Shown here piece after piece: positions 1 through 64,000 of a stretch of 64,000 nucleotides of DNA (within the stretch, counting starts at the first letter, position 1; each line of letters opens with the position of its first letter). The notes below the pieces were generated by a model. The model was not told where the DNA came from. It made no database searches and was given only the letters and a program-made list of their open reading frames with translations. Origin of the DNA: Streptomyces sp. SID10853 (GTDB lineage: Bacteria > Actinomycetota > Actinomycetes > Streptomycetales > Streptomycetaceae); the NCBI RefSeq assembly GCF_010548145.1, contig NZ_JAAGLN010000007.1, positions 1-64,000 of the forward strand, in the 5' to 3' direction. Both the position numbers and the translations under genes were made by a program.

Positions 1-224
1 CGCGGGCCGGCGGGGGCGGTCCCGGCGCCGCCCGGCCCGCGGCGGTTCCGGCCCGCCACGATCCAGGCGACCGGGCCGACGAGCACCTCGCCGAAGAGCA
101 GGATGATGAGGACCCACACGACCTTGGGCAGGCCGCGTACCTCCTCCTCAGGGGTGTTCAGGCAGTCGATGAACGCGTAGATCCACACTGCGAGGACCAG
201 CAGAAGGGGCAGATACCTGAGCAT
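1..224 (-). CDS. PLDc_N-domain small membrane protein (3' end outside window)
   Basis: Begins MLRYLPLLLVLAVWIYAFID and continues with one more hydrophobic stretch (VVWVLIILLFGEVLVGPVAW) between an acidic NTPEEEVRGLP loop and a basic G/P-rich tail. This two-helix layout is that of the phospholipase-D N-terminal-like (PLDc_N) membrane family, which has no known catalytic role. The gene runs off the left edge, so the C-terminus is unseen. It is divergent from mqnL, and the 154 bp between them must hold both promoters. Family call is by pattern recognition only. Confidence 0.75.
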   Translation of the reverse strand, partial: MLRYLPLLLVLAVWIYAFIDCLNTPEEEVRGLPKVVWVLIILLFGEVLVGPVAWIVAGRNRRGPGGAGTAPAGP

Positions 225-378
225 GGCCGAACGTTCCCCCCGGGAATGGCTGAGAGACGTCCGCAACGTCCCGATGACGGCCACAGGGTAGCGGCCGGGC
301 ACCGTCCCGCGCTGAGCCGAGACCGTCCGGCACATGGCGGACACCGGGTTCACCGCCGGGGATGACAGACTGGACCGC

Positions 379-1836
379 ATGGCTTACGACGATCTTCGCT
401 CGCTGCTCAGGGCGCTGGAGCGCGACGGCGACCTCAAGCGCATCAAGGTCGAGGTCGACCCCCATCTGGAGGTCGGGGAGATCGTCGACCGCGTCAACAA
501 GGCGGGCGGCCCGGCCCTGCTCTTCGAGAACGTCAAGGGTGCGTCGATGCCCCTGGCGATGAACGTCTTCGGCACCGACCGGCGGCTGCTCAAGGCCCTC
601 GGCCTCAGCTCGTACGACGAGATCAGCGACCGGATCGGCGGGCTGCTCAGGCCCGAGCTGCCGCAGGGCTTCGTCGGCGTACGGGAAGCCTTCGGCAAGC
701 TGGGCACGATGGTCCACGTACCGCCGAAGAAGGTGAAGCCGGAGGCCGCGCCCGTCCAGGAAGTGGTGCTCACCGGGGACGATGTGGACCTCGACCGGCT
801 CCCTGCGCTGTTCACCTGGCCCGAGGACGGCGGCTCCTTCTTCAACCTGGGGCTCACCCACACCAAGCACCCCGAGACCGGCATCCGCAACCTCGGGCTC
901 TACCGCCTCCAGCGCCACGACAAGCGCACCATCGGGATGCACTGGCAGATCCACAAGGACAGCCGCAACCACTACGCGGTGGCGGCCAGGCGGGGCGAGC
1001 GGCTGCCCGTCGCCATCGCCTTCGGTGCGCCGCCCGCGGTGACGTACGCCTCCACGGCCCCGCTCCCCGAGGACATCGACGAGTACCTCTTCGCCGGCTT
1101 CGTGCAGGGCAAGCGGATCGAGATGGTCGACTGCAGGACGGTCCCGCTCCAGGTCCCCGCCCAGGCCGAAGTCGTCCTGGAGGGCTGGCTGGAGCCCGGT
1201 GAGACGCTGCCCGAGGGCCCCTTCGGCGACCACACCGGCTTCTACACCCCGCAGGAACCGTTCCCCGCACTGACGATCGACTGCGTCACGATGCGCCGCC
1301 GTCCGCTGCTCCAGTCGATCGTCGTCGGCCGCCCGCCGACCGAGGACGGCCCGCTGGGCCGCGCGACGGAACGCTTCTTCCTGCCGCTGCTCAAGATCAT
1401 CATCCCGGACATCGTGGACTACCACCTGCCCGAGTCGGGCGGCTTCCACAACTGCGCGATCGTCTCGATCGACAAGAAGTACCCGAAGCACGCCCAGAAG
1501 GTGATGCACGCCGTCTGGGGCGCACACATGATGTCGCTCACCAAACTCATCGTCGTGGTCGACGCCGACTGCGATGTGCACGATCTGCACGAGGTGTCCT
1601 GGCGGGCCCTCGGCAACACGGACTACGCACGTGACCTGACCGTCGCCGAAGGCCCGGTCGACCATCTCGACCACGCCTCCTACCAGCAGTTCTGGGGTGG
1701 CAAGGCGGGCATCGACGCCACCCGGAAGTGGCCCGAGGAGGGCTACACACGGGACGGCGGCTGGCCCGAGATGGTGCGGTCCGACCCTGCTGTCGCCGAC
1801 CGGGTGACCAAGCGCTGGAAGGAGTACGGACTGTGA
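379..1836 (+). CDS. mqnL: UbiD-family decarboxylase of menaquinone biosynthesis
   Basis: A 485-residue protein of the UbiD family, which uses prenylated FMN to decarboxylate aromatic acids. In the futalosine pathway this enzyme acts on the naphthoate intermediate. The hallmark GPFGDHTGFYT lies near residue 280 and VGRPPTEDGPLGRATERFF follows about 40 residues later. I chose the ATG at 379 (MAYDDLRSLL) because homologues begin at this motif; an in-frame ATG at 334 would add 15 unconserved residues. It overlaps the next gene by GTGA, so it is translationally coupled to the prenyltransferase. The flavin prenyltransferase that makes its cofactor lies about 1 kb downstream. Confidence 0.9.
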   Translation: MAYDDLRSLLRALERDGDLKRIKVEVDPHLEVGEIVDRVNKAGGPALLFENVKGASMPLAMNVFGTDRRLLKALGLSSYDEISDRIGGLLRPELPQGFVGVREAFGKLGTMVHVPPKKVKPEAAPVQEVVLTGDDVDLDRLPALFTWPEDGGSFFNLGLTHTKHPETGIRNLGLYRLQRHDKRTIGMHWQIHKDSRNHYAVAARRGERLPVAIAFGAPPAVTYASTAPLPEDIDEYLFAGFVQGKRIEMVDCRTVPLQVPAQAEVVLEGWLEPGETLPEGPFGDHTGFYTPQEPFPALTIDCVTMRRRPLLQSIVVGRPPTEDGPLGRATERFFLPLLKIIIPDIVDYHLPESGGFHNCAIVSIDKKYPKHAQKVMHAVWGAHMMSLTKLIVVVDADCDVHDLHEVSWRALGNTDYARDLTVAEGPVDHLDHASYQQFWGGKAGIDATRKWPEEGYTRDGGWPEMVRSDPAVADRVTKRWKEYGL

Positions 1837-2735
1837 GCGCATCCGCCGCCGCGCTGCCGCAACCGGGCAGGACCAAGGCGTTCCTGCGCCTGGTGATGAT
1901 CGAGCACTCGGTCTTCGCGCTGCCCTTCGCGTACATCGCCGCGCTGACCGCGATGTACCGGCTTGACGGCAACATCCACTGGGGGCGGCTGCTCCTGGTG
2001 ACCGTCGCGATGGTCGGTCTGCGTACCTTCGCGATGGCCTGCAACCGCATCATCGACCGGGAGATCGACGCCAGGAACCCGCGCACCGCGTCCCGTGAAC
2101 TGGTCACCGGCGCGGTCTCGGTGCGGTCGGCCTGGACGGGCGCGCTGGTCGCGGTCGTCGTCTTCCTGGGCGCCGCCGCCGCGCTGAACCCGCTCTGTCT
2201 GGCGCTCGCGCCCATCGCGGTCATCCCGATGGTGGTCTATCCGTACGGGAAGCGCTTCACCAACTTCCCGCACGCCATCCTCGGTCTGGCCCAGGCCATC
2301 GGCCCGGTCGGCGCCTGGCTGGCGGTCACCGGGCACTGGTCGTGGGACGCGGTCATCCTGGGCCTCGCGGTCGGTATCTGGATCGGAGGCTTCGACCTGA
2401 TCTTCGGCTGCCAGGACGTCCAGGCGGACCGCGCCCACGGCGTGAAGTCGGTGCCCGCACGCTTCGGGATCCCGGCCGCGCTGTACGGCGCCCGCGCCTG
2501 CCACGCGGTGACGACGGCCCTGCTGGTCTGGTACGCGGTGGCGACCGGCGCCGGAGCGTTCTTCTGGGCCGGTCTGGTGATCGTCGCGGTGGCCTTCGTC
2601 TACGAGCACAACGTGGTGAAGCCGCACGACCTGTCCCGGCTGAACCGGGCCTTCTTCTCGGTCAACGGCTTCATCGGGATCGCCCTGTTCGTGTGCGCCC
2701 TGATAGATCTGCTGGTGCGGGGCCTGACCGTCTGA
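1833..2735 (+). CDS. mqnP: UbiA-family prenyltransferase of menaquinone biosynthesis
   Basis: A 300-residue polytopic membrane protein. UbiA enzymes attach a polyprenyl chain to an aromatic ring using two Asp-rich Mg-diphosphate motifs. Both are visible: NRIIDREID at residues 70-78 and DVQAD near residue 195. The GTG at 1833 overlaps the mqnL stop and has GGAAGGAG just upstream; longer in-frame starts would lie inside mqnL. Its place between the UbiD-type and UbiX-type genes identifies it as the futalosine-pathway prenyltransferase rather than a heme or ubiquinone enzyme. Confidence 0.92.
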   Translation: MSASAAALPQPGRTKAFLRLVMIEHSVFALPFAYIAALTAMYRLDGNIHWGRLLLVTVAMVGLRTFAMACNRIIDREIDARNPRTASRELVTGAVSVRSAWTGALVAVVVFLGAAAALNPLCLALAPIAVIPMVVYPYGKRFTNFPHAILGLAQAIGPVGAWLAVTGHWSWDAVILGLAVGIWIGGFDLIFGCQDVQADRAHGVKSVPARFGIPAALYGARACHAVTTALLVWYAVATGAGAFFWAGLVIVAVAFVYEHNVVKPHDLSRLNRAFFSVNGFIGIALFVCALIDLLVRGLTV

Positions 2736-2814
2736 CCGCGGTCCGGGCCGCCGCCCGTCCCCGACCCGCCTCCCCTTTCCGGCGGGCCGGACGGGCCCGG
2801 ATAGGCTCGGATAC

Positions 2815-3603
2815 GTGGAGCACGTGAATGTACACAGTCAGCAGCCGCGGCGGCCGTGGATCGTCGGAGTCTCCGGGGCGTCGGGTACGCCCTACGCGGC
2901 GGCCGTGCTCCGCGGGCTGCTCGACGCGGGCGAGGCCGTGGATCTGGTGGTCAGCCGCTCGTCGCGGCTGACGCTGCTCGACGAGACCGGGATCGCCTTC
3001 CGCGACGCGCACTGGCAGGAGGACCTGCGGACCTGGCTGGCCAGGGGCGCGGACGGGAAGCCGGACACGTTCGCGGTGGACCCGGGCCTCTTTGCGGGCG
3101 GGACCGGAACCGCGGGCGGGACCGGAACCGCGGACGGGACCGGTGCCGCCGGGGCTGGAGTTGCTCACGCGGCCGGTGCCGCCGGGACCGGAGCCGTACG
3201 GCACTGGGCCGCCGGGGATCTGGCCGCCGGGCCGTCCTCCGGCTCGTACCCCGTCAAGGGAATGATCGTCGTCCCGGCGTCCACCGCCTCCGTGGCCGGG
3301 ATCGCGCTCGGGCTTTCGAAGGATCTGCTCCAGCGGGCGGCGAGCGTGACGCTCAAGGAGCGGCGCCCGCTGGTGGTCGCCGTACGCGAGACCCCGCTGA
3401 GCGGTCAGACGCTGCGCCACCTGGTGACCCTGGACGAGGCGGGCGCCGTGGTGCTGCCCGCCTCTCCGGCGTTCTACGCGGGGGCGACGCACATCCAGGA
3501 TCTGGTCGACTTCGTCGCGGGGCGCGTGCTCGACGCGGCAGGGGTGCCGCACCGGCTCTACCGCCGCTGGGAGGGAGAGCTCGGTGGCTCCCGCAAGGAC
3601 TAG
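2815..3603 (+). CDS. mqnM: UbiX-family flavin prenyltransferase
   Basis: A 262-residue flavoprotein of the UbiX/Pad1 family, which makes the prenylated FMN needed by UbiD enzymes such as MqnL. The N-terminal WIVGVSGASGTPYA and C-terminal SPAFYAG and HLVTLDEAG motifs fit. Roughly residues 98-135 are a Gly/Ala/Thr-rich low-complexity insert encoded by short tandem DNA repeats around 3107-3195, absent from typical ~200-residue UbiX proteins. TAGGCT at 2802-2807 sits 7 nt before the GTG, so the gene is probably leaderless with its own promoter; no Shine-Dalgarno is seen. Confidence 0.88.
   Translation: MEHVNVHSQQPRRPWIVGVSGASGTPYAAAVLRGLLDAGEAVDLVVSRSSRLTLLDETGIAFRDAHWQEDLRTWLARGADGKPDTFAVDPGLFAGGTGTAGGTGTADGTGAAGAGVAHAAGAAGTGAVRHWAAGDLAAGPSSGSYPVKGMIVVPASTASVAGIALGLSKDLLQRAASVTLKERRPLVVAVRETPLSGQTLRHLVTLDEAGAVVLPASPAFYAGATHIQDLVDFVAGRVLDAAGVPHRLYRRWEGELGGSRKD
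3105..3195 (+). repeat. GC-rich short tandem repeat inside mqnM
   Basis: Imperfect tandem copies of a roughly 18-bp unit related to GCGGGCGGGACCGGAACC. They encode a GTGTAG-like run in the middle of the flavin prenyltransferase. The reading frame is kept. Confidence 0.8.
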
Positions 3604-3635
3604 CTACGTCGCGCCGGGCCGGGCCCGGCGCGCGG

Positions 3636-3773
3636 TCAGCGCTTCTTGGTGTGCCGCTTCGTACGGCGGGCCGGGGCCGCGGCCGCGATCCGGTGGTCAC
3701 GCGAACGGTTGGCCTGGTCCTGCAGCTCGCGCATGCGGGCGTAGGCCATCTCGATCGTGTACACGGTGAACAT
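3636..3773 (-). CDS. Small basic protein, 45 residues
   Basis: A short reading frame (MFTVYTIEMAYARMRELQDQ...) ending in RRTKRHTKKR. An AGGAGTG Shine-Dalgarno overlaps the ATG region, and the frame has the strong third-position G+C bias of real Streptomyces genes. The N-terminal half is amphipathic and the C-terminus strongly basic. No known domain. It is divergent from the Lrp gene, and the 79 bp between them holds an unusually A+T-rich stretch likely to carry both promoters. Streptomyces genomes often carry such a tiny ORF here, but I infer that from memory; function unknown. Confidence 0.6.
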   Translation of the reverse strand: MFTVYTIEMAYARMRELQDQANRSRDHRIAAAAPARRTKRHTKKR

Positions 3774-3852
3774 CACTCCTGATGGAAGATTCGCAGGGCG
3801 TTTTCCCTGCATGCCTTAGATTCTATACGTAAACTCGCGATATTGCTGAACA

Positions 3853-4326
3853 ATGGAAGGCTTCAACAGTATGGACGCGGTGGACAGGCAGCTCATTCAG
3901 GCGCTGCGGGAGAATGGCAGGGCCTCCTACGCCGAGCTCGGGCGGCTCGTCGGGCTCTCCGGGCCCAGCGTCACCGACCGCATCAACCGTCTTGAAGCGG
4001 CCGGCGTGATCACCGGTTACCGCGCCACCGTCGACGCCAAGTCCCTCGGGCTCGGGGTGACCGCCCTCATCGGCATCTCGCTCTCGGACGCCGCCGACCA
4101 CGAGGACGTCGCCCACCGGCTCAAGGACCTGGCCGAGATCGAGGACGCCTGGTTCATCGCGGGCGACGACTCGTACATGCTCAAGGTCAGGGTCGACGAC
4201 GTGGACGGCCTGGAGCGCACGATCCGCCGGCTCAGCGGCACCCGCGGCGTCTCCCGCACCCGCACCACGATCGTGCTCTCCACCAAGTGGGAGAACCGCG
4301 TCGGAGAGCTGCCCGAGCCGAGCTGA
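3853..4326 (+). CDS. Lrp/AsnC-family transcriptional regulator
   Basis: A 157-residue regulator. The N-terminal winged helix-turn-helix spans about residues 8-55 (DRQLIQALRENGRASYAELG, then GLSGPSVTDRINRLEAAGVI) and the C-terminal RAM/effector domain covers about 65-145. Lrp proteins are octameric amino-acid-responsive regulators. A start at 3871 (MDAVDRQL), preceded by GGAAGG, is equally possible. It sits between mqnM and mqnE in the same direction, so it may control one of them or the divergent small ORF; no effector can be read from sequence. Confidence 0.9.
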   Translation: MEGFNSMDAVDRQLIQALRENGRASYAELGRLVGLSGPSVTDRINRLEAAGVITGYRATVDAKSLGLGVTALIGISLSDAADHEDVAHRLKDLAEIEDAWFIAGDDSYMLKVRVDDVDGLERTIRRLSGTRGVSRTRTTIVLSTKWENRVGELPEPS

Positions 4327-4448
4327 CCCGCCCCGGAGCCCGGGCGGGCCGGGCCTTGGCCGCGAGTGCCAGCCGGGTCCCGGCGCCGTGCGGGCGGGGG
4401 AGTACGGTTGGCTGGTTGTTTACGTACGCATATGGGAGGCGGCCGCAC

Positions 4449-5627
4449 GTGACTGCGTCGATCAATGATGTTGGCCTCAAGCGCGAGATCGAGGCGAAGG
4501 TCCGGGCGGGAGAACGGCTGACCCGTGAGGACGGCGTCGCGCTCTACGAGACGGACGACCTGGCCTGGCTCGGCGGCCTCGCCCACGAGGTGCGTACCCG
4601 CAAGAACGGCGACGTTGTCCACTTCAACGTCAACCGGCACCTCAACATGACCAATGTCTGCACCGCCTCGTGCGCCTACTGCTCGTTCCAGCGCAAGCCG
4701 GGCGAGAAGGACGCGTACACGATGCGTATCGAGGAGGCCGTCCGCCTCGCCAAGGCAATGGAGGGCGAGAACCTCACCGAGCTGCACATCGTCAACGGCC
4801 TGCACCCGACGCTGCCCTGGCGGTACTACCCGCGCTCGCTCAGCGCGCTCAAGGAAGCCCTTCCGCAGGTCGCGCTCAAGGCGTTCACCGCCACCGAGAT
4901 CCACCACTTCGAGACGATCTCCGGGCTCTCCGCGTCGGAGATCCTGGACGAGCTGATCGAGGCCGGCCTCGAATCGCTGACCGGTGGCGGCGCCGAGATC
5001 TTCGACTGGGAGGTCCGGCAGCACATCGTCGACCACGCCACCCACTGGGAGGACTGGTCGCGCATCCACCGGCTCGCCCACGAGAAGGGTCTGAAGACCC
5101 CGGCGACGATGCTGTACGGCCACATCGAGGAGCCGCGCCACCGTGTGGACCATGTCCTGCGGCTGCGTGAACTCCAGGACGAGACCGGCGGTTTCCAGGT
5201 CTTCATCCCGCTGCGCTACCAGCACGACTTCGTGGACATGAAGGACGGCAAGGTCCGCAACAAGCTCCAGGTGCGGACCACGATGGCGACCGGCGCCGAG
5301 GCGCTCAAGACCTTCGCGGTCTCCCGGCTGCTCTTCGACAACGTCCCGCACGTGAAGGTCTTCTGGCCCATGCACGGCGTCCAGACCTCGCAGCTCGCGC
5401 TGCAGCACGGCGCCGACGACATGGACGGCTCGGTGGTCGAGTACAAGATCACCCACGACGCCGACAACTACGGCACGCCGAACAAGCTCGGCCGTGAGGA
5501 CCTGCTCGAACTGATCAGGGACGCGGGCTTCCGCCCGGTCGAGCGCAACACGCACTACGAGATCGTCCGCGAGTTCGACGGCCCGGACCCGGCCCGCCGG
5601 GACGCCCCGCAGCCGATGCGCTTCTGA
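4449..5627 (+). CDS. mqnE: Aminofutalosine synthase (radical SAM)
   Basis: A 392-residue radical SAM enzyme that joins the chorismate-derived enolpyruvyl benzoate to S-adenosylmethionine to give 6-amino-6-deoxyfutalosine. The CxxxCxxC cluster motif is at residues 71-78 (CTASCAYC), followed by SFQRKPGEKDAY, and ELHIVNGLHP matches the MqnE/MqnC/CofH group. The GTG at 4449 is preceded by GGGAGG; longer frames upstream are arginine-rich shadow sequence. A -10-like TACGGT lies at 4403-4408. It differs from MqnC by its GGAEIFDWEVR and TPATMLYGHIEE segments. Confidence 0.95.
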   Translation: MTASINDVGLKREIEAKVRAGERLTREDGVALYETDDLAWLGGLAHEVRTRKNGDVVHFNVNRHLNMTNVCTASCAYCSFQRKPGEKDAYTMRIEEAVRLAKAMEGENLTELHIVNGLHPTLPWRYYPRSLSALKEALPQVALKAFTATEIHHFETISGLSASEILDELIEAGLESLTGGGAEIFDWEVRQHIVDHATHWEDWSRIHRLAHEKGLKTPATMLYGHIEEPRHRVDHVLRLRELQDETGGFQVFIPLRYQHDFVDMKDGKVRNKLQVRTTMATGAEALKTFAVSRLLFDNVPHVKVFWPMHGVQTSQLALQHGADDMDGSVVEYKITHDADNYGTPNKLGREDLLELIRDAGFRPVERNTHYEIVREFDGPDPARRDAPQPMRF

Positions 5628-5646
5628 ACCGGGCGCGCTGTTCGCA

Positions 5647-5678
5647 CACGGAACCCCGGCCGCGGCCGGGGTTCCGTG
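5647..5678 (+). terminator. Hairpin terminator after mqnE
   Basis: A perfect 16-bp inverted repeat, CACGGAACCCCGGCCG followed directly by its reverse complement, then GCTTTC. It sits 20 bp after the mqnE stop and just before the next promoter. Confidence 0.8.
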
Positions 5679-5696
5679 CTTTCCTACGCTGGACGT

Positions 5697-6221
5697 ATGA
5701 GCCTCACGTTTGAACTGGACCCGCGGATGGACGCCAGGCTGCGGGACGAAGTGGTCGCGCTCTGGACGGATGTGTCGAACGCCGGCGGTGCCGTCGGTTT
5801 CGTCCCCCCGGTCACCTCCGACGACGTCCGCCCGCAGCTGATCAAGCACCTGACCGCGATGGCCGATGGCCGCGTCCGGCTGCTGGTCGGCCGCGAGGAG
5901 AGCGGGCGGGTCGCCGCCACCGCGTTCCTCACGCTCAACACGCACCGTCTGATGCGCCACTGGATCTGGCTCTACACCGTGATGCTCCACCCCTCGCTCC
6001 AGGGCAAGGGGTACGGACGCGACCTGATGGCCGCGGCCGCCGACGCCGCCCGCGGCATCGGCGGCATCGAGGGGATCCGGCTCACCTGCCGGGGCGGCAC
6101 CGGAGTCGACCGGTTCTACGAGTCCTGCGGCTACAAGGAAGTGGGCCGGGCACCGGGCGCGATCCGGGTCGCACCGGGCGACGACCGCGACGACATCATG
6201 ATGTACCTGCCGCTGCTCTGA
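5697..6221 (+). CDS. GNAT-family N-acetyltransferase
   Basis: A 174-residue acetyltransferase. The acetyl-CoA pyrophosphate loop QGKGYGRDLM lies at about residues 102-111 after beta-strand VMLHPSL, and the C-terminal YESCGYKEVGRA is typical of GNAT domains. The substrate cannot be predicted. TACGCT at 5684-5689 is 7 nt before the ATG and there is no Shine-Dalgarno, so the transcript is probably leaderless. It stands alone between two hairpin terminators. Confidence 0.88.
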   Translation: MSLTFELDPRMDARLRDEVVALWTDVSNAGGAVGFVPPVTSDDVRPQLIKHLTAMADGRVRLLVGREESGRVAATAFLTLNTHRLMRHWIWLYTVMLHPSLQGKGYGRDLMAAAADAARGIGGIEGIRLTCRGGTGVDRFYESCGYKEVGRAPGAIRVAPGDDRDDIMMYLPLL

Positions 6222-6375
6222 CCCGGCGCGTCACCGCGGCTCCGCCCCGGCACGCCGGACCCGTACCCCGGCCGGGGTGATCGCAAGTGGGACGTGCTTC
6301 ACTTGTCGGGCAGGATCGGCAGGACCAGCTGCCACCGGAACGCATTGCAACGGTACGAAGAGAGAGGCCCCAGCC

Positions 6376-6672
6376 GTGTCTGTAGCCAACCCGGGCGCCA
6401 CGATCCGCTACACCGCGATGCGGATCGTCATCTTCATGGCATCCCTGGTCTTCTGCGCGATCCTCGTCCACTTCGGCATCGTTCCCAAGGGGCTCGGCGG
6501 CTCCAACTTCATCTGGACGATCCTGCTGGCCCTGGTCATCTCCGCGCCGCTCAGCTTCGTCCTGCTGCGCAGGCAGCGCGACAAGATGTCCGAGCAGCTG
6601 ATCAACAGGGTCGAGCGGACCAAGGCCAAGCTGGAGGCCAACCGCGCGCAGGAGGACGGCCTCACCCAGTAG
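6376..6672 (+). CDS. DUF4229 small membrane protein
   Basis: A 98-residue protein with two predicted membrane helices (MRIVIFMASLVFCAILVHFG and FIWTILLALVISAPLSFVLL), followed by a charged helix QRDKMSEQLINRVERTKAKL. This layout is that of the DUF4229 family, found in actinobacteria near menaquinone genes. The GTG at 6376 is preceded by GAAGAGAGA. Proximity to the mqn cluster is suggestive, but no activity is known. Confidence 0.85.
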   Translation: MSVANPGATIRYTAMRIVIFMASLVFCAILVHFGIVPKGLGGSNFIWTILLALVISAPLSFVLLRRQRDKMSEQLINRVERTKAKLEANRAQEDGLTQ

Positions 6673-6767
6673 GCACCGTCCGCCGGCAGCCGCCGTCCGC
6701 CGAGTGCGCGGGGGCAGGCCGCACAGCTGTCCCAAGGCGCGGGCAAGCGCCGTAAGTTACGTCACAC

Positions 6768-6823
6768 ACGCCGGGAACCCCGGGCCGGAGCGAGCTGCTC
6801 CGCCCCGGGGTTCCCGGCGTTTT
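6768..6823 (+). terminator. Strong intrinsic terminator
   Basis: Long GC-rich hairpin: ACGCCGGGAACCCCGG pairs with CCGGGGTTCCCGGCGT, with an extra inner stem CGGAGC/GCTCCG, followed by TTTT. It ends the DUF4229 transcript. Confidence 0.85.
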
Positions 6824-6895
6824 CGCGTACTACCGCACCCCTGCCCCAAAGAACGGCTTTGAGGCACTCAAAGTTCAAGTGTTAACGTGTTCGAC

Positions 6896-6997
6896 ATGAA
6901 GACAGCCGTGCGCCCGCATCCCAAGAGCACTGCGCTCGTGGAGCGCCTGCATGTCGATCTCTGCCGCTGCATGTCCGCGGCCTGTCGCCGCGTCTGA
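6896..6997 (+). CDS. Cysteine-containing leader peptide (candidate attenuator)
   Basis: A 33-residue reading frame, MKTAVRPHPK... ending in HVDLCRCMSAACRRV, with three Cys near the 3' end. The R-x-HVDL-C/R-x-x-S-A core matches the small actinobacterial leader peptides placed before sulfur and amino-acid genes. TAACGT at 6883-6888 is 7 nt before the ATG, so translation would start at the mRNA 5' end. An 8-bp hairpin (7012-7019 with 7028-7035) follows the stop. Stalling at the Cys codons when charged tRNA-Cys is scarce could change this fold and open the symporter gene. The peptide is seen; the mechanism is inferred from cysteine-attenuator leaders known in mycobacteria. Confidence 0.75.
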   Translation: MKTAVRPHPKSTALVERLHVDLCRCMSAACRRV

Positions 6998-7011
6998 CCG
7001 GCCTCATGCGG

Positions 7012-7035
7012 CGGCGCCCCTAGTGATGGGCGCCG
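7012..7035 (+). promoter_or_regulatory. Hairpin between leader peptide and symporter
   Basis: CGGCGCCC and GGGCGCCG separated by 8 nt, starting 15 nt after the leader-peptide stop. Its position fits an attenuator stem or an anti-ribosome-binding structure in the leader of the downstream symporter gene. A longer alternative fold cannot be excluded. Confidence 0.5.
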
Positions 7036-7096
7036 TGTCCCCGTCCCTCCGTGCTCCGTACCGAGCACACAGCTGCGTCCTCACCGGAGTGTCCTC

Positions 7097-8491
7097 ATGT
7101 CCGCAGGTCCCGCGAGCTCAGCGAATTCCGCGAGTTCCCCCGCGAATGCCACCGGCAGTGCCGGCACCGGCCCCGCGAAGAAGTCCCGAATATCCGACAA
7201 GTTCCCGTTCTGGGCGCAGATCATCGCCGGTCTGCTCCTGGGTGTCCTGCTCGGCTGGCTGGCCCGCAGCCAGGACATCAGCTGGCTCAAGTCCACGCTG
7301 GAGCACGTCGGCGGGATCTTCATCCAGCTGCTGAAGCTGGCGGTCGCCCCGCTCGTCTTCTTCGCGATCCTGGTGTCGATCACCAACCTGCGCAAGGTCA
7401 ACAACGCCGCCAGGCTGGCCACCCGCACCGTGATGTGGTTCATGATCACCTCGCTGATCGCGGTCGTCATCGGCCTCGCGATCGGCCTGATCACCAACCC
7501 CGGCGCGGGCACCGGCCTCACGCCCAAGGACGGCAAGGCGCCCGACGGCTCCGGCTCCTGGATCGACTTCCTGACCGGCATCGTGCCGACGGACGTCGTC
7601 ACCCCCTTCACCCAGCTGAACGTTCTCCAGATCGTCTTCATGGCCGCCGTCGCCGGTATCGCCGCGCTCCAGCTCGGTGAGAAGGCGGAGCCGATCCTCA
7701 AGATCAGCGAGTCCGTCCTCGAACTGCTCCAGAAGGCCCTGTGGTGGGTCATCCGCCTCGCGCCGCTGGGCACCATCGGCCTGATCGGATTCGCCATCGC
7801 CGACTACGGCTGGGACCTGATCGGCAAGTACGCGACCTTCACCGCCGACATCTACGTCGGCTGCGCCCTGGTGCTGTTCGTCGTCTACCCGGTGCTGCTC
7901 GCGACGGTCGCCAAGGTCAACCCGCTGCAGTTCTTCAAGGGTGCCTGGCCCGCCATCCAGCTGGGCTTCGTCTCCCGCTCGTCGGTCGGCACCATGCCGG
8001 TCACCCAGCGGGTCACCGAGCGCCTCGGTGTGCCGAAGGAGTACGCCTCGTTCGCGGTGCCGTTCGGCTCGACCACCAAGATGGACGGCTGCGCCTCGAT
8101 CTACCCGGCGATCGCCGCGATCTTCATCGCGCAGATCTTCGACGTGCACCTCGGCGTCCAGGACTACCTGCTGATCGCCTTCGTCTCGGTCATCGGCTCG
8201 GCGGCCACCGCCGGACTGACCGGTGCGACCGTGATGCTGACGCTGACCCTCTCCACGCTGGGGCTCCCGCTGGAGGGTGTGGGTCTGCTGATGGCGATCG
8301 ACCCGATCCTGGACATGATGCGCACCGCGACGAACGTCGCCGGCCAGGCGCTGATCCCGGTCATCGTCTCGGCCCGGGAGAAGATCCTGGACCTCGACGC
8401 GTTCAACTCCGCTTCGTCGTCCCCGGTCGACGAGCCCGAGGTGCACGCTGCCGACGCCGAGCAGAAGCCGTCGGTTCCGGTCGCTGCCTGA
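7097..8491 (+). CDS. Dicarboxylate/amino acid:cation symporter (DAACS), possibly cystine importer
   Basis: A 464-residue polytopic transporter of the glutamate-transporter fold. The re-entrant serine-rich loop SRSSVGTMP, the helix-7 motif GSTTKMDGCA (NMDG-type) and DPILDMMRTATNVAG are all present in the expected order. The family moves glutamate, C4-dicarboxylates or, in the TcyP branch, L-cystine. The Cys-rich leader peptide upstream favours cystine here; this is inference. ATG 7097 has GGAG 9 nt upstream. The first 30 residues are a Ser/Ala-rich cytoplasmic extension. Confidence 0.9.
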   Translation: MSAGPASSANSASSPANATGSAGTGPAKKSRISDKFPFWAQIIAGLLLGVLLGWLARSQDISWLKSTLEHVGGIFIQLLKLAVAPLVFFAILVSITNLRKVNNAARLATRTVMWFMITSLIAVVIGLAIGLITNPGAGTGLTPKDGKAPDGSGSWIDFLTGIVPTDVVTPFTQLNVLQIVFMAAVAGIAALQLGEKAEPILKISESVLELLQKALWWVIRLAPLGTIGLIGFAIADYGWDLIGKYATFTADIYVGCALVLFVVYPVLLATVAKVNPLQFFKGAWPAIQLGFVSRSSVGTMPVTQRVTERLGVPKEYASFAVPFGSTTKMDGCASIYPAIAAIFIAQIFDVHLGVQDYLLIAFVSVIGSAATAGLTGATVMLTLTLSTLGLPLEGVGLLMAIDPILDMMRTATNVAGQALIPVIVSAREKILDLDAFNSASSSPVDEPEVHAADAEQKPSVPVAA

Positions 8492-8632
8492 CCGTTTTCC
8501 GACCGGATTGCGCCTGCTCGGTCGTTGCTTGATCGTTTACTTCACGCCACCCGGCCCCTCCTCCGTACGACGGGGAGGGGCCGGAGCCGTACCCTTGCCA
8601 GGTGCGGACCAACTGGCTGGAGGGGCTCTGAG

Positions 8633-9289
8633 GTGAGTGCGGTCAAGGCGGCCAAGGCCAAGCGGATGCCGAGGGCGGTGCGCGAGCAGCAGATGATGGA
8701 CGCTGCCGTGCGGACGTTCGGGCAGCGCGGGTACCGGGCCGCCTCGATGGACGAGATCGCAGAGCTGGCCGGGGTCTCCAAGCCGCTGGTCTATCTCTAT
8801 CTGAACTCCAAGGAAGAGCTCTTCACCGCGTGCATCCGCCGGGAGGCCCAGGCTCTGGTCGCCGCGGTACGGGCCGGGGTGGACCCGGCCGACCCCGCGG
8901 ACCGGCAGCTCTGGCACGGCGTCGGTGCCTTCTTCGAGCACACTGCCTGCCACCCGGACGGCTGGAACGTCCTGCACCACCAGGCCCGTACGCACGGGGA
9001 GCCGTTCGCCGCCGAGGTCACCGCGATGCGCGACGAGATCACCAGCTTCGTGACGGGCCTGATCGGTGCGGCGGCGCGTGAGGCGCACCGCGACCCGGCG
9101 CTGCCCGACCGCGATGTGGCGGGCCTCGCCCAGGCGTTGGTGGGCGCGGCGGAATCCCTGGCCGGCTGGGCGAACGCGACGCCCGGAGTCTCCGCCAAGG
9201 AGGCGGCGTCGACGCTGATGAACTTCGCGTGGGCGGGCCTGGAGAACCTTATGAACGGGGAACGCTGGGCGCCGTCACCACGCCGGTGA
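8633..9289 (+). CDS. TetR-family transcriptional regulator
   Basis: A 218-residue repressor with an N-terminal TetR helix-turn-helix at about residues 15-62 (MMDAAVRTFGQRGYRAASMD, then GVSKPLVYLYLNSKEELF). The ligand-binding half is helical with no recognisable effector motif. GTG 8633 follows GGAGGGG. Its 3' end overlaps the convergent dehydratase gene by 41 bp. Because the nearby fatty-acid genes share a 14-bp palindrome of a size typical for TetR dimers, this protein is the likeliest ligand of those sites, which is inference. Confidence 0.9.
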   Translation: MSAVKAAKAKRMPRAVREQQMMDAAVRTFGQRGYRAASMDEIAELAGVSKPLVYLYLNSKEELFTACIRREAQALVAAVRAGVDPADPADRQLWHGVGAFFEHTACHPDGWNVLHHQARTHGEPFAAEVTAMRDEITSFVTGLIGAAAREAHRDPALPDRDVAGLAQALVGAAESLAGWANATPGVSAKEAASTLMNFAWAGLENLMNGERWAPSPRR

Positions 9290-10208
9290 GGTGCACCCGT
9301 TCCCCCGCGTCCGGGCCCCGGCCCCGGCTCCGTACCGCGAAGTGACCGTCCCCGGCCGCGAACGTGACGGTTCCCGGCAGCAGCACCGGCGCCCTGAACT
9401 CGATCCGCACGTGGACGGCGTCCGGGGTCCCGGCCTCCGCCAGACAGCGGGCGGCCGTCCACATGCCGTGGGCGATGGCGCGCGGAAAGCCGAAGAGCTT
9501 CGCGGTCAGCGGGGACAGGTGGATCGGGTTGCGGTCCCCGGAAGCGGCGCCGTAACGACGCCCGAGCCCGGCGGGAAGCTCCCAGGTGGCGGTGGTGGCG
9601 GTGATGGCCGTGTCGGTGTCGGCGGCCGCGTCGGTGCCGTTCACGGTGGTCGCGGTGCCGGCGGCCGTGTCGGTGGCGGCGGCCGTGGCGGTGCGGTCGT
9701 GACCGTCCGTACGGGCCACGGTTCCGTCCGGCGTCGCCGAATGCCGGGCCAGATACGTACTGCGCGACTCCCAGACCAGCTCACCGGCGAGCCGCGCCTC
9801 GGTCACCATGACGACCTCGGTCCCGCGCCGGTGCGGCCGGAGCTCCTGCGCGTACACGGTCAGTTCGGGACGGGAGTCCAGGGGCAGGGCGCGCCACTGG
9901 ATGATCTCGATGCCGGTGTGGACGAGCCCGAGGACCGGCAGCGGGAAGTTTCGTGCGGTCATCAGCCGCATGGCCAGCGGAAAGCCGAGCACGTGCGGAT
10001 AGGTGAGGGGAAGCGAGCCGGCCTGCCCGAACCCGCAGACCCGGGCGTACGAGCGCAGCCGCCCGGGCTCGACCCGGGCCCCGGGCCGCACCAGCCGGTC
10101 CGCGGGCAGCGGCGCCTCGGCGGACACGGCCCGCTTGAAGGGCGAGGCCAGCGCACCGCGCACCATGGAGGGCAGCAGGCCGGGGGAGTGCGGGGGGCGG
10201 TCACTCAT
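9249..10208 (-). CDS. MaoC-like (hot-dog) 3-hydroxyacyl dehydratase
   Basis: A 319-residue double hot-dog protein. The C-terminal half has the MaoC hydratase motif: YGAASGDRNPIHLSPLTAKL and FPRAIAHGMW, with the catalytic Asp/His pair. Such enzymes dehydrate 3-hydroxyacyl thioesters, as HTD2/HtdX do beside FabG4 in mycobacteria. Between the halves lies a ~45-residue Thr/Ala/Asp-rich insert encoded by short repeats (about 9590-9715). The start ATG at 10208 was chosen over a GTG at 10337 because homology begins there. A TTACTC/GAGTAA operator lies 38-51 bp upstream. Confidence 0.87.
   Translation of the reverse strand: MSDRPPHSPGLLPSMVRGALASPFKRAVSAEAPLPADRLVRPGARVEPGRLRSYARVCGFGQAGSLPLTYPHVLGFPLAMRLMTARNFPLPVLGLVHTGIEIIQWRALPLDSRPELTVYAQELRPHRRGTEVVMVTEARLAGELVWESRSTYLARHSATPDGTVARTDGHDRTATAAATDTAAGTATTVNGTDAAADTDTAITATTATWELPAGLGRRYGAASGDRNPIHLSPLTAKLFGFPRAIAHGMWTAARCLAEAGTPDAVHVRIEFRAPVLLPGTVTFAAGDGHFAVRSRGRGPDAGERVHLTGVVTAPSVPRS
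9590..9715 (-). repeat. Low-complexity tandem repeat within dehydratase gene
   Basis: Runs of GGTGGCGGTGNNGGC-type units encode a Thr/Ala/Asp-rich linker between the two hot-dog halves. The frame is kept, so it acts as a flexible linker. Confidence 0.7.
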
Positions 10209-10245
10209 GGTCCAGGCTCCCTGATACGTCTGATCCGTACGGTAT

Positions 10246-10259
10246 TTACTCCTGAGTAA
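10246..10259. promoter_or_regulatory. Palindromic operator TTACTC-CT-GAGTAA
   Basis: A perfect 6-2-6 palindrome in the divergent region between the dehydratase (start 10208, minus) and the lipoprotein (start 10373, plus). It is followed after GG by a degenerate second copy, TTACCTGTGGGTCA. The same arrangement occurs at 12517-12546. Size and symmetry fit a TetR-family dimer. Confidence 0.8.
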
Positions 10260-10372
10260 GGTTACCTGTGGGTCAGGTTCTGGTCGAGGCGGCGGGCCCG
10301 GCGCCCGGTACGGATTACGAGCATGAGTCCTGTACAAGGGTGTTGCTCGTAGGCAACCGATAAGGGGAAGGC

Positions 10373-11137
10373 ATGAAGGCAGTCCGAACCGCCGCGGCCT
10401 GCGGCTGTGTGCTGCTCGCCGTGGGCTGCGGCTCCTCCGGGAAACACGATGTCTCCTCGCCGTCCCCCAGTGCGTCGGCGGCGAGCCCGGCGCCGCCGGC
10501 CGACAAGGGCCCGGTGTGCGACGGGGATCCGGCGGCGAAGGGGTTCCATGTGCTGCGCGGTGGGTCCGTCGAGCTGCCCGGCGGGGCCGGGGCCGTCTCG
10601 TACCAGGAGGCGCGGGCGGACGGCTCGCGCCGTACGGCGGTGCTGGGCACCGGGGCGGGTGCCGGCACCGGTACGGCGGGAGCCGGTTCCCGGGGCTGGA
10701 CCGTGAAGCCGGGGCAGGCCGTCACCGTGGGCGGTGCCTCGTACACGGTCGCGCAGATCTGCACCTACCGAGTCGTCCTCACACCGAAGGGCCAGAAGAA
10801 CGTGACCGAGTCACCGCAGCCCAGCTCCGCGGCCACCTGGCCGTCCCTGACCGACGGGCGTTTCCGCCTCAGGTGGCATGTGCCGAACAACGAGTACAGC
10901 GGGCAGTACAGCGCCGTCGTGACGGAGATCAACCCCGGCCCGCGCGCCGATATCGGCATCACCGGCCGGGACGGCGGGAGCGCCGCCTACCGGGACGCCC
11001 GGGTGGGCGACACCCTGGAGTTCGCCGGCCGGCTGTGGAAGGTGGCGGCCATCGGGACCGGTGACGGCAGCCCCGCCGAGAGCAACCCGCACTCCGGGTA
11101 TGTGGACCTGGAGCTGGTCGGGCCGGCGGGCGGCTGA
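10373..11137 (+). CDS. Putative secreted lipoprotein, unknown function
   Basis: A 254-residue protein with an N-terminal lipoprotein signal: MKAVRTAAACGCV then lipobox LAVGC, lipidated Cys19. The next 25 residues are a Ser/Pro/Ala-rich linker. The mature part has two similar modules, each ending in a short beta pattern (VKPGQAVTVGGASYTVAQI and VGDTLEFAGRLWKVAAIG), suggesting two related beta domains. Start ATG follows AAGGGGAAGGC. It is flanked by lipid-metabolism genes, but no role can be assigned. Confidence 0.75.
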   Translation: MKAVRTAAACGCVLLAVGCGSSGKHDVSSPSPSASAASPAPPADKGPVCDGDPAAKGFHVLRGGSVELPGGAGAVSYQEARADGSRRTAVLGTGAGAGTGTAGAGSRGWTVKPGQAVTVGGASYTVAQICTYRVVLTPKGQKNVTESPQPSSAATWPSLTDGRFRLRWHVPNNEYSGQYSAVVTEINPGPRADIGITGRDGGSAAYRDARVGDTLEFAGRLWKVAAIGTGDGSPAESNPHSGYVDLELVGPAGG

Positions 11138-11156
11138 CGCTCTCCTCCCGGTCCCG

Positions 11157-12488
11157 TCAGGCTCCCAGCAGGCTCTGGCCGCAGACCCGTACGACCTGGC
11201 CGGTCACCCCGTCCGACGCGGGGTGGGCGAACCACGCCGTCGTCTCGGCCACGTCGACCGGGAGGCCGCCCTGGCCCAGGGAGTTCATCCGGCGGCCCGC
11301 CTCGCGGATGAAGAGCGGGACCGCCGCGGTCATCTTCGTCTCGATGAAGCCGGGAGCCACCGCGTTCAGCGTGATGCCCTGTTCGGCGAGGCGGGGAGCC
11401 AGCGTCCGGACCAGGCCGATGATGCCGGCCTTGCTCGCCGCGTAGTTGGTCTGGCCGGTGTTGCCCGCGATCCCGGCGATCGACGCCGTCGCCACGATCC
11501 GGCCGCCCGCCCGCAGCGTGCCCGACTTCAGCAGGGCGTCCGTCGTGCGCAGCACGCTGTCCAGGTTCACGTCGAGCACGCTCGCCCAGCGGTCGGCCGC
11601 CATGTTGGCGAGCCGGCGGTCGCGGGTGATGCCCGCGTTGTGGACCAGGATGTCCAGGCCGTCGGGGAGTGCGGCCGCGATCCGGTCGGCCGCGTCGGGG
11701 GCGGTGATGTCCAGGGGCAGGGCGGTGCCGCCCAGCGAGTTCGCCGTACGGTCCAAGTCGGCCTGTGACTGCGGGACATCGAGGCAGACGACCTTCGCCC
11801 CGTCGCGGGCGAGGGTCGCGGCGACCGAAGCGCCGATGCCGCGCGCGGAGCCGGTGACCAGCGCCGTGCGCCCGGCGAGCGGCAGGTCCCAGCTCTCGGG
11901 GGCGGTGCTGCCGGTGTCAGGACCGGAGGCACCGCCGATCTCGATGACCTGCCCGCTCACATACGCGGACTTCGGCGACAGCAGGAACCGCAGCGTCGAC
12001 TCGGCCGCGGGTGCGGACACCGTCCTGACCAGCTGGACCGTGCGGCCCCTGCCGATCTCCTTGCCCAGCGACCGTACGAAACCCTCCAGCGCCTGCTGCG
12101 CCGCCGCCTGGTGGTGGTCGTCGGCGGACAGCGGGGCGCCGGCCACCACGACCCGGCCGCCCGCGGCGAGCGACCGTACGACGGGGTGCAGTGCGCCGTG
12201 CACCTCCGCGAGACCCGCCACCGTGGTGACGCCGGTCGCGTCCAGCACCACGCCCGCGAGCCTGCCGCCGTCCGCCGGGGCGCCGACGACCGTGAGGCCG
12301 GTGCGCGCGAGGACTCCGGCCAGGCCGGGCAGGGGCGCCCCGCCGGCCGTCAGATGCAGCAAGGAGCCTTCGAGGCCCGGGTGTTCGGCCGACCAGCGGC
12401 GCAGCTGCGCCGGCTGCGGCAGCCCGAGCCTGCCTGTCAGGAATCGGCCGGGTGCTGTGCCGGTGAAGTGCAGATAGCGATCGGCCAT
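11157..12488 (-). CDS. Long FabG-type 3-oxoacyl reductase (SDR)
   Basis: A 443-residue protein. Residues about 205-443 form a short-chain dehydrogenase/reductase: cofactor motif TGSARGIG at about 210-217, NAG after the fourth strand, and catalytic YxxxK in NYAASKAG near 348-352. The first ~200 residues are a second, degenerate Rossmann-like domain, as in mycobacterial high-molecular-weight FabG4 (Rv0242c type), which reduces long 3-oxoacyl-CoA. Homologues sit beside a MaoC dehydratase and a thiolase, as here. It is divergent from the thiolase, with tandem operators between them. Confidence 0.9.
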   Translation of the reverse strand: MADRYLHFTGTAPGRFLTGRLGLPQPAQLRRWSAEHPGLEGSLLHLTAGGAPLPGLAGVLARTGLTVVGAPADGGRLAGVVLDATGVTTVAGLAEVHGALHPVVRSLAAGGRVVVAGAPLSADDHHQAAAQQALEGFVRSLGKEIGRGRTVQLVRTVSAPAAESTLRFLLSPKSAYVSGQVIEIGGASGPDTGSTAPESWDLPLAGRTALVTGSARGIGASVAATLARDGAKVVCLDVPQSQADLDRTANSLGGTALPLDITAPDAADRIAAALPDGLDILVHNAGITRDRRLANMAADRWASVLDVNLDSVLRTTDALLKSGTLRAGGRIVATASIAGIAGNTGQTNYAASKAGIIGLVRTLAPRLAEQGITLNAVAPGFIETKMTAAVPLFIREAGRRMNSLGQGGLPVDVAETTAWFAHPASDGVTGQVVRVCGQSLLGA

Positions 12489-12516
12489 TGTCCGGACTCC
12501 TTGTGGCGTCGTAGAT

Positions 12517-12546
12517 TTACTCTTGAGTAAGGTTACTCAAGAGTCA
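12517..12546. promoter_or_regulatory. Tandem palindromic operators between fabG-like and thiolase genes
   Basis: TTACTC-TT-GAGTAA (12517-12530, perfect) then GG then TTACTC-AA-GAGTCA (12533-12546, one mismatch). They lie 29 bp upstream of the reductase start (12488) and 70 bp upstream of the thiolase start (12616), so one regulator could control both divergent genes. The same composite site stands upstream of the dehydratase. Confidence 0.85.
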
Positions 12547-12615
12547 GGAGTTGGTCGAGATGGTGTGGGTCGGAACAGGGGCCTTCGGTACAGGCCCCGT
12601 CGGAACGGGGCCCCG

Positions 12616-13866
12616 ATGACGCCCCTCAAGGTCGCCGTACTCGGCGGCAGCCGCATCCCGTTCGCCCGCTCGGACGGCCCGTACGCCACCGTGTCCAACC
12701 AGACCATGCTGACGGCGGCCCTGGACGGACTGGTCGAGCGGTTCGGCCTGGAGGGCGAGCGGATCGGCGAGTTCGTCGGGGGCGCGGTCCTCAAGCACAG
12801 CCGCGACTTCAACCTCGCGCGCGAGACCGTGCTCGGCTCGCGCCTCGACCCGCGCACACCCGCGTACGACATCCAGCAGGCGTGCGGTACGGGCCTCCAG
12901 GCCGTCATCGCCACCGCCAACAAGATCGCGCTCGGTGCGGTCGACTCGGCCGTCGCGGGCGGCTCCGACACCGCGAGCGACGCCCCGCTCGGCGTCAACG
13001 ATCAGCTGCGGAAGATCCTCCTCGAAGCGCGCCGGGCCACATCGGTGAGCGGTCGGCTCAGGGCGCTCGCCCGCGTACGCCCCGGCCACCTCGTCCCCGA
13101 CATCCCGCGCAACGCCGAGCCCCGAACCGGGCTTTCGATGGGGGAGCACGCGGCGCGCACCGCCCGCGAGTGGGACATCGGCCGCGCCGAGCAGGACGCG
13201 CTGGCCGCCACCAGCCACCAGCGGCTGGCCGCCGCCTACGAACGCGGCTTCTTCCAGGACCTGGTGACGCCCTTCCACGGGCTGGCCCGGGACCAGAACC
13301 TGCGGCCCGGGTCCACCGTGGAGAAACTCGCCACGCTGAAACCGGTGTTCGGCGCCGGAGAGCCCGGCGCGACCATGACGGCGGGCAACTCGACCCCGCT
13401 CACCGACGGCGCCGCGACCGTCCTCCTGGCGAGCGAGGAGTGGGCGCGCGAGCGTGGACTCGAACCGCTGGCGTATCTGACGCTGTACGAGACGGCGGCC
13501 GTCGACTACGTCAACGGCCCCGACGGGCTGCTGATGGCGCCCGCGTACGCCGTCCCGCGCATGCTGGAGCGCGCCGGCCTCACCCTGGACGACTTCGACC
13601 TCTTCGAGGTGCACGAGGCGTTCGCGTCCCAGGTGCTGGCCACGCTCGCCGCCTGGGAGAAGCAGGGCCTCGCCCCGGTCGACCGGGCGAAGCTCAACGT
13701 AGCGGGCTCCTCGCTCGCCACGGGACACCCCTTCGCCGCGACCGGCGCCCGCATTGTCGCCACCCTGGCCAAGCTGCTCGCGGAGCGGGAGGCTCCTGGG
13801 CGGGGGCTGATCTCCATCTGCGCTGCGGGCGGCCAGGGCGTGACGGCGGTGCTCGAACGCCCCTGA
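12616..13866 (+). CDS. Acetyl-CoA C-acyltransferase (thiolase)
   Basis: A 416-residue thiolase. Active-site nucleophile Cys90 is in QQACGTGLQAV, His371 in ATGHPFAATGAR and the second Cys402 in ICAAGGQGV, all at expected spacing. Thiolases cleave 3-oxoacyl-CoA or condense acyl-CoAs; with the neighbouring FabG4-like reductase and MaoC dehydratase this looks like a fatty-acid beta-oxidation or chain-modification set (FadA/FadI type). Homology starts at the ATG at 12616; an upstream ATG at 12523 adds an Arg/Gly-rich stretch with no family match. Confidence 0.92.
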   Translation: MTPLKVAVLGGSRIPFARSDGPYATVSNQTMLTAALDGLVERFGLEGERIGEFVGGAVLKHSRDFNLARETVLGSRLDPRTPAYDIQQACGTGLQAVIATANKIALGAVDSAVAGGSDTASDAPLGVNDQLRKILLEARRATSVSGRLRALARVRPGHLVPDIPRNAEPRTGLSMGEHAARTAREWDIGRAEQDALAATSHQRLAAAYERGFFQDLVTPFHGLARDQNLRPGSTVEKLATLKPVFGAGEPGATMTAGNSTPLTDGAATVLLASEEWARERGLEPLAYLTLYETAAVDYVNGPDGLLMAPAYAVPRMLERAGLTLDDFDLFEVHEAFASQVLATLAAWEKQGLAPVDRAKLNVAGSSLATGHPFAATGARIVATLAKLLAEREAPGRGLISICAAGGQGVTAVLERP

Positions 13867-13868
13867 CC

Positions 13869-13912
13869 GGACTGGGGTGCCCGGACCGGGGTGCCCGGAC
13901 CGGGGCGACCGG
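13869..13912 (+). repeat. Three-copy 15-bp tandem repeat
   Basis: Near-identical units of GGACCGGGGTGCCC in the short gap between thiolase and acyl-CoA ligase. Probably a replication-slippage repeat with no evident function. Confidence 0.6.
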
Positions 13913-13991
13913 TCCGGCGTGACGGGTCCTGTGTGACGGACCCGCCCGGCCGCCCGAACGACCTGATGTACCACGACATGAGGAGCCGCAA

Positions 13992-15911
13992 GTGTCCGTG
14001 TCCGTGTCAGTGCAGCCGCTGGAACCGCACAAACGGCGCGTGGACGGGGTGGTGCGGGAGGTCTCCGTACCACCGCTGGTCCGGCCCGTCGAGCGCGGTT
14101 CGCTCGCCGACATCCCCTTCGACAACGCCCACCAGGCACCCGACGATCCGGTCCTCAGCAGAAAGCAGCCGGACGGCCGCTGGGCCGACGTCTCGTCCAT
14201 GGAGTTCGCCGTCGAGGTGCAGGCCGTCGCCAAGGGGCTGATCGCGGCGGGCCTGGCGGCCGGCGACCGTCTCGCGATCATGGCCAGGACCACCTACGAG
14301 TGGACCCTCCTGGACTTCGCCGCCTGGGCGGCCGGCCTGGTCACCGTCCCCGTCTACCCGACGTCCTCCGCCTTCCAGGCCCGCTGGATCCTCCAGGACT
14401 CCGGCGCGGTCGCCTGCGCCGTCGAGAACAAGGAGCAGGCCCGGCTGATCAGCGTGGAGCGCCGGCAGCTGCCCGCTCTGGCGCACCTCTGGGAGTTCGA
14501 CACCGGCGCCATCGGCGTCCTGAAGGACCTGGGCCGGGACGTACCCGACGCCGCGGTCGCCGAACGCCGGGCCGGGCGCTCGCCGTCGTCCGTCGCCACC
14601 CTGATCTACACATCGGGCACCACGGGCCGCCCCAAGGGCTGCGTCCTCACCCACGCCAACTTCTTCGCCGAGGTGGACAACGCGGTCGAGCTGCTCCACC
14701 CCGTCTTCAAGTCGGTGAGCAAGGACCCGGCGTCGACCCTGCTCTTCCTGCCGCTCTCCCACGTCTTCGGCCGGATGGTGGCGATCGGCTGTCTGCGCGC
14801 CCGCGTACGCCTCGGGCACGCGCCCAGCATCAGTACGGAGGACCTGCTGGCGGACCTCGCCGGGTTCCGCCCGACGTTCCTGCTGGCGATCCCGTACGTC
14901 CTGGAGAAGGTCTACAACACCGGCCGCGCCACCGCCGAGAAGATGGGCCGGGCCGCGTCCTTCGACCGCGCGGCGCGGATCGCGCAGCGGTACGGGGAGG
15001 CGCTGGAGGCCGTCGAGCACGGCACGGGCCCGGGTCCGGGGCTCGGACTGCGCCTGGCGCACGCCGTGTACGACCCGCTGGTCTACCGGCGGATACGGGC
15101 GGCGCTCGGCGGCCGGGTGAAGTACGCGATCTGCGGCGGCTCACCGCTCGGCCACCGGCTCGCGGCGTTCTACGCGGGCGCCGGAATCCAGATCTTCGAG
15201 GGGTACGGCCTCACGGAGACGACCGCAGCGGCGACGGTCACCCCGCCGCTGCGGCCCCGGCTCGGCACGGTCGGCTGGCCGCTGCCCGGCACGGCGGTCC
15301 GGATCGCGGACGACGGCGAGGTGCTGCTCAGCGGCGGCCAGGTATTCGGCGGCTACTGGGACGGGGAGCGAGGCGAGCCCACCGGCGCGGGCCCCGGCTC
15401 CGCTGCCGGCTCTTCCCCCGGCTCCGGCCAGTGGTTCGCGACGGGCGACGTGGGCGCGCTGGACGAGGACGGCTACCTCACGATCACCGGCCGCAAGAAG
15501 GACCTCATCATCACCTCGGGCGGCAAGAACGTGGCGCCCGCGCCCCTGGAGGACTGGCTGCGGGCGCACCCGCTGGTCGGCCAGTGCATGGTCGTCGGCG
15601 ACAACCGCAGCTATGTCACGGCCCTGATCACGCTGGAGCCGGACGGCCTCGCGCACTGGCGGCAGATGCGGAAGAAGACGGGCGTCCCGATGCGGGAGCT
15701 GGTCCAGGACGAGGAGCTGCGGGGAGCGCTGCAGCGGGCGGTCGACGAGGCGAACCGGCTGGTGTCGCGCGCCGAGTCGATCCGGAAGTTCGCGGTCCTC
15801 CCGGTGGACTTCACGGAGGAGAACGGGCATCTCACGCCGTCGCTGAAGCTGAAGCGGGCGGCGATAGCCGAGGACTTCGCCGACGAGATCGAGAAGCTGT
15901 ACCGGCGGTAG
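13992..15911 (+). CDS. Long-chain fatty acid--CoA ligase (AMP-forming, FadD15-like)
   Basis: A 639-residue adenylate-forming enzyme activating fatty acids to acyl-CoA through acyl-AMP. The P-loop YTSGTTGRPKG is at about residues 204-214, the A5 motif GYGLTETT near 404-411, TGD about 85 residues later, and GRKKDLIITSGGKNVAP carries the C-terminal hinge. A Gly/Ser/Pro-rich loop (GAGPGSAAGSSPGSG) lies just before the TGD motif. GTG 13992 follows GAGGAG. It ends the lipid gene group and shares a terminator with the convergent cold-shock gene. Confidence 0.93.
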   Translation: MSVSVSVQPLEPHKRRVDGVVREVSVPPLVRPVERGSLADIPFDNAHQAPDDPVLSRKQPDGRWADVSSMEFAVEVQAVAKGLIAAGLAAGDRLAIMARTTYEWTLLDFAAWAAGLVTVPVYPTSSAFQARWILQDSGAVACAVENKEQARLISVERRQLPALAHLWEFDTGAIGVLKDLGRDVPDAAVAERRAGRSPSSVATLIYTSGTTGRPKGCVLTHANFFAEVDNAVELLHPVFKSVSKDPASTLLFLPLSHVFGRMVAIGCLRARVRLGHAPSISTEDLLADLAGFRPTFLLAIPYVLEKVYNTGRATAEKMGRAASFDRAARIAQRYGEALEAVEHGTGPGPGLGLRLAHAVYDPLVYRRIRAALGGRVKYAICGGSPLGHRLAAFYAGAGIQIFEGYGLTETTAAATVTPPLRPRLGTVGWPLPGTAVRIADDGEVLLSGGQVFGGYWDGERGEPTGAGPGSAAGSSPGSGQWFATGDVGALDEDGYLTITGRKKDLIITSGGKNVAPAPLEDWLRAHPLVGQCMVVGDNRSYVTALITLEPDGLAHWRQMRKKTGVPMRELVQDEELRGALQRAVDEANRLVSRAESIRKFAVLPVDFTEENGHLTPSLKLKRAAIAEDFADEIEKLYRR

Positions 15912-15988
15912 GCAGGCGCCCGGTTCCCGCCTGTTCCGGAAGGGGCGGGTACGGGCTGGAACCGGCGGGAACCGGCCGTGACACAGGC

Positions 15989-16030
15989 AGGAGCCCCCTT
16001 CCGTACGCGAACGTACGGAAGGGGGCTCCT
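15989..16030. terminator. Bidirectional terminator between ligase and cold-shock genes
   Basis: A 19-bp perfect stem (AGGAGCCCCCTTCCGTACG and complement) with a 4-nt loop. It lies between convergent genes and would serve both strands. Confidence 0.85.
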
Positions 16031-16072
16031 TGGGTGGTGCTATCCCGACCGCGATCCGATCGGCCCGGGCAA

Positions 16073-16276
16073 CTAGGCCGGGGTGACGTTCTCCGCCTGC
16101 GGACCCTTCGGGCCCTGCGTGACGTCGAAGTTCACGAGCTGGTTCTCCTCAAGCGAGCGGAAACCAGACGCGTTGATCGCGGAATAGTGGACGAAGACAT
16201 CCGGGCCGCCGCCGTCCTGGGCGATGAAGCCGAAGCCCTTTTCAGCGTTGAACCACTTGACGGTTCCGGTAGCCAT
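16073..16276 (-). CDS. Cold-shock protein (CspA family)
   Basis: A 67-residue single cold-shock domain. RNP1 KGFGFI is at residues 14-19 and RNP2-type VFVHYSAI follows. It binds single-stranded RNA/DNA and acts as an RNA chaperone. ATG 16276 is preceded by a GGAGG-rich sequence; six extra upstream codons are not conserved. A leader of over 100 nt with a stable hairpin precedes it. Streptomyces carries several paralogues, so I give no gene name. Confidence 0.95.
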
Positions 16277-16414
16277 AAGCCCTCCTTGGGCCAAAGGGTT
16301 GCCCTGCTCCAGAACCTGCTAAGAAGTCTGAAAACTACAAAAGCCTGCGGGTCACATGCTCCGCAGGCTCTGTACTGCAAGGGAAACCAAACTGCAACTT
16401 GCGGCGAGCCTAGC
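16277..16414 (-). promoter_or_regulatory. Structured 5' leader and promoter of the cold-shock gene
   Basis: On the minus strand a TAGGCT -10 box lies near 16409-16414, giving a leader of about 120 nt. It contains the perfect 10-bp stem AGCCTGCGGA/gcaggct type between about 16343 and 16371. Long structured leaders are typical of cold-shock mRNAs, where they control stability and translation with temperature; that role here is inferred. Confidence 0.6.
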
Positions 16415-16526
16415 ACGCGCCCGCGCGCCCGCGGTAGAGGTGAAGATCACTTCACCCGGAGGTTTGACCGCGGCGCGTCAGGCTGACGGACTACCCTGCC
16501 TTCTCCACCGTACAACGCGGGTCTAG

Positions 16527-17465
<939 letters not shown>

Positions 17466-17818
17466 CGGCGGTTCTCCGGACCGTGGGCGCCGCTCCCGGG
17501 CGCCCACGACCGCCCCTGACCGCTTCCGGCTGCGCTCTGCGGCCTTCGACCGCACCCGTCATGTGCCGCCGAGTGTTCAGGTCCGGGCCGCGGTCCCCTG
17601 GCGAACGTTCCAGGCGGCCATTCCAGCAATGCGGTGTTCGCGCAGCTCAGGGGCGGTTTCAGCGTTCCAGCGTCCCTCCTTTCCGGTAGATCGTTGCGGG
17701 TACGCCCGGCTCCCACGAAGCTCGTTGATGTCGGCAGGGCGCGAGCCTGGCGCCGCGTCCGGCTGAAGCAGTCCGATCCCTGCTGAAGCAGTCTGATCAC
17801 CTACGGGGGAGTCCACCC
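17466..17818. other. Intergenic region with hairpin and direct repeat
   Basis: A 353-bp gap. A 9-bp hairpin (GTGGGCGCC at 17483-17491 with 17499-17507) is the likely mqnA terminator. Near the right end a 17-bp unit GCTGAAGCAGTCCGATC is repeated at 17762-17778 and 17782-17798 (one mismatch), just upstream of the lipoprotein gene, and may be a regulator site. No convincing ORF. Confidence 0.6.
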
Positions 17819-18562
17819 ATGCGTAAGAACCTCATCCGCACGTCCACCCTGGCCGCCGTGGCGGCAGCCGCCGTCCTGTCGCTGACCGCCTGCCAGGGCG
17901 GGTCCGACTCGTCCGGCGCCTCGTCATCGGCCGGCGCGGCACACTCCGCGGACCAGGGCCAGGACACCGCGGGCAAGGCCGGGGCCTCGGGCACCAAGGA
18001 CGTCACGGCCGAGGCGGAGAAGGGCAAGTCCACGGACGGTGCCACGTCCGGCAGCGGCAGCAGCGCGTCCGGCAAGGGCGGCACCTCGTCGAACGGCGCC
18101 GCAGCCAAGAGCAAGAGCGGCGGCAGCGGAGGCAAGGGCGGCTACGGGCAGACCTGCGGCGCCAACGACCTCAAGTGGAGCGCCAAGTCCGAGACACAGG
18201 CCGGCGGCTACATCCTCATCTCGGTGCGGGCGAACCCCGGGATCACCTGCACGCTCCCTTCCGCGCTCCCGATGGTGGCGTTCGGCTCCGACGGTACGGA
18301 AGCGGGACCGGCCGAGCAGTCCGTCGGCGACCAGGTGAAGCTGAGCGGCGCCACCACCGCCTACGCCGGGGTGAACCCCAAGACCACCAACACCAACGAC
18401 GGCAGGGAACTGACCGAGATCATCACCGCGGTGAGCCAGGACGACCACACCGACCCGGTCAGCCTGCCCACCGGCAAGATCACCGTCGACAAGCCGATCG
18501 TCACCAACTGGCACCTGTCCCCCCAGAACGCCGTCCCCGGCAGCGGCCTGGACAGCAACTGA
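17819..18562 (+). CDS. DUF4232 secreted lipoprotein
   Basis: A 247-residue exported protein. The signal MRKNLIRTSTLAAVAAAAVL ends in lipobox LTAC with Cys25. Residues 26-105 are a Gly/Ser/Ala/Lys-rich flexible linker, long enough to cross the cell wall. The C-terminal DUF4232 domain (about 110-245) starts CGANDLKWSAK and contains ITCTLPSALPMVAF, with a likely disulfide between the two Cys. Function of DUF4232 is unknown; it is common on actinobacterial surfaces. Confidence 0.88.
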   Translation: MRKNLIRTSTLAAVAAAAVLSLTACQGGSDSSGASSSAGAAHSADQGQDTAGKAGASGTKDVTAEAEKGKSTDGATSGSGSSASGKGGTSSNGAAAKSKSGGSGGKGGYGQTCGANDLKWSAKSETQAGGYILISVRANPGITCTLPSALPMVAFGSDGTEAGPAEQSVGDQVKLSGATTAYAGVNPKTTNTNDGRELTEIITAVSQDDHTDPVSLPTGKITVDKPIVTNWHLSPQNAVPGSGLDSN

Positions 18563-18923
18563 CGACCGGACGGCGCCTCCGAGCGGCGGAAGGCGGCCGC
18601 GCCCGCTGCGACCCGCCCGCTGCGATCCGCCTGCTGCGATCCGCCCGCCGCGCCCCGCCCCCTACGATCCGCCTGCCACACCCCGCCCATCGGGGCCGAC
18701 GACGTGGCGATGTCCCGTAATCGCTGATGTCCCGTAATCCCTGAGCCTCAGGGATTACGGGACAATTGCGTTATGCGCCCACGGCCTTGGCGGGAATCCC
18801 AGGAATCCCTCCCGTTGACCGATTCACCGATTCACCGGCCCTTCGGCGTACGACGTCGCGCCGCACTCTCTATGGTGTCGGAGGCATCGCGCTTGACGAG
18901 CAGACACCCTAAGGATCGCTGAC
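18563..18923. other. Intergenic region with short tandem repeats and long palindrome
   Basis: A 361-bp gap between the lipoprotein and kinase genes. 18595-18675 holds four imperfect copies of a ~15-bp unit related to GCTGCGATCCGCC. 18711-18764 holds the GATGTCCCGTAATC direct repeat and long palindrome listed separately. No ORF with coding bias. Confidence 0.7.
18728..18764. repeat. Perfect 18-bp-arm palindrome
   Basis: TGTCCCGTAATCCCTGAG, a single C, then the exact reverse complement. A partial extra copy, GATGTCCCGTAATC, stands 17 bp upstream. No T-run follows, and it is about 160 bp before the kinase start, so it may be an operator as well as, or instead of, a terminator of the lipoprotein gene. 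Confidence 0.85.
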
Positions 18924-21173
18924 ATGGACCCGTTGCAGCCGGATGACCCCCGAATACTGGGCAACTACCGGCTGCTGGGCCGGCTCGGTGCGGGCGGCAT
19001 GGGCCGGGTGTATCTGGCCCGCTCACCCGGCGGGCGCACCGTCGCGGTGAAGGTGGTGCGTCAGGACCTCGCCGCGGACCCGGCGTTCAGGCAGCGCTTC
19101 CGCCACGAAGTCGACGTGGCCCAGCGGGTCTCGGGCCGGTACACCGCACCCGTGGTGGACGCCGCCCCCGACGAGCCGCTGCCCTGGCTGGCAACGGCGT
19201 ACGTCCTCGGCCCGGACCTCACGGACGTCGTGGAGGCCCACGGGGCCCTGCCGGAGCACACCGTACGGGCCCTGGGCACCGGCCTCGCCGCTGCGCTGCA
19301 GGAGATCCACGCGGCCGGCCTGATACACCGTGACCTCAAGCCGTCCAACGTGCTGCTCGCCGCCGACGGCCCGCGTGTCATCGACTTCGGCATCGCGCGC
19401 GCGGTGGACGGAAACCGTATGACCCAGACCGGAGTTGTGGTCGGCTCGCCCGGCTTCATGCCGCCGGAGCAGGCGCTGGGACAGGACGTGGGCACGGCCG
19501 GGGACGTGTTCTCGCTGGGTGTGGTCCTCGCCTTCGCGGCGACCGGGCGCAATGTGTTCGGCGACGCGATCGCTCCGGCCGCGATGCTCTACCAGGTGGT
19601 GCACGCCCAGCCGGATCTGACGGGCGTCCCCAGGATGCTGACCGGCCTGATCCGCGCCTGCCTGTCCAAGGAACCGGCGCAGCGCCCCACCCCGGCGGAA
19701 ATCCTCCAGTCGCTCGACCCGGGAAACACGGGCGAGGTCTTCACGGACTGGCTCCCCTCGGCGGTCTCATCGACGATCGCCACCCACGCCTCACACATCC
19801 TGGACCTCGAAACCCCGGCGGGGGGAAGCACGCCGCTTCCTGCGTCCCCGGTGCCGCCTCCGGCCTCATCGGTGCCCGGTACCTATGGGCCCGCGCCGAC
19901 TGCCCTGAACTCCCCGGGCGCCGCACCTTCGGGGACTCCCACGAGCGCGGTGGCGAAGCCGTCCCGCCGCCGGTTCCTGGGCATCGCTGCGGGGGGTGTC
20001 GCAGGAGTCGCGGTCGTGGGGGGTGGCGCCGCCTGGCTGCTTGCCAGGGAAGACGGCGATACGGCGGCGGTATCCGACTCGAAGACGAAGAGACAGCCGG
20101 AGCCGGAGGTCTTCACGACCCCGCCGAACGGCATGGCGCCACGGCCGCTCTGGCACGTGAAGGCGGCTCACCTCAGCCGCAACTACGGGGAGCCGCCTAC
20201 CGCGTTCGGCGAGGTCTTCGTGGTCGTAGGAAGCACGACGGCCGGCTACGACGTCAGGACAGGCAAGCAGAGGTGGGCCAGGAAGGGCCTGGCCGGAGCC
20301 GGTGACAAGGCGACGGTATCGGGCCACACGCTGTACCTCCCGGGCCAGCAGTACGACGGCACGATCGTCGGCTACGACATCCGTACCGGCAAGGAGAACT
20401 GGCGCACCAGGCTCGGCGGGAAGATGCGCTCGAGCCTCTATGTGGCAGCAGTCGACGCCACCCGGATCTACGCCATCGCCGACCTGGTGGAAGGCGACGC
20501 GGCCCAGCAGCTCAACAACATCGTCGCCATCGACATCCGCACGCGCAAGGTCATCTGGAGCGAGCAACGGGACGCGGGTACGCAGCAGTACGTCGATCTG
20601 AACGTCGGCGGCGGATGCCTGGCGTACACCCACGGTTCGACGAGTGACGCCAAGTACAACCTCACAGTCCGGGACGCCAAGGGCGGCCACCAGCTGTGGA
20701 ACCGGAAGATCGCCGACGACCAGGTCAAGCCCACGGTCTTCGGAGGCATGGTCTACGTAGGAGGCCCCGGTGATCTGCGTGCCGTGGAGCTGAGGACCGG
20801 CGACGACAAGTGGACACTCCCTGCCGAGGGCCGCCGGGGATTCCGCAGGCCATCGGTGCTCGGCGGGGTCCTGTACGTCATGGACTACGACGGGGGCGTC
20901 TGGGCGGCAGACCCGAGGACGGGCAAGAAGCGCTGGATGGAGGATCTGGGCAGCCGCCCCTTCGGCGACCAGATGGTGCGCGCCGGAGACTCGCTGTACA
21001 TCGCCTCTGTCTTCGACAAGGGCGGGATCTACGCGCTGAACGCCAAGACCGGCAAGTACCGCTGGGACTACAACGACGGTGTCTCGGACAATGGCGAGTG
21101 GGAGATCACGCAGACGGGCAACCGGCTGTTGGTGGCGCATTCGGACGAGCTGTACGCCCTGCCCGCCGTGTGA
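18924..21173 (+). CDS. Membrane Ser/Thr protein kinase with PQQ-type beta-propeller
   Basis: A 749-residue PknB-type kinase. Kinase domain about 14-270: glycine loop GRLGAGGMGRVYLA, VAIK-type AVKVV, catalytic IHRDLKPSNVLL, DFG in VIDFGIARA, and GSPGFMPPEQ. A Pro/Ser/Thr-rich juxtamembrane part leads to one membrane helix near 350-373, preceded by SRRRFLG, which matches a Tat consensus. Residues ~390-749 carry seven repeats such as GYDVRTGKQRW and ALNAKTGKYRW, a seven-bladed PQQ-like propeller outside the cell. It stands next to an FHA-containing secretion ATPase, a likely phospho-target. Confidence 0.93.
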   Translation: MDPLQPDDPRILGNYRLLGRLGAGGMGRVYLARSPGGRTVAVKVVRQDLAADPAFRQRFRHEVDVAQRVSGRYTAPVVDAAPDEPLPWLATAYVLGPDLTDVVEAHGALPEHTVRALGTGLAAALQEIHAAGLIHRDLKPSNVLLAADGPRVIDFGIARAVDGNRMTQTGVVVGSPGFMPPEQALGQDVGTAGDVFSLGVVLAFAATGRNVFGDAIAPAAMLYQVVHAQPDLTGVPRMLTGLIRACLSKEPAQRPTPAEILQSLDPGNTGEVFTDWLPSAVSSTIATHASHILDLETPAGGSTPLPASPVPPPASSVPGTYGPAPTALNSPGAAPSGTPTSAVAKPSRRRFLGIAAGGVAGVAVVGGGAAWLLAREDGDTAAVSDSKTKRQPEPEVFTTPPNGMAPRPLWHVKAAHLSRNYGEPPTAFGEVFVVVGSTTAGYDVRTGKQRWARKGLAGAGDKATVSGHTLYLPGQQYDGTIVGYDIRTGKENWRTRLGGKMRSSLYVAAVDATRIYAIADLVEGDAAQQLNNIVAIDIRTRKVIWSEQRDAGTQQYVDLNVGGGCLAYTHGSTSDAKYNLTVRDAKGGHQLWNRKIADDQVKPTVFGGMVYVGGPGDLRAVELRTGDDKWTLPAEGRRGFRRPSVLGGVLYVMDYDGGVWAADPRTGKKRWMEDLGSRPFGDQMVRAGDSLYIASVFDKGGIYALNAKTGKYRWDYNDGVSDNGEWEITQTGNRLLVAHSDELYALPAV

Positions 21174-21261
21174 CTGGACCCGCCGTGTGACGGGTGAGTA
21201 CCCCGTCCAAGCGGTGGAAGCGGGACGGGGGACACGGTCCTCCCGTCCCGCTCACACCAGC

Positions 21262-24200
21262 TCACATGGGCGTGACCACCGTCCACGCCTCGCCGTCCCC
21301 GAGGTGCATGAGGCCCTTTCCAGGGGCGATCGGCCCGCCGACCATGCTGCGCGTTGTGCGAATGCCGATCAGCTCGCCACTGGAGGAGTCCTGGGGCGAG
21401 AGCAGGACGCCCCGGCGCCCCTTCTTCGCGTCGACCTGCCAGCCGCTGAACCCGCTGCAGACCTCCTCCTCGTCCCCCGCGATGACCAGTGCCAAGCCCT
21501 GCTCGGCGCCTCGCTGGATGATCCGCTTGAAGACGGAGGAGGCGTCGCAGTCCTCCAGGGACTCGCCGTCGTCCACCAGGACCGCCACCGGAGCCTCGAG
21601 CGTGGCCGTCGAGATGGCCTCGGTGAGATCGTCGCTGTCGATGTCGTCGTCCGTGAAGACGTTCAAGACACCTTCCTGGCCTTCGAGTTGGCGCATCGGT
21701 GACTGGCGGGGTGCCGCGATCACCAGGCGAACGCCCTTGCTCAGGAACGAGCGAGCCAAGTTCAGCAGCACCGTGCTACGGCCCGACTTGGCGGGGCCTG
21801 CGATGACGAATGTCGGCACCCCCTGGGCCAGATCGGGGCCGAACGCGATCAGGTCGTCGCCACCTACGCCCACCAGGCCCCAGAGAGGGGACTGCGACAC
21901 GTCCGGGTCGCGCATCTCCCACGCGGATGCGAAGGAGATACGGCTCGGCAGGCTGTCGACCCGGAACGGCCTCCGGCTCCGGGGCACCGCCTCGTCCCGC
22001 GCGCTCGCGAACTCGCCGATGGCGCTCAGAGCGGCCGCCTGCCCCTGACCGGTGGAGTCCTCGGCAAGCAGAGCGAACTGCGTCTCCGTGGCCGACTCGT
22101 TCTTGAAGGCACGACCGGGCGGGATCTCGTCCGGCACCTTCCTGGCATTGATGCCCAGCATGGAGAAGTCCGAACGGTCGGCCAGCCGCAGGCCGTACTT
22201 GTCCTCGGTCAGTGAGGCGATCCGTCCGATGAGCAGCTGACGGTCGCCGGCGATCACCATGTGCACGCCGAGGCTTGAGCCTTCCCGCATGACCAGAGCT
22301 ACCTGGTCCGTCAGCTCACCGTGATCGACCTCTCCCAGCGTGGGCAGCCACCCCTCCCAGCGGTCGAGGAGCACCACGATGTGCGGCAGCCTCTCCTCTT
22401 CGGGAACGACCGATCGCTGTTCGCCGATATCGGCGAAGCCCTTCTCCGCGAGAAGTTCCTGTCGCCGGGTGATCTCGCCCTTCAGCCGGTTGACCAGCCG
22501 AACGGCACGCTCCGTCTGTGCACGACCGACGACTGCGCCGCAGTGGGGCAGGCGAGTCAGGGCGTTGAGAGCTCCGTTACCGCAGTCGATCCCGTACAGA
22601 TGGACATCGGCGACCGAGTGGGTACGTGCGAGCGAGCCCGCGATGGTACGCAGCACCTGTGAGCGGCCACTGCGGGGCGCACCACCGAGCAGCAGGTGCC
22701 CGAAGGTCGTGAAGTCGATGGAGACCGGGCGTCGCGCTTGGTCGCTCGGGATGTCCTCGACACCGTACGGAGCGGGCGCCAGCGCACCGGTGCTACTGGC
22801 CGCCGGTACCTCGTCGAGCAGAAGTGTCTCGGAGAGTGCGGGCAGCCACGGGCTGTGCTGGGGTGGAATCCGCAGGCGTTCGTTGGCCTCCCGGACCGCG
22901 TCCACCAGGACCTTGAGGTCGGTGATCTCCTCTTCTTCACGCGCTTCGGACTTGGGCTTCCGCAGCGCGGCGCGTCCCAGTTCCTGCCAGTCGAGCAGGC
23001 CCGCCCACGGGGCTATCGCCGCAGGGTCGGCGGCCCCCGGCCGCCGGCCGCCCACACGTCCCGACTGGAACGGTACGAGGGACGACGCACCGAGACGTAC
23101 GTAGGCACGACCCGGGGTGTTCTTGGAGATGTTCCCGGCTTCGGGGGAGTCGATGACGTCCGTGGACTCGGCGGCGTCCGTCACTCGCAGCGCTATACGG
23201 AGGTTGGTGTTGGCGCGGATCTCGGGCGAGACGACACCACTGGGGCGCTGAGTTGCGAGCAGAAGGTGAATGCCGAGCGAACGCCCACGCTGGGCGATGT
23301 TCACGAGGCCGGTCACGAAGTCCGGCAGGTCACGCACCATGGAGGCGAACTCGTCGATGACGATGAGGAGTCGGGGCACCGGTGCGTGTGAGGGATCACG
23401 GCGTACCAGGTCCTGGTAGTCCTCGATGTCCTTGGCGTCGGACGCGGCGAGGATGTGTTCGCGCCGTTTGAGTTCGGCGCCCAATGATTCCAGGGCCCGC
23501 TCGACCAGGTGAGCGTCGAGGTCGGTGACCATTCCCACCGTGTGCGGCAGCTTCACACAGTCCTTGAACGCCGAACCGCCCTTGTAGTCGACCAGGACGA
23601 ACGTCATGGACTCGGGTGTATTGGCGACCGCGAGCGCGGCGACGATCGTCTGCAGCAGCTCCGACTTACCGGAACCGGTGGTGCCGGCGATCAGCCCGTG
23701 CGGACCGTCGCGGCGGAGGTCGATACCGAAGGGTCCGTCGTACGACTCTCCGACAACGGCCATGGTCGACTGGCCGCCCGTACGCCAGCGTCCCGCGACT
23801 GCTTCGCCCGTCGGCGGCTCCAGCTGGAGCACATCGAGCAGCCGGCTGGCGCCCGGGAGCGCCGAGTCCTCGGCCTCCCCGCTGATGTCCCGCAGGGGCG
23901 AAAGCGAACGGGCGAGCCTCGCGCTCCAGGCCGACGACACGAAGTCCGGACGGACATCGGCAACCCGTGCCGAGTCGGTCTGCTCGACGCGCAGCCGCAG
24001 CCGTGGAGCGCTCTGCGCAGCCTCGGTGGCGGTGGCTTCGGTGGCATGCCATGCCTGGAATGAGGGAAACCCCCCCGGCGTCCGGGGGGCAGCCACTCCG
24101 GCCGGTGCCGGTGTGGTGCGGAGCTCCTCGGAGCGCGGCTCGGCCACCACGATGGCCTGGCACTCGCCCGGCAGGAACCGGTCCTCGGAATCGAGGCACA

Positions 24201-25809
24201 CGGCGTACATCGCCACTGCGGGGCCTTCGCGGAGCAGCCTGACCACACCCGGCATCGACCGCAGCCGACGCGACCCGTCCCAGATGACGACGATATCGGG
24301 ATCAGAGAACGATGCCCCCTTGTTCCCTGTCTCCTTGGCCGCTTTGCGCCGTGCGTCCAGGAGCTGTGTGAGTTCACCGATGCGGGCGCCGACGGTCTCG
24401 GCATCCGTACCGATCAGCACGTTGGTGTCATGCGCACCCGAGGGCCGCGCATGCGGCAGCCAGCGGACCCAGTCCCAGCTCTCCTGCGCTGTGCCCTCGG
24501 TCAGCACGTAGACCTGTACGTCCACAGGGCTGTGCAGGACCGCGGCCTGGGCCACGGCCCATCGGGCGAGTGCGCGCGCCGAATCCCCGGGCCCCGCAAA
24601 TCCGATCACCCCGAGTTCGGCCAGCGGCAGAGTGACGGGGGCGTCCTCGATCTCCCAGGTGACCTGTCGGCGGTGGTCGTCCTGCTCGGGGTCGTCGAGT
24701 ACCACCTCGGACGGCAGCCGTCCGGTTCCCACGCGGAGCAGCAGGTGGTCACGGTCGGTGCGCCGCCGTTCCCAGAGCCGGGTGCGGGGGCCGGTGCTGA
24801 GGGAAAGCACCAGGGCCGGATCGGGGTTGAAGCGACGGCGGTCGAGCCGCTCGGCCACCAGAGCGTCCTGCGCCTCGCCGTCGATCCTGGCCTTGTGTTC
24901 CTTGTACTCCTTGACCTGCTTCGCGTGGGACTTCCGCCCCTGCTTCTTGTCCATCAGGTAATTGCCGACGAGCATGATCGGGCTCATCACGGCCATGACC
25001 AGGTAGTACCAGCGTCCGAAGAGCAACGCCATGACCACGGCGGAAACCAGGGGGAAGATCGCCATCAACCAGGGAAGTGGACGGGTCTCACGGTCGCGGG
25101 GTGGTGTCGGCAGCCGGAAACGGGTCTCCCGCTCTGGTGGGCGTAGTCGCGGCGGACGGTTGTAGTCGAGACCGGCGCCGTCCTCGGACCACTTGAGCGC
25201 GGCGTCCGGAGGCGAGTACCGACCGATCTCCAGCAGCGAGTTCCCGACGGCCAGCTGGCTGCCGAGCGGCCAGTTGTCCCCCTCCGGTTTCTCGCCGTCG
25301 AGGCGGATGCCTTCCTTGTCCGTGTGGAACACGACCTGGCAGGTGCCATCGGTTGCAATCGACAAGGTGGCGGCCCGCGGGGGAAGCTCGGGGTCATCGA
25401 TACGGATGTACGAAGCCGGGCCATTGCCGATCTCGTAGCGTCCGACCCCGAGCCGGTGTACGGCGCCGGCCGCGGGTCCGCCGGCAACACGAAGCTCGAC
25501 GAGGCCCGTGGGTTCGCCGGGCAGGCATCCTGCCGGGTCGTGAAGACTCACGACCGCGCCTTCTCGCAGGGGTGAGGTGACGACCGTGGCCATGGGATCG
25601 AGGGCGTACCCGTCCACATAGACCAGAGGCGACCCGTCAGCGGTGCCACGCGGACCGCCCAGGGGGATGATCTGCGCGCCACCGCCATGCCCGACATGGT
25701 GGGCCAATTCGCGCGATATGTCCCCGACCGAGGACTCGGGATCGATATCGAGGACCACGTCGGCGCTGGCACCGCCGAGCGGATCGACGACGGTCAGAGT
25801 CAGGCGCAC
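21262..25809 (-). CDS. Type VII secretion FtsK/SpoIIIE-type ATPase (EccC/EssC-like) with FHA domain
   Basis: A 1515-residue motor ATPase. Residues 1-90 resemble an EssC-type N-terminal beta domain; about 100-200 form an FHA phosphothreonine-binding domain (VGRYEIGNGPASYIRIDDPE). Two membrane helices lie near 242-283. Three FtsK-like ATPase domains follow: the first has an intact Walker A (GTTGSGKSE, about 707-715) and DYKGGSAFKD; the second (GGAPRSGRSQ, ~1040) and third (GPAKSGRST, ~1337) have Arg for the key Lys. GTG 25809 follows GGAGGAC. No EccB, EccD, EccE or mycosin gene lies nearby, so partners are elsewhere or the machine is reduced. Confidence 0.92.
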   Translation of the reverse strand: MRLTLTVVDPLGGASADVVLDIDPESSVGDISRELAHHVGHGGGAQIIPLGGPRGTADGSPLVYVDGYALDPMATVVTSPLREGAVVSLHDPAGCLPGEPTGLVELRVAGGPAAGAVHRLGVGRYEIGNGPASYIRIDDPELPPRAATLSIATDGTCQVVFHTDKEGIRLDGEKPEGDNWPLGSQLAVGNSLLEIGRYSPPDAALKWSEDGAGLDYNRPPRLRPPERETRFRLPTPPRDRETRPLPWLMAIFPLVSAVVMALLFGRWYYLVMAVMSPIMLVGNYLMDKKQGRKSHAKQVKEYKEHKARIDGEAQDALVAERLDRRRFNPDPALVLSLSTGPRTRLWERRRTDRDHLLLRVGTGRLPSEVVLDDPEQDDHRRQVTWEIEDAPVTLPLAELGVIGFAGPGDSARALARWAVAQAAVLHSPVDVQVYVLTEGTAQESWDWVRWLPHARPSGAHDTNVLIGTDAETVGARIGELTQLLDARRKAAKETGNKGASFSDPDIVVIWDGSRRLRSMPGVVRLLREGPAVAMYAVCLDSEDRFLPGECQAIVVAEPRSEELRTTPAPAGVAAPRTPGGFPSFQAWHATEATATEAAQSAPRLRLRVEQTDSARVADVRPDFVSSAWSARLARSLSPLRDISGEAEDSALPGASRLLDVLQLEPPTGEAVAGRWRTGGQSTMAVVGESYDGPFGIDLRRDGPHGLIAGTTGSGKSELLQTIVAALAVANTPESMTFVLVDYKGGSAFKDCVKLPHTVGMVTDLDAHLVERALESLGAELKRREHILAASDAKDIEDYQDLVRRDPSHAPVPRLLIVIDEFASMVRDLPDFVTGLVNIAQRGRSLGIHLLLATQRPSGVVSPEIRANTNLRIALRVTDAAESTDVIDSPEAGNISKNTPGRAYVRLGASSLVPFQSGRVGGRRPGAADPAAIAPWAGLLDWQELGRAALRKPKSEAREEEEITDLKVLVDAVREANERLRIPPQHSPWLPALSETLLLDEVPAASSTGALAPAPYGVEDIPSDQARRPVSIDFTTFGHLLLGGAPRSGRSQVLRTIAGSLARTHSVADVHLYGIDCGNGALNALTRLPHCGAVVGRAQTERAVRLVNRLKGEITRRQELLAEKGFADIGEQRSVVPEEERLPHIVVLLDRWEGWLPTLGEVDHGELTDQVALVMREGSSLGVHMVIAGDRQLLIGRIASLTEDKYGLRLADRSDFSMLGINARKVPDEIPPGRAFKNESATETQFALLAEDSTGQGQAAALSAIGEFASARDEAVPRSRRPFRVDSLPSRISFASAWEMRDPDVSQSPLWGLVGVGGDDLIAFGPDLAQGVPTFVIAGPAKSGRSTVLLNLARSFLSKGVRLVIAAPRQSPMRQLEGQEGVLNVFTDDDIDSDDLTEAISTATLEAPVAVLVDDGESLEDCDASSVFKRIIQRGAEQGLALVIAGDEEEVCSGFSGWQVDAKKGRRGVLLSPQDSSSGELIGIRTTRSMVGGPIAPGKGLMHLGDGEAWTVVTPM

Positions 25810-26052
25810 CTTTTGTCCTCCCCATGGACCTGAGGCTGCTCCGGAACGCAGGCAACAGTGCCAGTGACGATAGCTGCTGGACCCTTCCCGTCGGCAACGG
25901 GCTGTGCACCGGTTCACGGATCCAGTGGGCCCAACGAGGGTGTGCTCCGACTGGGCCCACCCGTAAGCTTCCACTCGAGCGGACAATCCGATGATCCGTG
26001 TCAGGAGCCACGGGGGTTGGCCCTGCGGCGAGTTAGAAAGTGAGTGTGCCTC

Positions 26053-26352
26053 ATGGGCAAAGACGCCGATATCACTTATGACGAGATGCACAAGGCCGCC
26101 GGCCACTTGACCAAGTCGAAGACGAAGCTCGACGAAACGCTGGACCACCTCGAGAAGTACATCGAAGGTCTGGTCAAGGACGGCTACACCACCCGCAAGG
26201 GCTCGCAGGCGTTCGAGGACTCCTTCAAGGAGTTCACGAAGGGCGCGAAGGACACGATCGACGGCCTGACCGGCATGTCCAAGTTCCTCACGAACGCCGC
26301 GAAGGCGTACGGAGACCTGGACGACGAGCTGGCCAAGGGCTCCAAGGGCTAA
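26053..26352 (+). CDS. WXG100-like small protein, likely T7SS substrate
   Basis: A 99-residue all-helical protein in the size range of EsxA/WXG100 proteins, with two long amphipathic helices and a turn at GLVKDGYTTRKG, where the classical Trp-x-Gly is replaced by Asp-Gly-Tyr. WXG100 proteins dimerise and are exported by EccC/EssC motors. It is divergent from the ATPase with 243 bp between starts. An in-frame GTG at 26044 is an alternative start. A strong terminator follows the stop. Confidence 0.85.
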   Translation: MGKDADITYDEMHKAAGHLTKSKTKLDETLDHLEKYIEGLVKDGYTTRKGSQAFEDSFKEFTKGAKDTIDGLTGMSKFLTNAAKAYGDLDDELAKGSKG

Positions 26353-26380
26353 CAGCGGCCCTTAACCGGTCGCTCGGCGT

Positions 26381-26413
26381 CCCCGGTGCGACGGCCCGCC
26401 CGTCGCACCGGGG
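26381..26413 (+). terminator. Terminator after the WXG100-like gene
   Basis: A 14-bp perfect stem, CCCCGGTGCGACGG and complement, with a 5-nt loop. It lies in the convergent gap before the minus-strand operon end. Confidence 0.8.
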
Positions 26414-26420
26414 AACCCCT

Positions 26421-26455
26421 ACCGCCCGTGGTTCGCGTACCGCCCGTGGTTCGCG
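26421..26455. repeat. 17-bp direct repeat, two copies
   Basis: ACCGCCCGTGGTTCGCG occurs at 26421-26437 and 26439-26455, one base apart, right after the WXG100-gene terminator. Function unknown. Confidence 0.8.
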
Positions 26456-26590
26456 CCGATGGCCCGGGTTTTCGTCCCGGTCGCGGCACGTTCCCCCGGT
26501 GAGCGCGCGCGGTGATGAAGGCCGGATGTTGCGGCCGTAAGGGGCCCCAAGTGTGTGGGGGAGAGAAGCGGAGATGGAGAGGCCGCCGCT

Positions 26591-27481
26591 CTACAGATCG
26601 CCCGGCTTGGGCTTGGCCGGACCGCCCGAGGGACTCATGAGGATCGAGTGCGTCTCGAAGAGCCCCTGTCCGGCTTTCGCCGGTACGCGGCAGTCGACCT
26701 GGACGATGCCGCTTTTGAGCAGAGTAAAGGTGGGCGGCTCGGCGTTCTTCGGGAGCTCTTGACGGAAATCCCGTACGCGGTACCGCTGGCCCTCGGTGAG
26801 ATCGGCTTCGGTGAGTGCGTGGATCGAGCCGTTGATCAGCTGGGCCAGATGCCCGGCGCTGTCCGGGGAGCCCGTGAACAGGCGGATCCAGGACCCGTCC
26901 CGGAAAACGATGCGGATGTCCGCACTGATCTCACTGAACTTCATCTGCCGGGCCTCCGAGATGTCCTCCCTGGAAACTTCCCAGAGCTCGTCGGCCTTGC
27001 TCAAGGTTCCTTGCTGGTTGCCGAGGAAGACGAGCCGGCGATCAGTGAGCACAGCGTCCGTGGTGTAACCGTCCGGGCGACGCGAGGGATCCAACTGCCA
27101 AGGGACGGTACGCGCGAGCGTCCCGGATGCGGCCCACATGACAGGGAAGTCCTCGACCTCGTTCTCGGGCTCCTCCGGATTGCCTCGTACAGGCACGTCC
27201 CCGAACGGCGAACCCAGCGCCCCACCGAAGCCGGCGACAAGGTTCGCGATGAGCGGGATACCGACGAGGAAAGCACGACCGGTACGGCGTGCGGCTCGGT
27301 CTGCTGTCGACCGCGGGGCGAAGGTCGGACCGGCCGGCCACCGGGGCAGTTCCCTCTGGATGTCGGCGCGGTCGAGGTTCCGGAACCAGCGCAGGCCGGA
27401 AACTGTGGGTGCGAGCCCAGTCGCGAAACTGGCCGGCGAGCGAAGCAGAATGCTCTCCTGCGGAGCGGCGTACCAGTCCAT
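26591..27481 (-). CDS. Conserved hypothetical protein in T7SS operon (paralogue A)
   Basis: A 296-residue protein of unknown function. It shares with the product of 28198-29106 a common architecture: N-terminal RWFRxxxxxDIQxxL..WPAGP, one hydrophobic segment (here IPLIANLVAGFGGALGSPFG), then EDFPV, LPWQLDPxRRPxGY, TDRRLV and FxDGSW motifs. The last part resembles a PH/GRAM-like beta fold. Last gene of a five-gene minus-strand operon; 8 bp separate it from the gene upstream. Possibly a cytoplasmic or membrane accessory to T7SS cargo. Confidence 0.7.
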   Translation of the reverse strand: MDWYAAPQESILLRSPASFATGLAPTVSGLRWFRNLDRADIQRELPRWPAGPTFAPRSTADRAARRTGRAFLVGIPLIANLVAGFGGALGSPFGDVPVRGNPEEPENEVEDFPVMWAASGTLARTVPWQLDPSRRPDGYTTDAVLTDRRLVFLGNQQGTLSKADELWEVSREDISEARQMKFSEISADIRIVFRDGSWIRLFTGSPDSAGHLAQLINGSIHALTEADLTEGQRYRVRDFRQELPKNAEPPTFTLLKSGIVQVDCRVPAKAGQGLFETHSILMSPSGGPAKPKPGDL

Positions 27482-27488
27482 CGTTATA

Positions 27489-28178
27489 TCAGCCTCGGAG
27501 CTCGGGCGATTCTGTTTCCGTCGAAACTTCAGACTGGGCGGACTCTTCGGGCGGGGCGAAGGAGATCGTCTGGAGGATGGCTGCCACCATGTCGCAGAAC
27601 TCGCCCCAGTAGTCCACGGAGGCTGTATCGAGGGTAAAGACTGCCGTATATGGTCCTGTCGGGAACGGGATGTAGACCTGTATCTGCCCCGTCATGAGTT
27701 TGGTCTCTTCGCCAGAGGCGGTGACTTCTGGGCTGAGGGTGACTTCATGCATTCTGACGCACGTAACCGCCGGACCACAGGGGAGGTCCAGCCACCGGGC
27801 GTCATTATGAGGATCGGTGGACAGGATGGCCAGAGTCCCTGTGGCTGCGACGTCAGGGTCGCTTTGGTCAGTTTCTACTGCAGCCACGGTGAAGGAACAT
27901 TGGGCGACGTTGCCTTCTTCGGTAGAGAAGAGGCCCATCGCGGAATATGCGAGACCGCTGTCTCCCATGTACTCCGCGATGGCGGAATAGTAGGGGGCAG
28001 CAGGTTCCCAGATGGACTCATCGCCGCCCGAGTAGAGTTCTCTGACGAATTGATGGGAAAGAGCGGCGCGCTCTTCTGGGGTGGGGGCGATGGGTAGGCT
28101 ATGAAGGCCTAGCGGAGCGATGAAAGAGAAGGGTGGAACTATGCCGACGCCGTCGATTACCGAGGTAAGAGTGACCAT
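27489..28178 (-). CDS. Hypothetical protein in T7SS operon
   Basis: A 229-residue acidic protein with no signal peptide or membrane helix. The N-terminus (VGIVPPFSFIAPLGLHSLPIA) is hydrophobic but Pro-rich; the rest is beta-rich, with YIPFPTGPYTAVFTLDTASV and WGEFCDMVAAILQTISF. That last pattern recalls proteins that assess secreted effectors, but I recognise no family. GGAAG stands 8 nt before the ATG. It lies between the two paralogous genes of the operon. Visibly richer in A+T than the flanking core genes. Confidence 0.65.
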   Translation of the reverse strand: MVTLTSVIDGVGIVPPFSFIAPLGLHSLPIAPTPEERAALSHQFVRELYSGGDESIWEPAAPYYSAIAEYMGDSGLAYSAMGLFSTEEGNVAQCSFTVAAVETDQSDPDVAATGTLAILSTDPHNDARWLDLPCGPAVTCVRMHEVTLSPEVTASGEETKLMTGQIQVYIPFPTGPYTAVFTLDTASVDYWGEFCDMVAAILQTISFAPPEESAQSEVSTETESPELRG

Positions 28179-28197
28179 GGTACTTCCGGTTTAGAGA

Positions 28198-29106
28198 TCA
28201 GACGTCGATGGGGTTGAAGCCCCCGCGCCTGCCTGCCTTGCTCATGAGTGAATAGACCTTGAAGATCCCGACGTCTGGATTGATCGGTTCCGTGGTGGTG
28301 ACCTCGATCAGGAAATTCCCGCTTGGTCGGCGTGTGATCACAGGGCTCAGCGTAGCGTCCCGGTCGGTGACTGAATCAACGTAAGACTGAACGTAGCCAC
28401 GTTGGCGTGCTGTCAAAGTATTAACCGGTACCAAGTCAGTCGGATGAGCCAGGTGCCGCAGGACGGGCCAGTTTATGCGGCGACTTGGCGGGGCGAGTCT
28501 GCACCATGAACCGTCGGCGAAGCAGATCTTTGCCTCTTGGCCTACGTTGCTGTACCGCATGCGCTGCACGTTTTTGATGGTTACGCGCTCGACTTCCCAG
28601 AGGAATTCATCCTGTGAAGGATCGTCGTCACCAAAACCGACGATTACCAATCGCCGATCCGTAATGATGGCGTGTGTGCGGTATCCCTCGGGGCGTCGGC
28701 CGGGGTCGAGCTGCCAAGGAAGTCCCTGGGCGATACTGTCGGAGTCGCCCAGAACGACCGGGAAGTCCTCGATCTCATTCGGAGGGTCCTGTGGGTGTCC
28801 GGGGCCCTCGCCTGCCCCCGGAAAGAAGCTGCCCGTTCCGCCGAGACCTTCAAGGGCACCTGCGATGAAGACATACAGCGCGCGTAGCCCAAACAGCCCC
28901 GCTTTACGAACGGGGTGCGGCTCCTCCGGTGGGCGGGCCGTGAAAGAGGGGCCAGCAGGCCACCCGGCCAGCTGTTGCTGAATGTCGTTTCCCTGTATGT
29001 CTCGGAACCACCTCATACCGGCTACGGCCTTGGCTGTTCCCGTAGCGAAGACGATCGAGTCACGTGCGAGGAGGGTCTCTCGCGAGTCGGGTTTCCAGGT
29101 GGCCAT
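28198..29106 (-). CDS. Conserved hypothetical protein in T7SS operon (paralogue B)
   Basis: A 302-residue protein, paralogous along its length to the product of 26591-27481 (shared RWFRDIQ.., WPAGPSF, EIEDFPV, LPWQLDPGRRPEGY, TDRRLV and FADGSW). A hydrophobic stretch LFGLRALYVFIAGALEGLGG near residue 75 may be a membrane helix. Two copies flanking one unrelated gene suggest a local duplication and partners that act as a pair. Start ATG 29106 is 11 bp from the stop of the upstream effector-like gene. Confidence 0.7.
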   Translation of the reverse strand: MATWKPDSRETLLARDSIVFATGTAKAVAGMRWFRDIQGNDIQQQLAGWPAGPSFTARPPEEPHPVRKAGLFGLRALYVFIAGALEGLGGTGSFFPGAGEGPGHPQDPPNEIEDFPVVLGDSDSIAQGLPWQLDPGRRPEGYRTHAIITDRRLVIVGFGDDDPSQDEFLWEVERVTIKNVQRMRYSNVGQEAKICFADGSWCRLAPPSRRINWPVLRHLAHPTDLVPVNTLTARQRGYVQSYVDSVTDRDATLSPVITRRPSGNFLIEVTTTEPINPDVGIFKVYSLMSKAGRRGGFNPIDV

Positions 29107-29117
29107 CGTGAGTGCTC

Positions 29118-30386
29118 TCAGTGTGAGGAGGTGGCTTGGTGGAGGCGGTCCCCGGGGTGTATCGCTGCGCCGATGTGCTGGGGAATATGTAGTGCCTTGG
29201 GGCCAATTTTGAAGGTGGCATCGAGTGCGCGCCCGCCCATGCTCAAGGGGTCGATGGCGATTTTTCCTCCCGTGATGAGTTTCAGACCCTTAGTTCCGAC
29301 CATCTGACCTTGGTGGTAGCCCGCCTCTGAAAGCCCTGCGAGCTTACTCATCGCACCGCTTTCGTGGCTAATGATGCCAATATTGCCGAACTTCCCACCC
29401 AAAGCCACCTTTTTGCCGAACAGTGTCAGGCCACCCTCGACCTTCCCGGCTAGTTCACCGGTAGCAAAGACATTTCGGACGCCTGCAGCGAGTTTCGCCC
29501 CTTTGAACCCCTTGCCGAACTCGCTCGCGGCGCGAGCCGCTGCCACGGTCTCGTCCGCGACCTTGACACCCTTGCCGAATGCTCCCACGCCTGGCAGTAG
29601 GCCGAGTGCGTCCATGCCCATGTCTTTCCAGCTGACGTCGGCGCCCCCGGCCTTGGCGATGGAGTGCGAGAGCAGGGCGAGTCCGCTGGTGATGAGAGCT
29701 GCTGCGCCGAAGATGGCGCCGAGCGGCTCGAAGGGAAGGGTGATGATCGCCAGCATCCCGAGAATGCCGCTGAGGTCGCTGAGCAGGTCCCCGATCGCTT
29801 TGATCAGGTCGGCGTGATCCTTGATCCATTTCCCGGTGGCGTTCCAGGCGTCCTCGACGCCGTGTACGAGTTTGTCCCAGAAGCCGGGCTCGTTGGGTGC
29901 GATGTCGCCGGCTTTATCCAGTTCCTTGCTAATGGCCCCGGCGGCCTTGTGATAGCGGGACTGCAGGTCGTCGACGTCGCCTTCGGCATCGTTGACAGCT
30001 TGGCCTGCTTTTCCGTCCTTGTCGGGATGCTTCTCGTCGACTTTGGAGAGGTCGTCGAGTGCCTTTCCCGCGGCCTTCTCCAGGCGATCTGCTTCGTCTT
30101 GGAAGTCCTGGAGTTCGCCGGCCCACCGGTGAAGCGCCCGGGATGCCTTGTCGAAGGAGTCGTGGCTCTTCTTGATCAGTGGTGTGACGTCGGTCGAGAT
30201 GTGCTCAGTGAAAGCAACGGCAGTCTTGCCCTTCCAGGCGCCGCACTCGATGCGCTGCAGTTCGTTCAGTGACGTACCCAGTTCGCTTGCCAGCTTGCCG
30301 AGTTGCTTGGCGAGGTCCCTGGTCTGCTCCACGTCGCCCGGAGTGGGATCCCAGCCGATGTGGGGGAAGGCAGGCCGCTTGGTCAC
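29118..30386 (-). CDS. WXG100-like N-terminal protein, candidate T7SS effector
   Basis: A 422-residue protein. Residues 1-130 form a long helical hairpin with Trp-Lys-Gly in CGAWKGKTAVAFTEH, the position of a WXG motif; this is the type VII recognition module. A charged helical stalk follows, then WDKLVHGVEDAWNATGKWIK and two hydrophobic segments about 205-245 (GILGMLAIITLPFEPLGAIFGAAALI). The C-terminal 150 residues are Gly/Lys-rich with no toxin motif I recognise. It may be a membrane-active effector or a scaffold. GTG 30386 is 1 bp from the upstream stop, so translation is coupled. Confidence 0.75.
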   Translation of the reverse strand: MTKRPAFPHIGWDPTPGDVEQTRDLAKQLGKLASELGTSLNELQRIECGAWKGKTAVAFTEHISTDVTPLIKKSHDSFDKASRALHRWAGELQDFQDEADRLEKAAGKALDDLSKVDEKHPDKDGKAGQAVNDAEGDVDDLQSRYHKAAGAISKELDKAGDIAPNEPGFWDKLVHGVEDAWNATGKWIKDHADLIKAIGDLLSDLSGILGMLAIITLPFEPLGAIFGAAALITSGLALLSHSIAKAGGADVSWKDMGMDALGLLPGVGAFGKGVKVADETVAAARAASEFGKGFKGAKLAAGVRNVFATGELAGKVEGGLTLFGKKVALGGKFGNIGIISHESGAMSKLAGLSEAGYHQGQMVGTKGLKLITGGKIAIDPLSMGGRALDATFKIGPKALHIPQHIGAAIHPGDRLHQATSSH

Positions 30387-30387
30387 G

Positions 30388-30690
30388 TCACTTGCCCTTC
30401 GGCTTCTGAGGCTTCATCGACTCCGCGAGATCCAGGTCCAGCTTGTCGAAGGACTTACCGATTTTGTCGATCATCTTGACCGCGTTATGCGTGTGCTTCC
30501 CGAGCTGCTTGACGCCGTAGCCCCATTCGTCGGCGAAGTCATGCACGTCGTCCACGAGCTGGTGCGCGCCGACGACGGAACCGTCGGTACCTCGCAAGGT
30601 TTTGCGCACATCGGACATTCGGCCTGAGACGGTTGAGAACGTCTTCCTGAGGTCATCGAAGATCGTGCCGTCGAGTCGTAGGTCAGTCAT
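30388..30690 (-). CDS. Small WXG100-like partner protein
   Basis: A 100-residue helical protein with WGYG in the inter-helix turn (VHDFADEWGYGVKQLGKH), a variant of the WXG100 turn. First gene of the five-gene operon, one base before the larger WXG-type gene. In type VII systems such small proteins pair with a larger effector and present it to the ATPase, which is the likeliest role. A lysine/proline tail (MKPQKPKGK) ends it. Confidence 0.75.
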   Translation of the reverse strand: MTDLRLDGTIFDDLRKTFSTVSGRMSDVRKTLRGTDGSVVGAHQLVDDVHDFADEWGYGVKQLGKHTHNAVKMIDKIGKSFDKLDLDLAESMKPQKPKGK

Positions 30691-31254
30691 GCCGTTTCCC
30701 GGTTCGCGTCATCGATTGATGCTCTGGAATCTCTTGAGTGATGGAGCTATGGGCGTGACGAACAATGGTAGGTCACGGAGAGAGTACTGATTAGAGGTCG
30801 TGGGCTGCTGGTGGATCCTTGCCCAGGAGGTGCTGACACTGGCCGAGTTGACAGATGCTTCTCTCTCCCTGTCGTCGATTCTTAATGTGGAAACCTAGGA
30901 GGTTCCGTAAGGGCCTATCGCGCCTCCTCCCGTAGTTTTCGGGAGAGCGCCGGCCATCGATGTTCTGGACCTCCCTTGGTTCTCGGCGTCCCGTTCGCTC
31001 GTGGGGCAGTTCGCTGGGGCGCTCTGAGCCCGGCTGGGCTGCCGTGTCGGCCGTCCGGAGACCTGCGTGGTCACATAGCCTTGTCACCCTCTATCTGCCC
31101 GAGACCCTGTTCCTGGGTGGAAGGCCGGATCGGTACTCGAAGGTGTGAAATCTCCAGTATAAGAGGACAGTTGCTCCCCACTGCCAAGTAGTGGTATTGC
31201 CCGTCGACTCCGTCGTGAACCGTGGCAAGCCGCACGGTGCTGTCGAGGAGCAGG
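30691..31254. other. Intergenic region without convincing gene
   Basis: A 564-bp gap more A+T-rich than its surroundings. It must hold the promoter of the minus-strand operon at its left edge and the terminator of the secreted-protein gene at its right. A loose inverted repeat AGGAGG...CCTCCT lies near 30897-30935. Frames here lack codon bias. Confidence 0.5.
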
Positions 31255-32295
31255 TCAGCGGTTGATGGCCTGGATCTCGTCGACTGTGACGTCCTGAGTG
31301 GTGCCGAACGAGCCGTCAGGAAGCTTTCCGCCGGTATTTCCCGTGCCGGTCCAGCTGATCGACCAAGTGATGGTCGCCTTGAGTTGGAATGGCCCGTTGC
31401 TACCCGAGGCGCGGAGGTAAGTAACACCGCAGGGCGGTGTCTTGTTGGCGTCCCCCTTGACGTAGGGCGTGCCGATGGAGTCATTCGCGAATGAGCATTC
31501 GCCGGATGCGGGGTAGGTCTCGGCATCCGCAGTGCCTGGCTCAAGTTTCAGGGACTTCGGTGTAGCGGTAGTGGTTGCGCTCATACCTGTGAGTGGCACA
31601 TACGCCGTGACCGATACTGGCTTGAAATTCGTTTTGTCGAGCCACGCCCAGGTAGGAAGGTTGACCTTGGTCGCACCTGCCGGTGCAAGGGTTACCTTTG
31701 TGTCCGGGACCCGAATCTTCGCGTAAGCGATGTGAGAGAGGATCTCTGTCGTTATTGCCCGTCCCGCGTCCACGGGGGGTGGGTCACCCTTGTCCACCCA
31801 GAAGGTCTCCTTGTCGCAGGAGTCCCAGCCCGGTGGGAAGTTCTCGTTGACTCCCGCAGTCCACCAATACCCCTTGTCGGCCTTGGCCATGTTGAAGTCT
31901 TTGTAAGGGTGGCCATCCGCGTAGTGGTGGCGCTGCTTGGCATCCCACTCGGGCCCGGTGGATTCGAGAGACCAGGTGTGCTCCTGATCCTTCTTGAACT
32001 CCGAGGCGGTGTAAGTGGGGGCGTACCAGCACGGAGGCGGTGTCCAGTTGGAGACAGGGGTGAGTGGACCTGTGGATGGCCCTTGACCGTTGTTGTCCGT
32101 TTTGGTCAGGACCCCTCCGCCTTCTACTCTTGCTTCGAGGTCCTGCCCGTGCGCATCGCCGGAAGGCGTGGGATTCTGGGCAGTTCCGTCGAAGGTGTCG
32201 TCGGCGAATCCTGTGCCGGAGGCCGAAGCCACAAGGGACACCCCCAGTGCCCCTGCGACTATGTACCGCTTGCAGGTTCTTTTCAGGGCTGGCAC
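31255..32295 (-). CDS. Secreted cysteine-motif protein, copy 1 of 3
   Basis: A 346-residue exported protein: the signal has basic KRTCKRYIV, hydrophobic AGALGVSLVASASG and cleavage near GFADD. Conserved with the products of 41363-42391 and 52478-53560: SNWTPPPCWYAP, a second Cys in WDSCDKETFWV, VNLPTWAWLDKTNFKPV, then YPASGECSF and PPCGVTYLRAS, and a final EIQAINR. Four conserved Cys suggest two disulfides. GTG 32295 overlaps the upstream lipoprotein stop by 13 bp. No known domain; probably a cell-surface protein working with that lipoprotein. Confidence 0.75.
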   Translation of the reverse strand: MPALKRTCKRYIVAGALGVSLVASASGTGFADDTFDGTAQNPTPSGDAHGQDLEARVEGGGVLTKTDNNGQGPSTGPLTPVSNWTPPPCWYAPTYTASEFKKDQEHTWSLESTGPEWDAKQRHHYADGHPYKDFNMAKADKGYWWTAGVNENFPPGWDSCDKETFWVDKGDPPPVDAGRAITTEILSHIAYAKIRVPDTKVTLAPAGATKVNLPTWAWLDKTNFKPVSVTAYVPLTGMSATTTATPKSLKLEPGTADAETYPASGECSFANDSIGTPYVKGDANKTPPCGVTYLRASGSNGPFQLKATITWSISWTGTGNTGGKLPDGSFGTTQDVTVDEIQAINR

Positions 32296-32945
32296 TTGTC
32301 GCTCCCCACCTGTGAGTACATCTTCTCGATCACCCAGATGCCCTTGCCGTTCTTGCGTAGAGCAGTGTTGTAACCGACGTAGCTCTTCGAGGTCACCGGG
32401 GTTTTCGCAACCCTCCCGTCCTTGAGATATTTGATGTACGCCTTGCCCTGGTCCTCGCAGTAGCTGAACGAAGCGGTTCCGTCCTTGTTCAGCGTCACGG
32501 AATCATCGTAAAAGCGGTAGTGACCGGTGGTCCGAGCCTTGTGGGCCACGTACTTCTTGATGAAGACTTCCGTGCCTGCCGCGGCTTCCCCCTCGTAGTA
32601 GAAGACGTAAGCAGGGTCTACGGGCTTCTGCTTGGCGATCGCCATGTCGACGGCTTTGATGGACTGTTCGCCATCGGACAGGATTGCGTCTTTGTTCTTA
32701 TCGCCGGTCTTCTGCCAGTCGAAGGTGTAGGAGATGTCCGCAGGCAATTCGATCTTCGGCCGTCCGGGAGATGGAGGCGCCGATGCCGACGCGCTGGGCG
32801 AAGCCGACTTGGATGTCCCCTCGCCGGCACCGGCGATCTTGTCCGGCTTCTTCGACTTGTTGTCGTCACCTCCGCCGCACGCGGTCAGCAGAAGTGCGGC
32901 CGCCGTCACTAGGGCGGCGGCAGCGGGCAGGGTGCGGCGGTTCAC
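32283..32945 (-). CDS. Lipoprotein partner of secreted Cys protein, copy 1 of 3
   Basis: A 220-residue lipoprotein: MNRRTLPAAAALVTAAALLL then lipobox LTAC, Cys23, then GGGDDNKSKKPDK. After a Ser/Ala-Pro linker comes a ~150-residue domain shared with the products of 40686-41363 and 53557-54210. Two Cys are conserved: one in SYCEDQGKAY and one in the last five residues (DKCQP). Size and strand pattern recall a cystatin/NTF2-like fold, but this is a guess. GTG 32945 follows GGGAG. Coupled to the secreted protein by a 13-bp overlap. Confidence 0.78.
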   Translation of the reverse strand: MNRRTLPAAAALVTAAALLLTACGGGDDNKSKKPDKIAGAGEGTSKSASPSASASAPPSPGRPKIELPADISYTFDWQKTGDKNKDAILSDGEQSIKAVDMAIAKQKPVDPAYVFYYEGEAAAGTEVFIKKYVAHKARTTGHYRFYDDSVTLNKDGTASFSYCEDQGKAYIKYLKDGRVAKTPVTSKSYVGYNTALRKNGKGIWVIEKMYSQVGSDKCQP

Positions 32946-33774
32946 GGGCGACTCCCGGTCGGGTGGGTGTGGGCGTGCGGTCGTCGACGCTAGCCGGGCG
33001 GCCCTTGGTTTCACCAGAGCGAATTCGCCACATCGCCGGGATAGTTGGGGTGTTCCGGCCTTAATCGTCCAATCGCGCCGGGATTCCTGAGATCTCGGTG
33101 GCCTGAGAAGTTTCCGGGGACGGTGAGGGCTGCGGGGGTTGCGGGGTCTGCGGGCGTGGGCTCTCAGGATCTGCGGGCAGCGCAGCGGGCAACGGGCAGC
33201 GGCATCGGCATCGGGCTTCGGCCCCGGTCGTCATCCCCTGGATCCCCGGCCGTCGCCCCCCGGATCCTCGCCCGAACCGCCGCCCCCGGCGGAACATACC
33301 GGCCCCGCTTCATCGTCCTCCCCGGCCCCGAATGTGATGGCCGTGCACACATCCGTAACCGTCCCCGTTTGCTGTCGCACTCGTCGCGTGCGCGCCCTTC
33401 GCGGCCTGGAGGGCCCCGATCCCGCGTGCGCCCCGAAACCTTGGCGGATGCAACCGCCGCCCCCCGGCTCCCCAGCCCCGAAGGGGAAATCTCGTGAAGC
33501 TTTGACCCGCCCGCGAGGTCAGCCCTTTCTGACCGGTTTGGACCGATCCTGGTGAAGCGCGTGAAGTTCGCGATCCTTATCTCGTCTTGAGGCGCTTATG
33601 TGCTGCTGCTACGGTGCGATGACTTGACAGCCTCCGGTGGCCTGGGGATCGGAACCGGATAAATGGCGGCGAAGTCGACTCGCTTATGGCGTGCACGTCA
33701 TGGCGTACCTGGCGTCGTAGAGATCCAGACGCAACAGTCGCAGAGAAACATTCGGGGATTCGGGGAGAAGCGGC
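32946..33774. other. Long divergent intergenic region before the Tad operon
   Basis: An 829-bp gap between the lipoprotein (minus) and the Tad operon (plus). GC-rich sequence at about 33130-33480 has no frame with convincing start, ribosome site or codon bias. It contains the predicted Tad promoter (33587-33615) and a ~150-nt operon leader. I see nothing else recognisable. Confidence 0.5.
33587..33615 (+). promoter_or_regulatory. Predicted sigma-HrdB promoter of the Tad operon
   Basis: TTGAGG (33587-33592), a 17-bp spacer, then TACGGT (33610-33615). Start of transcription would be near 33622, giving a ~150-nt leader before the first gene. Spacing and boxes match the Streptomyces housekeeping consensus. 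Confidence 0.6.
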
Positions 33775-34521
33775 GTGAAGGTCCAGGAGCGCACGGGTGC
33801 AGGCAACCACAGGGTTCCCTCACCCGCCCAGTCGGCCGGAGAGCGGCTTCCCACGGTCGCCCGTGAACGCAAACCCGCTCTCGCCGCGCTCGCCGTTCTG
33901 CTGATCCTCGTCGGTGCGCTGGGAGCCACCGTGCTGGTGCTGCGCGCGGGCGACCGGGTCGAGGTCGCCAAGCTGACGCGCAACGTCGAGGCCGGCGCGC
34001 CGATCACGAACAGCGACGTCACCTCGGTGATGGTCGCCGACGACGACTCGATCCACTACATCAAGTGGGACCAGCTCGGCACGGTCGAGAAGACCCTCAC
34101 CGCCAAGAGCGCCCTCTACTCCGGGTCACTCCTCGTAGGCGAGATGTTCACCGGCGAGAAGGGCACCCCCGCGGGCAAGGCCGTCGTCGGACTCTCCCTC
34201 AAGGACGGTCAGTACCCCGTCGGGATCAAGGACGGCGACACCGTCGCCATCTACCGGGTGGGCGACCGCAGCGGCTCCAGCAGCTCAAGCTCCAGCAGCG
34301 GCAGTCAGTCCGGCACTTCGGGCTCGTCCGGTTCGTCCGGCGGCAGCGTCATCGTCGCGCGGGCCACCGTCAGCCACGCCGCCACGCCCAACGCCTCCAC
34401 CATCAGCAGCGGCAATCTCGCCGTCACCGTCCTGGTCGACGCCGACGAGGCCGCAGCCCTCTCGCAGGCCGCATCCGCAGGGGAAGCCGCCATCGTCGCG
34501 GTGCCCTCCCACAACGGCTGA
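33775..34521 (+). CDS. CpaB-like SAF-domain pilus assembly protein
   Basis: A 248-residue protein: basic cytoplasmic start, one membrane helix (LAALAVLLILVGALGATVLVL, residues 37-57), then an SAF domain (VEVAKLTRNVEAGAPITNSD). A Ser/Gly-rich loop near residues 164-185 interrupts the second half. CpaB/RcpC proteins help assemble Flp pili. GTG 33775 follows GGGGAGAAG. First gene of the Tad operon. Confidence 0.85.
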   Translation: MKVQERTGAGNHRVPSPAQSAGERLPTVARERKPALAALAVLLILVGALGATVLVLRAGDRVEVAKLTRNVEAGAPITNSDVTSVMVADDDSIHYIKWDQLGTVEKTLTAKSALYSGSLLVGEMFTGEKGTPAGKAVVGLSLKDGQYPVGIKDGDTVAIYRVGDRSGSSSSSSSSGSQSGTSGSSGSSGGSVIVARATVSHAATPNASTISSGNLAVTVLVDADEAAALSQAASAGEAAIVAVPSHNG

Positions 34522-34560
34522 CCGACGGACCCCAGAGGAACGCAGAGGAACGCAGAAAAC

Positions 34561-35391
34561 ATGGCGCTCATCGCCCTCGCCGCAGACAAGGGTTCGCCCG
34601 GAGTCACCACGGCCGCCCTCGCTCTCGCCGCTGTCTGGCCCCGGCGGGCGCTGCTCGCCGAGGCCGACCCGGCCGGCGGGGACCTCGTCTACCGCACCAC
34701 CGCATCCAACGGCGGCCCCCTCAACCCGAACACCGGTCTGCTCTCCATCGCCGCGGCCGCCCGCCGCGGGCTCGCAGCCGATCAGCTCTGGGACCACGCC
34801 CAGCCCATGGCCGGCGGCCTCGAACTCCTCGTCGGGATCGGCTCGGCCGAGCAGGCCGCCGGGCTCGCCGGTGTCTGGCCCACCCTCGGGCACGCCTTCT
34901 CCACCCTCGGCGACTCACCGCACGCACCCGCCGACGTCATAGCCGACTGCGGGCGGATCGCCGGGGGTTCACCCGCGATCGACCTGCTGCCGCACGCCAG
35001 TCTCGTCCTGCTCGTCGCCCGTACGGAACCGGAGCACATCGCCCGCGTACGGGACCGGGCCGCCGCACTCGCCGCCCAGCTCCACGGCGGCGGGCAGCGG
35101 GGTATGTCGCAGCTCGCGACCCCGCTCATCGGGGTTCTCCTCGTCGTCGAGTCGAGCGCGTCGGGGAAGATCGCCCACCAGGTCAACGACATGCTCGTCG
35201 CCGCGCAGACCGGTGCCCGCGTCATCGGCACCCTCGCACACGACACGTCGGGCGCGGCGCTGCTCTCCGGGCGCGGCCGCGGCCGGCTCGACAAGTCGCT
35301 GCTGATCCGCAGCGCCCGCAAGGTCGCCGCCGACGTCCACCAGCAGTTCGGCGCGGCCTGGTCGCAGCCGGGCGCCGGGGCCGGTCGATGA
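34561..35391 (+). CDS. TadZ/CpaE-like MinD-superfamily ATPase
   Basis: A 276-residue P-loop protein of the ParA/MinD superfamily. The deviant Walker A is ADKGSPGVTTAALALA near residues 8-22, with EADPAGGD as the switch motif. The full invariant Lys pattern (KGGxGKT) is degraded to KGSPGVTT, as in many TadZ proteins that localise Tad pili rather than hydrolyse ATP. It overlaps the TadA gene by ATGA, so both are coupled. Confidence 0.85.
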   Translation: MALIALAADKGSPGVTTAALALAAVWPRRALLAEADPAGGDLVYRTTASNGGPLNPNTGLLSIAAAARRGLAADQLWDHAQPMAGGLELLVGIGSAEQAAGLAGVWPTLGHAFSTLGDSPHAPADVIADCGRIAGGSPAIDLLPHASLVLLVARTEPEHIARVRDRAAALAAQLHGGGQRGMSQLATPLIGVLLVVESSASGKIAHQVNDMLVAAQTGARVIGTLAHDTSGAALLSGRGRGRLDKSLLIRSARKVAADVHQQFGAAWSQPGAGAGR

Positions 35392-36698
35392 GCGACGTCG
35401 TCGACCACAGCCTGGTCAAGCGGTACCGGCAGGAGGCCGGCGACCGGATCGCGGAACAGCGCCGTATCGACCAGGTCAGCAACACACCGCCGATGTCGGG
35501 GGAGGACGAGCGGCAGTACGCGCGCGCCGTCATCGCCCAGATACTCGAGGAGTACGCGCGCGCGGAGATCAACGCCGGGCGTACCCCCTTCGACGCGGAG
35601 ACCGAGGAGCAGTACGCGGCGGCCGTGCACGCGGCGCTCTTCGGAGTCGGGCGCCTCCAGCCGCTGCTCGACGACCCCGAGGTCGAGAACATCGACATCA
35701 ACGGCTGCGACCAGGTCTTCGTCGGATACGCCGATGGGCGCGAGGCCCGTGTCGACCCGGTGGCCGACACCGACGAGGAACTCGTCGAACTGATCCAGGT
35801 GCTCGGCGCCTACTCGGGGCTCTCGTCCCGCCCCTTCGACTCCGCCAACCCCCAGCTCGACCTGCGGCTCCCCGACGGCTCCCGACTCTCCGCCGTGATG
35901 GAGGTCGCCCGCAGGCCCGCCCTCTCCATCCGTCGCGCGCGGATGGGGAAGGTCTTCATGGCGGACCTCGTCGGCAATGGCACGCTCACCCCCGAACTGG
36001 CCCACTTCCTCGCCTGCGCGGTCCGCGCCCGTAAGAACATCATGATCGCGGGCGCCACCAACGCCGGCAAGACCACGCTCCTGCGGGCCCTCGCCAACGA
36101 GATCCCGCCGGTCGAGCGCCTCGTCACGGTGGAACGCGCGCTTGAGCTGGGGCTCGACCAGTTCCCCGAACTCCACCCCAACGTCGTGGCGTTCGAGGAG
36201 CGGCTGCCCAACTCCGAGGGCCTCGGCCAGATCTCGATGGGGGAGCTGGTGCGCAGGTCGCTCCGTATGAACCCCTCGCGCGTCATCGTCGGTGAGGTGC
36301 TCGGCGACGAGATCGTCACCATGCTCAACGCGATGTCGCAGGGCAACGACGGCTCGCTCTCCACGATCCACGCCAACAGCTCCAGCGAAGTCTTCAACCG
36401 TATTTCCACCTACGCGCTCCAGGCCAACGAACGGCTGCCCATCGAGGCCAGCCAGATGCTGATCGCCGGAGCCGTCAACTTCGTCGTCTTCGTACAGCGC
36501 CGCAATAACTTCGAGAGCGGCGGCCGCCTGCAGCGTGCCGTCACCTCGGTCCGTGAGGTCAACGGCGTCGACGGCCGCGTCCTCTCCAGTGAGGTCTTCG
36601 CGGAGACGCCCGACGGGCGGGTTCTGCCGCACGCCCCCGTGGCGTGCCTCGACGACCTCGCCGTACACGGCTACCGCCCCTCAGGGGCCTGGGGGTGA
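35388..36698 (+). CDS. tadA: Tad pilus secretion ATPase
   Basis: A 436-residue CpaF/TadA-type hexameric ATPase that powers pilin assembly. The N-terminal helical domain leads to Walker A GATNAGKTT at residues 222-230 and the Walker B region RMNPSRVIVGEVLGDE, followed by the His box STIHANS. The start is the ATG overlapping the previous stop; the frame stays open far upstream but without homology. Cytoplasmic, acting on the inner-membrane proteins TadB and TadC encoded next. Confidence 0.93.
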   Translation: MSDVVDHSLVKRYRQEAGDRIAEQRRIDQVSNTPPMSGEDERQYARAVIAQILEEYARAEINAGRTPFDAETEEQYAAAVHAALFGVGRLQPLLDDPEVENIDINGCDQVFVGYADGREARVDPVADTDEELVELIQVLGAYSGLSSRPFDSANPQLDLRLPDGSRLSAVMEVARRPALSIRRARMGKVFMADLVGNGTLTPELAHFLACAVRARKNIMIAGATNAGKTTLLRALANEIPPVERLVTVERALELGLDQFPELHPNVVAFEERLPNSEGLGQISMGELVRRSLRMNPSRVIVGEVLGDEIVTMLNAMSQGNDGSLSTIHANSSSEVFNRISTYALQANERLPIEASQMLIAGAVNFVVFVQRRNNFESGGRLQRAVTSVREVNGVDGRVLSSEVFAETPDGRVLPHAPVACLDDLAVHGYRPSGAWG

Positions 36699-36708
36699 AG
36701 GAGACCGT

Positions 36709-37881
36709 ATGAATGGCATCTCCTCGTTGGGCGGGTTCTTCGATCCGCAGCTGCTGTACGCACTGGGGTGCGGGATCGCGGCGGGCGGCGGTCTCGCGCT
36801 GCTGATCCTCGCGATCCGCGGCTTCGAGCCCAAGCCCGGCCATGTACAGGCCGAGCGCGGCGAACGCGCCCGCGAACTCGTGCAGTTCATCGGCCGGCGC
36901 GGCTCCATCGCCGTCGGCGTCGGACTCGTCGTGCTGCTGCTGACCCGCTGGACCGTGGCCGGTGTCGCCGCCGGGCTGCTCGTCTTCTTCTGGGACCGTC
37001 TCTTCGGCGGCGCCGCCCAGGAGAAGGCCGCCATGCGCCGGGTGGAGGCGCTCGCCGGCTGGACCGAATCGCTCCGTGACACCATCGCGGGCGCGGTCGG
37101 CCTCGAACAGGCCATCCCGGCCTCCGCACGTGCCGCGGCCCCCGCCCTGCGCCCGCACCTGGACGCGCTGGTCGACCGGCTCCGTGCCCGGATGCCGCTG
37201 CCCGAGGCCCTCCAGTATCTCGCCGACGAGATCAACGACGCGTCCGCCGACATCATCGTGGCCGCGCTCATCCTCAACGCCAAGCTGCGCGGCCCCGGCC
37301 TGCGCCAGGTGCTCGGCGCGCTGTCGAAGTCGGCGCGTGAGGAGATCGACATGCGGCACCGCGTGATGGCGCAGCGCTCGTCGACCCGGCGCAGTGTGCA
37401 GATCGTGGTCGTGGTCTCGGTGGCGTTCGTGCTCGGACTCGCGGTGTTCAACCGGGACTTCGTCTCGCCGTACGGTTCGCCGATGGGCCAGCTGGTGCTG
37501 GCCGGGGTGTGCGGTCTGTTCGCGCTCGGCTTCTGGTGGCTGCGGAAGCTGTCGGTGATCGAGACGCCCGAACGGTTCCTGGTACGTGCCGAGCCCGAGG
37601 TCCGGTTCGTACGCCCGGACGCGGCTCAGCAGCAGGGCGGGCAGCAGGCACCGGTCGGCCACCAGCAGGCGCCTATTGGTCAGCAGGGCGGTGGCCCGTA
37701 CGCGGGTGGCCAGCAGGGCGGCGGTCAGCAGGGCGGCGGTCAGCAGGGCGTCGGTCAGCAGGGTGGTGGTCCGTACGCGGGGGGCCCGCAGCCCGGGGGC
37801 CAGCATCCCGGGGGCCACCCCGGGGGCCAGCAGCCTCCGCAGGGTTTGCCGTTCAACCATGGCCAGGGGGCGCCGCGATGA
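36709..37881 (+). CDS. tadB: TadB-like type II/IV pilus inner-membrane protein
   Basis: A 390-residue T2SSF-domain protein. Membrane helices lie near 12-33, 65-90, 225-245 and 262-285, with the conserved cytoplasmic AGWTESLRDTIAGAVGLEQAI at about 117-140. It forms the platform with TadC. The last ~85 residues are a Gln/Gly-rich repeat tail (QQGGGPYAGGQQGG type), which is unusual for TadB and encoded by tandem repeats. GAAGGAG stands before ATG 36709. Overlaps the next gene by ATGA. Confidence 0.9.
   Translation: MNGISSLGGFFDPQLLYALGCGIAAGGGLALLILAIRGFEPKPGHVQAERGERARELVQFIGRRGSIAVGVGLVVLLLTRWTVAGVAAGLLVFFWDRLFGGAAQEKAAMRRVEALAGWTESLRDTIAGAVGLEQAIPASARAAAPALRPHLDALVDRLRARMPLPEALQYLADEINDASADIIVAALILNAKLRGPGLRQVLGALSKSAREEIDMRHRVMAQRSSTRRSVQIVVVVSVAFVLGLAVFNRDFVSPYGSPMGQLVLAGVCGLFALGFWWLRKLSVIETPERFLVRAEPEVRFVRPDAAQQQGGQQAPVGHQQAPIGQQGGGPYAGGQQGGGQQGGGQQGVGQQGGGPYAGGPQPGGQHPGGHPGGQQPPQGLPFNHGQGAPR
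37625..37830 (+). repeat. GGTCAGCAGGGCGG-type tandem repeats in tadB
   Basis: Multiple 15-bp units encoding GQQGG, plus two copies of a longer unit encoding GGGPYAGG. The repeat keeps frame and gives TadB its Gln/Gly tail; copy number is likely variable between strains. Confidence 0.75.
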
Positions 37882-38807
37882 TCGACATTCTCACCGCACC
37901 GGTACTGATCGGCGCCGTACTCGGCCTCGGCGTCTTCGTCCTCGTACGGGCCCTGTCGCGCACGAAGCGCTCGGCGGTCTCGCAGGTGCAGCGCATCGAC
38001 GCGCTGCGGGCGGCCGGTTCCGGGTACGAGCGGCCGGGCGACCACGAGTCCCACGACGGCCGGCTCGGCTCGCTGCGGGCCCGGGTGGGGGTGCGGATCG
38101 CCGATCTCTACCTCCAGCAGGGCTGGGAGCAGCGCTCGCTCCGCTCCGACCTGGCGGTGCTCGACCGCGGCTGGGAGGGGTTCCTGGCGACCAAGGTGCT
38201 GCTCGGTGTGGTCGGCCTGATCTTCGGGCCGATGCTCTTCGCCATCGTCGTGGTGATCGGCTTCAGCAAGAGCCCGATCATCCCGGTCTGGCTCGCGCTG
38301 GTCTGCGGTCTGCTCTTCTTCTTCCTGCCGGATCTGGAAGTGCGCCGCGACGCGGCGGACAAGCGCAAGGACCTGCGCCGCGTCATCGGGGCGTATCTGG
38401 ACCTCGTCTCGATGAACCTGGCCGGCGGGCGCGGTCTGCCCGAGGCGCTGATGGCCGCCGCCGAGGTGAGCGACGGCTGGGCGCTGCGCCGGATCCGTAA
38501 CGCGCTCGCCGACGCCCGGATCACCGGCACCAGCCAGTGGCTCGCGCTCGGCAGGCTCGGCGAGGATCTGGGTATTGAGGAACTGAAGGACTTGTCGTCG
38601 TCGCTGGCGCTCGTCGCCGACGACGGGGCGAAGGTACGAGAGTCGCTGGCCTCGAGGGCCGAGACGATGCGCCACCGCGAAATGGCCGAGATCGAGGGGG
38701 CGGCGGGTGAGAAGTCGCAGTCGATGCTTGTCGCCCAGCTGCTCCTCTGCGCCGGCTTCCTGGTCTTCCTCATCTACCCGGCCGCGATGCGCGTCTTCCA
38801 GGTCTGA
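37878..38807 (+). CDS. tadC: TadC-like type II/IV pilus inner-membrane protein
   Basis: A 309-residue T2SSF protein. Helices: N-terminal LIGAVLGLGVFVLVRAL, a central pair near 112-152 and a C-terminal MLVAQLLLCAGFLVFLIYPA. The GAYLDLVSMNLAGGRGLPEAL segment is the characteristic cytoplasmic F-domain repeat. Partner of TadB at the base of the pilus. Start overlaps tadB. Confidence 0.9.
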   Translation: MIDILTAPVLIGAVLGLGVFVLVRALSRTKRSAVSQVQRIDALRAAGSGYERPGDHESHDGRLGSLRARVGVRIADLYLQQGWEQRSLRSDLAVLDRGWEGFLATKVLLGVVGLIFGPMLFAIVVVIGFSKSPIIPVWLALVCGLLFFFLPDLEVRRDAADKRKDLRRVIGAYLDLVSMNLAGGRGLPEALMAAAEVSDGWALRRIRNALADARITGTSQWLALGRLGEDLGIEELKDLSSSLALVADDGAKVRESLASRAETMRHREMAEIEGAAGEKSQSMLVAQLLLCAGFLVFLIYPAAMRVFQV

Positions 38808-38842
38808 TCCCGCTTCCCCTTCTCTTGAGAGGATTTCATCCC

Positions 38843-39088
38843 ATGTTCGGACGCCGCTTCAGTCACCCGACTGTCGACTTCCTGATCACGTTTCTGCAGG
38901 CACGCGTCGAGCGCGCCCGCTCCGAGGACACCGACCGCGGCGCGTCCGCCGTGGAGTGGGTCATCATCTCGGCGGTCGTCGTGGCGATCGTCGGTGTGGT
39001 CGCCGCGATCATCAACTCCGCGCTGAGTGACGGCGCCAACAAGGTCGGCAACTGCATCAAGGGAGCCAGCGCGAGCGGCACCTGCTGA
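38843..39088 (+). CDS. Flp/type IVb pilin
   Basis: An 81-residue major-pilin candidate. A 33-residue leader ends DRG; cleavage before ASAVEW would leave Glu at position +5 (Glu38 of the precursor), the signature of type IV prepilins, followed by hydrophobic WVIISAVVVAIVGVVAAII. Two Cys in the tail (NCIKGASASGTC) could form a disulfide. GAGAGGA lies about 12 nt before the ATG. No prepilin peptidase gene is seen in the window. Confidence 0.88.
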   Translation: MFGRRFSHPTVDFLITFLQARVERARSEDTDRGASAVEWVIISAVVVAIVGVVAAIINSALSDGANKVGNCIKGASASGTC

Positions 39089-39187
39089 GGGCTGGGCCCA
39101 CGGGGACCTTCCGCTGGGCCGACCGTTTCATTCCGTTCCATTCCGATCAATTCCGAGCCCAATCGTTCGAGTCGAGTCACTGAGTCG

Positions 39188-39634
39188 GTGCTGGTGCGTC
39201 AGAGGATCAGAGCGTTCGTACGCCGCAGGGTGGAGGCAGCCTCCACCCGCGGCGACTCCGGCATGACCGCGATCGAGTTCGTCTTCCTGACCCCGGTCCT
39301 GTTCTTCATGATCTTCGCGACCGTGCAGTTCGCGCTGTACTTCTTCGCCGACCACGTGGCCCAGGCGGCCGCGCAGGCGGGGGCGCGCAAGGCACGTGCC
39401 GAGGCGGACGAGAACCCCGGGGGCTGGCGGGGCGACGCCGGTGACGTCGTACAGAGCTATATCCAGCAGCTCGGCTCGAAGCTGGTGCTGGGCCCGAACG
39501 TGACGATGCTCCAGCCGGACCAGGACACGGTCGGTGTGGAGATCACGGCCAGGGTCCCGAATGTCTTCCCCGGCCTGGGCCTCACGGTGCACGCGCAGTC
39601 GCGGGGGCCGGTCGAGCGGTTCGTGCGGGACTGA
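39188..39634 (+). CDS. tadE: TadE-family pseudopilin
   Basis: A 148-residue minor pilin. Cleavage after Gly25 would leave MTAIEFVFLTPVLFFMIFATV with Glu at +5, typical of TadE. The mature C-terminal part is beta-rich. An alternative GTG two codons later (39194) is possible. Ends with TGATG overlap to the next gene. Confidence 0.87.
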   Translation: MLVRQRIRAFVRRRVEAASTRGDSGMTAIEFVFLTPVLFFMIFATVQFALYFFADHVAQAAAQAGARKARAEADENPGGWRGDAGDVVQSYIQQLGSKLVLGPNVTMLQPDQDTVGVEITARVPNVFPGLGLTVHAQSRGPVERFVRD

Positions 39635-40137
39635 TGAGAGGCCAACGGGTGGCGGGGCGCAGGGTGTTCGCGGGTGCATTCGCCCGTGTGGGTGCGGGTG
39701 TGAGGCGTGGGACGGGGGCTGTACGAACGCGGCTGGACCGCGCGGGCGCAGGGGCCGACCGTGGCCTGTCCACCATCGAAGTGGTCATCCTCGCTCCCAT
39801 CATGATCCTTTTTATTCTGGTATTGGTCGGTTTCGGGCAACTGGTCGAAGGGCGCGGGGCGGTGGACAGCGCCGCGCGTGACGCGGCCCGCGCGGGCTCG
39901 ATCCAGAAGGACGGCGGTGTCGCGATGGCCGAGGCCCGCAGGGCCGCCGAGGCGGATCTGACCGACGTCTGTTCCGGCCCGGTGTCCGTCACGGCCAAGG
40001 GGTTCGTCAGGGGCGGCTTCTTCACCGTCGACGTGAGCTGCCAGATCCGCGGCCTCGCCATGCTCGGCCTGGACATCCCCACCACTCTCAGCGGGCACTC
40101 GACCTCGCCGATCGACCCGTACCGGAGGACGCAGTGA
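39634..40137 (+). CDS. Second TadE-like pseudopilin (TadF-type)
   Basis: A 167-residue pilin-like protein with an unusually long basic leader (44 residues, Arg/Gly/Ala-rich) before the prepilin site G|LSTIEVVILAPIM, Glu at +5. The mature part has two Cys (DVCSGPV and VSCQIRG). Start overlaps the previous stop, and its own stop overlaps the next GTG, so the three pseudopilins are made together. Confidence 0.85.
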   Translation: MRGQRVAGRRVFAGAFARVGAGVRRGTGAVRTRLDRAGAGADRGLSTIEVVILAPIMILFILVLVGFGQLVEGRGAVDSAARDAARAGSIQKDGGVAMAEARRAAEADLTDVCSGPVSVTAKGFVRGGFFTVDVSCQIRGLAMLGLDIPTTLSGHSTSPIDPYRRTQ

Positions 40138-40592
40138 ACGCGCTCACCGGATGGATCGAGTCCCGCAGGTCCCGGCTGGACGACCGGGGATCGGGCGCCG
40201 CGGCGGTCATCATCTTCGCGTTCCTGTTCCTGGCGCTGGCCGCGTTCGTGGTGGACGGCGGGCTGTCCATCTCACAGCGGGAACGGGCGGCGGACATCGC
40301 CGAGCAGGCCGCACGGTACGCGGCGCAGGACATAGACCGGGAGTCCCTGTACGGCAACCAGGGCGGGCCCGCGCCCATCAACTACCAGAACTGCAACGCC
40401 CGGGTGCACGCCTTCGCGGTCGAGATGGGGATGTCCGGCCAGGACATCGCGGCATCGCACTGCACGGCGGCCAACACGCGACGGGTCGAGGTGACGGTGC
40501 AGCTGACGTATCAGCCGGTGCTGACGGGGCTGTTCTACAGCCACTCGATCACGGTCCACGGTTCATCGGTCGCCGAGTCCGTTACGGGCTGA
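40134..40592 (+). CDS. TadG-like pilus assembly protein
   Basis: A 152-residue protein with DRGSGAAAVIIFAFLFLALAAFVVDGG, the Tad-G N-terminal helix, but no Glu at +5. QRERAADIAEQAARYAAQDID is the helical segment seen in TadG/Flp-region proteins. Short compared with full-length TadG: it lacks the von Willebrand domain. GTGA overlap with the preceding gene. Confidence 0.82.
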   Translation: MNALTGWIESRRSRLDDRGSGAAAVIIFAFLFLALAAFVVDGGLSISQRERAADIAEQAARYAAQDIDRESLYGNQGGPAPINYQNCNARVHAFAVEMGMSGQDIAASHCTAANTRRVEVTVQLTYQPVLTGLFYSHSITVHGSSVAESVTG

Positions 40593-40685
40593 GGCCCTCG
40601 TACGTCGGTGTATCCCCGGGCACGCAGGGCAGCATGTGCGCGCGCTGCTGCGGACCCCGTTTCAGATGGAAAGGCACACACCCTC

Positions 40686-41363
40686 ATGCATGACACATTC
40701 CTCTCACGTCCCGTGGGCCGGGGTGCCGGCGCGGCAGCGCTGGTGGTCGCGGCGGCGCTGCTCCTCTCGGCGTGCGGCGGCGGTGACTCGGCGTCCTCCG
40801 ACAAGGCGGAGAAGGTACCGGGAGCGGACACCGGTAAGCAGTCGGCGAGCCCTTCCGCTTCGAATGCCGGGGACGGGATCAAGCGGCCGAAGGTCGTGCT
40901 GCCTAAGGGCGTGAGCGACGTCTTCGAGGGCGGGAAGACGGGGGACCCGAAGAAGGACGCGGTCCTTGCCGACAACGCGCGGAACCTCGACGCGATCAAC
41001 GCCGCGATCACCACGGATGCCAAGAAGTTGACACCGGCGCTGCGGTTCTACAACAAGGATGATGCGCTGACCTCGGCGCTTTCGTACATCCAGGGTTTCT
41101 ATGACGACGGCAGGTCGTACGTGGGGGCCGCTCGGTACTACAACCGCAAGGTCACCCCGCTCAAGGGCGGGGCTGTGGCGTTGACCTACTGCCAGGACGC
41201 GACGAAGACGTATCCGAAGGACCGCAGGACGGGGAAGGTGACCCACCCTGCCGCCTCGTCGGGGGACTACACCTTCTTCAACGAGCGTCTGGAGAAGAAC
41301 GACAAGGGCGTCTGGCAGTCGGCCAGCGTGATTTCGGGTGCGGGGGATCAGAAGTGCACCTGA
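40686..41363 (+). CDS. Lipoprotein partner of secreted Cys protein, copy 2 of 3
   Basis: A 225-residue lipoprotein with lipobox LSAC, Cys30, after a hydrophobic GAAALVVAAALLL. The ~150-residue domain matches the other two copies: DPKKDAVLADNARNLDAI, LRFYNKDDA, and conserved Cys in TYCQDATKTY and at the end (QKCT). It follows TadG in the same direction, within the Tad operon or just behind it. The stop overlaps the secreted-protein start as TGATG. Confidence 0.8.
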   Translation: MHDTFLSRPVGRGAGAAALVVAAALLLSACGGGDSASSDKAEKVPGADTGKQSASPSASNAGDGIKRPKVVLPKGVSDVFEGGKTGDPKKDAVLADNARNLDAINAAITTDAKKLTPALRFYNKDDALTSALSYIQGFYDDGRSYVGAARYYNRKVTPLKGGAVALTYCQDATKTYPKDRRTGKVTHPAASSGDYTFFNERLEKNDKGVWQSASVISGAGDQKCT

Positions 41364-42391
41364 TGAGCCGGGGCCGTTCGAGATACCTGTCGGTCTCGGG
41401 GCTGGTACTGACCCTCTTGGCCGTACCCACTTCCGCGTTCGCCAGCGGCGGGTTCGGAGGCAGAAGCGACCAGCGCGCCGACTCCAGCGGCGGATCGGGC
41501 AACGGCCGGATCACCGTGCATACCCGTATCCAGACCACCACCAACGGCAACCCGTCCACCGCGAAGACCGGTTCGCTCTCCTCCACGGACAGCAACTGGA
41601 CTCCGCCCGCCTGCTGGTACGAGCCGGCCTTCTCGCCGAAGGAGATCCAGGCCACGGTGAAGAACTGGCGAAAGGTGGGCATCTTCGGTATCGGCGACAT
41701 CGTGGGCGGCCTCCTCGACGGCTACTACAAGGACGGCAAGTACAAGAACTACAACCTTGACCAGCAGGGCAAGGGAATGTTCTGGGCGGCTGCCATCAAC
41801 CCGAAGCGCAAGGACGACCCCCAGGCGAACTCCTGTGACAAGCCGCCGTTCTGGGTGCCGAACAACACCACCCCGGACGAGCCCCTCGCCGTCAGTCCGA
41901 AGGTCCTGGCCGAGTACGCCTACGACGAACTCCCCGTCCCCGACACGCAGATCGAAGCAGCCCCGGCAGGCGACTCCACGGTCAACCTGCCCACTTGGGT
42001 CTGGCTGGACAAGGCCCGCTTCAAGCCGGTCTCGGTGACCGCTTCGCTGCCCGGCACGGGACTCTCCGCGACGACGACCGCCACGCCCGTCGCCCTCCAT
42101 CTGGACCCCGGTACGGACGACGCGGAGGTCTATCCGGCGAGCGGGGGCTGCCCGCTCAATGCGGACAAGTCGATCGGCACCCCGTACACCAAGGGCTCCG
42201 CCGACCGGTCGCCGTCCTGCGGGGTGACGTACGAGCGTTCGTCCGGCGGGGGTACTTATCCGCTGCGCGCGACGCTGACTTGGGAGATCAGCTGGACAAG
42301 CACCACGGGCGAGGGCGACCGCCTGCCCAACGGAACCTACGGGGACACGAAGGACGTCGCCGTTCAGGAGATCCAGTCGGTCAACCGCTGA
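41363..42391 (+). CDS. Secreted cysteine-motif protein, copy 2 of 3
   Basis: A 342-residue exported protein from ATG 41363 (GTG 41354 gives three more residues). Signal: RYLSVSGLVLTLLAVPTSAFA. Conserved landmarks as in the other copies: SNWTPPACWYEPAFS, NSCDKPPFWV, VNLPTWVWLDKARFKPVSVTA, YPASGGCPL, SCGVTYERS and final EIQSVNR. Its position behind the Tad genes suggests a surface role linked to pili, but the other two copies are not in the Tad operon. Confidence 0.77.
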   Translation: MSRGRSRYLSVSGLVLTLLAVPTSAFASGGFGGRSDQRADSSGGSGNGRITVHTRIQTTTNGNPSTAKTGSLSSTDSNWTPPACWYEPAFSPKEIQATVKNWRKVGIFGIGDIVGGLLDGYYKDGKYKNYNLDQQGKGMFWAAAINPKRKDDPQANSCDKPPFWVPNNTTPDEPLAVSPKVLAEYAYDELPVPDTQIEAAPAGDSTVNLPTWVWLDKARFKPVSVTASLPGTGLSATTTATPVALHLDPGTDDAEVYPASGGCPLNADKSIGTPYTKGSADRSPSCGVTYERSSGGGTYPLRATLTWEISWTSTTGEGDRLPNGTYGDTKDVAVQEIQSVNR

Positions 42392-42423
42392 ACGTCGGCG
42401 CCACCTGAGGAGAGAAGCGAGCG

Positions 42424-43140
42424 ATGCCATTCGGAAGACAGCGGCGCGCCCCGGAGCCGCCGGTCGAGCCGGTGCCCTGGGAGGGCATCGAAAAGTTCGT
42501 GGTCAGTGATGTGGAGCAGCCGGCCACGTTCCGGCGCAAAGCTGTGACCGGGCCACGAGCGATCCGTGTGCCGTTGCCCGGTCCGAAGGGCCAGCGATTC
42601 ATCCCCGCCGCCCTGGTCGTCCAGGCCGACGTGGAAGTCAAGGCGTACGAGATCCACGATGCCCGGTCTCCCGGAGCCCTGATCTGCGCACTGGCGCCCC
42701 TGACCGGTAGGCGGGGCGGTGAGCGGTACGGGGTGACGGACGGGCAGGGCCAAGAGATCGGCACAGTCCACAGGACCGGTGCCACGAAGCGAACCGTCCA
42801 GCACACTTGGTGGTTCCGGCAACCGGACTACCCGGATATCGTCGCCCGCTACCACTGGGCGAAAGGCAGCGCCAAGGACGTCGCGGCCCGGGGCAAGGCG
42901 GCCGCAGCGCGGCAGGCGGAAAGCCTCGTCGACAGCGTCGTGGACTCCCTGCTCCTCGGCGGCGATGACAGTGGGGGCGGTGGCAACTACGTCCACAAGC
43001 CGGTGACGTGGCGGGCCGGCGAGGAAGAAGTGGCGCTGGAGTCGGGCCACACGGATCAAGGGGTAAGAACCTATATGCCGAAAGCGGATTGGCTCGATCT
43101 GAGGCTGGTGTTCGCGCTGGCGGTACTCAGGGCGGGCTGA
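42424..43140 (+). CDS. Hypothetical cytoplasmic protein at end of Tad operon
   Basis: A 238-residue protein without signal or membrane segment. It has a compact alpha/beta pattern with repeated short strands (VTDGQGQEIGTVHRTG) reminiscent of LURP-one-like folds, and an Ala/Lys-rich helix KDVAARGKAAAARQAESLVD in the middle. GAGGAGAGAAG lies before the ATG; it is 32 bp behind the secreted-protein gene and probably cotranscribed. I do not recognise a family. Confidence 0.6.
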   Translation: MPFGRQRRAPEPPVEPVPWEGIEKFVVSDVEQPATFRRKAVTGPRAIRVPLPGPKGQRFIPAALVVQADVEVKAYEIHDARSPGALICALAPLTGRRGGERYGVTDGQGQEIGTVHRTGATKRTVQHTWWFRQPDYPDIVARYHWAKGSAKDVAARGKAAAARQAESLVDSVVDSLLLGGDDSGGGGNYVHKPVTWRAGEEEVALESGHTDQGVRTYMPKADWLDLRLVFALAVLRAG

Positions 43141-43231
43141 CCGACGGAATAAGCCTGGGACCCACCCCGGGCCCGGCCGAATCGATGAATGATTCCTCGA
43201 CGAGGGCCTGCAAGGTTTGATGCCGTGACGC

Positions 43232-43768
43232 TCAACTGCTTTCGACGGGGCGAAACTCGTGTGCCGCGGCAGGGAGCCGAGATGACATGATTTTGGAGCG
43301 CATGCGGCCCGAAAGGACGGCGGAGAGAAAATCTGTACAGTTCATTTCGAGGTGCTCCCAGCGCGGCCCACGGGACCCGTTGATCATGACCGTCCAGGTA
43401 TCGGGATCCTGATGCGGCCGCACGAGCCAGAATAGGACCTCGCCGCTGGGCGTACCACCCCAGGAGATAAGTTTGCTCCCGAGCTCATCCAACTCGGCTG
43501 GCTTCTCTTCACCCATCTCCCAGAAGTCTTCGAGGTCATCCATACGGCCGTCATTGTCGAATTCGAGGTCATGCGACTGAGTCTCGCAATGGGGTTCCAG
43601 GAGCCAGATGTGCGAGTCGAAGAGGCCAGCGCCAAAGGCCTCGACCAAGTCCTTGTAATCGCGGGGCAAATCGGTGCCGAGCCGTCGTTCGACGGCGTTC
43701 CAGTCTTTCCCGGCCGCCTCCCGAGTGGGAGCGTACAAGTCGACCAGTTCCCTAAGCGATGCATTCAT
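43232..43768 (-). CDS. SMI1/KNR4 (SUKH) family immunity protein
   Basis: A 178-residue protein of the SUKH superfamily: WNAVERRLGTDLPRDYKDLVEAFGAG at about 23-48 is the classic SMI1/KNR4 core, followed by FDSHIWLLEP and LISWGGTPSGEVLFWL. These proteins neutralise nuclease toxins of polymorphic-toxin systems. GGAGGA precedes ATG 43768 by 8 nt. It is directly downstream of a frameshifted RHS nuclease tip on the same strand, as expected for its cognate immunity gene. Confidence 0.85.
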   Translation of the reverse strand: MNASLRELVDLYAPTREAAGKDWNAVERRLGTDLPRDYKDLVEAFGAGLFDSHIWLLEPHCETQSHDLEFDNDGRMDDLEDFWEMGEEKPAELDELGSKLISWGGTPSGEVLFWLVRPHQDPDTWTVMINGSRGPRWEHLEMNCTDFLSAVLSGRMRSKIMSSRLPAAAHEFRPVESS

Positions 43769-43851
43769 CGATCATTCCTCCACGAGATGGCGCAGATCTC
43801 ATCCTGACGTCGCAACAATACAACTACGACCAGCTTGGCAGGGTTTCAAGA

Positions 43852-44822
43852 TCAGGAACGCTTGGGGGCATTGAGGGTCGTAACCGCATTCAAGGTCCCG
43901 CCCTGAGCCCTGTTGGCGCGTCTTTCCTTCGGATCCCTGGAATATGCATGGAACTTGAAGCCATTTTCGCTGTGTGCTTCAAGAGTGAACCCGACGGGAA
44001 TCGTGTCGCTGTCGCTGTGGTAATGCGGAGTTACGTGGAGGTGGACGGTGTCGCCGTGCCGTACGGCTTGCTGGATCTGCAGTTCGTAGTGACGCATTAC
44101 GGTGAGTTCGCGAACTCGTGCATAGGGACGAAGTTTCTAGGGTCCTCATTAGATCCGCCAAGCAGGACGCCGAGCAGGTGGCCTCTGTTGTATTTTTTCT
44201 CCGAATCCCAACCAGCTGCTTCGTCCCCCCAGCCCGGGGGGTCCACTTGGGCGTCTGTATGTCCTCCGAGCATGTCTCCTTGAATCTTGGCATGCACTCC
44301 GGTGGCTCGATTACCGCGGTCCGGATCAAGGGGGCCGTACTTTACACGGCCACCCCACGTGATGTCCGGTGGCTCCCAATCCGCCTTGAGACCCAGGGGG
44401 TCTGCCGATGTGTGCGGATGGGAGACGTAGGCTGACGGATTCGGGGAAGGGGAGAGGCCGAGTGGATCGGGCGTGACGTATCGGGCGGTCTCAGGGTCGT
44501 AGTGGCGCAGGTAGTTGAAGTGCCATCCGGTTTCGGAATCGGCGTACTGGCCCGGGAATCGCAGGGGGCAGCTTGTGCTGTCCGCAGTGGGATCTGTGGC
44601 CGGCACTCCCCAGAGGGTGGTGCGTTGTTGCCACGCGATCTCACCTTCGGGAGTGATGAGTTCGGTAGGTGTGCCTACGAGATCCGTGATGATCGCGTAA
44701 AACTGTCTGTCGGTCTCCGCTGTCGTGGAGTCATGGTCGACCTGGGCGACGGGACGATGGCCTCCGGGCGTGTACTCCCATGTTGTCGTGCGAACGCTAG
44801 TGCTCTGACCGGAAACGATCAC
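43852..44822 (-). pseudogene. Orphan RHS C-terminal tip with nuclease toxin, frameshifted
   Basis: Two frames that together give the last ~320 residues of an RHS toxin. Part 1 (44822-44097): RHS core end TDLVGTPTELITPEGEIAW, RYVTPDPLGL, then a DNA/RNA non-specific endonuclease start with catalytic-type NRGHLLGVLLGG. Part 2 (44097-43852) starts MRHYELQIQQAVRHGDTVHL, the rest of the same nuclease. The frames meet at EFANSP-stop/MRHYE: CCGTAATG where CCGGTAATG would restore the frame. Lacks the RHS repeats and N-terminus. TAATG overlap could allow reinitiation, but a split nuclease is likely inactive. Confidence 0.82.
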
Positions 44823-44861
44823 CGGGGCGGGCAGTCAGCGGGGCAGGCAGATGATGTGGGG

Positions 44862-45623
44862 ATGACTACCAGCTCACGCGCCCATTCGTTTAACGCGGCG
44901 GCTGACCAGTACGCGGCCAGCCGGCCTTCGTATCCTCCCGCGCTCTTCGACTGCATCGAACAGCTCACGAGCCGTTCCCTGGCCGGTGCCCGCGTCGCCG
45001 ATATCGGCGCGGGCACCGGAATCGCCACCGCTCTGCTGCGTGAGCGCGGAACTGACGTGATCGCCGTTGAGCCCGGCGACGCCATGGCCGCCAAGTTCCA
45101 CACCGTGCTCCCAGATGTGCCGGTCATCAGAGGTGACGGCAACGCCCTCCCCCTCGCGGACGCCTCCCACGACCTCCTCACCTATGCACAGTCCTGGCAG
45201 TGGACCGACACCACCCGCTCGGTCCCGGAGGCACTGCGGGTTCTGCTGCCGGGCGGTGCCCTCGCGATCTGGTGGAACACCACCGCCTTCGACGTGCCCT
45301 GGATCCGGGAACAGCACCAGCGGATCGCGCACCACTGCGGAGTGAAGCCGACTTCTCGGGTGCGTCCCGACGACGGCAACGCCATCCGGCTCGCGGGCCT
45401 GTCGGGGCTCAGGGTCGCGCGCCGCCAGGTGCGGTGGAGCCGTGTGGTCTCCCTCGACATGCACCTTGCCAATATCAGTAGCCGCTCGGCGTTCCTTGTG
45501 CTTGCCGAGGACGACAAGCGTGCCTTTCTCTCCGGGGAGCGCAGGCGACTGCGTGGGTTCTTCCCCGACGAGGTGGTGGAAGAGACCTACGTGGTTGACC
45601 TGCTGGTGGCCACGCGTCCGTGA
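44862..45623 (+). CDS. Class I SAM-dependent methyltransferase
   Basis: A 253-residue methyltransferase (UbiE/Methyltransf_11 type): motif I VADIGAGTGIATALL near residues 44-58, acidic end of strand 2 in VIAVEPGDAM, and ALPLADASHDLLTYAQSWQW as motif II/III. Substrate unknown. It replaces the upstream part of the orphan RHS sequence and is followed by IS remnants, so it may have arrived by insertion. Confidence 0.85.
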   Translation: MTTSSRAHSFNAAADQYAASRPSYPPALFDCIEQLTSRSLAGARVADIGAGTGIATALLRERGTDVIAVEPGDAMAAKFHTVLPDVPVIRGDGNALPLADASHDLLTYAQSWQWTDTTRSVPEALRVLLPGGALAIWWNTTAFDVPWIREQHQRIAHHCGVKPTSRVRPDDGNAIRLAGLSGLRVARRQVRWSRVVSLDMHLANISSRSAFLVLAEDDKRAFLSGERRRLRGFFPDEVVEETYVVDLLVATRP

Positions 45624-45655
45624 CCTGGATGGTGTCCTGGGATCCGGAAGGGCAA

Positions 45656-45918
45656 TCAGGCCGCGGCGGCGGTGGGCCGGCCACCGAACCGGATGCCTTT
45701 CTCGCTGCGGACACGGGTGCGTTCACGCCGTTGGGCGGCCAGGACGTCGGGTGCCGGGCGTTCTGGTTGCGCCAGCGCAGATAGCGGTGCAACTCGCGTG
45801 TCTGGACAGGGTGGTTGGGGTGGTGGGAGTTGGCGAGGGTGAACTGCCGCAGCGGCCCGAGGGGGGCCTCGATCGGGTTCGCCCACGATGCGTTCGTCGG
45901 TGTGAAGCACAGCTCGAC
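45656..45918 (-). pseudogene. IS630-type transposase C-terminal remnant
   Basis: Reading backwards from 45918: VELCFTPTNASWANPIEAPL, GPLRQFTLANSHHPNHPVQT and RELHRYLRWRNQNARHP, then after a lost G near 45751 the other frame continues DVLAAQRRERTRVRSEKGIR. This is the end of a DDE (IS630-like) transposase, with NASWANPIE around the third acidic residue. The N-terminal two-thirds are missing, cut at the IS3 end. Confidence 0.75.
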
Positions 45919-45958
45919 TGAGCTTGCTCCGCTTTGACGGACACCATTGGTGTGGTGG

Positions 45959-46830
45959 TCAGGCTGCGAGTGCGGTCTCGTACTCGGCGGGGCTGAGGTA
46001 GCCGAGGCTGCTGTGCAGTCGGTGCAAGTTGTACCAGCCCTCGATGAAATCGAAAATCGCGGTGCGGGCGGCTGCCCGGCTGGGCCAGGCGGAGGTGCCC
46101 AGCAGTTCGCGTTTGATGGTCGAGAAGAACGACTCGGCGAGCGCGTTGTCCCAGCACTGACCGGTGCGGCCGACCGACAGCCGGACCCCGAACTCGACTG
46201 CCAGGGAGGCGAATTGCTGACTGGTGTATTGACAGCCGCGATCCGAATGGAAGATCACGGGATGGGCGGGGCGACGCTGCCGGCAGGCGAATATCAGCGC
46301 CTCGGCCACCAGCTCGGTCCGCAGGTGATCGGCGGTTGCCCAGCCGACCACGCGCCGGGAGGCGATGTCGATGACCGTGGCCAGATAGAGCCAGCTCTCC
46401 TCGGTCGGAACATATGTGATGTCGCCGCACCAGCGGGCATCGAGCCCGGCGCGGTCGGGCTGGAAGTTCCGGACGATGAGGTCGGGACGGAAAGCGGCCC
46501 CGGGGTCGGCGACCGTCGTCGCATGCCGTCGTCTGCGGTGTCGGCCCTGCAACCCGGCGGCCTGCATGAGTCGTGCGACACGACGGCGGCCGCACCCGGC
46601 GCCCTCGCGCTTGAGCACGGCATGCACGCGTGGGGCCCCGTAGGTTCCGCGTGATTTCGCATGAACCTTGGTGATCTGCTCGGTCAGCTCGGCATCCCGC
46701 ACCGCACGAGGACCGGGCAGGCCGGAGCGACGGGCATAGAAGGCGGTCGGGAGACCATCATCAGCTCACACGCCCGTTTGACGCTGTGACCTGCGCGCTT
46801 CTCCGCCTCGATGAACGGGTGCACCGTCAC
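45959..46830 (-). pseudogene. IS3 transposase orfB (integrase), frameshifted near its start
   Basis: A DDE integrase core: CGDITYVPTEESWLYLATVID, VIFHSDRGCQYTS and GQCWDNALAESFFSTIKREL give Asp, Asp and Glu at the expected spacing. The GTG at 46830 overlaps the orfA stop, but near 46749 a missing G (CGACC for CGGACC) shifts the frame after LMMVSR. From about 46702 the remaining 247 codons are intact, so a truncated integrase might still be made. Confidence 0.85.
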
Positions 46831-47137
46831 CGGGTCTCCTTCGCGACGAAAGCTGTGGCCCGCTTGAGGACGTCGACGTCCTCGCGCAGCCGGCGGTTCT
46901 CCCGCCGCAACGCAGCCAGTTCCTCGCGCTCACTGCTGGTCAGCCCGTTGCGCTCGCCCCCGTCGACCTCGGCCTGCTTCACCCAGTCCCGCACCGCGGT
47001 CTCGGTCAGTTCGAAGTCTCTGGCGACCTGCCCACCGAGCGGTCACCTCGTCGGCACAGCCCGACGATCTCGGCCTTGAACTCCGGCGTGAACGAACGAC
47101 GAGGGCGGCGAGGTTTCTTCTTCCCCATGCTCTTCAT
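46827..47137 (-). pseudogene. IS3 transposase orfA (helix-turn-helix), frameshifted
   Basis: Starts MKSMGKKKPRRPRRSFTPEF and after a missing C near 47031 (GGGCAGG for GGGCCAGG) continues in another frame as VARDFELTETAVRDWVKQAE, ending with leucine-zipper-like ELAALRRENRRLREDVDVLK. A GGGAGG ribosome site precedes the start. Without the full orfA the element should not transpose by itself. Confidence 0.8.
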
Positions 47138-47212
47138 GATGGACATCCTCCCGGGGCTGAACTCCTGATCTCGAATGTCCGTCAAAGCGGATCAAGCCCA
47201 CCAGGAGCTTGG

Positions 47213-47695
47213 TCACCCCAGGGATACACTCCAGACGTCTCCCTGCCCGGGCCACTCGTCCCGCTGCTCGTCATTGTTGACCACGTGTACCGACACCTTC
47301 GTTCCAGGTGCCCGATATTCGAGGAACTCGCCGTGCGAAGAGATCTCCAGCGTGGGGGCACCGGCCGTTTTCTCCAGTTCCTGGACGAGTTCGGTCCAGC
47401 GTGTGTACTCGGGGAAGTCGACGTTCAGCTCCGAGCGGGCTTCCGTCCTGATGCCGGCGTCACCTGAGAGGCGATGCACCTCGACCACGCCACCGGTCAC
47501 GACATCATGATCACCCCCGGAAAAGTGCATCTCAAGGGGGCCGTAGTCCCTCCGGCGCGGATCACCTTCCTCGTCAGCCTCCTCGATGAAGCCGCTGCCG
47601 AGGGCCTCGTCGACTTCGAAGACGGACGAGCCGATACCCACGCCATGCATCCTTCCCGTGGCGACGAGCAGGGCAAGGAAGCGAAGTCCTGTCAC
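47213..47695 (-). CDS. Putative immunity protein of the WXG-RHS toxin
   Basis: A 160-residue acidic protein (many Glu/Asp), with no signal. Its GTG overlaps the RHS stop as GTGA, so toxin and antidote are made together; this tight coupling is the main evidence for immunity. Contains HFSGGDHDVVTGGVVEVHRL and a C-terminal beta-hairpin pattern WPGQGDVWSVSLG. I do not recognise the immunity family. The IS3 right end lies 13 bp beyond its stop. Confidence 0.7.
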   Translation of the reverse strand: MTGLRFLALLVATGRMHGVGIGSSVFEVDEALGSGFIEEADEEGDPRRRDYGPLEMHFSGGDHDVVTGGVVEVHRLSGDAGIRTEARSELNVDFPEYTRWTELVQELEKTAGAPTLEISSHGEFLEYRAPGTKVSVHVVNNDEQRDEWPGQGDVWSVSLG

Positions 47696-50600
47696 GGCAT
47701 GCTCTCCAGTTTGTCGATGAGCTTCTTCATCTCGTCCGCACGGTTCTTTTTGTTTCCCCAGTTGTGGTCGAGCATGTGCTCCCTCGCCGAGGTCGCCTTG
47801 GCTATGAGGTCCGCACGAAGCTTGGGGTCATTTGATACTGCGTCGACAGCCTGCTTTACGCTCTTGTTGGTGGCGAGACCCCCCTTGAGACGGATCGGGG
47901 TGCCGACGAGCTCGCCCTCCTTACTGACGGCAATGCTGACTTCATCCTTCCCCACATGGATATGAGCCCCCTTTGTCGCCCAGTCGGATGCAACGGGTGA
48001 GACCCGAATCTTGCATGGTTTAAGACCGAGAGGGTCGGACGCAGTGTGCGGGTTGTCAACGTACGTCCGGGGATTGGGATCCGGCTCCAGGCCCAGGGGG
48101 TCCGGTGTCACATAGCGGGCAGACTCCGGGTCGTAGTATCGGAAGAGGTTGTAATGGAATCCGGTCTCGGGATCGAAGTACTGACCGGGAAAACGGAGAG
48201 GCGTGTACGCCGAGGAATCGGCACGCCACGTCGCAGAGCCCCACAGCGTTGCTCTGGTGTGCCAGACTACTTCGCCTGCTTCGTCGACGAGTTCGGTCGG
48301 TGTTCCCACCAAGTCGGTAACGATGGCGAAGAACCTCTGGTCTACCTCCTCTTGAGGCGTGGTCAGGGAGGTGATCCGTTCGGTCTGCGAGATCGGGTGA
48401 AGGCCTGCGTAGTCCCATGTCAGTGTCACGCAGTGGGCAAGATCCGCAGAGTGTGAGGTCTGTTCACACAACATGGCACCGTCCCAGGTGAAGTCGACCC
48501 GTTCGAGAACGTGCTTACCACAGCCCGAAATGCGGGACTTGGAAATCCGTCGCCCCAAGGGGTCGTATAGATATTTCCACACAGTTCCGTCGGGAGTGAT
48601 CACTTCGGAGAGCTGATCCTCTGCATTCCAGGCATACCGCCAGGTCTCCGGTTTCCGGCTAAGCCTGATCCTCTGACGGAGAGTGATCCGGCCGGCGGCA
48701 TCGTATTCGAAACGAACGTTTCCCGCGCGAGTGATACATGTTCCCAAGTAGGACCGGGGGCCGCGCGCCTCTTTCCCTGGATGGGTATCGGGCCAGTGGG
48801 CGTCTGCCTGGTTTCCAGCAGCATCATAGGCATAAGTCTCGGTCCAGTCCCTGGCATGAACAGCGGTGATTCTGCCTGTCGCCCCGAGGTCGAAGCTCCG
48901 CTCACCACGCAAATAGTCGTCGATGCCCACCACTTCGCCGTGTCGGCTGTAGGAGTAGGCCCGACGCTGCACAAGTCTGCTGCCCCCGGCCAGTACCGAG
49001 AGCGACGCGAGACGACCCGCCGCGTCGAACTGCTGGGACAGTTTGAGGCCGGTTCCGAAACCGCGTTCGACCTCGCGGCCGGCAGCGTCGTAGGAGAAGA
49101 ACACGTCATGGCCGGAGGCGGTCAGAACATCGCGATGCCCCGCGGCATCGTGCGTCCACTCGCTAGTTGCACTTGTAGGTGTGGTGCGGCTGTTGCGCCG
49201 GCCCAACCCATCGTAGGAGTGATGCAGGGTCCGCTCACCGACCGTCTCCGACAGGACTCGCCCACGTCGGTCGCGTTCGAGAGTGACGATCACCTGAGAG
49301 TTGGCCGCTTGCACGAGGCGGTCGGCCTGATCGTAGAGATAGGACGTGACGTGCCCCGCCGCGTCCTTGCGGGTCACCTGACCATTTTCGTTGCGCTGGT
49401 AGCTGGTCGTCTGACCCAGCGGATTGGTGCGGGACTTCAGCTCCCCCACAGGATCGTGTTCGTATGTCACCACTCTGCCGTCGAAGTCCGTCTCAGAGAC
49501 CAGACGCCCGACGGCGTCGTACGCGTACCGCCATTGCTGCCCCAGTGGATTGACGACCTCGGTGACGCGCAATTCAGTGTCGTGCCTGAACTCGTAGCGG
49601 GCTCCTCCGGGATCGATACGCACTGACATCAGATCAAACCCGGTGTACGCGAAACGAGTAATGGCCCCGGACGCGTCCGTGTGGCTGGTGCAATTGCCTT
49701 CCGGGTCGTATTTCCATGTCTCAGCTGCCCCCTCAGGTGTGGTCTGCTGCACGAGCTTGCCCTCGGGGGTCCATACCAAGTATGTGACGGCGCCCAGCGG
49801 ATCCGTGACATCGACTGGCCTGCCGAAGGCGTCGAGTGTGTAGCGGGTAGCTGCTCCCAAGGGGTCGATCACTTCAATCGGGACACCGGCCGCGTCGCAC
49901 TTCACAGCGGTCACATGGCCCAGGGCGTCAGTGACCGAGTTGATGCGTCCGTCAGACTCGTAGCCGAACAAGGTGGTCTTTCCCATCGGGTCAATGACCG
50001 CGATGCAGTTGCCATGCTCGTCGTACTCCTGTCGCCAACAGCTGCCATCCTCCGCAGAGACCAGCCTGGGGAGTCCGGATTCGTCGTATTCGGTGCTGAT
50101 GCGCCTTCCGTCGGGACGGTCAATATGGACTGGGCGTCCCTCAGCGTCGTAGCTGTAGCGGGTTGTGTGCCCCAACGCGTCGGTGATCGCTGTGAGCTGA
50201 TGTTCCTCGTCCCACTCGTAGGACGTCACATGGCCGAGGGGGTCAGTGATCCGGTTGATCCGCAGTGCGTCGTTGAGTTCGTATGCTGTGGCGTGGCCCA
50301 GTGAATCCGTGACTGTCGTAGTGCAGGAATCCGAGTCGTAGTCGAGGGAACCGGTGAGGAATCGGCCACTGCCCTCGGTACGTACAACCCGGCCGAATTC
50401 GTCGTAGGTGTAGGCGTAGTACGTCTCATTGCGGTCGGTCCAGGAGGTGATCCGGCCCTCCGAGTCATAGCGGTAGCGCAGCGGAAGGCCCGAGGAGTTG
50501 ATCTCCTCGACGAGGTGGCCTGCGTCGTCGTAGCCGAAGGTAACGACGGTGACGCCGGGATCGCTGGGACGGTTGGGGTCCAGGAGGCGTATTCCGGTGA

Positions 50601-52032
50601 TGCGCGGGAAATGGGAATGGTGATCGAGGGCGATGCGGTAGCCCCCGGAATGTGTAACCTCAACAGGGACGCCGAGGTCGTTATAATTCAGGGTGATGCG
50701 GTTGCGATTGCGGTCGACAAGGAACTGCAGGGGCAGGTCCACAGCACTCCCGGCGTCCGTGGGCTGCGGCGAGTGGAAGACCAGCGAGCAGCCTGCGTCG
50801 GGGTCGGTCAGGCGGAGAGCGCCGTCGATCTCGTCGTCGTACTTGAGGGAGAGACGGGAACCGGTCTCCGGGTATACGGGTAGGTCGCTTTCGGGGTCGG
50901 GCCAGGGGAAAAGGAGGCGCGCGCCATCAGGTGCGGCATAGATCAGCCCTTCGTCGTCAGCCTGGATCCGCTGGTCCAGGGTCGAGGCCCAACTGGTCCC
51001 GAACCAACCGCCGTGCCGGTAGGAGGAGACGTGGGTCCGTTCCAGGACCAGCGGTAGTACTCCGGGCAACGCGATGTCCGTGAGAGGCAGGAGCATGTCG
51101 CCGGTGGCGACGTCGATCGGGTCGAGTTTGCATTCTTTGAAGATGCCGCGGATCGAGGCGGGGAGTTTCTCCCATTCCGAGGGGCGGAGTTTGAGGCGAG
51201 ACAGGCCGGAGCCGTTGAGTTTCAGGGCTTTGGCGAGGTCGGCTATCTCTCCGGGTTTGAGGGCTTTGAGGCCTTTTCCGAGGGCTTTGCCGAGGAAGCC
51301 GAGGCCGACGCCGGCGATGGCGCCCTCGGTGAGGAGTTTCGCGAGTTTCCCGGGGTCCTTGAACGCGCCGGGGTCTTCGAGGGCGGTGGTGAACGCGGTG
51401 AATTTCAGCCCCTCACCGGCCAGCTTCCCCACCTTCGCGACGGTCTTGATCTCTTTGAGTGCTTTCAGAGCGCGCTCGACGTTGCGGATGGCTTCCAGCG
51501 CGGTCCGCACGGTGGCACCCAGGGCGCTCCCGGATTCCTCGATCCGGGTGATCAGGGCCATCACCTTCAGTGCGCGCTCACCCGCGACGAGAGTCGAGGC
51601 GACCTCGGACATGCCCGCGGTCAGGACGGACAAGGCGAGGCCGGCGATCTCGAACTCGGCGATCTCCGCGACCATCACACCGATCTGCGTGATGAGTTCG
51701 TGGGCCTCGTCGGCGAACTTGTCGAGTGCGGTGGCGCCGTCGCGCACCGAGTGCGCGGTATCGGTGGCGTGCTTGCGCATCGTCCGAGCCCGCTTGGAGA
51801 ACGCCTTCGCGGTCTCCCCTTCCCACGTCACATCCGACATGGCCACCTCGGCACCGTGGGCCGCGTCCTCGAGGCCCTTGGCCAGAGTCCGCCAGTGCTT
51901 CGCGATCTCCCGGACCCCGTCAGGATCAACCGCCGGATCAGTGATGCCCAGGAACTCCAGGCCACTGGCCATGGTGTCGCCGAAGGCATGGTTGGCCTTG
52001 CTGATCCAGTGCAGCGGATTCAAGTCGACCAC
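47692..52032 (-). CDS. RHS-repeat polymorphic toxin with WXG100-like N-terminus
   Basis: A 1446-residue secreted toxin. The N-terminal helical hairpin carries Trp70-Glu-Gly72 (SDVTWEGETAKAF), the type VII export module. A DUF6531-type entry (LDPIDVATGDMLLPLTDIAL) lies near 300. Residues ~420-1250 hold many YD/RHS repeats (for example YRYDSEGRITSWTDR) forming a shell. The core ends RYVTPDPLGLEPDPNP ... ASDPLGLK near 1350. The final ~95 residues (KIRVSPVASDWATKGAHIHV...) are the toxin tip, starting with a small beta motif and a Lys/Asp-rich helical end. I cannot assign its activity. Likely exported with the small gene at 52038-52349. Confidence 0.9.
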   Translation of the reverse strand: MVDLNPLHWISKANHAFGDTMASGLEFLGITDPAVDPDGVREIAKHWRTLAKGLEDAAHGAEVAMSDVTWEGETAKAFSKRARTMRKHATDTAHSVRDGATALDKFADEAHELITQIGVMVAEIAEFEIAGLALSVLTAGMSEVASTLVAGERALKVMALITRIEESGSALGATVRTALEAIRNVERALKALKEIKTVAKVGKLAGEGLKFTAFTTALEDPGAFKDPGKLAKLLTEGAIAGVGLGFLGKALGKGLKALKPGEIADLAKALKLNGSGLSRLKLRPSEWEKLPASIRGIFKECKLDPIDVATGDMLLPLTDIALPGVLPLVLERTHVSSYRHGGWFGTSWASTLDQRIQADDEGLIYAAPDGARLLFPWPDPESDLPVYPETGSRLSLKYDDEIDGALRLTDPDAGCSLVFHSPQPTDAGSAVDLPLQFLVDRNRNRITLNYNDLGVPVEVTHSGGYRIALDHHSHFPRITGIRLLDPNRPSDPGVTVVTFGYDDAGHLVEEINSSGLPLRYRYDSEGRITSWTDRNETYYAYTYDEFGRVVRTEGSGRFLTGSLDYDSDSCTTTVTDSLGHATAYELNDALRINRITDPLGHVTSYEWDEEHQLTAITDALGHTTRYSYDAEGRPVHIDRPDGRRISTEYDESGLPRLVSAEDGSCWRQEYDEHGNCIAVIDPMGKTTLFGYESDGRINSVTDALGHVTAVKCDAAGVPIEVIDPLGAATRYTLDAFGRPVDVTDPLGAVTYLVWTPEGKLVQQTTPEGAAETWKYDPEGNCTSHTDASGAITRFAYTGFDLMSVRIDPGGARYEFRHDTELRVTEVVNPLGQQWRYAYDAVGRLVSETDFDGRVVTYEHDPVGELKSRTNPLGQTTSYQRNENGQVTRKDAAGHVTSYLYDQADRLVQAANSQVIVTLERDRRGRVLSETVGERTLHHSYDGLGRRNSRTTPTSATSEWTHDAAGHRDVLTASGHDVFFSYDAAGREVERGFGTGLKLSQQFDAAGRLASLSVLAGGSRLVQRRAYSYSRHGEVVGIDDYLRGERSFDLGATGRITAVHARDWTETYAYDAAGNQADAHWPDTHPGKEARGPRSYLGTCITRAGNVRFEYDAAGRITLRQRIRLSRKPETWRYAWNAEDQLSEVITPDGTVWKYLYDPLGRRISKSRISGCGKHVLERVDFTWDGAMLCEQTSHSADLAHCVTLTWDYAGLHPISQTERITSLTTPQEEVDQRFFAIVTDLVGTPTELVDEAGEVVWHTRATLWGSATWRADSSAYTPLRFPGQYFDPETGFHYNLFRYYDPESARYVTPDPLGLEPDPNPRTYVDNPHTASDPLGLKPCKIRVSPVASDWATKGAHIHVGKDEVSIAVSKEGELVGTPIRLKGGLATNKSVKQAVDAVSNDPKLRADLIAKATSAREHMLDHNWGNKKNRADEMKKLIDKLESMP

Positions 52033-52037
52033 CGCAC

Positions 52038-52349
52038 TCAGCCCTTCTTCGCGCGGGCGGCCGCACCCAGCAGGACATCCAGGAGGTCGAACGCGTCCGA
52101 TACCTCACCCAGCAGCTTCGCCTCCTGACCCCACTCCTCATGCAGCGACGCCGTCAGACCCGACAGGGTATGCATCCCCTCCCGGATATCACCCGTCGCC
52201 TTCAGCAAAGACCCCAACGCCCCCAACGCCGAAAGATCATGCGACGCCGCCTTGAAATCCTGCAACGGCTTCACCGTGTGATGCCGCGCCCCACGCAGCC
52301 CCGACGCCGCCTTCGCCATCGACACAGCGTCCTTCGCCAAATCCGACAT
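52038..52349 (-). CDS. Small WXG100-like partner of the RHS toxin
   Basis: A 103-residue helical protein with EEWGQEA at the turn, a WXG-type motif, directly 5 bp before the RHS gene on the same strand. It resembles in size and layout the product of 30388-30690. WXG100-like partners form a bundle with the toxin's own WXG module for T7SS recognition. ATG 52349 is preceded by a G-rich stretch. Confidence 0.78.
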   Translation of the reverse strand: MSDLAKDAVSMAKAASGLRGARHHTVKPLQDFKAASHDLSALGALGSLLKATGDIREGMHTLSGLTASLHEEWGQEAKLLGEVSDAFDLLDVLLGAAARAKKG

Positions 52350-52477
52350 GGCCCCAACCCCCGTTAACAACCGCGTATATGCCAACCAACACACGATACG
52401 CAGATGTACCCGCGCGTAGGCGTGGTGTATGTCAAGGACGGGTCAAGCCTTGTGTGCCGTGGTCGCTCTGTGCGTTG

Positions 52478-53560
52478 TCAGCGGTTGATCGTCTGGATCT
52501 CCTGGACGTTCATGTCCTGGGTGGTCTGGAAGGTTCCGTCGGGCAGGTCGCCGCCTGCGCCGCCGGTGCCCTTCCAGCTGATCTTCCAGGTGATCGATGC
52601 CTTGAGCTGGTACGGATTTCCGTCGGTGGCGTGGAGATAGTTGATGCCACAGGGTGGGTTCTGGCTGGCATCGCCCGACTTGTACGGGGTGCCGATGGAG
52701 CCGTCCTTGTTGAAGGTGCAGGTGCCGGAGGCGGGGAAGGTGTCCGCGTCATCCGTGCCCGGGTCCAGGTGCAGGCTCACGGGCTTCGCGGTGGTCTCTG
52801 CCCAGAGCCCGGTGTTGGGGAGTTCGGCGCGGACGGCGACGTCCTTGAAGGTGCCCTTGTCCAGCCAGACCCAGGTGGGCAGGTTCACGGTGGACTTGGT
52901 CTGCGGTTTCAGCTCGATCTTGGTCTCGGGGACCTTGACCTTGTTGTACGCGTACTCGGCGAGCATCTTCGGAGTGGGCGCGTGCGGAATCTTGGGGACC
53001 TGGCCGGCCGGCTGCCAGAACATGATGCGGCCGCACTGCCAGGAGTCGGGATCCGATTCGTCCGGCGCTACGCTCCGCCAGAAATATCCGCCCTTGCCGA
53101 TGTTGTAGTTCTTGTAGCCATCGGCAACACTGTCGGAGTTCGCATTCAAGTCGAAGTTATCTTCTGGCTCGCCCTTGTCGTAATGGTCGATGAAGATCGA
53201 GTCCGACCACGATTCGTGAATGCCGACATAATCTACATTTCCCGCTTCCGAGGCTTTCTTCAATTGCTCAGGCGTGTAGACCGGCTCGTACCAGCAGGCG
53301 GGTGGTTTCCAATTGGAATCGATTGGAGCGAGGGTGCCTCCTTTTCCTCCTCCGCTGCCTTTCACCTGGGTGATTTTGATTCGGGAGGTGCCGACAGAGG
53401 CGTTCACGCTCTGGTCTCCGGTTCCGCCGTGGGGGCCGGTCGGGGCCGTGGCTGTGCTGCTTCCCGGGGTGCCATCGGCGTATGCGGGACCAGCGCACCA
53501 CATTGCTACTGTCAGGGTGAATGCTGACGAGACGAGCATGCGCCGACGGCGGTTCGTCAT
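52478..53560 (-). CDS. Secreted cysteine-motif protein, copy 3 of 3
   Basis: A 360-residue exported protein (an alternative GTG 53569 adds three residues). Signal: RRRRMLVSSAFTLTVAMWC, cleavage near AYADG. Shares SNWKPPACWYEPVYT, SWQCGRIMFWQ, VNLPTWVWLDKGTFKDVAV, FPASGTCTF, PPCGINYLHA and final EIQTINR with copies 1 and 2, plus an extra acidic insert. Start overlaps the upstream lipoprotein stop as ATGA. It stands next to the RHS partner gene on the same strand. Confidence 0.77.
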   Translation of the reverse strand: MTNRRRRMLVSSAFTLTVAMWCAGPAYADGTPGSSTATAPTGPHGGTGDQSVNASVGTSRIKITQVKGSGGGKGGTLAPIDSNWKPPACWYEPVYTPEQLKKASEAGNVDYVGIHESWSDSIFIDHYDKGEPEDNFDLNANSDSVADGYKNYNIGKGGYFWRSVAPDESDPDSWQCGRIMFWQPAGQVPKIPHAPTPKMLAEYAYNKVKVPETKIELKPQTKSTVNLPTWVWLDKGTFKDVAVRAELPNTGLWAETTAKPVSLHLDPGTDDADTFPASGTCTFNKDGSIGTPYKSGDASQNPPCGINYLHATDGNPYQLKASITWKISWKGTGGAGGDLPDGTFQTTQDMNVQEIQTINR

Positions 53561-54210
53561 CCCTTGCATTCCTTCACCCTCCCCAGGACGTCAATCTTCC
53601 GGGCTTGCCAGACGTTCGATGAGTGTGCGGACGGACTCATCAGGAGTGTGAACTTCTGGTAGCTGTCGAGACTCTCCTTGGTGTATTTGATCTTCCCTGT
53701 CTTGATCTCCTTGCTGTAGAATTCGGATTGGTTTCTGCAGAACGACACCAGTACGGACTTATTTTCAAGGGGGGAGACGTCCGCGTCGAAGTACTGGTCC
53801 TTCCCAGTCGTGACCCAACCGCCTTTCGTCCACGCCTGGATCTGCGCTTTGGCGTACTTCGCGGCGCCACCTGTCGAATAGAACTGGTAAGAGTGGTCGT
53901 TCGCGTCTTGCTTCGCGATTCCATGGTCCAGCGCTCGGATGTAGTTCTCCGCGTCGGCGAGTGCAGCGGCGTGCTTCGGATCGGTCGGCTTATCGAAGTT
54001 GAAGTCGAGAGTCAGGTCTTTCGGTGTGCTGACATCGGGCCTGCCGTCGCCGGTCGCCGCTGATGCCGAAGCAGACGGGCTCTTCGTGCCCTCGTCGGCG
54101 CCCTTGATCTTGTCCTTGGAGGCGTCGTTGCTGCTGCCTCCGCAAGCGGTCAGTAGCAGGGCCGCACTGACAGTCAGTGCGGCGGCGATGGCTGGAGTGT
54201 GGCGGGCCAC
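53557..54210 (-). CDS. Lipoprotein partner of secreted Cys protein, copy 3 of 3
   Basis: A 217-residue lipoprotein, lipobox LTAC with Cys23. Its domain shares DPKHAAALADAENYIRALD, YQFYSTGGA, the Cys in SFCRNQSEFY and the terminal Cys (KECKG) with the two other copies. GTG 54210 follows GGGGGAGAA. The 4-bp overlap with the next gene couples them. Codon use is somewhat more A+T-rich than the core genes. Confidence 0.78.
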   Translation of the reverse strand: MARHTPAIAAALTVSAALLLTACGGSSNDASKDKIKGADEGTKSPSASASAATGDGRPDVSTPKDLTLDFNFDKPTDPKHAAALADAENYIRALDHGIAKQDANDHSYQFYSTGGAAKYAKAQIQAWTKGGWVTTGKDQYFDADVSPLENKSVLVSFCRNQSEFYSKEIKTGKIKYTKESLDSYQKFTLLMSPSAHSSNVWQARKIDVLGRVKECKG

Positions 54211-54536
54211 GAGTGTTCTCCCCCGGTTGGCGGCAGCGGTCCGGCAGAAGCGGACTGCAAACGTTCAGGGCATTCGAAGCTACCAGCCGCGTGTAAAGGG
54301 CAGCAGAGGGCCGTCGGGGGATTCCGTGCCATGTGCGGGAGGTGTGACCTGGTCGTGACGAATCCGTCGCGGGCGGGGGTGTTTTACGCGCCGCCCGGTG
54401 GCCGTGTGCACGTGCGATGTGGCGGCAGCAGCGCACCTTTGATGTCCGGGACGAGCGGCTTCGCCGGGGCCGCCCGGGAACGGCGTTCCGGCCCGGGGCC
54501 CCGGGCCGGGGTTGGGCCTGGGGGAGACTTCTGGGT
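54211..54536. other. Divergent intergenic region before galE with conserved 32-bp motif
   Basis: A 326-bp gap. It holds a 32-bp sequence (54344-54375) repeated upstream of the LysM-BTAD gene, and a GC-rich hairpin near 54490-54520. No gene. Confidence 0.6.
54344..54375. repeat. 32-bp conserved motif, copy 1
   Basis: Matches 56790-56821 at 29 of 32 positions; the shared middle is GGTCGTGACGAATCCGTCG, containing the inverted repeat GACG-AATC-CGTC. It lies in a divergent promoter region, so it may be a regulator site. Confidence 0.75.
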
Positions 54537-55541
54537 ATGACCAAGGTTCTGATCACCGGCGGTGCCGGGTTCATCGGCAGTACCGTCGCTTCCGCCCTCA
54601 TCGATCAGGGGATCACCCCGGTCATCCTCGATGATCTCTCCAAGGGGCGGCGCGAATTCGTCCGCGACCGGATCTTCTACCAGGGCGACATCGCCGACCA
54701 GGCGCTGCTGGACCGGGTGTTCGCCGAGCATCCCGATATCTACGCGGTCCTGCACTGCGCTGCCAAGATCGTCGTGCCCGAGTCGGTCAGCCGGCCGTTG
54801 CACTACTACCGGGAGAACGTCGCCAAGACCGTCGACCTCCTCGAATCCCTCCAGCGCAACGGGTGCGAGCGCGTCGTCTTCAGCAGCTCCGCCTCCATCT
54901 ACGCGCCGACCGCCGACGCCCGTGCCGACGAGACCTCCCCGGTGGCCGCCGAAAGCCCGTACGCGCGTACCAAGCAGATGATGGAGCAGGTCCTCCAGGA
55001 CTGGACCGTCGCGGCGCCCGTCCGTGTCATCGTCCTGCGTTACTTCAACCCGATCGGGGCCGATCCCCAGCTGCGTACGGGGCTGCAGGACCCGAACCCG
55101 AGCCATGCGCTGGGCAAGCTCATCGAGGCGCACACCGAGGGCACGCCGTTCACCATCACCGGGGTGGACTGGGCGACCCGCGACGGCAGCGGTATCCGGG
55201 ACTACATCCATGTCTGGGATCTCGCCCGTGCGCATGTCGCGGCCCTCACACGCTTCGACGCGGTTGTCGAACCCGCGGCCGACGACCGGTACCGGGTCAT
55301 CAACGTCGGCACCGGACAGGGCACCACCGTGCGTGAACTCGTCACGGCCTTCGAGGCTGCCGTGGGCGAGAGCCTCGATGTCCGCGAGGCCGGACAGCGC
55401 CCGGGGGATGTGATCGGGTGTTACGCCTCCGGTGACCTGGCGGGCGAACTCCTGGGCTGGAGCGCACAGAAGAGCCTGGTGGACGGCGTACGCGACGCAC
55501 TGGCCTGGCGTGAGAAATGGACCGCGCAGTTGGCCGGTTGA
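54537..55541 (+). CDS. galE: UDP-glucose 4-epimerase (NAD-dependent epimerase/dehydratase)
   Basis: A 334-residue extended SDR. Cofactor motif GGAGFIG is at residues 8-14, catalytic Ser in SSSASIYA and YxxxK at Tyr142/Lys146. RYFNPIGA and RDYIHVWDLARAH are GalE signatures. It interconverts UDP-glucose and UDP-galactose for sugars and cell-surface polymers. GGGGGAG precedes the ATG. Some GalE relatives act on other nucleotide sugars, so substrate is not certain. Confidence 0.9.
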   Translation: MTKVLITGGAGFIGSTVASALIDQGITPVILDDLSKGRREFVRDRIFYQGDIADQALLDRVFAEHPDIYAVLHCAAKIVVPESVSRPLHYYRENVAKTVDLLESLQRNGCERVVFSSSASIYAPTADARADETSPVAAESPYARTKQMMEQVLQDWTVAAPVRVIVLRYFNPIGADPQLRTGLQDPNPSHALGKLIEAHTEGTPFTITGVDWATRDGSGIRDYIHVWDLARAHVAALTRFDAVVEPAADDRYRVINVGTGQGTTVRELVTAFEAAVGESLDVREAGQRPGDVIGCYASGDLAGELLGWSAQKSLVDGVRDALAWREKWTAQLAG

Positions 55542-55638
55542 GGGAGGCTGCGCAGCGCAGTGCTGTGGGGTGCATTGCTGCGCAGGCGTGTTGTGCGGCG
55601 CAGGGGTGGACCGACGTGCGATTCAGGGGAGCAGAGAC

Positions 55639-56676
55639 GTGAGGGACACCGGCATCGTGGCGACAGCCGACGCATCGGACGCAGGTACCTGGACACTCGG
55701 CGACCGGAGCGTGCACCGGATCGGCTTCGGAGCGATGCGCCTGACCGGCAGCGCCGCGTTCGACCTCGGCGAGCCGGGTGACCGGGACACACCGGTCAGG
55801 GTTCTCCGCCGTGCCGTCGAGCTCGGCGTCAATCACATCGACACCGCTTCCTTCTACTTCTCCCGGCTCCGCTCGGCCAACGAGCTGATCAACACGGCGC
55901 TCGCCCCGTACCCGGAAGACCTCGTCATCGTCACCAAGGTCGGTCCCGGCCGGGACCCTTCGGGCGACTGGTACACGGCCACGCCCGAACAGCTGCGTGG
56001 CCAGGTGGAGGAGAACCTGCGCCAGCTGGGCCGCGACCACCTCGATGTGGTGAACCTCCGCCGGATGTCCGAGGACTCGGTCTCCGAGCACTTCGGCGCT
56101 CTCGCCGACCTCCGCGACGCCGGGCTTATCCGGCACCTGGGCGTGTCCAACGTCAGGGCGGAGCATGTGGCCCAGGCGCAGGCCATCGCGCCGGTGGTCT
56201 GTGTGCAGAACCAGTTCAGCCTCGACGTCCGGGGGAGCGGCGAACTGCTGACGTACTGCGGGGAGCAGGGCATCGCCTTCGTGCCGTTCTTCGCGATCGC
56301 CGGTGAGGGCCGTGACGGGGGCGCCGGGGCCGGTGGAGGGGAAAGCGCGCGCGTACGGGCCGTCGCCGAGTCCCACGGGGTGTCTCCGGCCCAGGTCCGC
56401 CTGGCCTGGACGCTGCACCAGGGACGGCACGTCCTGGCGATCCCGAGGACCGGCAACCCCGCCCACCTGGAGGAGAACGTGGCGGCCGGGGCGCTGCATC
56501 TCACCGGCGCGGACATGGAGCTGCTGCACGTCACCGAAGGCGTCGCCGAGCGCGTCACCGAAGGCGTCGCCGAGCGTGTCAGTGAACGTGGCACCGAGCG
56601 TGGCACCGAGCGTGTCAGTGCACATGTCACCGAAGGCCGCAGTGCACGTGTCACCGAAGGCGTCACCGACAGCTGA
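55639..56676 (+). CDS. Aldo/keto reductase with repetitive C-terminal tail
   Basis: A 345-residue NADPH-type reductase of the aldo/keto fold: IGFGAMRLTG, HIDTASFY (catalytic Asp/Tyr), IVTKVGPG (Lys) and the NADPH-binding IPRTGNPAHLEEN. The usual active-site His is not seen; NLRR occupies that strand, as in the YdbC-like branch. The last ~50 residues are a run of VTEGVAER-type repeats encoded by tandem DNA repeats (56527-56670), absent from normal AKRs. GGGGAG precedes GTG 55639. Confidence 0.87.
   Translation: MRDTGIVATADASDAGTWTLGDRSVHRIGFGAMRLTGSAAFDLGEPGDRDTPVRVLRRAVELGVNHIDTASFYFSRLRSANELINTALAPYPEDLVIVTKVGPGRDPSGDWYTATPEQLRGQVEENLRQLGRDHLDVVNLRRMSEDSVSEHFGALADLRDAGLIRHLGVSNVRAEHVAQAQAIAPVVCVQNQFSLDVRGSGELLTYCGEQGIAFVPFFAIAGEGRDGGAGAGGGESARVRAVAESHGVSPAQVRLAWTLHQGRHVLAIPRTGNPAHLEENVAAGALHLTGADMELLHVTEGVAERVTEGVAERVSERGTERGTERVSAHVTEGRSARVTEGVTDS
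56527..56670 (+). repeat. Tandem repeat encoding VTEGVAER-type tail
   Basis: Units of about 24 bp related to GTCACCGAAGGCGTCGCCGA, five to six imperfect copies, keep the reading frame at the end of the aldo/keto reductase gene. The tail is likely strain-variable. Confidence 0.75.
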
Positions 56677-57123
56677 GTGGCCGGCCGCGGCTCACCCTCC
56701 GGCTGATTCCTCGATGGCGGGCACCGGCCCGCCATTGGGCTGCCACCGGCTGAGGAATCCCGCCTGCCGGGCGTTCAGGCGCGGATCGCGTGACCCGGTC
56801 GTGACGAATCCGTCGTGGGTGCGCGGGATTCCCGTGGGCCGGGGGCCGTTCCGTCGCCGTGGCACCGTCCGGCTTCCGGTGCGTAATCCGGGCAAGCATC
56901 AACAGCCCCGTCATATCGGACGCGTTGTGTCCGTCCGCCCCTGTCTGTCTTTCGAAACCGTCCGTACCATCTCGGTAGGCTCAGTCCACCCCCGTATTTC
57001 CTACCCGCCCCGACGACCGGCCCCGGCGGTCGGCGACCGTTGACCGACGGTCCCGCTGCTCCGACGGCCCCACCGCCCCGACGATCCCGAACCCGCTCCC
57101 TCTCCCTCCACAGGACACCCGCC
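56677..57123. other. Intergenic region before the LysM-BTAD gene
   Basis: A 447-bp gap. It holds copy 2 of the 32-bp motif (56790-56821) and a -10-like TAGGCT at 56976-56981, which predicts a start near 56988 and a ~135-nt leader. No coding frame is convincing. Confidence 0.6.
56790..56821. repeat. 32-bp conserved motif, copy 2
   Basis: Second copy of the motif at 54344-54375 (29 of 32 matches), same orientation, 333 bp before the LysM-BTAD gene start. Confidence 0.75.
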
Positions 57124-60069
57124 ATGGCGCGCAATACTCCCGGTTCGACGGGCCCGACCAACCGGACGCCTCAGCCCCTGCCCCGGCAACGGACCGCGGG
57201 GGACTTCGCCAAGGCGTTCTTCGCGTTTCTCGCGCTCGCGGGGCTGCTGCTCGCCGTGCCGCTCGCCCTCTCCACTCAGGGCTGGCCGCTGCCGCACGGC
57301 ATGCCGTCCTTCGACATGGTGCAGCAGCAGATCACCGTCGACACGTTCGTGAACATCCTGATCTGCGTCGTCTGGCTGGCCTGGGCGCAGTTCGCCGCCT
57401 GCGTCATCGTGGAGATCAAGGCCGCCGTCTCCGGTGTCGGGATGCCCTCGCACATTCCCGGTGCGGGGCCGAGCCAGATGCTGGCCCGGCAGCTCATCGC
57501 CGCACTGCTCCTGGTCAGCGCCACCGCGGCGAGCTTCGCGCCCGGGATCGCGCAGTTCGGGCAGTCCCTTGAGTCGACGCACAAGCCGACGGTCGCCGCC
57601 GCGCAGCAGGCCCCCGGAATCGGCGTCGCGCAGCAGGCGCAGGCGGCCGTCGCCTCGCAGGCCGACGCGCAGGCACACGCGGAGCAGGCGAACGCCAAGA
57701 CCGGGGCCGAGGGTGCGACGAAGTTCTACCGGATCAGCCCGCCCGAGGGCCGCCACCACGACTCGCTGTGGGAGATAGCCCAGCGCCACCTCGGCGACGG
57801 CCGCAGGTACAAGGAGATCTACCAGCTCAACAAGGACCGGATGCAGCCGGACGGTACGAAGCTGTCCGAGGCGAGCCTGATCAGGCCCGGCTGGATCATG
57901 GAGATGCCGGCCGACGCACACGGCGGCGAGCTCGTCGAGATGCCCGACCAGGCGCCCAGCGTCTCCGAGCAGGTGCGCCACCAGATCGACGAGTACGCCA
58001 AGTCAGGGAACCACCAGGAGCAGCCGGCGCAGCACCAGGGCGGCAGCCACGGTGACAGCCCGACGGCCCAGATCTCCGTACCCGAGCAGCGCCTTCCGAA
58101 CGCGCCGAGCACCGGAGCCGGACCGGGCGCCGGATCGGGCGCTGTCGCCGAGGCCCCTTCGCAGAGTTCAGGATCGGGGCTCGGCCTCTCCACCGCCCTC
58201 ATCGGGGCCCCGCTGCTCGCCGCCGGGGTGCTCGGCGCGCTGGGCCGCCGCCGCAGGATGGCGCTGTGGCAGTCGGCGATGACCGCGGTGGCCGGCCGGC
58301 GCGGGATGGAGCCGCCGGTTCCCACCGGCGAGGAAGCCGACGCGCACGACGCGCTGCTGGTCGGCGCCGACCCCGACGCCGTCCGCTTCCTCGACCTGGC
58401 GCTGCGCGGGCTCTCCTCCTCGCTCGGCCAGGACGGCCGCCCGCTGCCGGTCGTGTACGCGGCCTGGCTCACCGACGACGACCTGCACCTCCAGCTCGCC
58501 CAGCCGTCGGGTACGCCCCCGGCGCCGTGGCAGCAGGGGCAGGACCAGACGTTCTGGCGCCTTGAGCGGTCGGCCGTCGCGGCGTACGAGGGGATCGCCC
58601 CGGACACCGCGGCCGCCCCCTACCCGGGGCTCGTCAGTCTCGGCACCCGTGACGACGCGCGGCTGCTGCTGAACCTGGAGGCCGTGCCCGGTCTCGTCGC
58701 GCTCACCGGGACCGAGCCGGACCGCGCCGCCGTCCTCTCGTCCGTCGCCGCCGAACTGGCCACCAACGGCTGGTCGGACCGGATGACCGTCACGGTGGTC
58801 GGATTCGGCGCGGAGCTCAGCCCGCTGGCGCCGACGCGGCTGCGCCACCTCAGCTCCGTCGACGAGCTGATCGAGATGCTCGGTGCGGAGATCGGCCAGC
58901 GCCGCAGCGCACTCGGCGCCGCCGGTCACGACTCGGTCCTCACCGGAAGGACCGGCCCGGCGCAGCAGACCCGCTGGGCGCCGCATCTGGTGCTCGTCGC
59001 CGACGAACCCACCGCCGAGGAGGCGGCCACGCTCGCCGAACTGACCACCGACTCCGGGCGGCTGGGCATCGGCTGCCTGATCGGCGCCGGTACGGCCGGT
59101 CAACTCCAGGGCGCCACCTGGGACTTGGAGATCACCGGCGAGGGCAGGCTGCTGGCGCCGCTGCTCGGCCTCGAACTTGACGCGCAGCTGCTGCCGCAGG
59201 CGCAGCACGAAGCGGTCGTACGGCTCTTCGCGGACGCGGACCCGGAGGGCGACGGCCCCGAACCGGCCCGCCCGTTCCTGGTCGACATCACCGAGCAGGG
59301 CCGCCCCGCGGTGTACGCACGGCTGGTCGGCCCGTACGAGATCATCGGCCTCGACACCCCGGACAGCGAACGCAGCGCCCTGCTGCACGAAGCGCTCGCG
59401 CTGCTCCTGCTGCACCGTGAGGGCGTCCACCCGCGGGTGCTCGCCTCGGCCATGTGGCCGCGCGGAGTCACCCCCGAGGTGTGCGACGCGCTCATCGAGC
59501 GGCTGCGGCTGTGGCTGGGCACCGACGAGGACGGCTCGGCCCGGCTCCGTACGGACAGCACCGGGCGGCTCACGCTCGCCCCGTCCGTGGTCTCCGACCT
59601 GGACGTGCTCCGCTCGCTCCACCACGAGGCGACCGAGGGCCGCGGCGCACGCCGTGCGTCGGTGCGCGAGCGGCTGCTCACGGACGCGCTGGGGCTGGTG
59701 CGGGGGCCGCTGCTCGCCGACCGTACGGAGGGCCGCTACACCTGGCTGACCCACGAGATCATCGACACACAGCTGCCGCTGCTCGTGGCCGATGTGGCGC
59801 TGGCCCTGTCGGCGCACCACCTGGAGCAGGGGCAGCCGGAGAAGGCGATCGCCGCGCTCCGGGCGGCGGTCTCCGGTTCGGCGGCGGACGAACGGCTGTG
59901 GAACGAGCTGCTGCGGGCGACCCATGCGACGGGCGACGAGGCGCGGCTGCGCGAGCTGGCTGCGGACCTGACCGTACAGAGCGGCGAGCGGGGGCTGCCG
60001 TCGCGCACGGAGGCACTGCTGGACGAGCTGCTTCCTGGGTGGCGTGGGGGTCTTGCCGCGGCGGGGTGA
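57124..60069 (+). CDS. Membrane LysM protein with cytoplasmic BTAD transcription-activator-like domain
   Basis: A 981-residue protein. Helices at about 33-52, 73-96 and 123-143 lead to an external part with a LysM-like module (DSLWEIAQRHLGDGRRYKEI, about 215-270) and a Gln/Pro/Ser linker. A fourth helix (352-372) ends in RRRR. The cytoplasmic half ends in a degenerate OmpR-type winged helix (~753-820) and a bacterial transcriptional activator (BTAD) domain (~860-970). Topology works out with LysM outside, BTAD inside. Homologues are regularly linked to Tad pilus loci in actinobacteria, from memory. Confidence 0.87.
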   Translation: MARNTPGSTGPTNRTPQPLPRQRTAGDFAKAFFAFLALAGLLLAVPLALSTQGWPLPHGMPSFDMVQQQITVDTFVNILICVVWLAWAQFAACVIVEIKAAVSGVGMPSHIPGAGPSQMLARQLIAALLLVSATAASFAPGIAQFGQSLESTHKPTVAAAQQAPGIGVAQQAQAAVASQADAQAHAEQANAKTGAEGATKFYRISPPEGRHHDSLWEIAQRHLGDGRRYKEIYQLNKDRMQPDGTKLSEASLIRPGWIMEMPADAHGGELVEMPDQAPSVSEQVRHQIDEYAKSGNHQEQPAQHQGGSHGDSPTAQISVPEQRLPNAPSTGAGPGAGSGAVAEAPSQSSGSGLGLSTALIGAPLLAAGVLGALGRRRRMALWQSAMTAVAGRRGMEPPVPTGEEADAHDALLVGADPDAVRFLDLALRGLSSSLGQDGRPLPVVYAAWLTDDDLHLQLAQPSGTPPAPWQQGQDQTFWRLERSAVAAYEGIAPDTAAAPYPGLVSLGTRDDARLLLNLEAVPGLVALTGTEPDRAAVLSSVAAELATNGWSDRMTVTVVGFGAELSPLAPTRLRHLSSVDELIEMLGAEIGQRRSALGAAGHDSVLTGRTGPAQQTRWAPHLVLVADEPTAEEAATLAELTTDSGRLGIGCLIGAGTAGQLQGATWDLEITGEGRLLAPLLGLELDAQLLPQAQHEAVVRLFADADPEGDGPEPARPFLVDITEQGRPAVYARLVGPYEIIGLDTPDSERSALLHEALALLLLHREGVHPRVLASAMWPRGVTPEVCDALIERLRLWLGTDEDGSARLRTDSTGRLTLAPSVVSDLDVLRSLHHEATEGRGARRASVRERLLTDALGLVRGPLLADRTEGRYTWLTHEIIDTQLPLLVADVALALSAHHLEQGQPEKAIAALRAAVSGSAADERLWNELLRATHATGDEARLRELAADLTVQSGERGLPSRTEALLDELLPGWRGGLAAAG

Positions 60070-60234
60070 CGGTACGCGTGGCGGGGGTGCGGGGTGCGGG
60101 GTGCTGTGGCGCGGGCCCTTCGGGGCTGCCCCGGACCCCGGTCCTCAATCGCCGGACGGGCTTGACCTTGGCGACGTTGTCCTCCACGGAAACCCGACAA
60201 AGGGGGCGCAATCTTTCGCTGCGGGTGCTGGCGT

Positions 60235-60240
60235 AGGCTG
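60235..60240 (+). promoter_or_regulatory. Predicted -10 box of mqnC
   Basis: TAGGCT. Transcription would begin near 60247, giving a ~32-nt leader that contains the GGGAAGGA ribosome site before the GTG at 60279. No clear -35 box. Confidence 0.5.
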
Positions 60241-60278
60241 GATCGGTCGTCAGTAGCCCCTTGGGAAGGACCCGCCCG

Positions 60279-61493
60279 GTGACCGAGAACGCCGACCTTA
60301 CGTCTGTAAATGTCGCAGCCGTCCTCGACCGTGCCGCCGCAGGCGGGCGCATCACTCCCGAGGAAGCGGTCGTCCTGTACCGCGACGCCCCGCTGCACGC
60401 GCTGGGCGCGGCCGCCGATGCCGTGCGCCGGAGGCGGTACGCCGGGACCGAGCACATCGCCACGTACATCATCGAGCGCAACATCAACTACACGAACCTG
60501 TGCGTCACGGCGTGCAAGTTCTGTGCCTTCTACGCGGCCCCGAAGGACACCGAGAAGGGCTGGACCCGCGACCTCGACGACATCCTGCGCCGCTGCGCCG
60601 AGACCATCGAGCTCGGCGGTACGCAGATCATGTTCCAGGGCGGGCACCACCCGGACTTCGGTGTGGAGTACTACGAGGAGCACTTCTCGGCCATCAAGAA
60701 GGCGTACCCGGAGCTGGTCATCCATTCACTCGGTGCCTCCGAGGTCGAGCACATGGCGCGGATCTCCAAGGTGTCGGTCGAAGAGGCCGTCTCGCGGATC
60801 CACGCGGCCGGGCTCGACTCCTTCGCGGGCGCGGGCGCCGAGCTGCTGCCCGCGCGGCCGCGCACGGCCATCGCGCCGCTCAAGGAGTCCGGCGAGCGGT
60901 GGCTGGAGATCATGGAGACGGCGCACGGCCTGGGCGTCGAGTCCACGTCGACCATGCTGATGGGCACCGGCGAGACCAACGCCGAGCGCATCGAGCACCT
61001 GCGGATGATCCGTGACGTACAGGACCGGACGGGCGGCTTCCGCGCCTTCATCCCGTACACGTACCAGCCCGAGAACAACCACCTGAAGGGCCGCACGCAG
61101 GCGACCCTCTTCGAGTACCTGCGCATCATCGCCATCGCCCGGCTGTTCCTCGACAACGTCGCCCACATCCAGGGCTCCTGGCTGACGACCGGCAAGGAGG
61201 TCGGCCAGCTGTCCCTGCACTACGGCGCCGACGACCTCGGCTCGATCATGCTGGAGGAGAACGTGGTCTCGTCGGCCGGTGCCAAGCACCGGTCGAACCG
61301 GATGGAGATCATCGACCTCATCCGCAAGGCCGGCCGTGTCCCCGCGCAGCGCGCGACGACGTACGAGCACCTCGTCGTGCACGACGACCCGGCGAACGAC
61401 CCGGTCGACGACCGCGTCGTCTCGCACATCTCGTCCACGGCGATCGAGGGCGGCACGGCCCACCCCGAGCTGAAGCTCCTCGACGCCAACTGA
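60279..61493 (+). CDS. mqnC: Cyclic dehypoxanthine futalosine synthase (radical SAM)
   Basis: A 404-residue radical SAM enzyme that cyclises dehypoxanthine futalosine. CxxxCxxC is at residues 75-82 (CVTACKFC), followed by AFYAAPK, and GGHHPDFGVEYYE is the MqnC-type substrate region. GTG 60279 follows GGAAGGA; an upstream ATG at 60261 is less likely. Together with MqnA and MqnE in the window it confirms the futalosine route to menaquinone. Confidence 0.95.
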   Translation: MTENADLTSVNVAAVLDRAAAGGRITPEEAVVLYRDAPLHALGAAADAVRRRRYAGTEHIATYIIERNINYTNLCVTACKFCAFYAAPKDTEKGWTRDLDDILRRCAETIELGGTQIMFQGGHHPDFGVEYYEEHFSAIKKAYPELVIHSLGASEVEHMARISKVSVEEAVSRIHAAGLDSFAGAGAELLPARPRTAIAPLKESGERWLEIMETAHGLGVESTSTMLMGTGETNAERIEHLRMIRDVQDRTGGFRAFIPYTYQPENNHLKGRTQATLFEYLRIIAIARLFLDNVAHIQGSWLTTGKEVGQLSLHYGADDLGSIMLEENVVSSAGAKHRSNRMEIIDLIRKAGRVPAQRATTYEHLVVHDDPANDPVDDRVVSHISSTAIEGGTAHPELKLLDAN

Positions 61494-61500
61494 GGCCGCG

Positions 61501-62019
61501 TTGCTGACGCTTCACCGGGCACGCGCGGACGCGGTCGTCATCGACGGCGACCGCATCGCGGCGCTCGGCCCGTACGAGGACCTGCGCACGGCGTACGGGG
61601 ACCGGGCCCGGCTGCGCGACTGGGACGGGACGCTCACCCCCGGCCGCCACGAGCCGGACGCACCCGCGCTCCTCGAAGCGGCCTACTGGCCCGACCCCCG
61701 CGAGGACCTGGGCTCCGCCCCGCTGACCGGCGAGGCGCTGGCCGCGCTCGGCATGACGGAGGTCCGCTGGGGCGCGAGCGCCAGGCGCGGCCTGCAGCGG
61801 CTGCTCGCGGCGGGTACGACGTCGCTCGCCGGACCGTTCACCCGCCCGTCCGTCCGCACGGCGGTCGACCGCTCGGGCCTACGGGTGTCCGCCGGAGACG
61901 CGCTCCCGGACCCCCGCACCCTCACGGTGTCCGGCCGGGCCGACTTCGCGGTGTACGACGACGAGGGCAACTGCCTGGTGACATGCATCGCGGGCCGGAT
62001 GGTGCACCGGGTGCGGTGA
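61501..62019 (+). CDS. Imidazolonepropionase-like domain protein
   Basis: A 172-residue protein resembling the edges of an amidohydrolase: an N-terminal beta motif (ADAVVIDGDRIAALGPYEDL, DWDGTLTPG) and a C-terminal DFAVYDDEGNCLVTCIAGRM, but without the central metal-binding barrel. It starts 7 bp after mqnC and is likely cotranscribed. Some menaquinone pathways use an amidohydrolase (MqnX type) on aminofutalosine, so this may be a relic or accessory; it cannot be catalytic as such. Start appears to be TTG 61501. Confidence 0.75.
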   Translation: MLTLHRARADAVVIDGDRIAALGPYEDLRTAYGDRARLRDWDGTLTPGRHEPDAPALLEAAYWPDPREDLGSAPLTGEALAALGMTEVRWGASARRGLQRLLAAGTTSLAGPFTRPSVRTAVDRSGLRVSAGDALPDPRTLTVSGRADFAVYDDEGNCLVTCIAGRMVHRVR

Positions 62020-62057
62020 CCGTCGGTGGACCGGATCAGCTGGCAGCCGGGCGTCGG

Positions 62058-62588
62058 TCACTCGACACGAGCGGCGATGGTCCGCGCGCATTCCATTGAC
62101 TCGTGGTGCGTCGTGTCCACTTCCAGGTCGTAGCTCACGCCTCGGTGAACCATCTCTGCCTGTGAGGTGGCCATACCGGTGACCCGGTTGCCTCGTGCGA
62201 CCTCGCGGCCCGCGGCGACTGAGCTCTCGCACCGGACCCCCACCCAGAGCACCTGCAGTCCGCCAAGAGCCTGCTGCCACCGCCGCTGGGATGCCGCTCC
62301 ACCGAGGAACACTTCATCGACGATGACTCGGGCGCCCGCGTGTGCCATAGCGGCGATTCCCTGGATCCACGCCGCCTCCAGCGTGCGGAACTCCGGCCCT
62401 ACGACCACCTCGCCGTTCGCGCCGAACTCGATCCCTGCATCCGATGCCCGCATTGACGTGGGCATCGCCTGGACCAGCGTGTCGACGCCGAAGGCCAGCC
62501 AGGGTTCCCGCAGGACGGACTGCAGGCACCGGACGATCCCGGACTTCCCCGAACTGGACCCACCGTTGAGAACGATCATCTGAGTCAT
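62058..62588 (-). CDS. Chloramphenicol phosphotransferase-like P-loop kinase
   Basis: A 176-residue protein of the CPT family: Walker [10 protein letters not shown] near residues 8-16, [32 protein letters not shown] and [20 protein letters not shown] match the family, whose founder phosphorylates chloramphenicol. Many members are small-molecule kinases of unknown substrate. It is convergent with the mqnC-imidazolonepropionase pair. Resistance function is possible but unproven. Confidence 0.82.
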
Positions 62589-62717
62589 CACAGCGCCACC
62601 GTAGAGGCACCGAGGCGATGAGCGAGACGCCTTTCGGTCGGCGCGGTGCACCTCCGACTGGCCCAGGCCCGCGCAAATTCCAAGCAGGCAGAGGCAGTTC
62701 CCCGTTACGGTCCAGCG

Positions 62718-63476
62718 ATGGACAGTACGGGTGACACGGGCGAGGACGGGTACTTCGGGGAGAGCGTCGCCGCTGGGTACGACGACTCATCGGGCAGTGA
62801 GGAATTCCGGCCGGACGTCGTCGACGCCACCGCCCGTGTGCTGGCCGAGCTTGCCGGTGGTGGGCGCGCCCTTGAGCTGGGCATCGGTACCGGGCGTATC
62901 GCGCTGCCGCTGGCGGCACGTGGGGTTACGGTCCACGGCATCGATATGTCACGCGCGATGGTCGCCCGGCTGCGCGCCAAGCCGGGCGGTGACGCGATCG
63001 GCGTGACCATCGGGGACTTCGCGCGGACCCGGGTGGAGGGGGCCTTCTCCCTCGTGTACCTCGTCTTCAACACCATCATGAATCTGACGACGCAGGAAGC
63101 CCAGGTGGCCTGCTTCCGCAACGCCGCCGCACATCTGGAGCCGGGTGGCTGCTTCGTCATCGAGGTCGTTGTCCCGGAGCTGCGGAAGCTCCCGGCCGGG
63201 CAGTCCGCCGTGCCGTTCCGGGTGGAGCCGACGCGCTGGGCGTTCGACCTGTACGACGTCGCCACCCAGGGGATGAGTTCGAACTACGTCGAGGTCGTCG
63301 ACGGCCGCGGTGAGTACCGGTCGATCCCGTTCCGGTACGTGTGGCCGGCGGAACTCGATCTGATGGCCCAGCTCGCCGGGCTGCGGCTGCGTGAGCGGTG
63401 GGGCGGGTGGGGCCGGGCGCCCTTCACCAGTGAGAGCGGGCGGCATGTCTCCGTCTGGGAGAAGCCTGCGGGCTGA
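62718..63476 (+). CDS. Class I SAM-dependent methyltransferase
   Basis: A 252-residue methyltransferase with motif [20 protein letters not shown] near residues 51-69, HGIDMSRAM as strand 2 and [14 protein letters not shown] as motif III. TACGGT at 62706-62711 lies 6 nt before the ATG, so the gene is probably leaderless. It is divergent from the CPT-like gene. Substrate unknown. Confidence 0.87.
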
Positions 63477-63505
63477 GCCCGCGGTGGTGGGTCAGCGGTG
63501 GTGGG

Positions 63506-63856
63506 TCAGCGGGTCATGAAGGTCACGCAGAGAATCTTGGAATGCGTGTGCCCGTCCCGGAGCGGTGTCGGGCGGGACTGGGGGCAGTGGTCTTCGTCCA
63601 CGTCGGCCGTGGTGTCTGTGGGGCCCGTAGTGGCCGTGACGCCCGCGGCGCTCGTGGGGTACGAGTACGCCGGCAACGTCGGCCGCGCTGTCGTCGAGGG
63701 GCTCGGGCCGTTCGTGGGTCTGATGCCGGCGTCCAGGGTCTGGGTGAGCGTCCAGCCGCCCACCACCAGAACCAGCCAGCCGCCCAGCAGCCACCGCCTC
63801 AGCTGTCTTCCCGCCGTGCCCGGTCCGTCCGTTGTTTCTGCCGGACGTAATCGCAT
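63506..63856 (-). CDS. Small membrane-anchored or secreted protein
   Basis: A 116-residue protein with one N-terminal hydrophobic helix (RRWLLGGWLVLVVGGWTL) followed by a Thr/Pro/Asp-rich extracellular part and one or two Cys (HCPQSRPTP, KILCVTF). No lipobox. Ribosome site AAGGGGAGAAC precedes ATG 63856. Function unknown. Confidence 0.6.
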   Translation of the reverse strand: MRLRPAETTDGPGTAGRQLRRWLLGGWLVLVVGGWTLTQTLDAGIRPTNGPSPSTTARPTLPAYSYPTSAAGVTATTGPTDTTADVDEDHCPQSRPTPLRDGHTHSKILCVTFMTR

Positions 63857-64000
63857 GGTTCTCCCCTTTTTGTTCTTGTTCGTGTTATCGCCACGCCGGT
63901 TTGACCGGCATGATCGTAAGGGAGGCGCGGCGCCCTGCCCTTCCCGCCCCGTGCCACGCGGGCCGCCCCCTGTGGCCCGGCTCCGGTGGGGCGCACGACA

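Follow-up and report, generated by a model that had tools for sequence, protein, structure and literature searches.

Organisation of the locus

The window, i.e. the whole 64-kb stretch of Streptomyces DNA that was analysed, carries a cluster of lipid genes next to a gene encoding a TetR-family regulator. The features of this cluster, including predicted promoters and operator units, are as follows.

8633–9289, + strand: FdmR-like regulator of the TetR family and candidate repressor, with a GTG start; Pfam TetR_N and TetR_C_46
9249–10208, − strand: MaoC-type hydratase/dehydratase, predicted target gene; Pfam MaoC_dehydratas, 7.5e-12
10246–10259, no strand: perfect operator unit TTACTCCTGAGTAA in the maoC promoter, the nearer of its two units to the gene; the genome has three such exact sites
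10259–10287, − strand: putative maoC promoter (TCGACC-17 nt-TAACCT), which the operator overlaps
10262–10275, no strand: second, degenerate operator unit TTACCTGTGGGTCA; a like unit occupies the same place in relative L111
10373–11137, + strand: putative lipoprotein gene between fabG4 and maoC; only a sub-threshold DUF6406 match
11157–12488, − strand: FabG4-like 3-oxoacyl reductase, predicted target gene; NCBIfam NF006110, 601.9 bits for a cut-off of 410
12517–12530, no strand: perfect operator unit TTACTCTTGAGTAA, fabG4-proximal; conserved
12530–12558, − strand: putative fabG4 promoter (TCGACC-17 nt-TAACCT), which the operator overlaps
12533–12546, no strand: second operator unit TTACTCAAGAGTCA, one mismatch; conserved
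12616–13866, + strand: thiolase, predicted divergent target gene; NCBIfam NF006740, 706.3 bits for a cut-off of 539
13992–15911, + strand: acyl-CoA ligase-like protein, encoded behind the thiolase; Pfam AMP-binding

The 3′ ends of maoC and of the TetR gene overlap. The ligase gene likely shares the transcription unit of the thiolase gene, and a ligase match is found in 67 of 71 fabG4 loci from the window's genus. The lipoprotein gene is outside the regulated set. An Rfam scan of the window gave no match.

The perfect TTACTC-NN-GAGTAA palindromes at 10246–10259 and 12517–12530 are each followed directly by GG and then by a second unit (16 bp from start to start), with one mismatch at 12533–12546 and four, counted by eye, at 10262–10275. 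The original prediction had described this arrangement, including the second copies, and had placed it in the promoters of a MaoC dehydratase, a FabG4-like reductase and a thiolase. All of this agrees with the gene identities given above and with the position of the operator upstream of each start codon, at 28 bp from the ATG of FabG4, 37 bp from that of MaoC and 69 bp from that of the thiolase. Beyond the window, the assembly contains one further exact palindrome (C130:4807), just upstream of a gene encoding an SCP2-type carrier, itself followed by an acyl-CoA dehydrogenase gene (Pfam being run on the copy of a relative). The predicted target set, which reaches beyond the window and includes the ligase gene, is wider in both respects than the one first proposed.

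Operator architecture and proposed promoters

The architecture of the operator was compared in two samples. The first comprises 71 fabG4 loci of the window's genus, including the window's own, searched up to 300 bp upstream of fabG4. The second comprises mycobacterial loci, drawn from the best 80 of 526 relatives by TetR alignment; 64 loci with both fabG4 and fadA were kept and the 16 in which these genes were not both in the fetched stretch were excluded. Of the 71 loci of the window's genus, 68 have a second unit, which takes two forms: a 14-bp unit 16 bp away with at most three mismatches (33/71 loci) or, in that place, a 13-bp unit TTACC-N3-GGTAA (35/71 loci; 33 without mismatch, two with one). 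Three loci (L255, L263 and L279) have no clear second unit, L279, with three mismatches, being counted as unclear. The SCP2-FadE operon was found in 11 of the 28 genomes searched, and all 11 promoters carry tandem units at the 16-bp spacing, the second with one to three mismatches. In contrast, none of the 64 mycobacterial loci (from the best 80 of 526 relatives) has a second unit of either form, with up to three mismatches, at the neighbouring position. As the DNA-binding stretch SKPLVYLYL is identical in the few TetR proteins aligned from both design groups of the window's genus, the two designs seemingly differ in the DNA.

Of the 28 type A fabG4 promoters, 21 contain TCGACC-17-TAACCT, which both maoC promoters also share, and six further type A promoters have CTCGAC at that spacing, i.e. 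the same sequence one base closer. A strict sigma-70 consensus scan found no promoter. We infer that the operator covers the proposed −10 of the fabG4 and maoC promoters.

This overlap leaves room for another reading of the second unit, which could be a conserved promoter sequence, with a single dimer on the perfect palindrome. Indeed, mycobacteria manage with one palindrome, the proposed −10 overlaps the junction of the units and the second unit of the window's maoC promoter has four mismatches. However, the second unit is itself palindromic in both the 14-bp and the 13-bp forms seen in the 68 loci, and it departs from the consensus by only one to three mismatches in the 11 SCP2 promoters. 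A single-dimer operator is thus doubtful, while keeping a real chance of being right, and occupancy of both units is the reading followed here.

Identity and structure of the TetR protein

The TetR protein belongs to its family by a TetR_N DNA-binding domain and an all-helical fold. In reciprocal searches, the best hit of a mycobacterial cluster TetR in the genome is the window's TetR (1.6e-34, the next hit being at 9.4e-20), and in the sampled mycobacterial genomes the window's TetR hits the cluster TetR ahead of any other, at about 40% identity. According to the gene order of H37Rv, the TetR encoded beside htdX-fabG4-fadA2 is presumably Rv0238; the window's protein is therefore an apparent orthologue of FdmR.

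The structure was modelled from an alignment (pLDDT 84), which replaced a single-sequence model at pLDDT 49.9. By sequence, the nearest solved structures are 3f1b and FasR. By fold, the first neighbour is again 3f1b (Z 22.2, rmsd 2.1, 183 aligned residues) and the second FasR with DNA (Z 20.8, rmsd 2.3, 182 aligned, 30% identity); Bacillus FadR is also a neighbour (Z 18.5–19.7, the best with rmsd 2.5 and 187 aligned, 16–18% identity). These neighbours make an acyl-CoA the likely effector of the window's TetR. Among NCBIfam models, the best is FasR (NF053731), at 98.6 bits for a cut-off of 330, and the Bacillus FadR model (NF053878) reaches 43.2 bits for a cut-off of 200. Membership of FasR was rejected on this score and on the 25-mer bound by FasR, in which the TTACTC-NN-GAGTAA palindrome does not occur.

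The resemblance to FasR nevertheless raises the possibility that the TetR protein is an activator, as FasR is on fas-acpS, and that the gene set serves acyl-chain elongation or remodelling and not breakdown. FasR is both the best-scoring NCBIfam model and the second-nearest solved fold, and it is described as the activator of fas-acpS (PMC7382501). Furthermore, according to a review, M. tuberculosis FabG4 with NADH works four times faster as a ketoreductase than in the oxidative direction, and a role in elongation was suggested (PMC6008564). Against activation, the operator extends over the proposed −10 and start region, the position expected of a repressor, the FasR 25-mer is devoid of this palindrome and FdmR is described as a repressor (PMC12403877). 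Against elongation, genes for acyl-CoA dehydrogenase and thiolase are among those with the operator. Activation is therefore rather unlikely, and, owing to these two kinds of genes and to the FdmR literature, breakdown is held to be the more likely direction.

Conservation of the site and association with the TetR gene

Among the 71 loci of the window's genus, the best match to the palindrome has zero, one and two mismatches in 46, 20 and five loci, respectively, so that a site with at most one mismatch lies at the fabG4/fadA promoter in 66; the mirror pattern never falls below three mismatches in the same loci. Conservation is similar at the divergent promoter of the 64 mycobacterial loci (from the best 80 of 526 relatives), with zero, one and two mismatches in 42, 21 and one loci (at most one mismatch in 63/64), TTACT and AGTAA being invariant across all of them.

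Across the class, the site and the TetR gene go together in a sample of 21 further fabG4 loci. When a site is defined by at most two mismatches and a TetR match by at least 80 bits, the site is present in seven of eight loci with the TetR and in none of the 13 without it (Fisher p 7e-5), counts that are not independent since six of the seven positive loci come from one family. The remaining locus (L092) lacks the site despite its TetR match. The TetR gene extends further than the recorded FabG4: FabG4 was tallied in at least 26 of 118 and at least 71 of 150 genomes, with 10–12 candidates scored per genome, and the latter count is a lower bound because the TetR is present (one partial) in 16 of 18 genomes of the window's genus without a FabG4 family match. 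In six of 10 loci examined from genomes without this match, maoC lies beside the TetR gene. The TetR is thus nearly universal in the window-genus sample.

In 15 cluster-bearing genomes, 21 exact sites were found, the mirror control giving none. Eighteen of them precede fabG4/fadA (11), maoC (one), SCP2 (two) or paired acyl-CoA dehydrogenase genes (four), and the three others are located at a flavin monooxygenase-like gene, a short-chain dehydrogenase gene and a universal stress protein gene. The four sites before dehydrogenase pairs come from three genomes of the mycobacterial family (two mycobacteria and one other), and Pfam confirmed the acyl-CoA dehydrogenases in both loci run, of the three with the gene pair. 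We take this pair to be fadE24-fadE23.

In 10 of the 64 mycobacterial loci (from the best 80 of 526 relatives) and in five other loci (L253, L255, L263, L299 and L091), the TetR gene has an upstream site of its own with at most one mismatch, which suggests a self-control in these relatives that is missing from the window's gene, where the best upstream match has six mismatches.

The absence of this site could also mean that the palindromes belong to another regulator, be it an unlinked factor or some other TetR, and that the adjacency of the TetR gene reflects chance gene order. The genome encodes at least 44 TetR relatives (50 of 159 candidates scored), and four of the 71 loci (L265, L271, L279 and L313) have the site without a TetR in the fetched stretch, two of these stretches being short and ending at a contig end. 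However, all 13 fabG4 loci of the class-wide sample that are devoid of the TetR also lack the site, the TetR gene of some relatives is itself preceded by a site, and the same pairing is found in mycobacteria, where gene order points to FdmR as the TetR. Another regulator is therefore quite unlikely. The neighbouring TetR, which the original prediction had singled out as the obvious candidate, gains support from its co-occurrence with the site in the window's genus, in mycobacteria and in the class-wide sample.

Restriction of the site within the genome

The assembly (7.77 Mb, 521 contigs, 94% complete) is that of a high-GC actinomycete. Exact palindromes number two in the 64-kb window, as against none in 100 dinucleotide shuffles, and three in the whole assembly, each preceding lipid genes. 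Loose matching brings no excess: at up to three mismatches, the window has five sites for 4.75 expected, so that these loose matches carry no meaning, and at up to two mismatches the assembly has 22 sites as against 30 for the mirror-image control. A wider regulon drawn from loose single sites was rejected on the latter count. Sites with one or two mismatches are located beside N-acetyltransferase and YceI genes (C95), a luciferase-like gene (C315) and an aldehyde dehydrogenase gene (C81). A site pair before a class 2 lipase gene (C245) is kept in 15 of 15 orthologues; it differs by its right half, GCGTAA, and its spacing of 28 bp.

A sequence-only model of the composite operator (R1) was built from 28 distinct composites of 41 extracted, duplicates and the atypical L279 being excluded. 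Searched over the assembly (E limit 10, 150 of 486 first-look candidates scored), it retrieves only three promoters, with rough E-values of 1.7e-10, 7.1e-9 and 3.9e-7, two extra rows being two of the three sites on the opposite strand. As R1 contains sites of this very genome, their recovery is by construction, and the only informative part of the search is that, among the 150 candidates scored, no promoter appears beyond those of fabG4/thiolase, maoC and SCP2-acyl-CoA dehydrogenase. The three exact sites in 7.77 Mb, all before lipid genes, together with the three R1 promoters and the lack of excess at loose matching, rule out the random occurrence throughout the genome that would have spoken against the prediction. 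Chance palindromes in AT-rich promoters, although the motif is no commoner than controls at two or three mismatches, have a negligible probability in view of the exact counts, mirror controls, conservation and composite model.

Why maoC has its own operator

In the window's genus, maoC was found in 68 loci and lies within 100 bp of fabG4 in 56 of them; in 66, no site is found upstream of maoC (at least four mismatches). The two loci with a perfect site before maoC, the window and L111, are also those with fabG4-maoC gaps near 900 bp, occupied by a lipoprotein-like gene in the window and by another gene in L111. The upstream regions of maoC and fabG4 in the window, from the proposed −35 to the start codon, align with a score of 68, most of which comes from the operator itself, as against 32 for the best of 300 shuffles. 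For the flanks alone, the downstream score was reached by five of 2000 shuffles and the upstream score by 112 of 2000. As the downstream flank goes beyond chance and the upstream one does not clearly do so, promoter duplication is likely, not proven. A foreign gene thus probably split the fabG4-maoC operon, the promoter-operator being duplicated for maoC, which would keep the displaced gene under the same control.

Proposed mechanism and biological significance

Globally, we consider it highly probable that the palindromes are paired operators of an FdmR-like TetR, which would repress three promoters and be released by long-chain acyl-CoA. In the absence of inducer, the window's TetR would bind both units, probably with a dimer on each palindrome and the two dimers separated by about one and a half turns of the helix. 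Once bound, the repressor would mask the −10 region and the start site at three promoters: the divergent one of fabG4 and thiolase-ligase, the separate one of maoC and the distant one of SCP2-acyl-CoA dehydrogenase. Binding of a long-chain acyl-CoA in the C-terminal pocket would then release the repressor, as orthology and fold suggest, and the joint induction that follows would provide activation, carrier, dehydrogenation, hydration, oxidation and thiolysis functions. Indeed, judging from their promoters, the ligase, carrier, acyl-CoA dehydrogenase, hydratase, reductase and thiolase genes appear to share one operator and to make up a full breakdown cycle. The beta-oxidation-like set initially proposed is in this way upheld and enlarged, the shared operator adding the ligase, the SCP2 carrier and the acyl-CoA dehydrogenase.

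More tentatively, the tandem designs of the window's genus (14+2+14 and 13+2+14 bp) may form a cooperative two-dimer switch with a sharp acyl-CoA threshold, controlling an (R)-type breakdown cycle whose regulon grows and is repaired by promoter-operator duplication, as at maoC. The MaoC hydratase and the FabG-type dehydrogenase are presumably (R)-type enzymes, and such a cycle, if real, would parallel in bacteria the multifunctional-enzyme-2 route of peroxisomes.

In Streptomyces, acyl-CoA supply feeds antibiotic formation. The present analysis provides a testable operator, regulator and defined gene set for fatty-acid breakdown in this genus, and would extend FdmR-type control, known from mycobacteria, to a second actinobacterial family. 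A limited literature search found no report of such a regulon in the window's genus, and a search by the letters of the motif found nothing relevant.

Comparison with known systems

The kind of system described here is already known, namely that of FdmR, whose primary paper is reportedly Dong et al. 2021; what is new is the operator design, with two palindromes instead of one. FdmR is identified as Rv0238 and described as a repressor that responds to long-chain acyl-CoA and acts on genes for the degradation and modification of fatty acids (PMC12403877), and fadE5 is named as one of its targets (PMC9262360); htdX is Rv0241c, fabG4 Rv0242c and fadA2 Rv0243 (PMC6008564, PMC10699116). Rv0238 is among five TetR regulators kept in all the mycobacteria analysed in a study that mentions it once in the main text, and hence not in the motif table (PMC4482099). 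FabG4, FadA2 and FadE23 are reported to rise together in one mutant, which is in keeping with a shared regulon (PMC10999552).

Like FdmR in mycobacteria, the window's TetR is linked to the maoC(htdX)-fabG4-fadA2 genes. Both sides also agree in the palindrome and in the promoter where it lies, the mycobacterial site being taken from the present sequence comparison, and an acyl-CoA dehydrogenase is among the predicted targets, SCP2-FadE on the window's side, judged by its operators. However, the mycobacterial fabG4/fadA2 promoters carry one palindrome whereas those of the window's genus carry two in tandem, the SCP2-fadE target and the separate maoC promoter belong to the window's side, and in two mycobacteria and one other genome of their family an exact site precedes a different acyl-CoA dehydrogenase gene pair.

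FasR (Rv3208) of M. tuberculosis shares with the window's TetR a TetR fold, in its case with an acyl-CoA tunnel, and is the second-nearest solved structure, but it is an activator that binds a 25-bp DNA without the present palindrome and whose NCBIfam cut-off the window's TetR misses. Bacillus FadR, whose structure was determined with stearoyl-CoA according to its entry title, likewise belongs to the TetR family and regulates fatty-acid degradation, but it is more distant, with 16–18% identity and 43.2 of the 200 bits of its NCBIfam cut-off.

Genes flanking the fabG4 and maoC promoters

The interval between fabG4 and maoC holds one further gene in the window:
10373-11137, putative lipoprotein gene
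Its place is occupied by a different gene in L111, the relative within the same genus that also carries a perfect site before maoC. The MaoC protein itself contains, in its middle, a low-complexity stretch rich in Thr, Ala and Asp (window 9560-9760), inside which the DNA displays a strong AT skew (-0.81 at 9600-9699).

Related sites elsewhere

A pair of sites resembling TTACCGACGCGTAA and TTACTCGTGCGTAA, 28 bp apart, is kept in the promoters of the class 2 lipase gene of the window's own genome and its orthologues (15 of 15), and no such pair was found in the three paralogues compared. This pair may be a weaker site of the same candidate repressor or the site of another regulator.

Related sites also accompany a TetR gene in other families. 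In L116 and L117, from one such family, the TetR protein is a 38% identical one, and the fabG4 cluster was not found in the stretch fetched around it; in L101, from a third family, the TetR and SCP2 genes are divergent. Of the exact palindromes counted in 15 cluster-bearing genomes, three, in L135, L139 and L141, precede other genes, which are possible extra targets.

Lipase gene and sites in the loci compared
L018:3066-4043 (G000:C245), class 2 lipase; orthologues L341-L355
L116:6523-6536 and L117:6459-6472, TTACTGCGCAGTAA, related palindrome about 130-145 bp before the TetR match
L101:9612-9641, two imperfect units, TTACCCATCAGTAA and TTACTCATTGGTAA, 16 bp apart, between TetR and SCP2
L135:4045, exact palindrome before a flavin monooxygenase-like gene
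L139:2956, exact palindrome before a short-chain dehydrogenase gene
L141:4042, exact palindrome before a universal stress protein gene
L138:4055-4089, two perfect palindromes before paired acyl-CoA dehydrogenase genes

The L138 pair, which comes from a genome of the mycobacterial family, is spaced by 21 bp, that is, two helical turns, whereas the units of the tandem operators in the window's genus are 16 bp apart.
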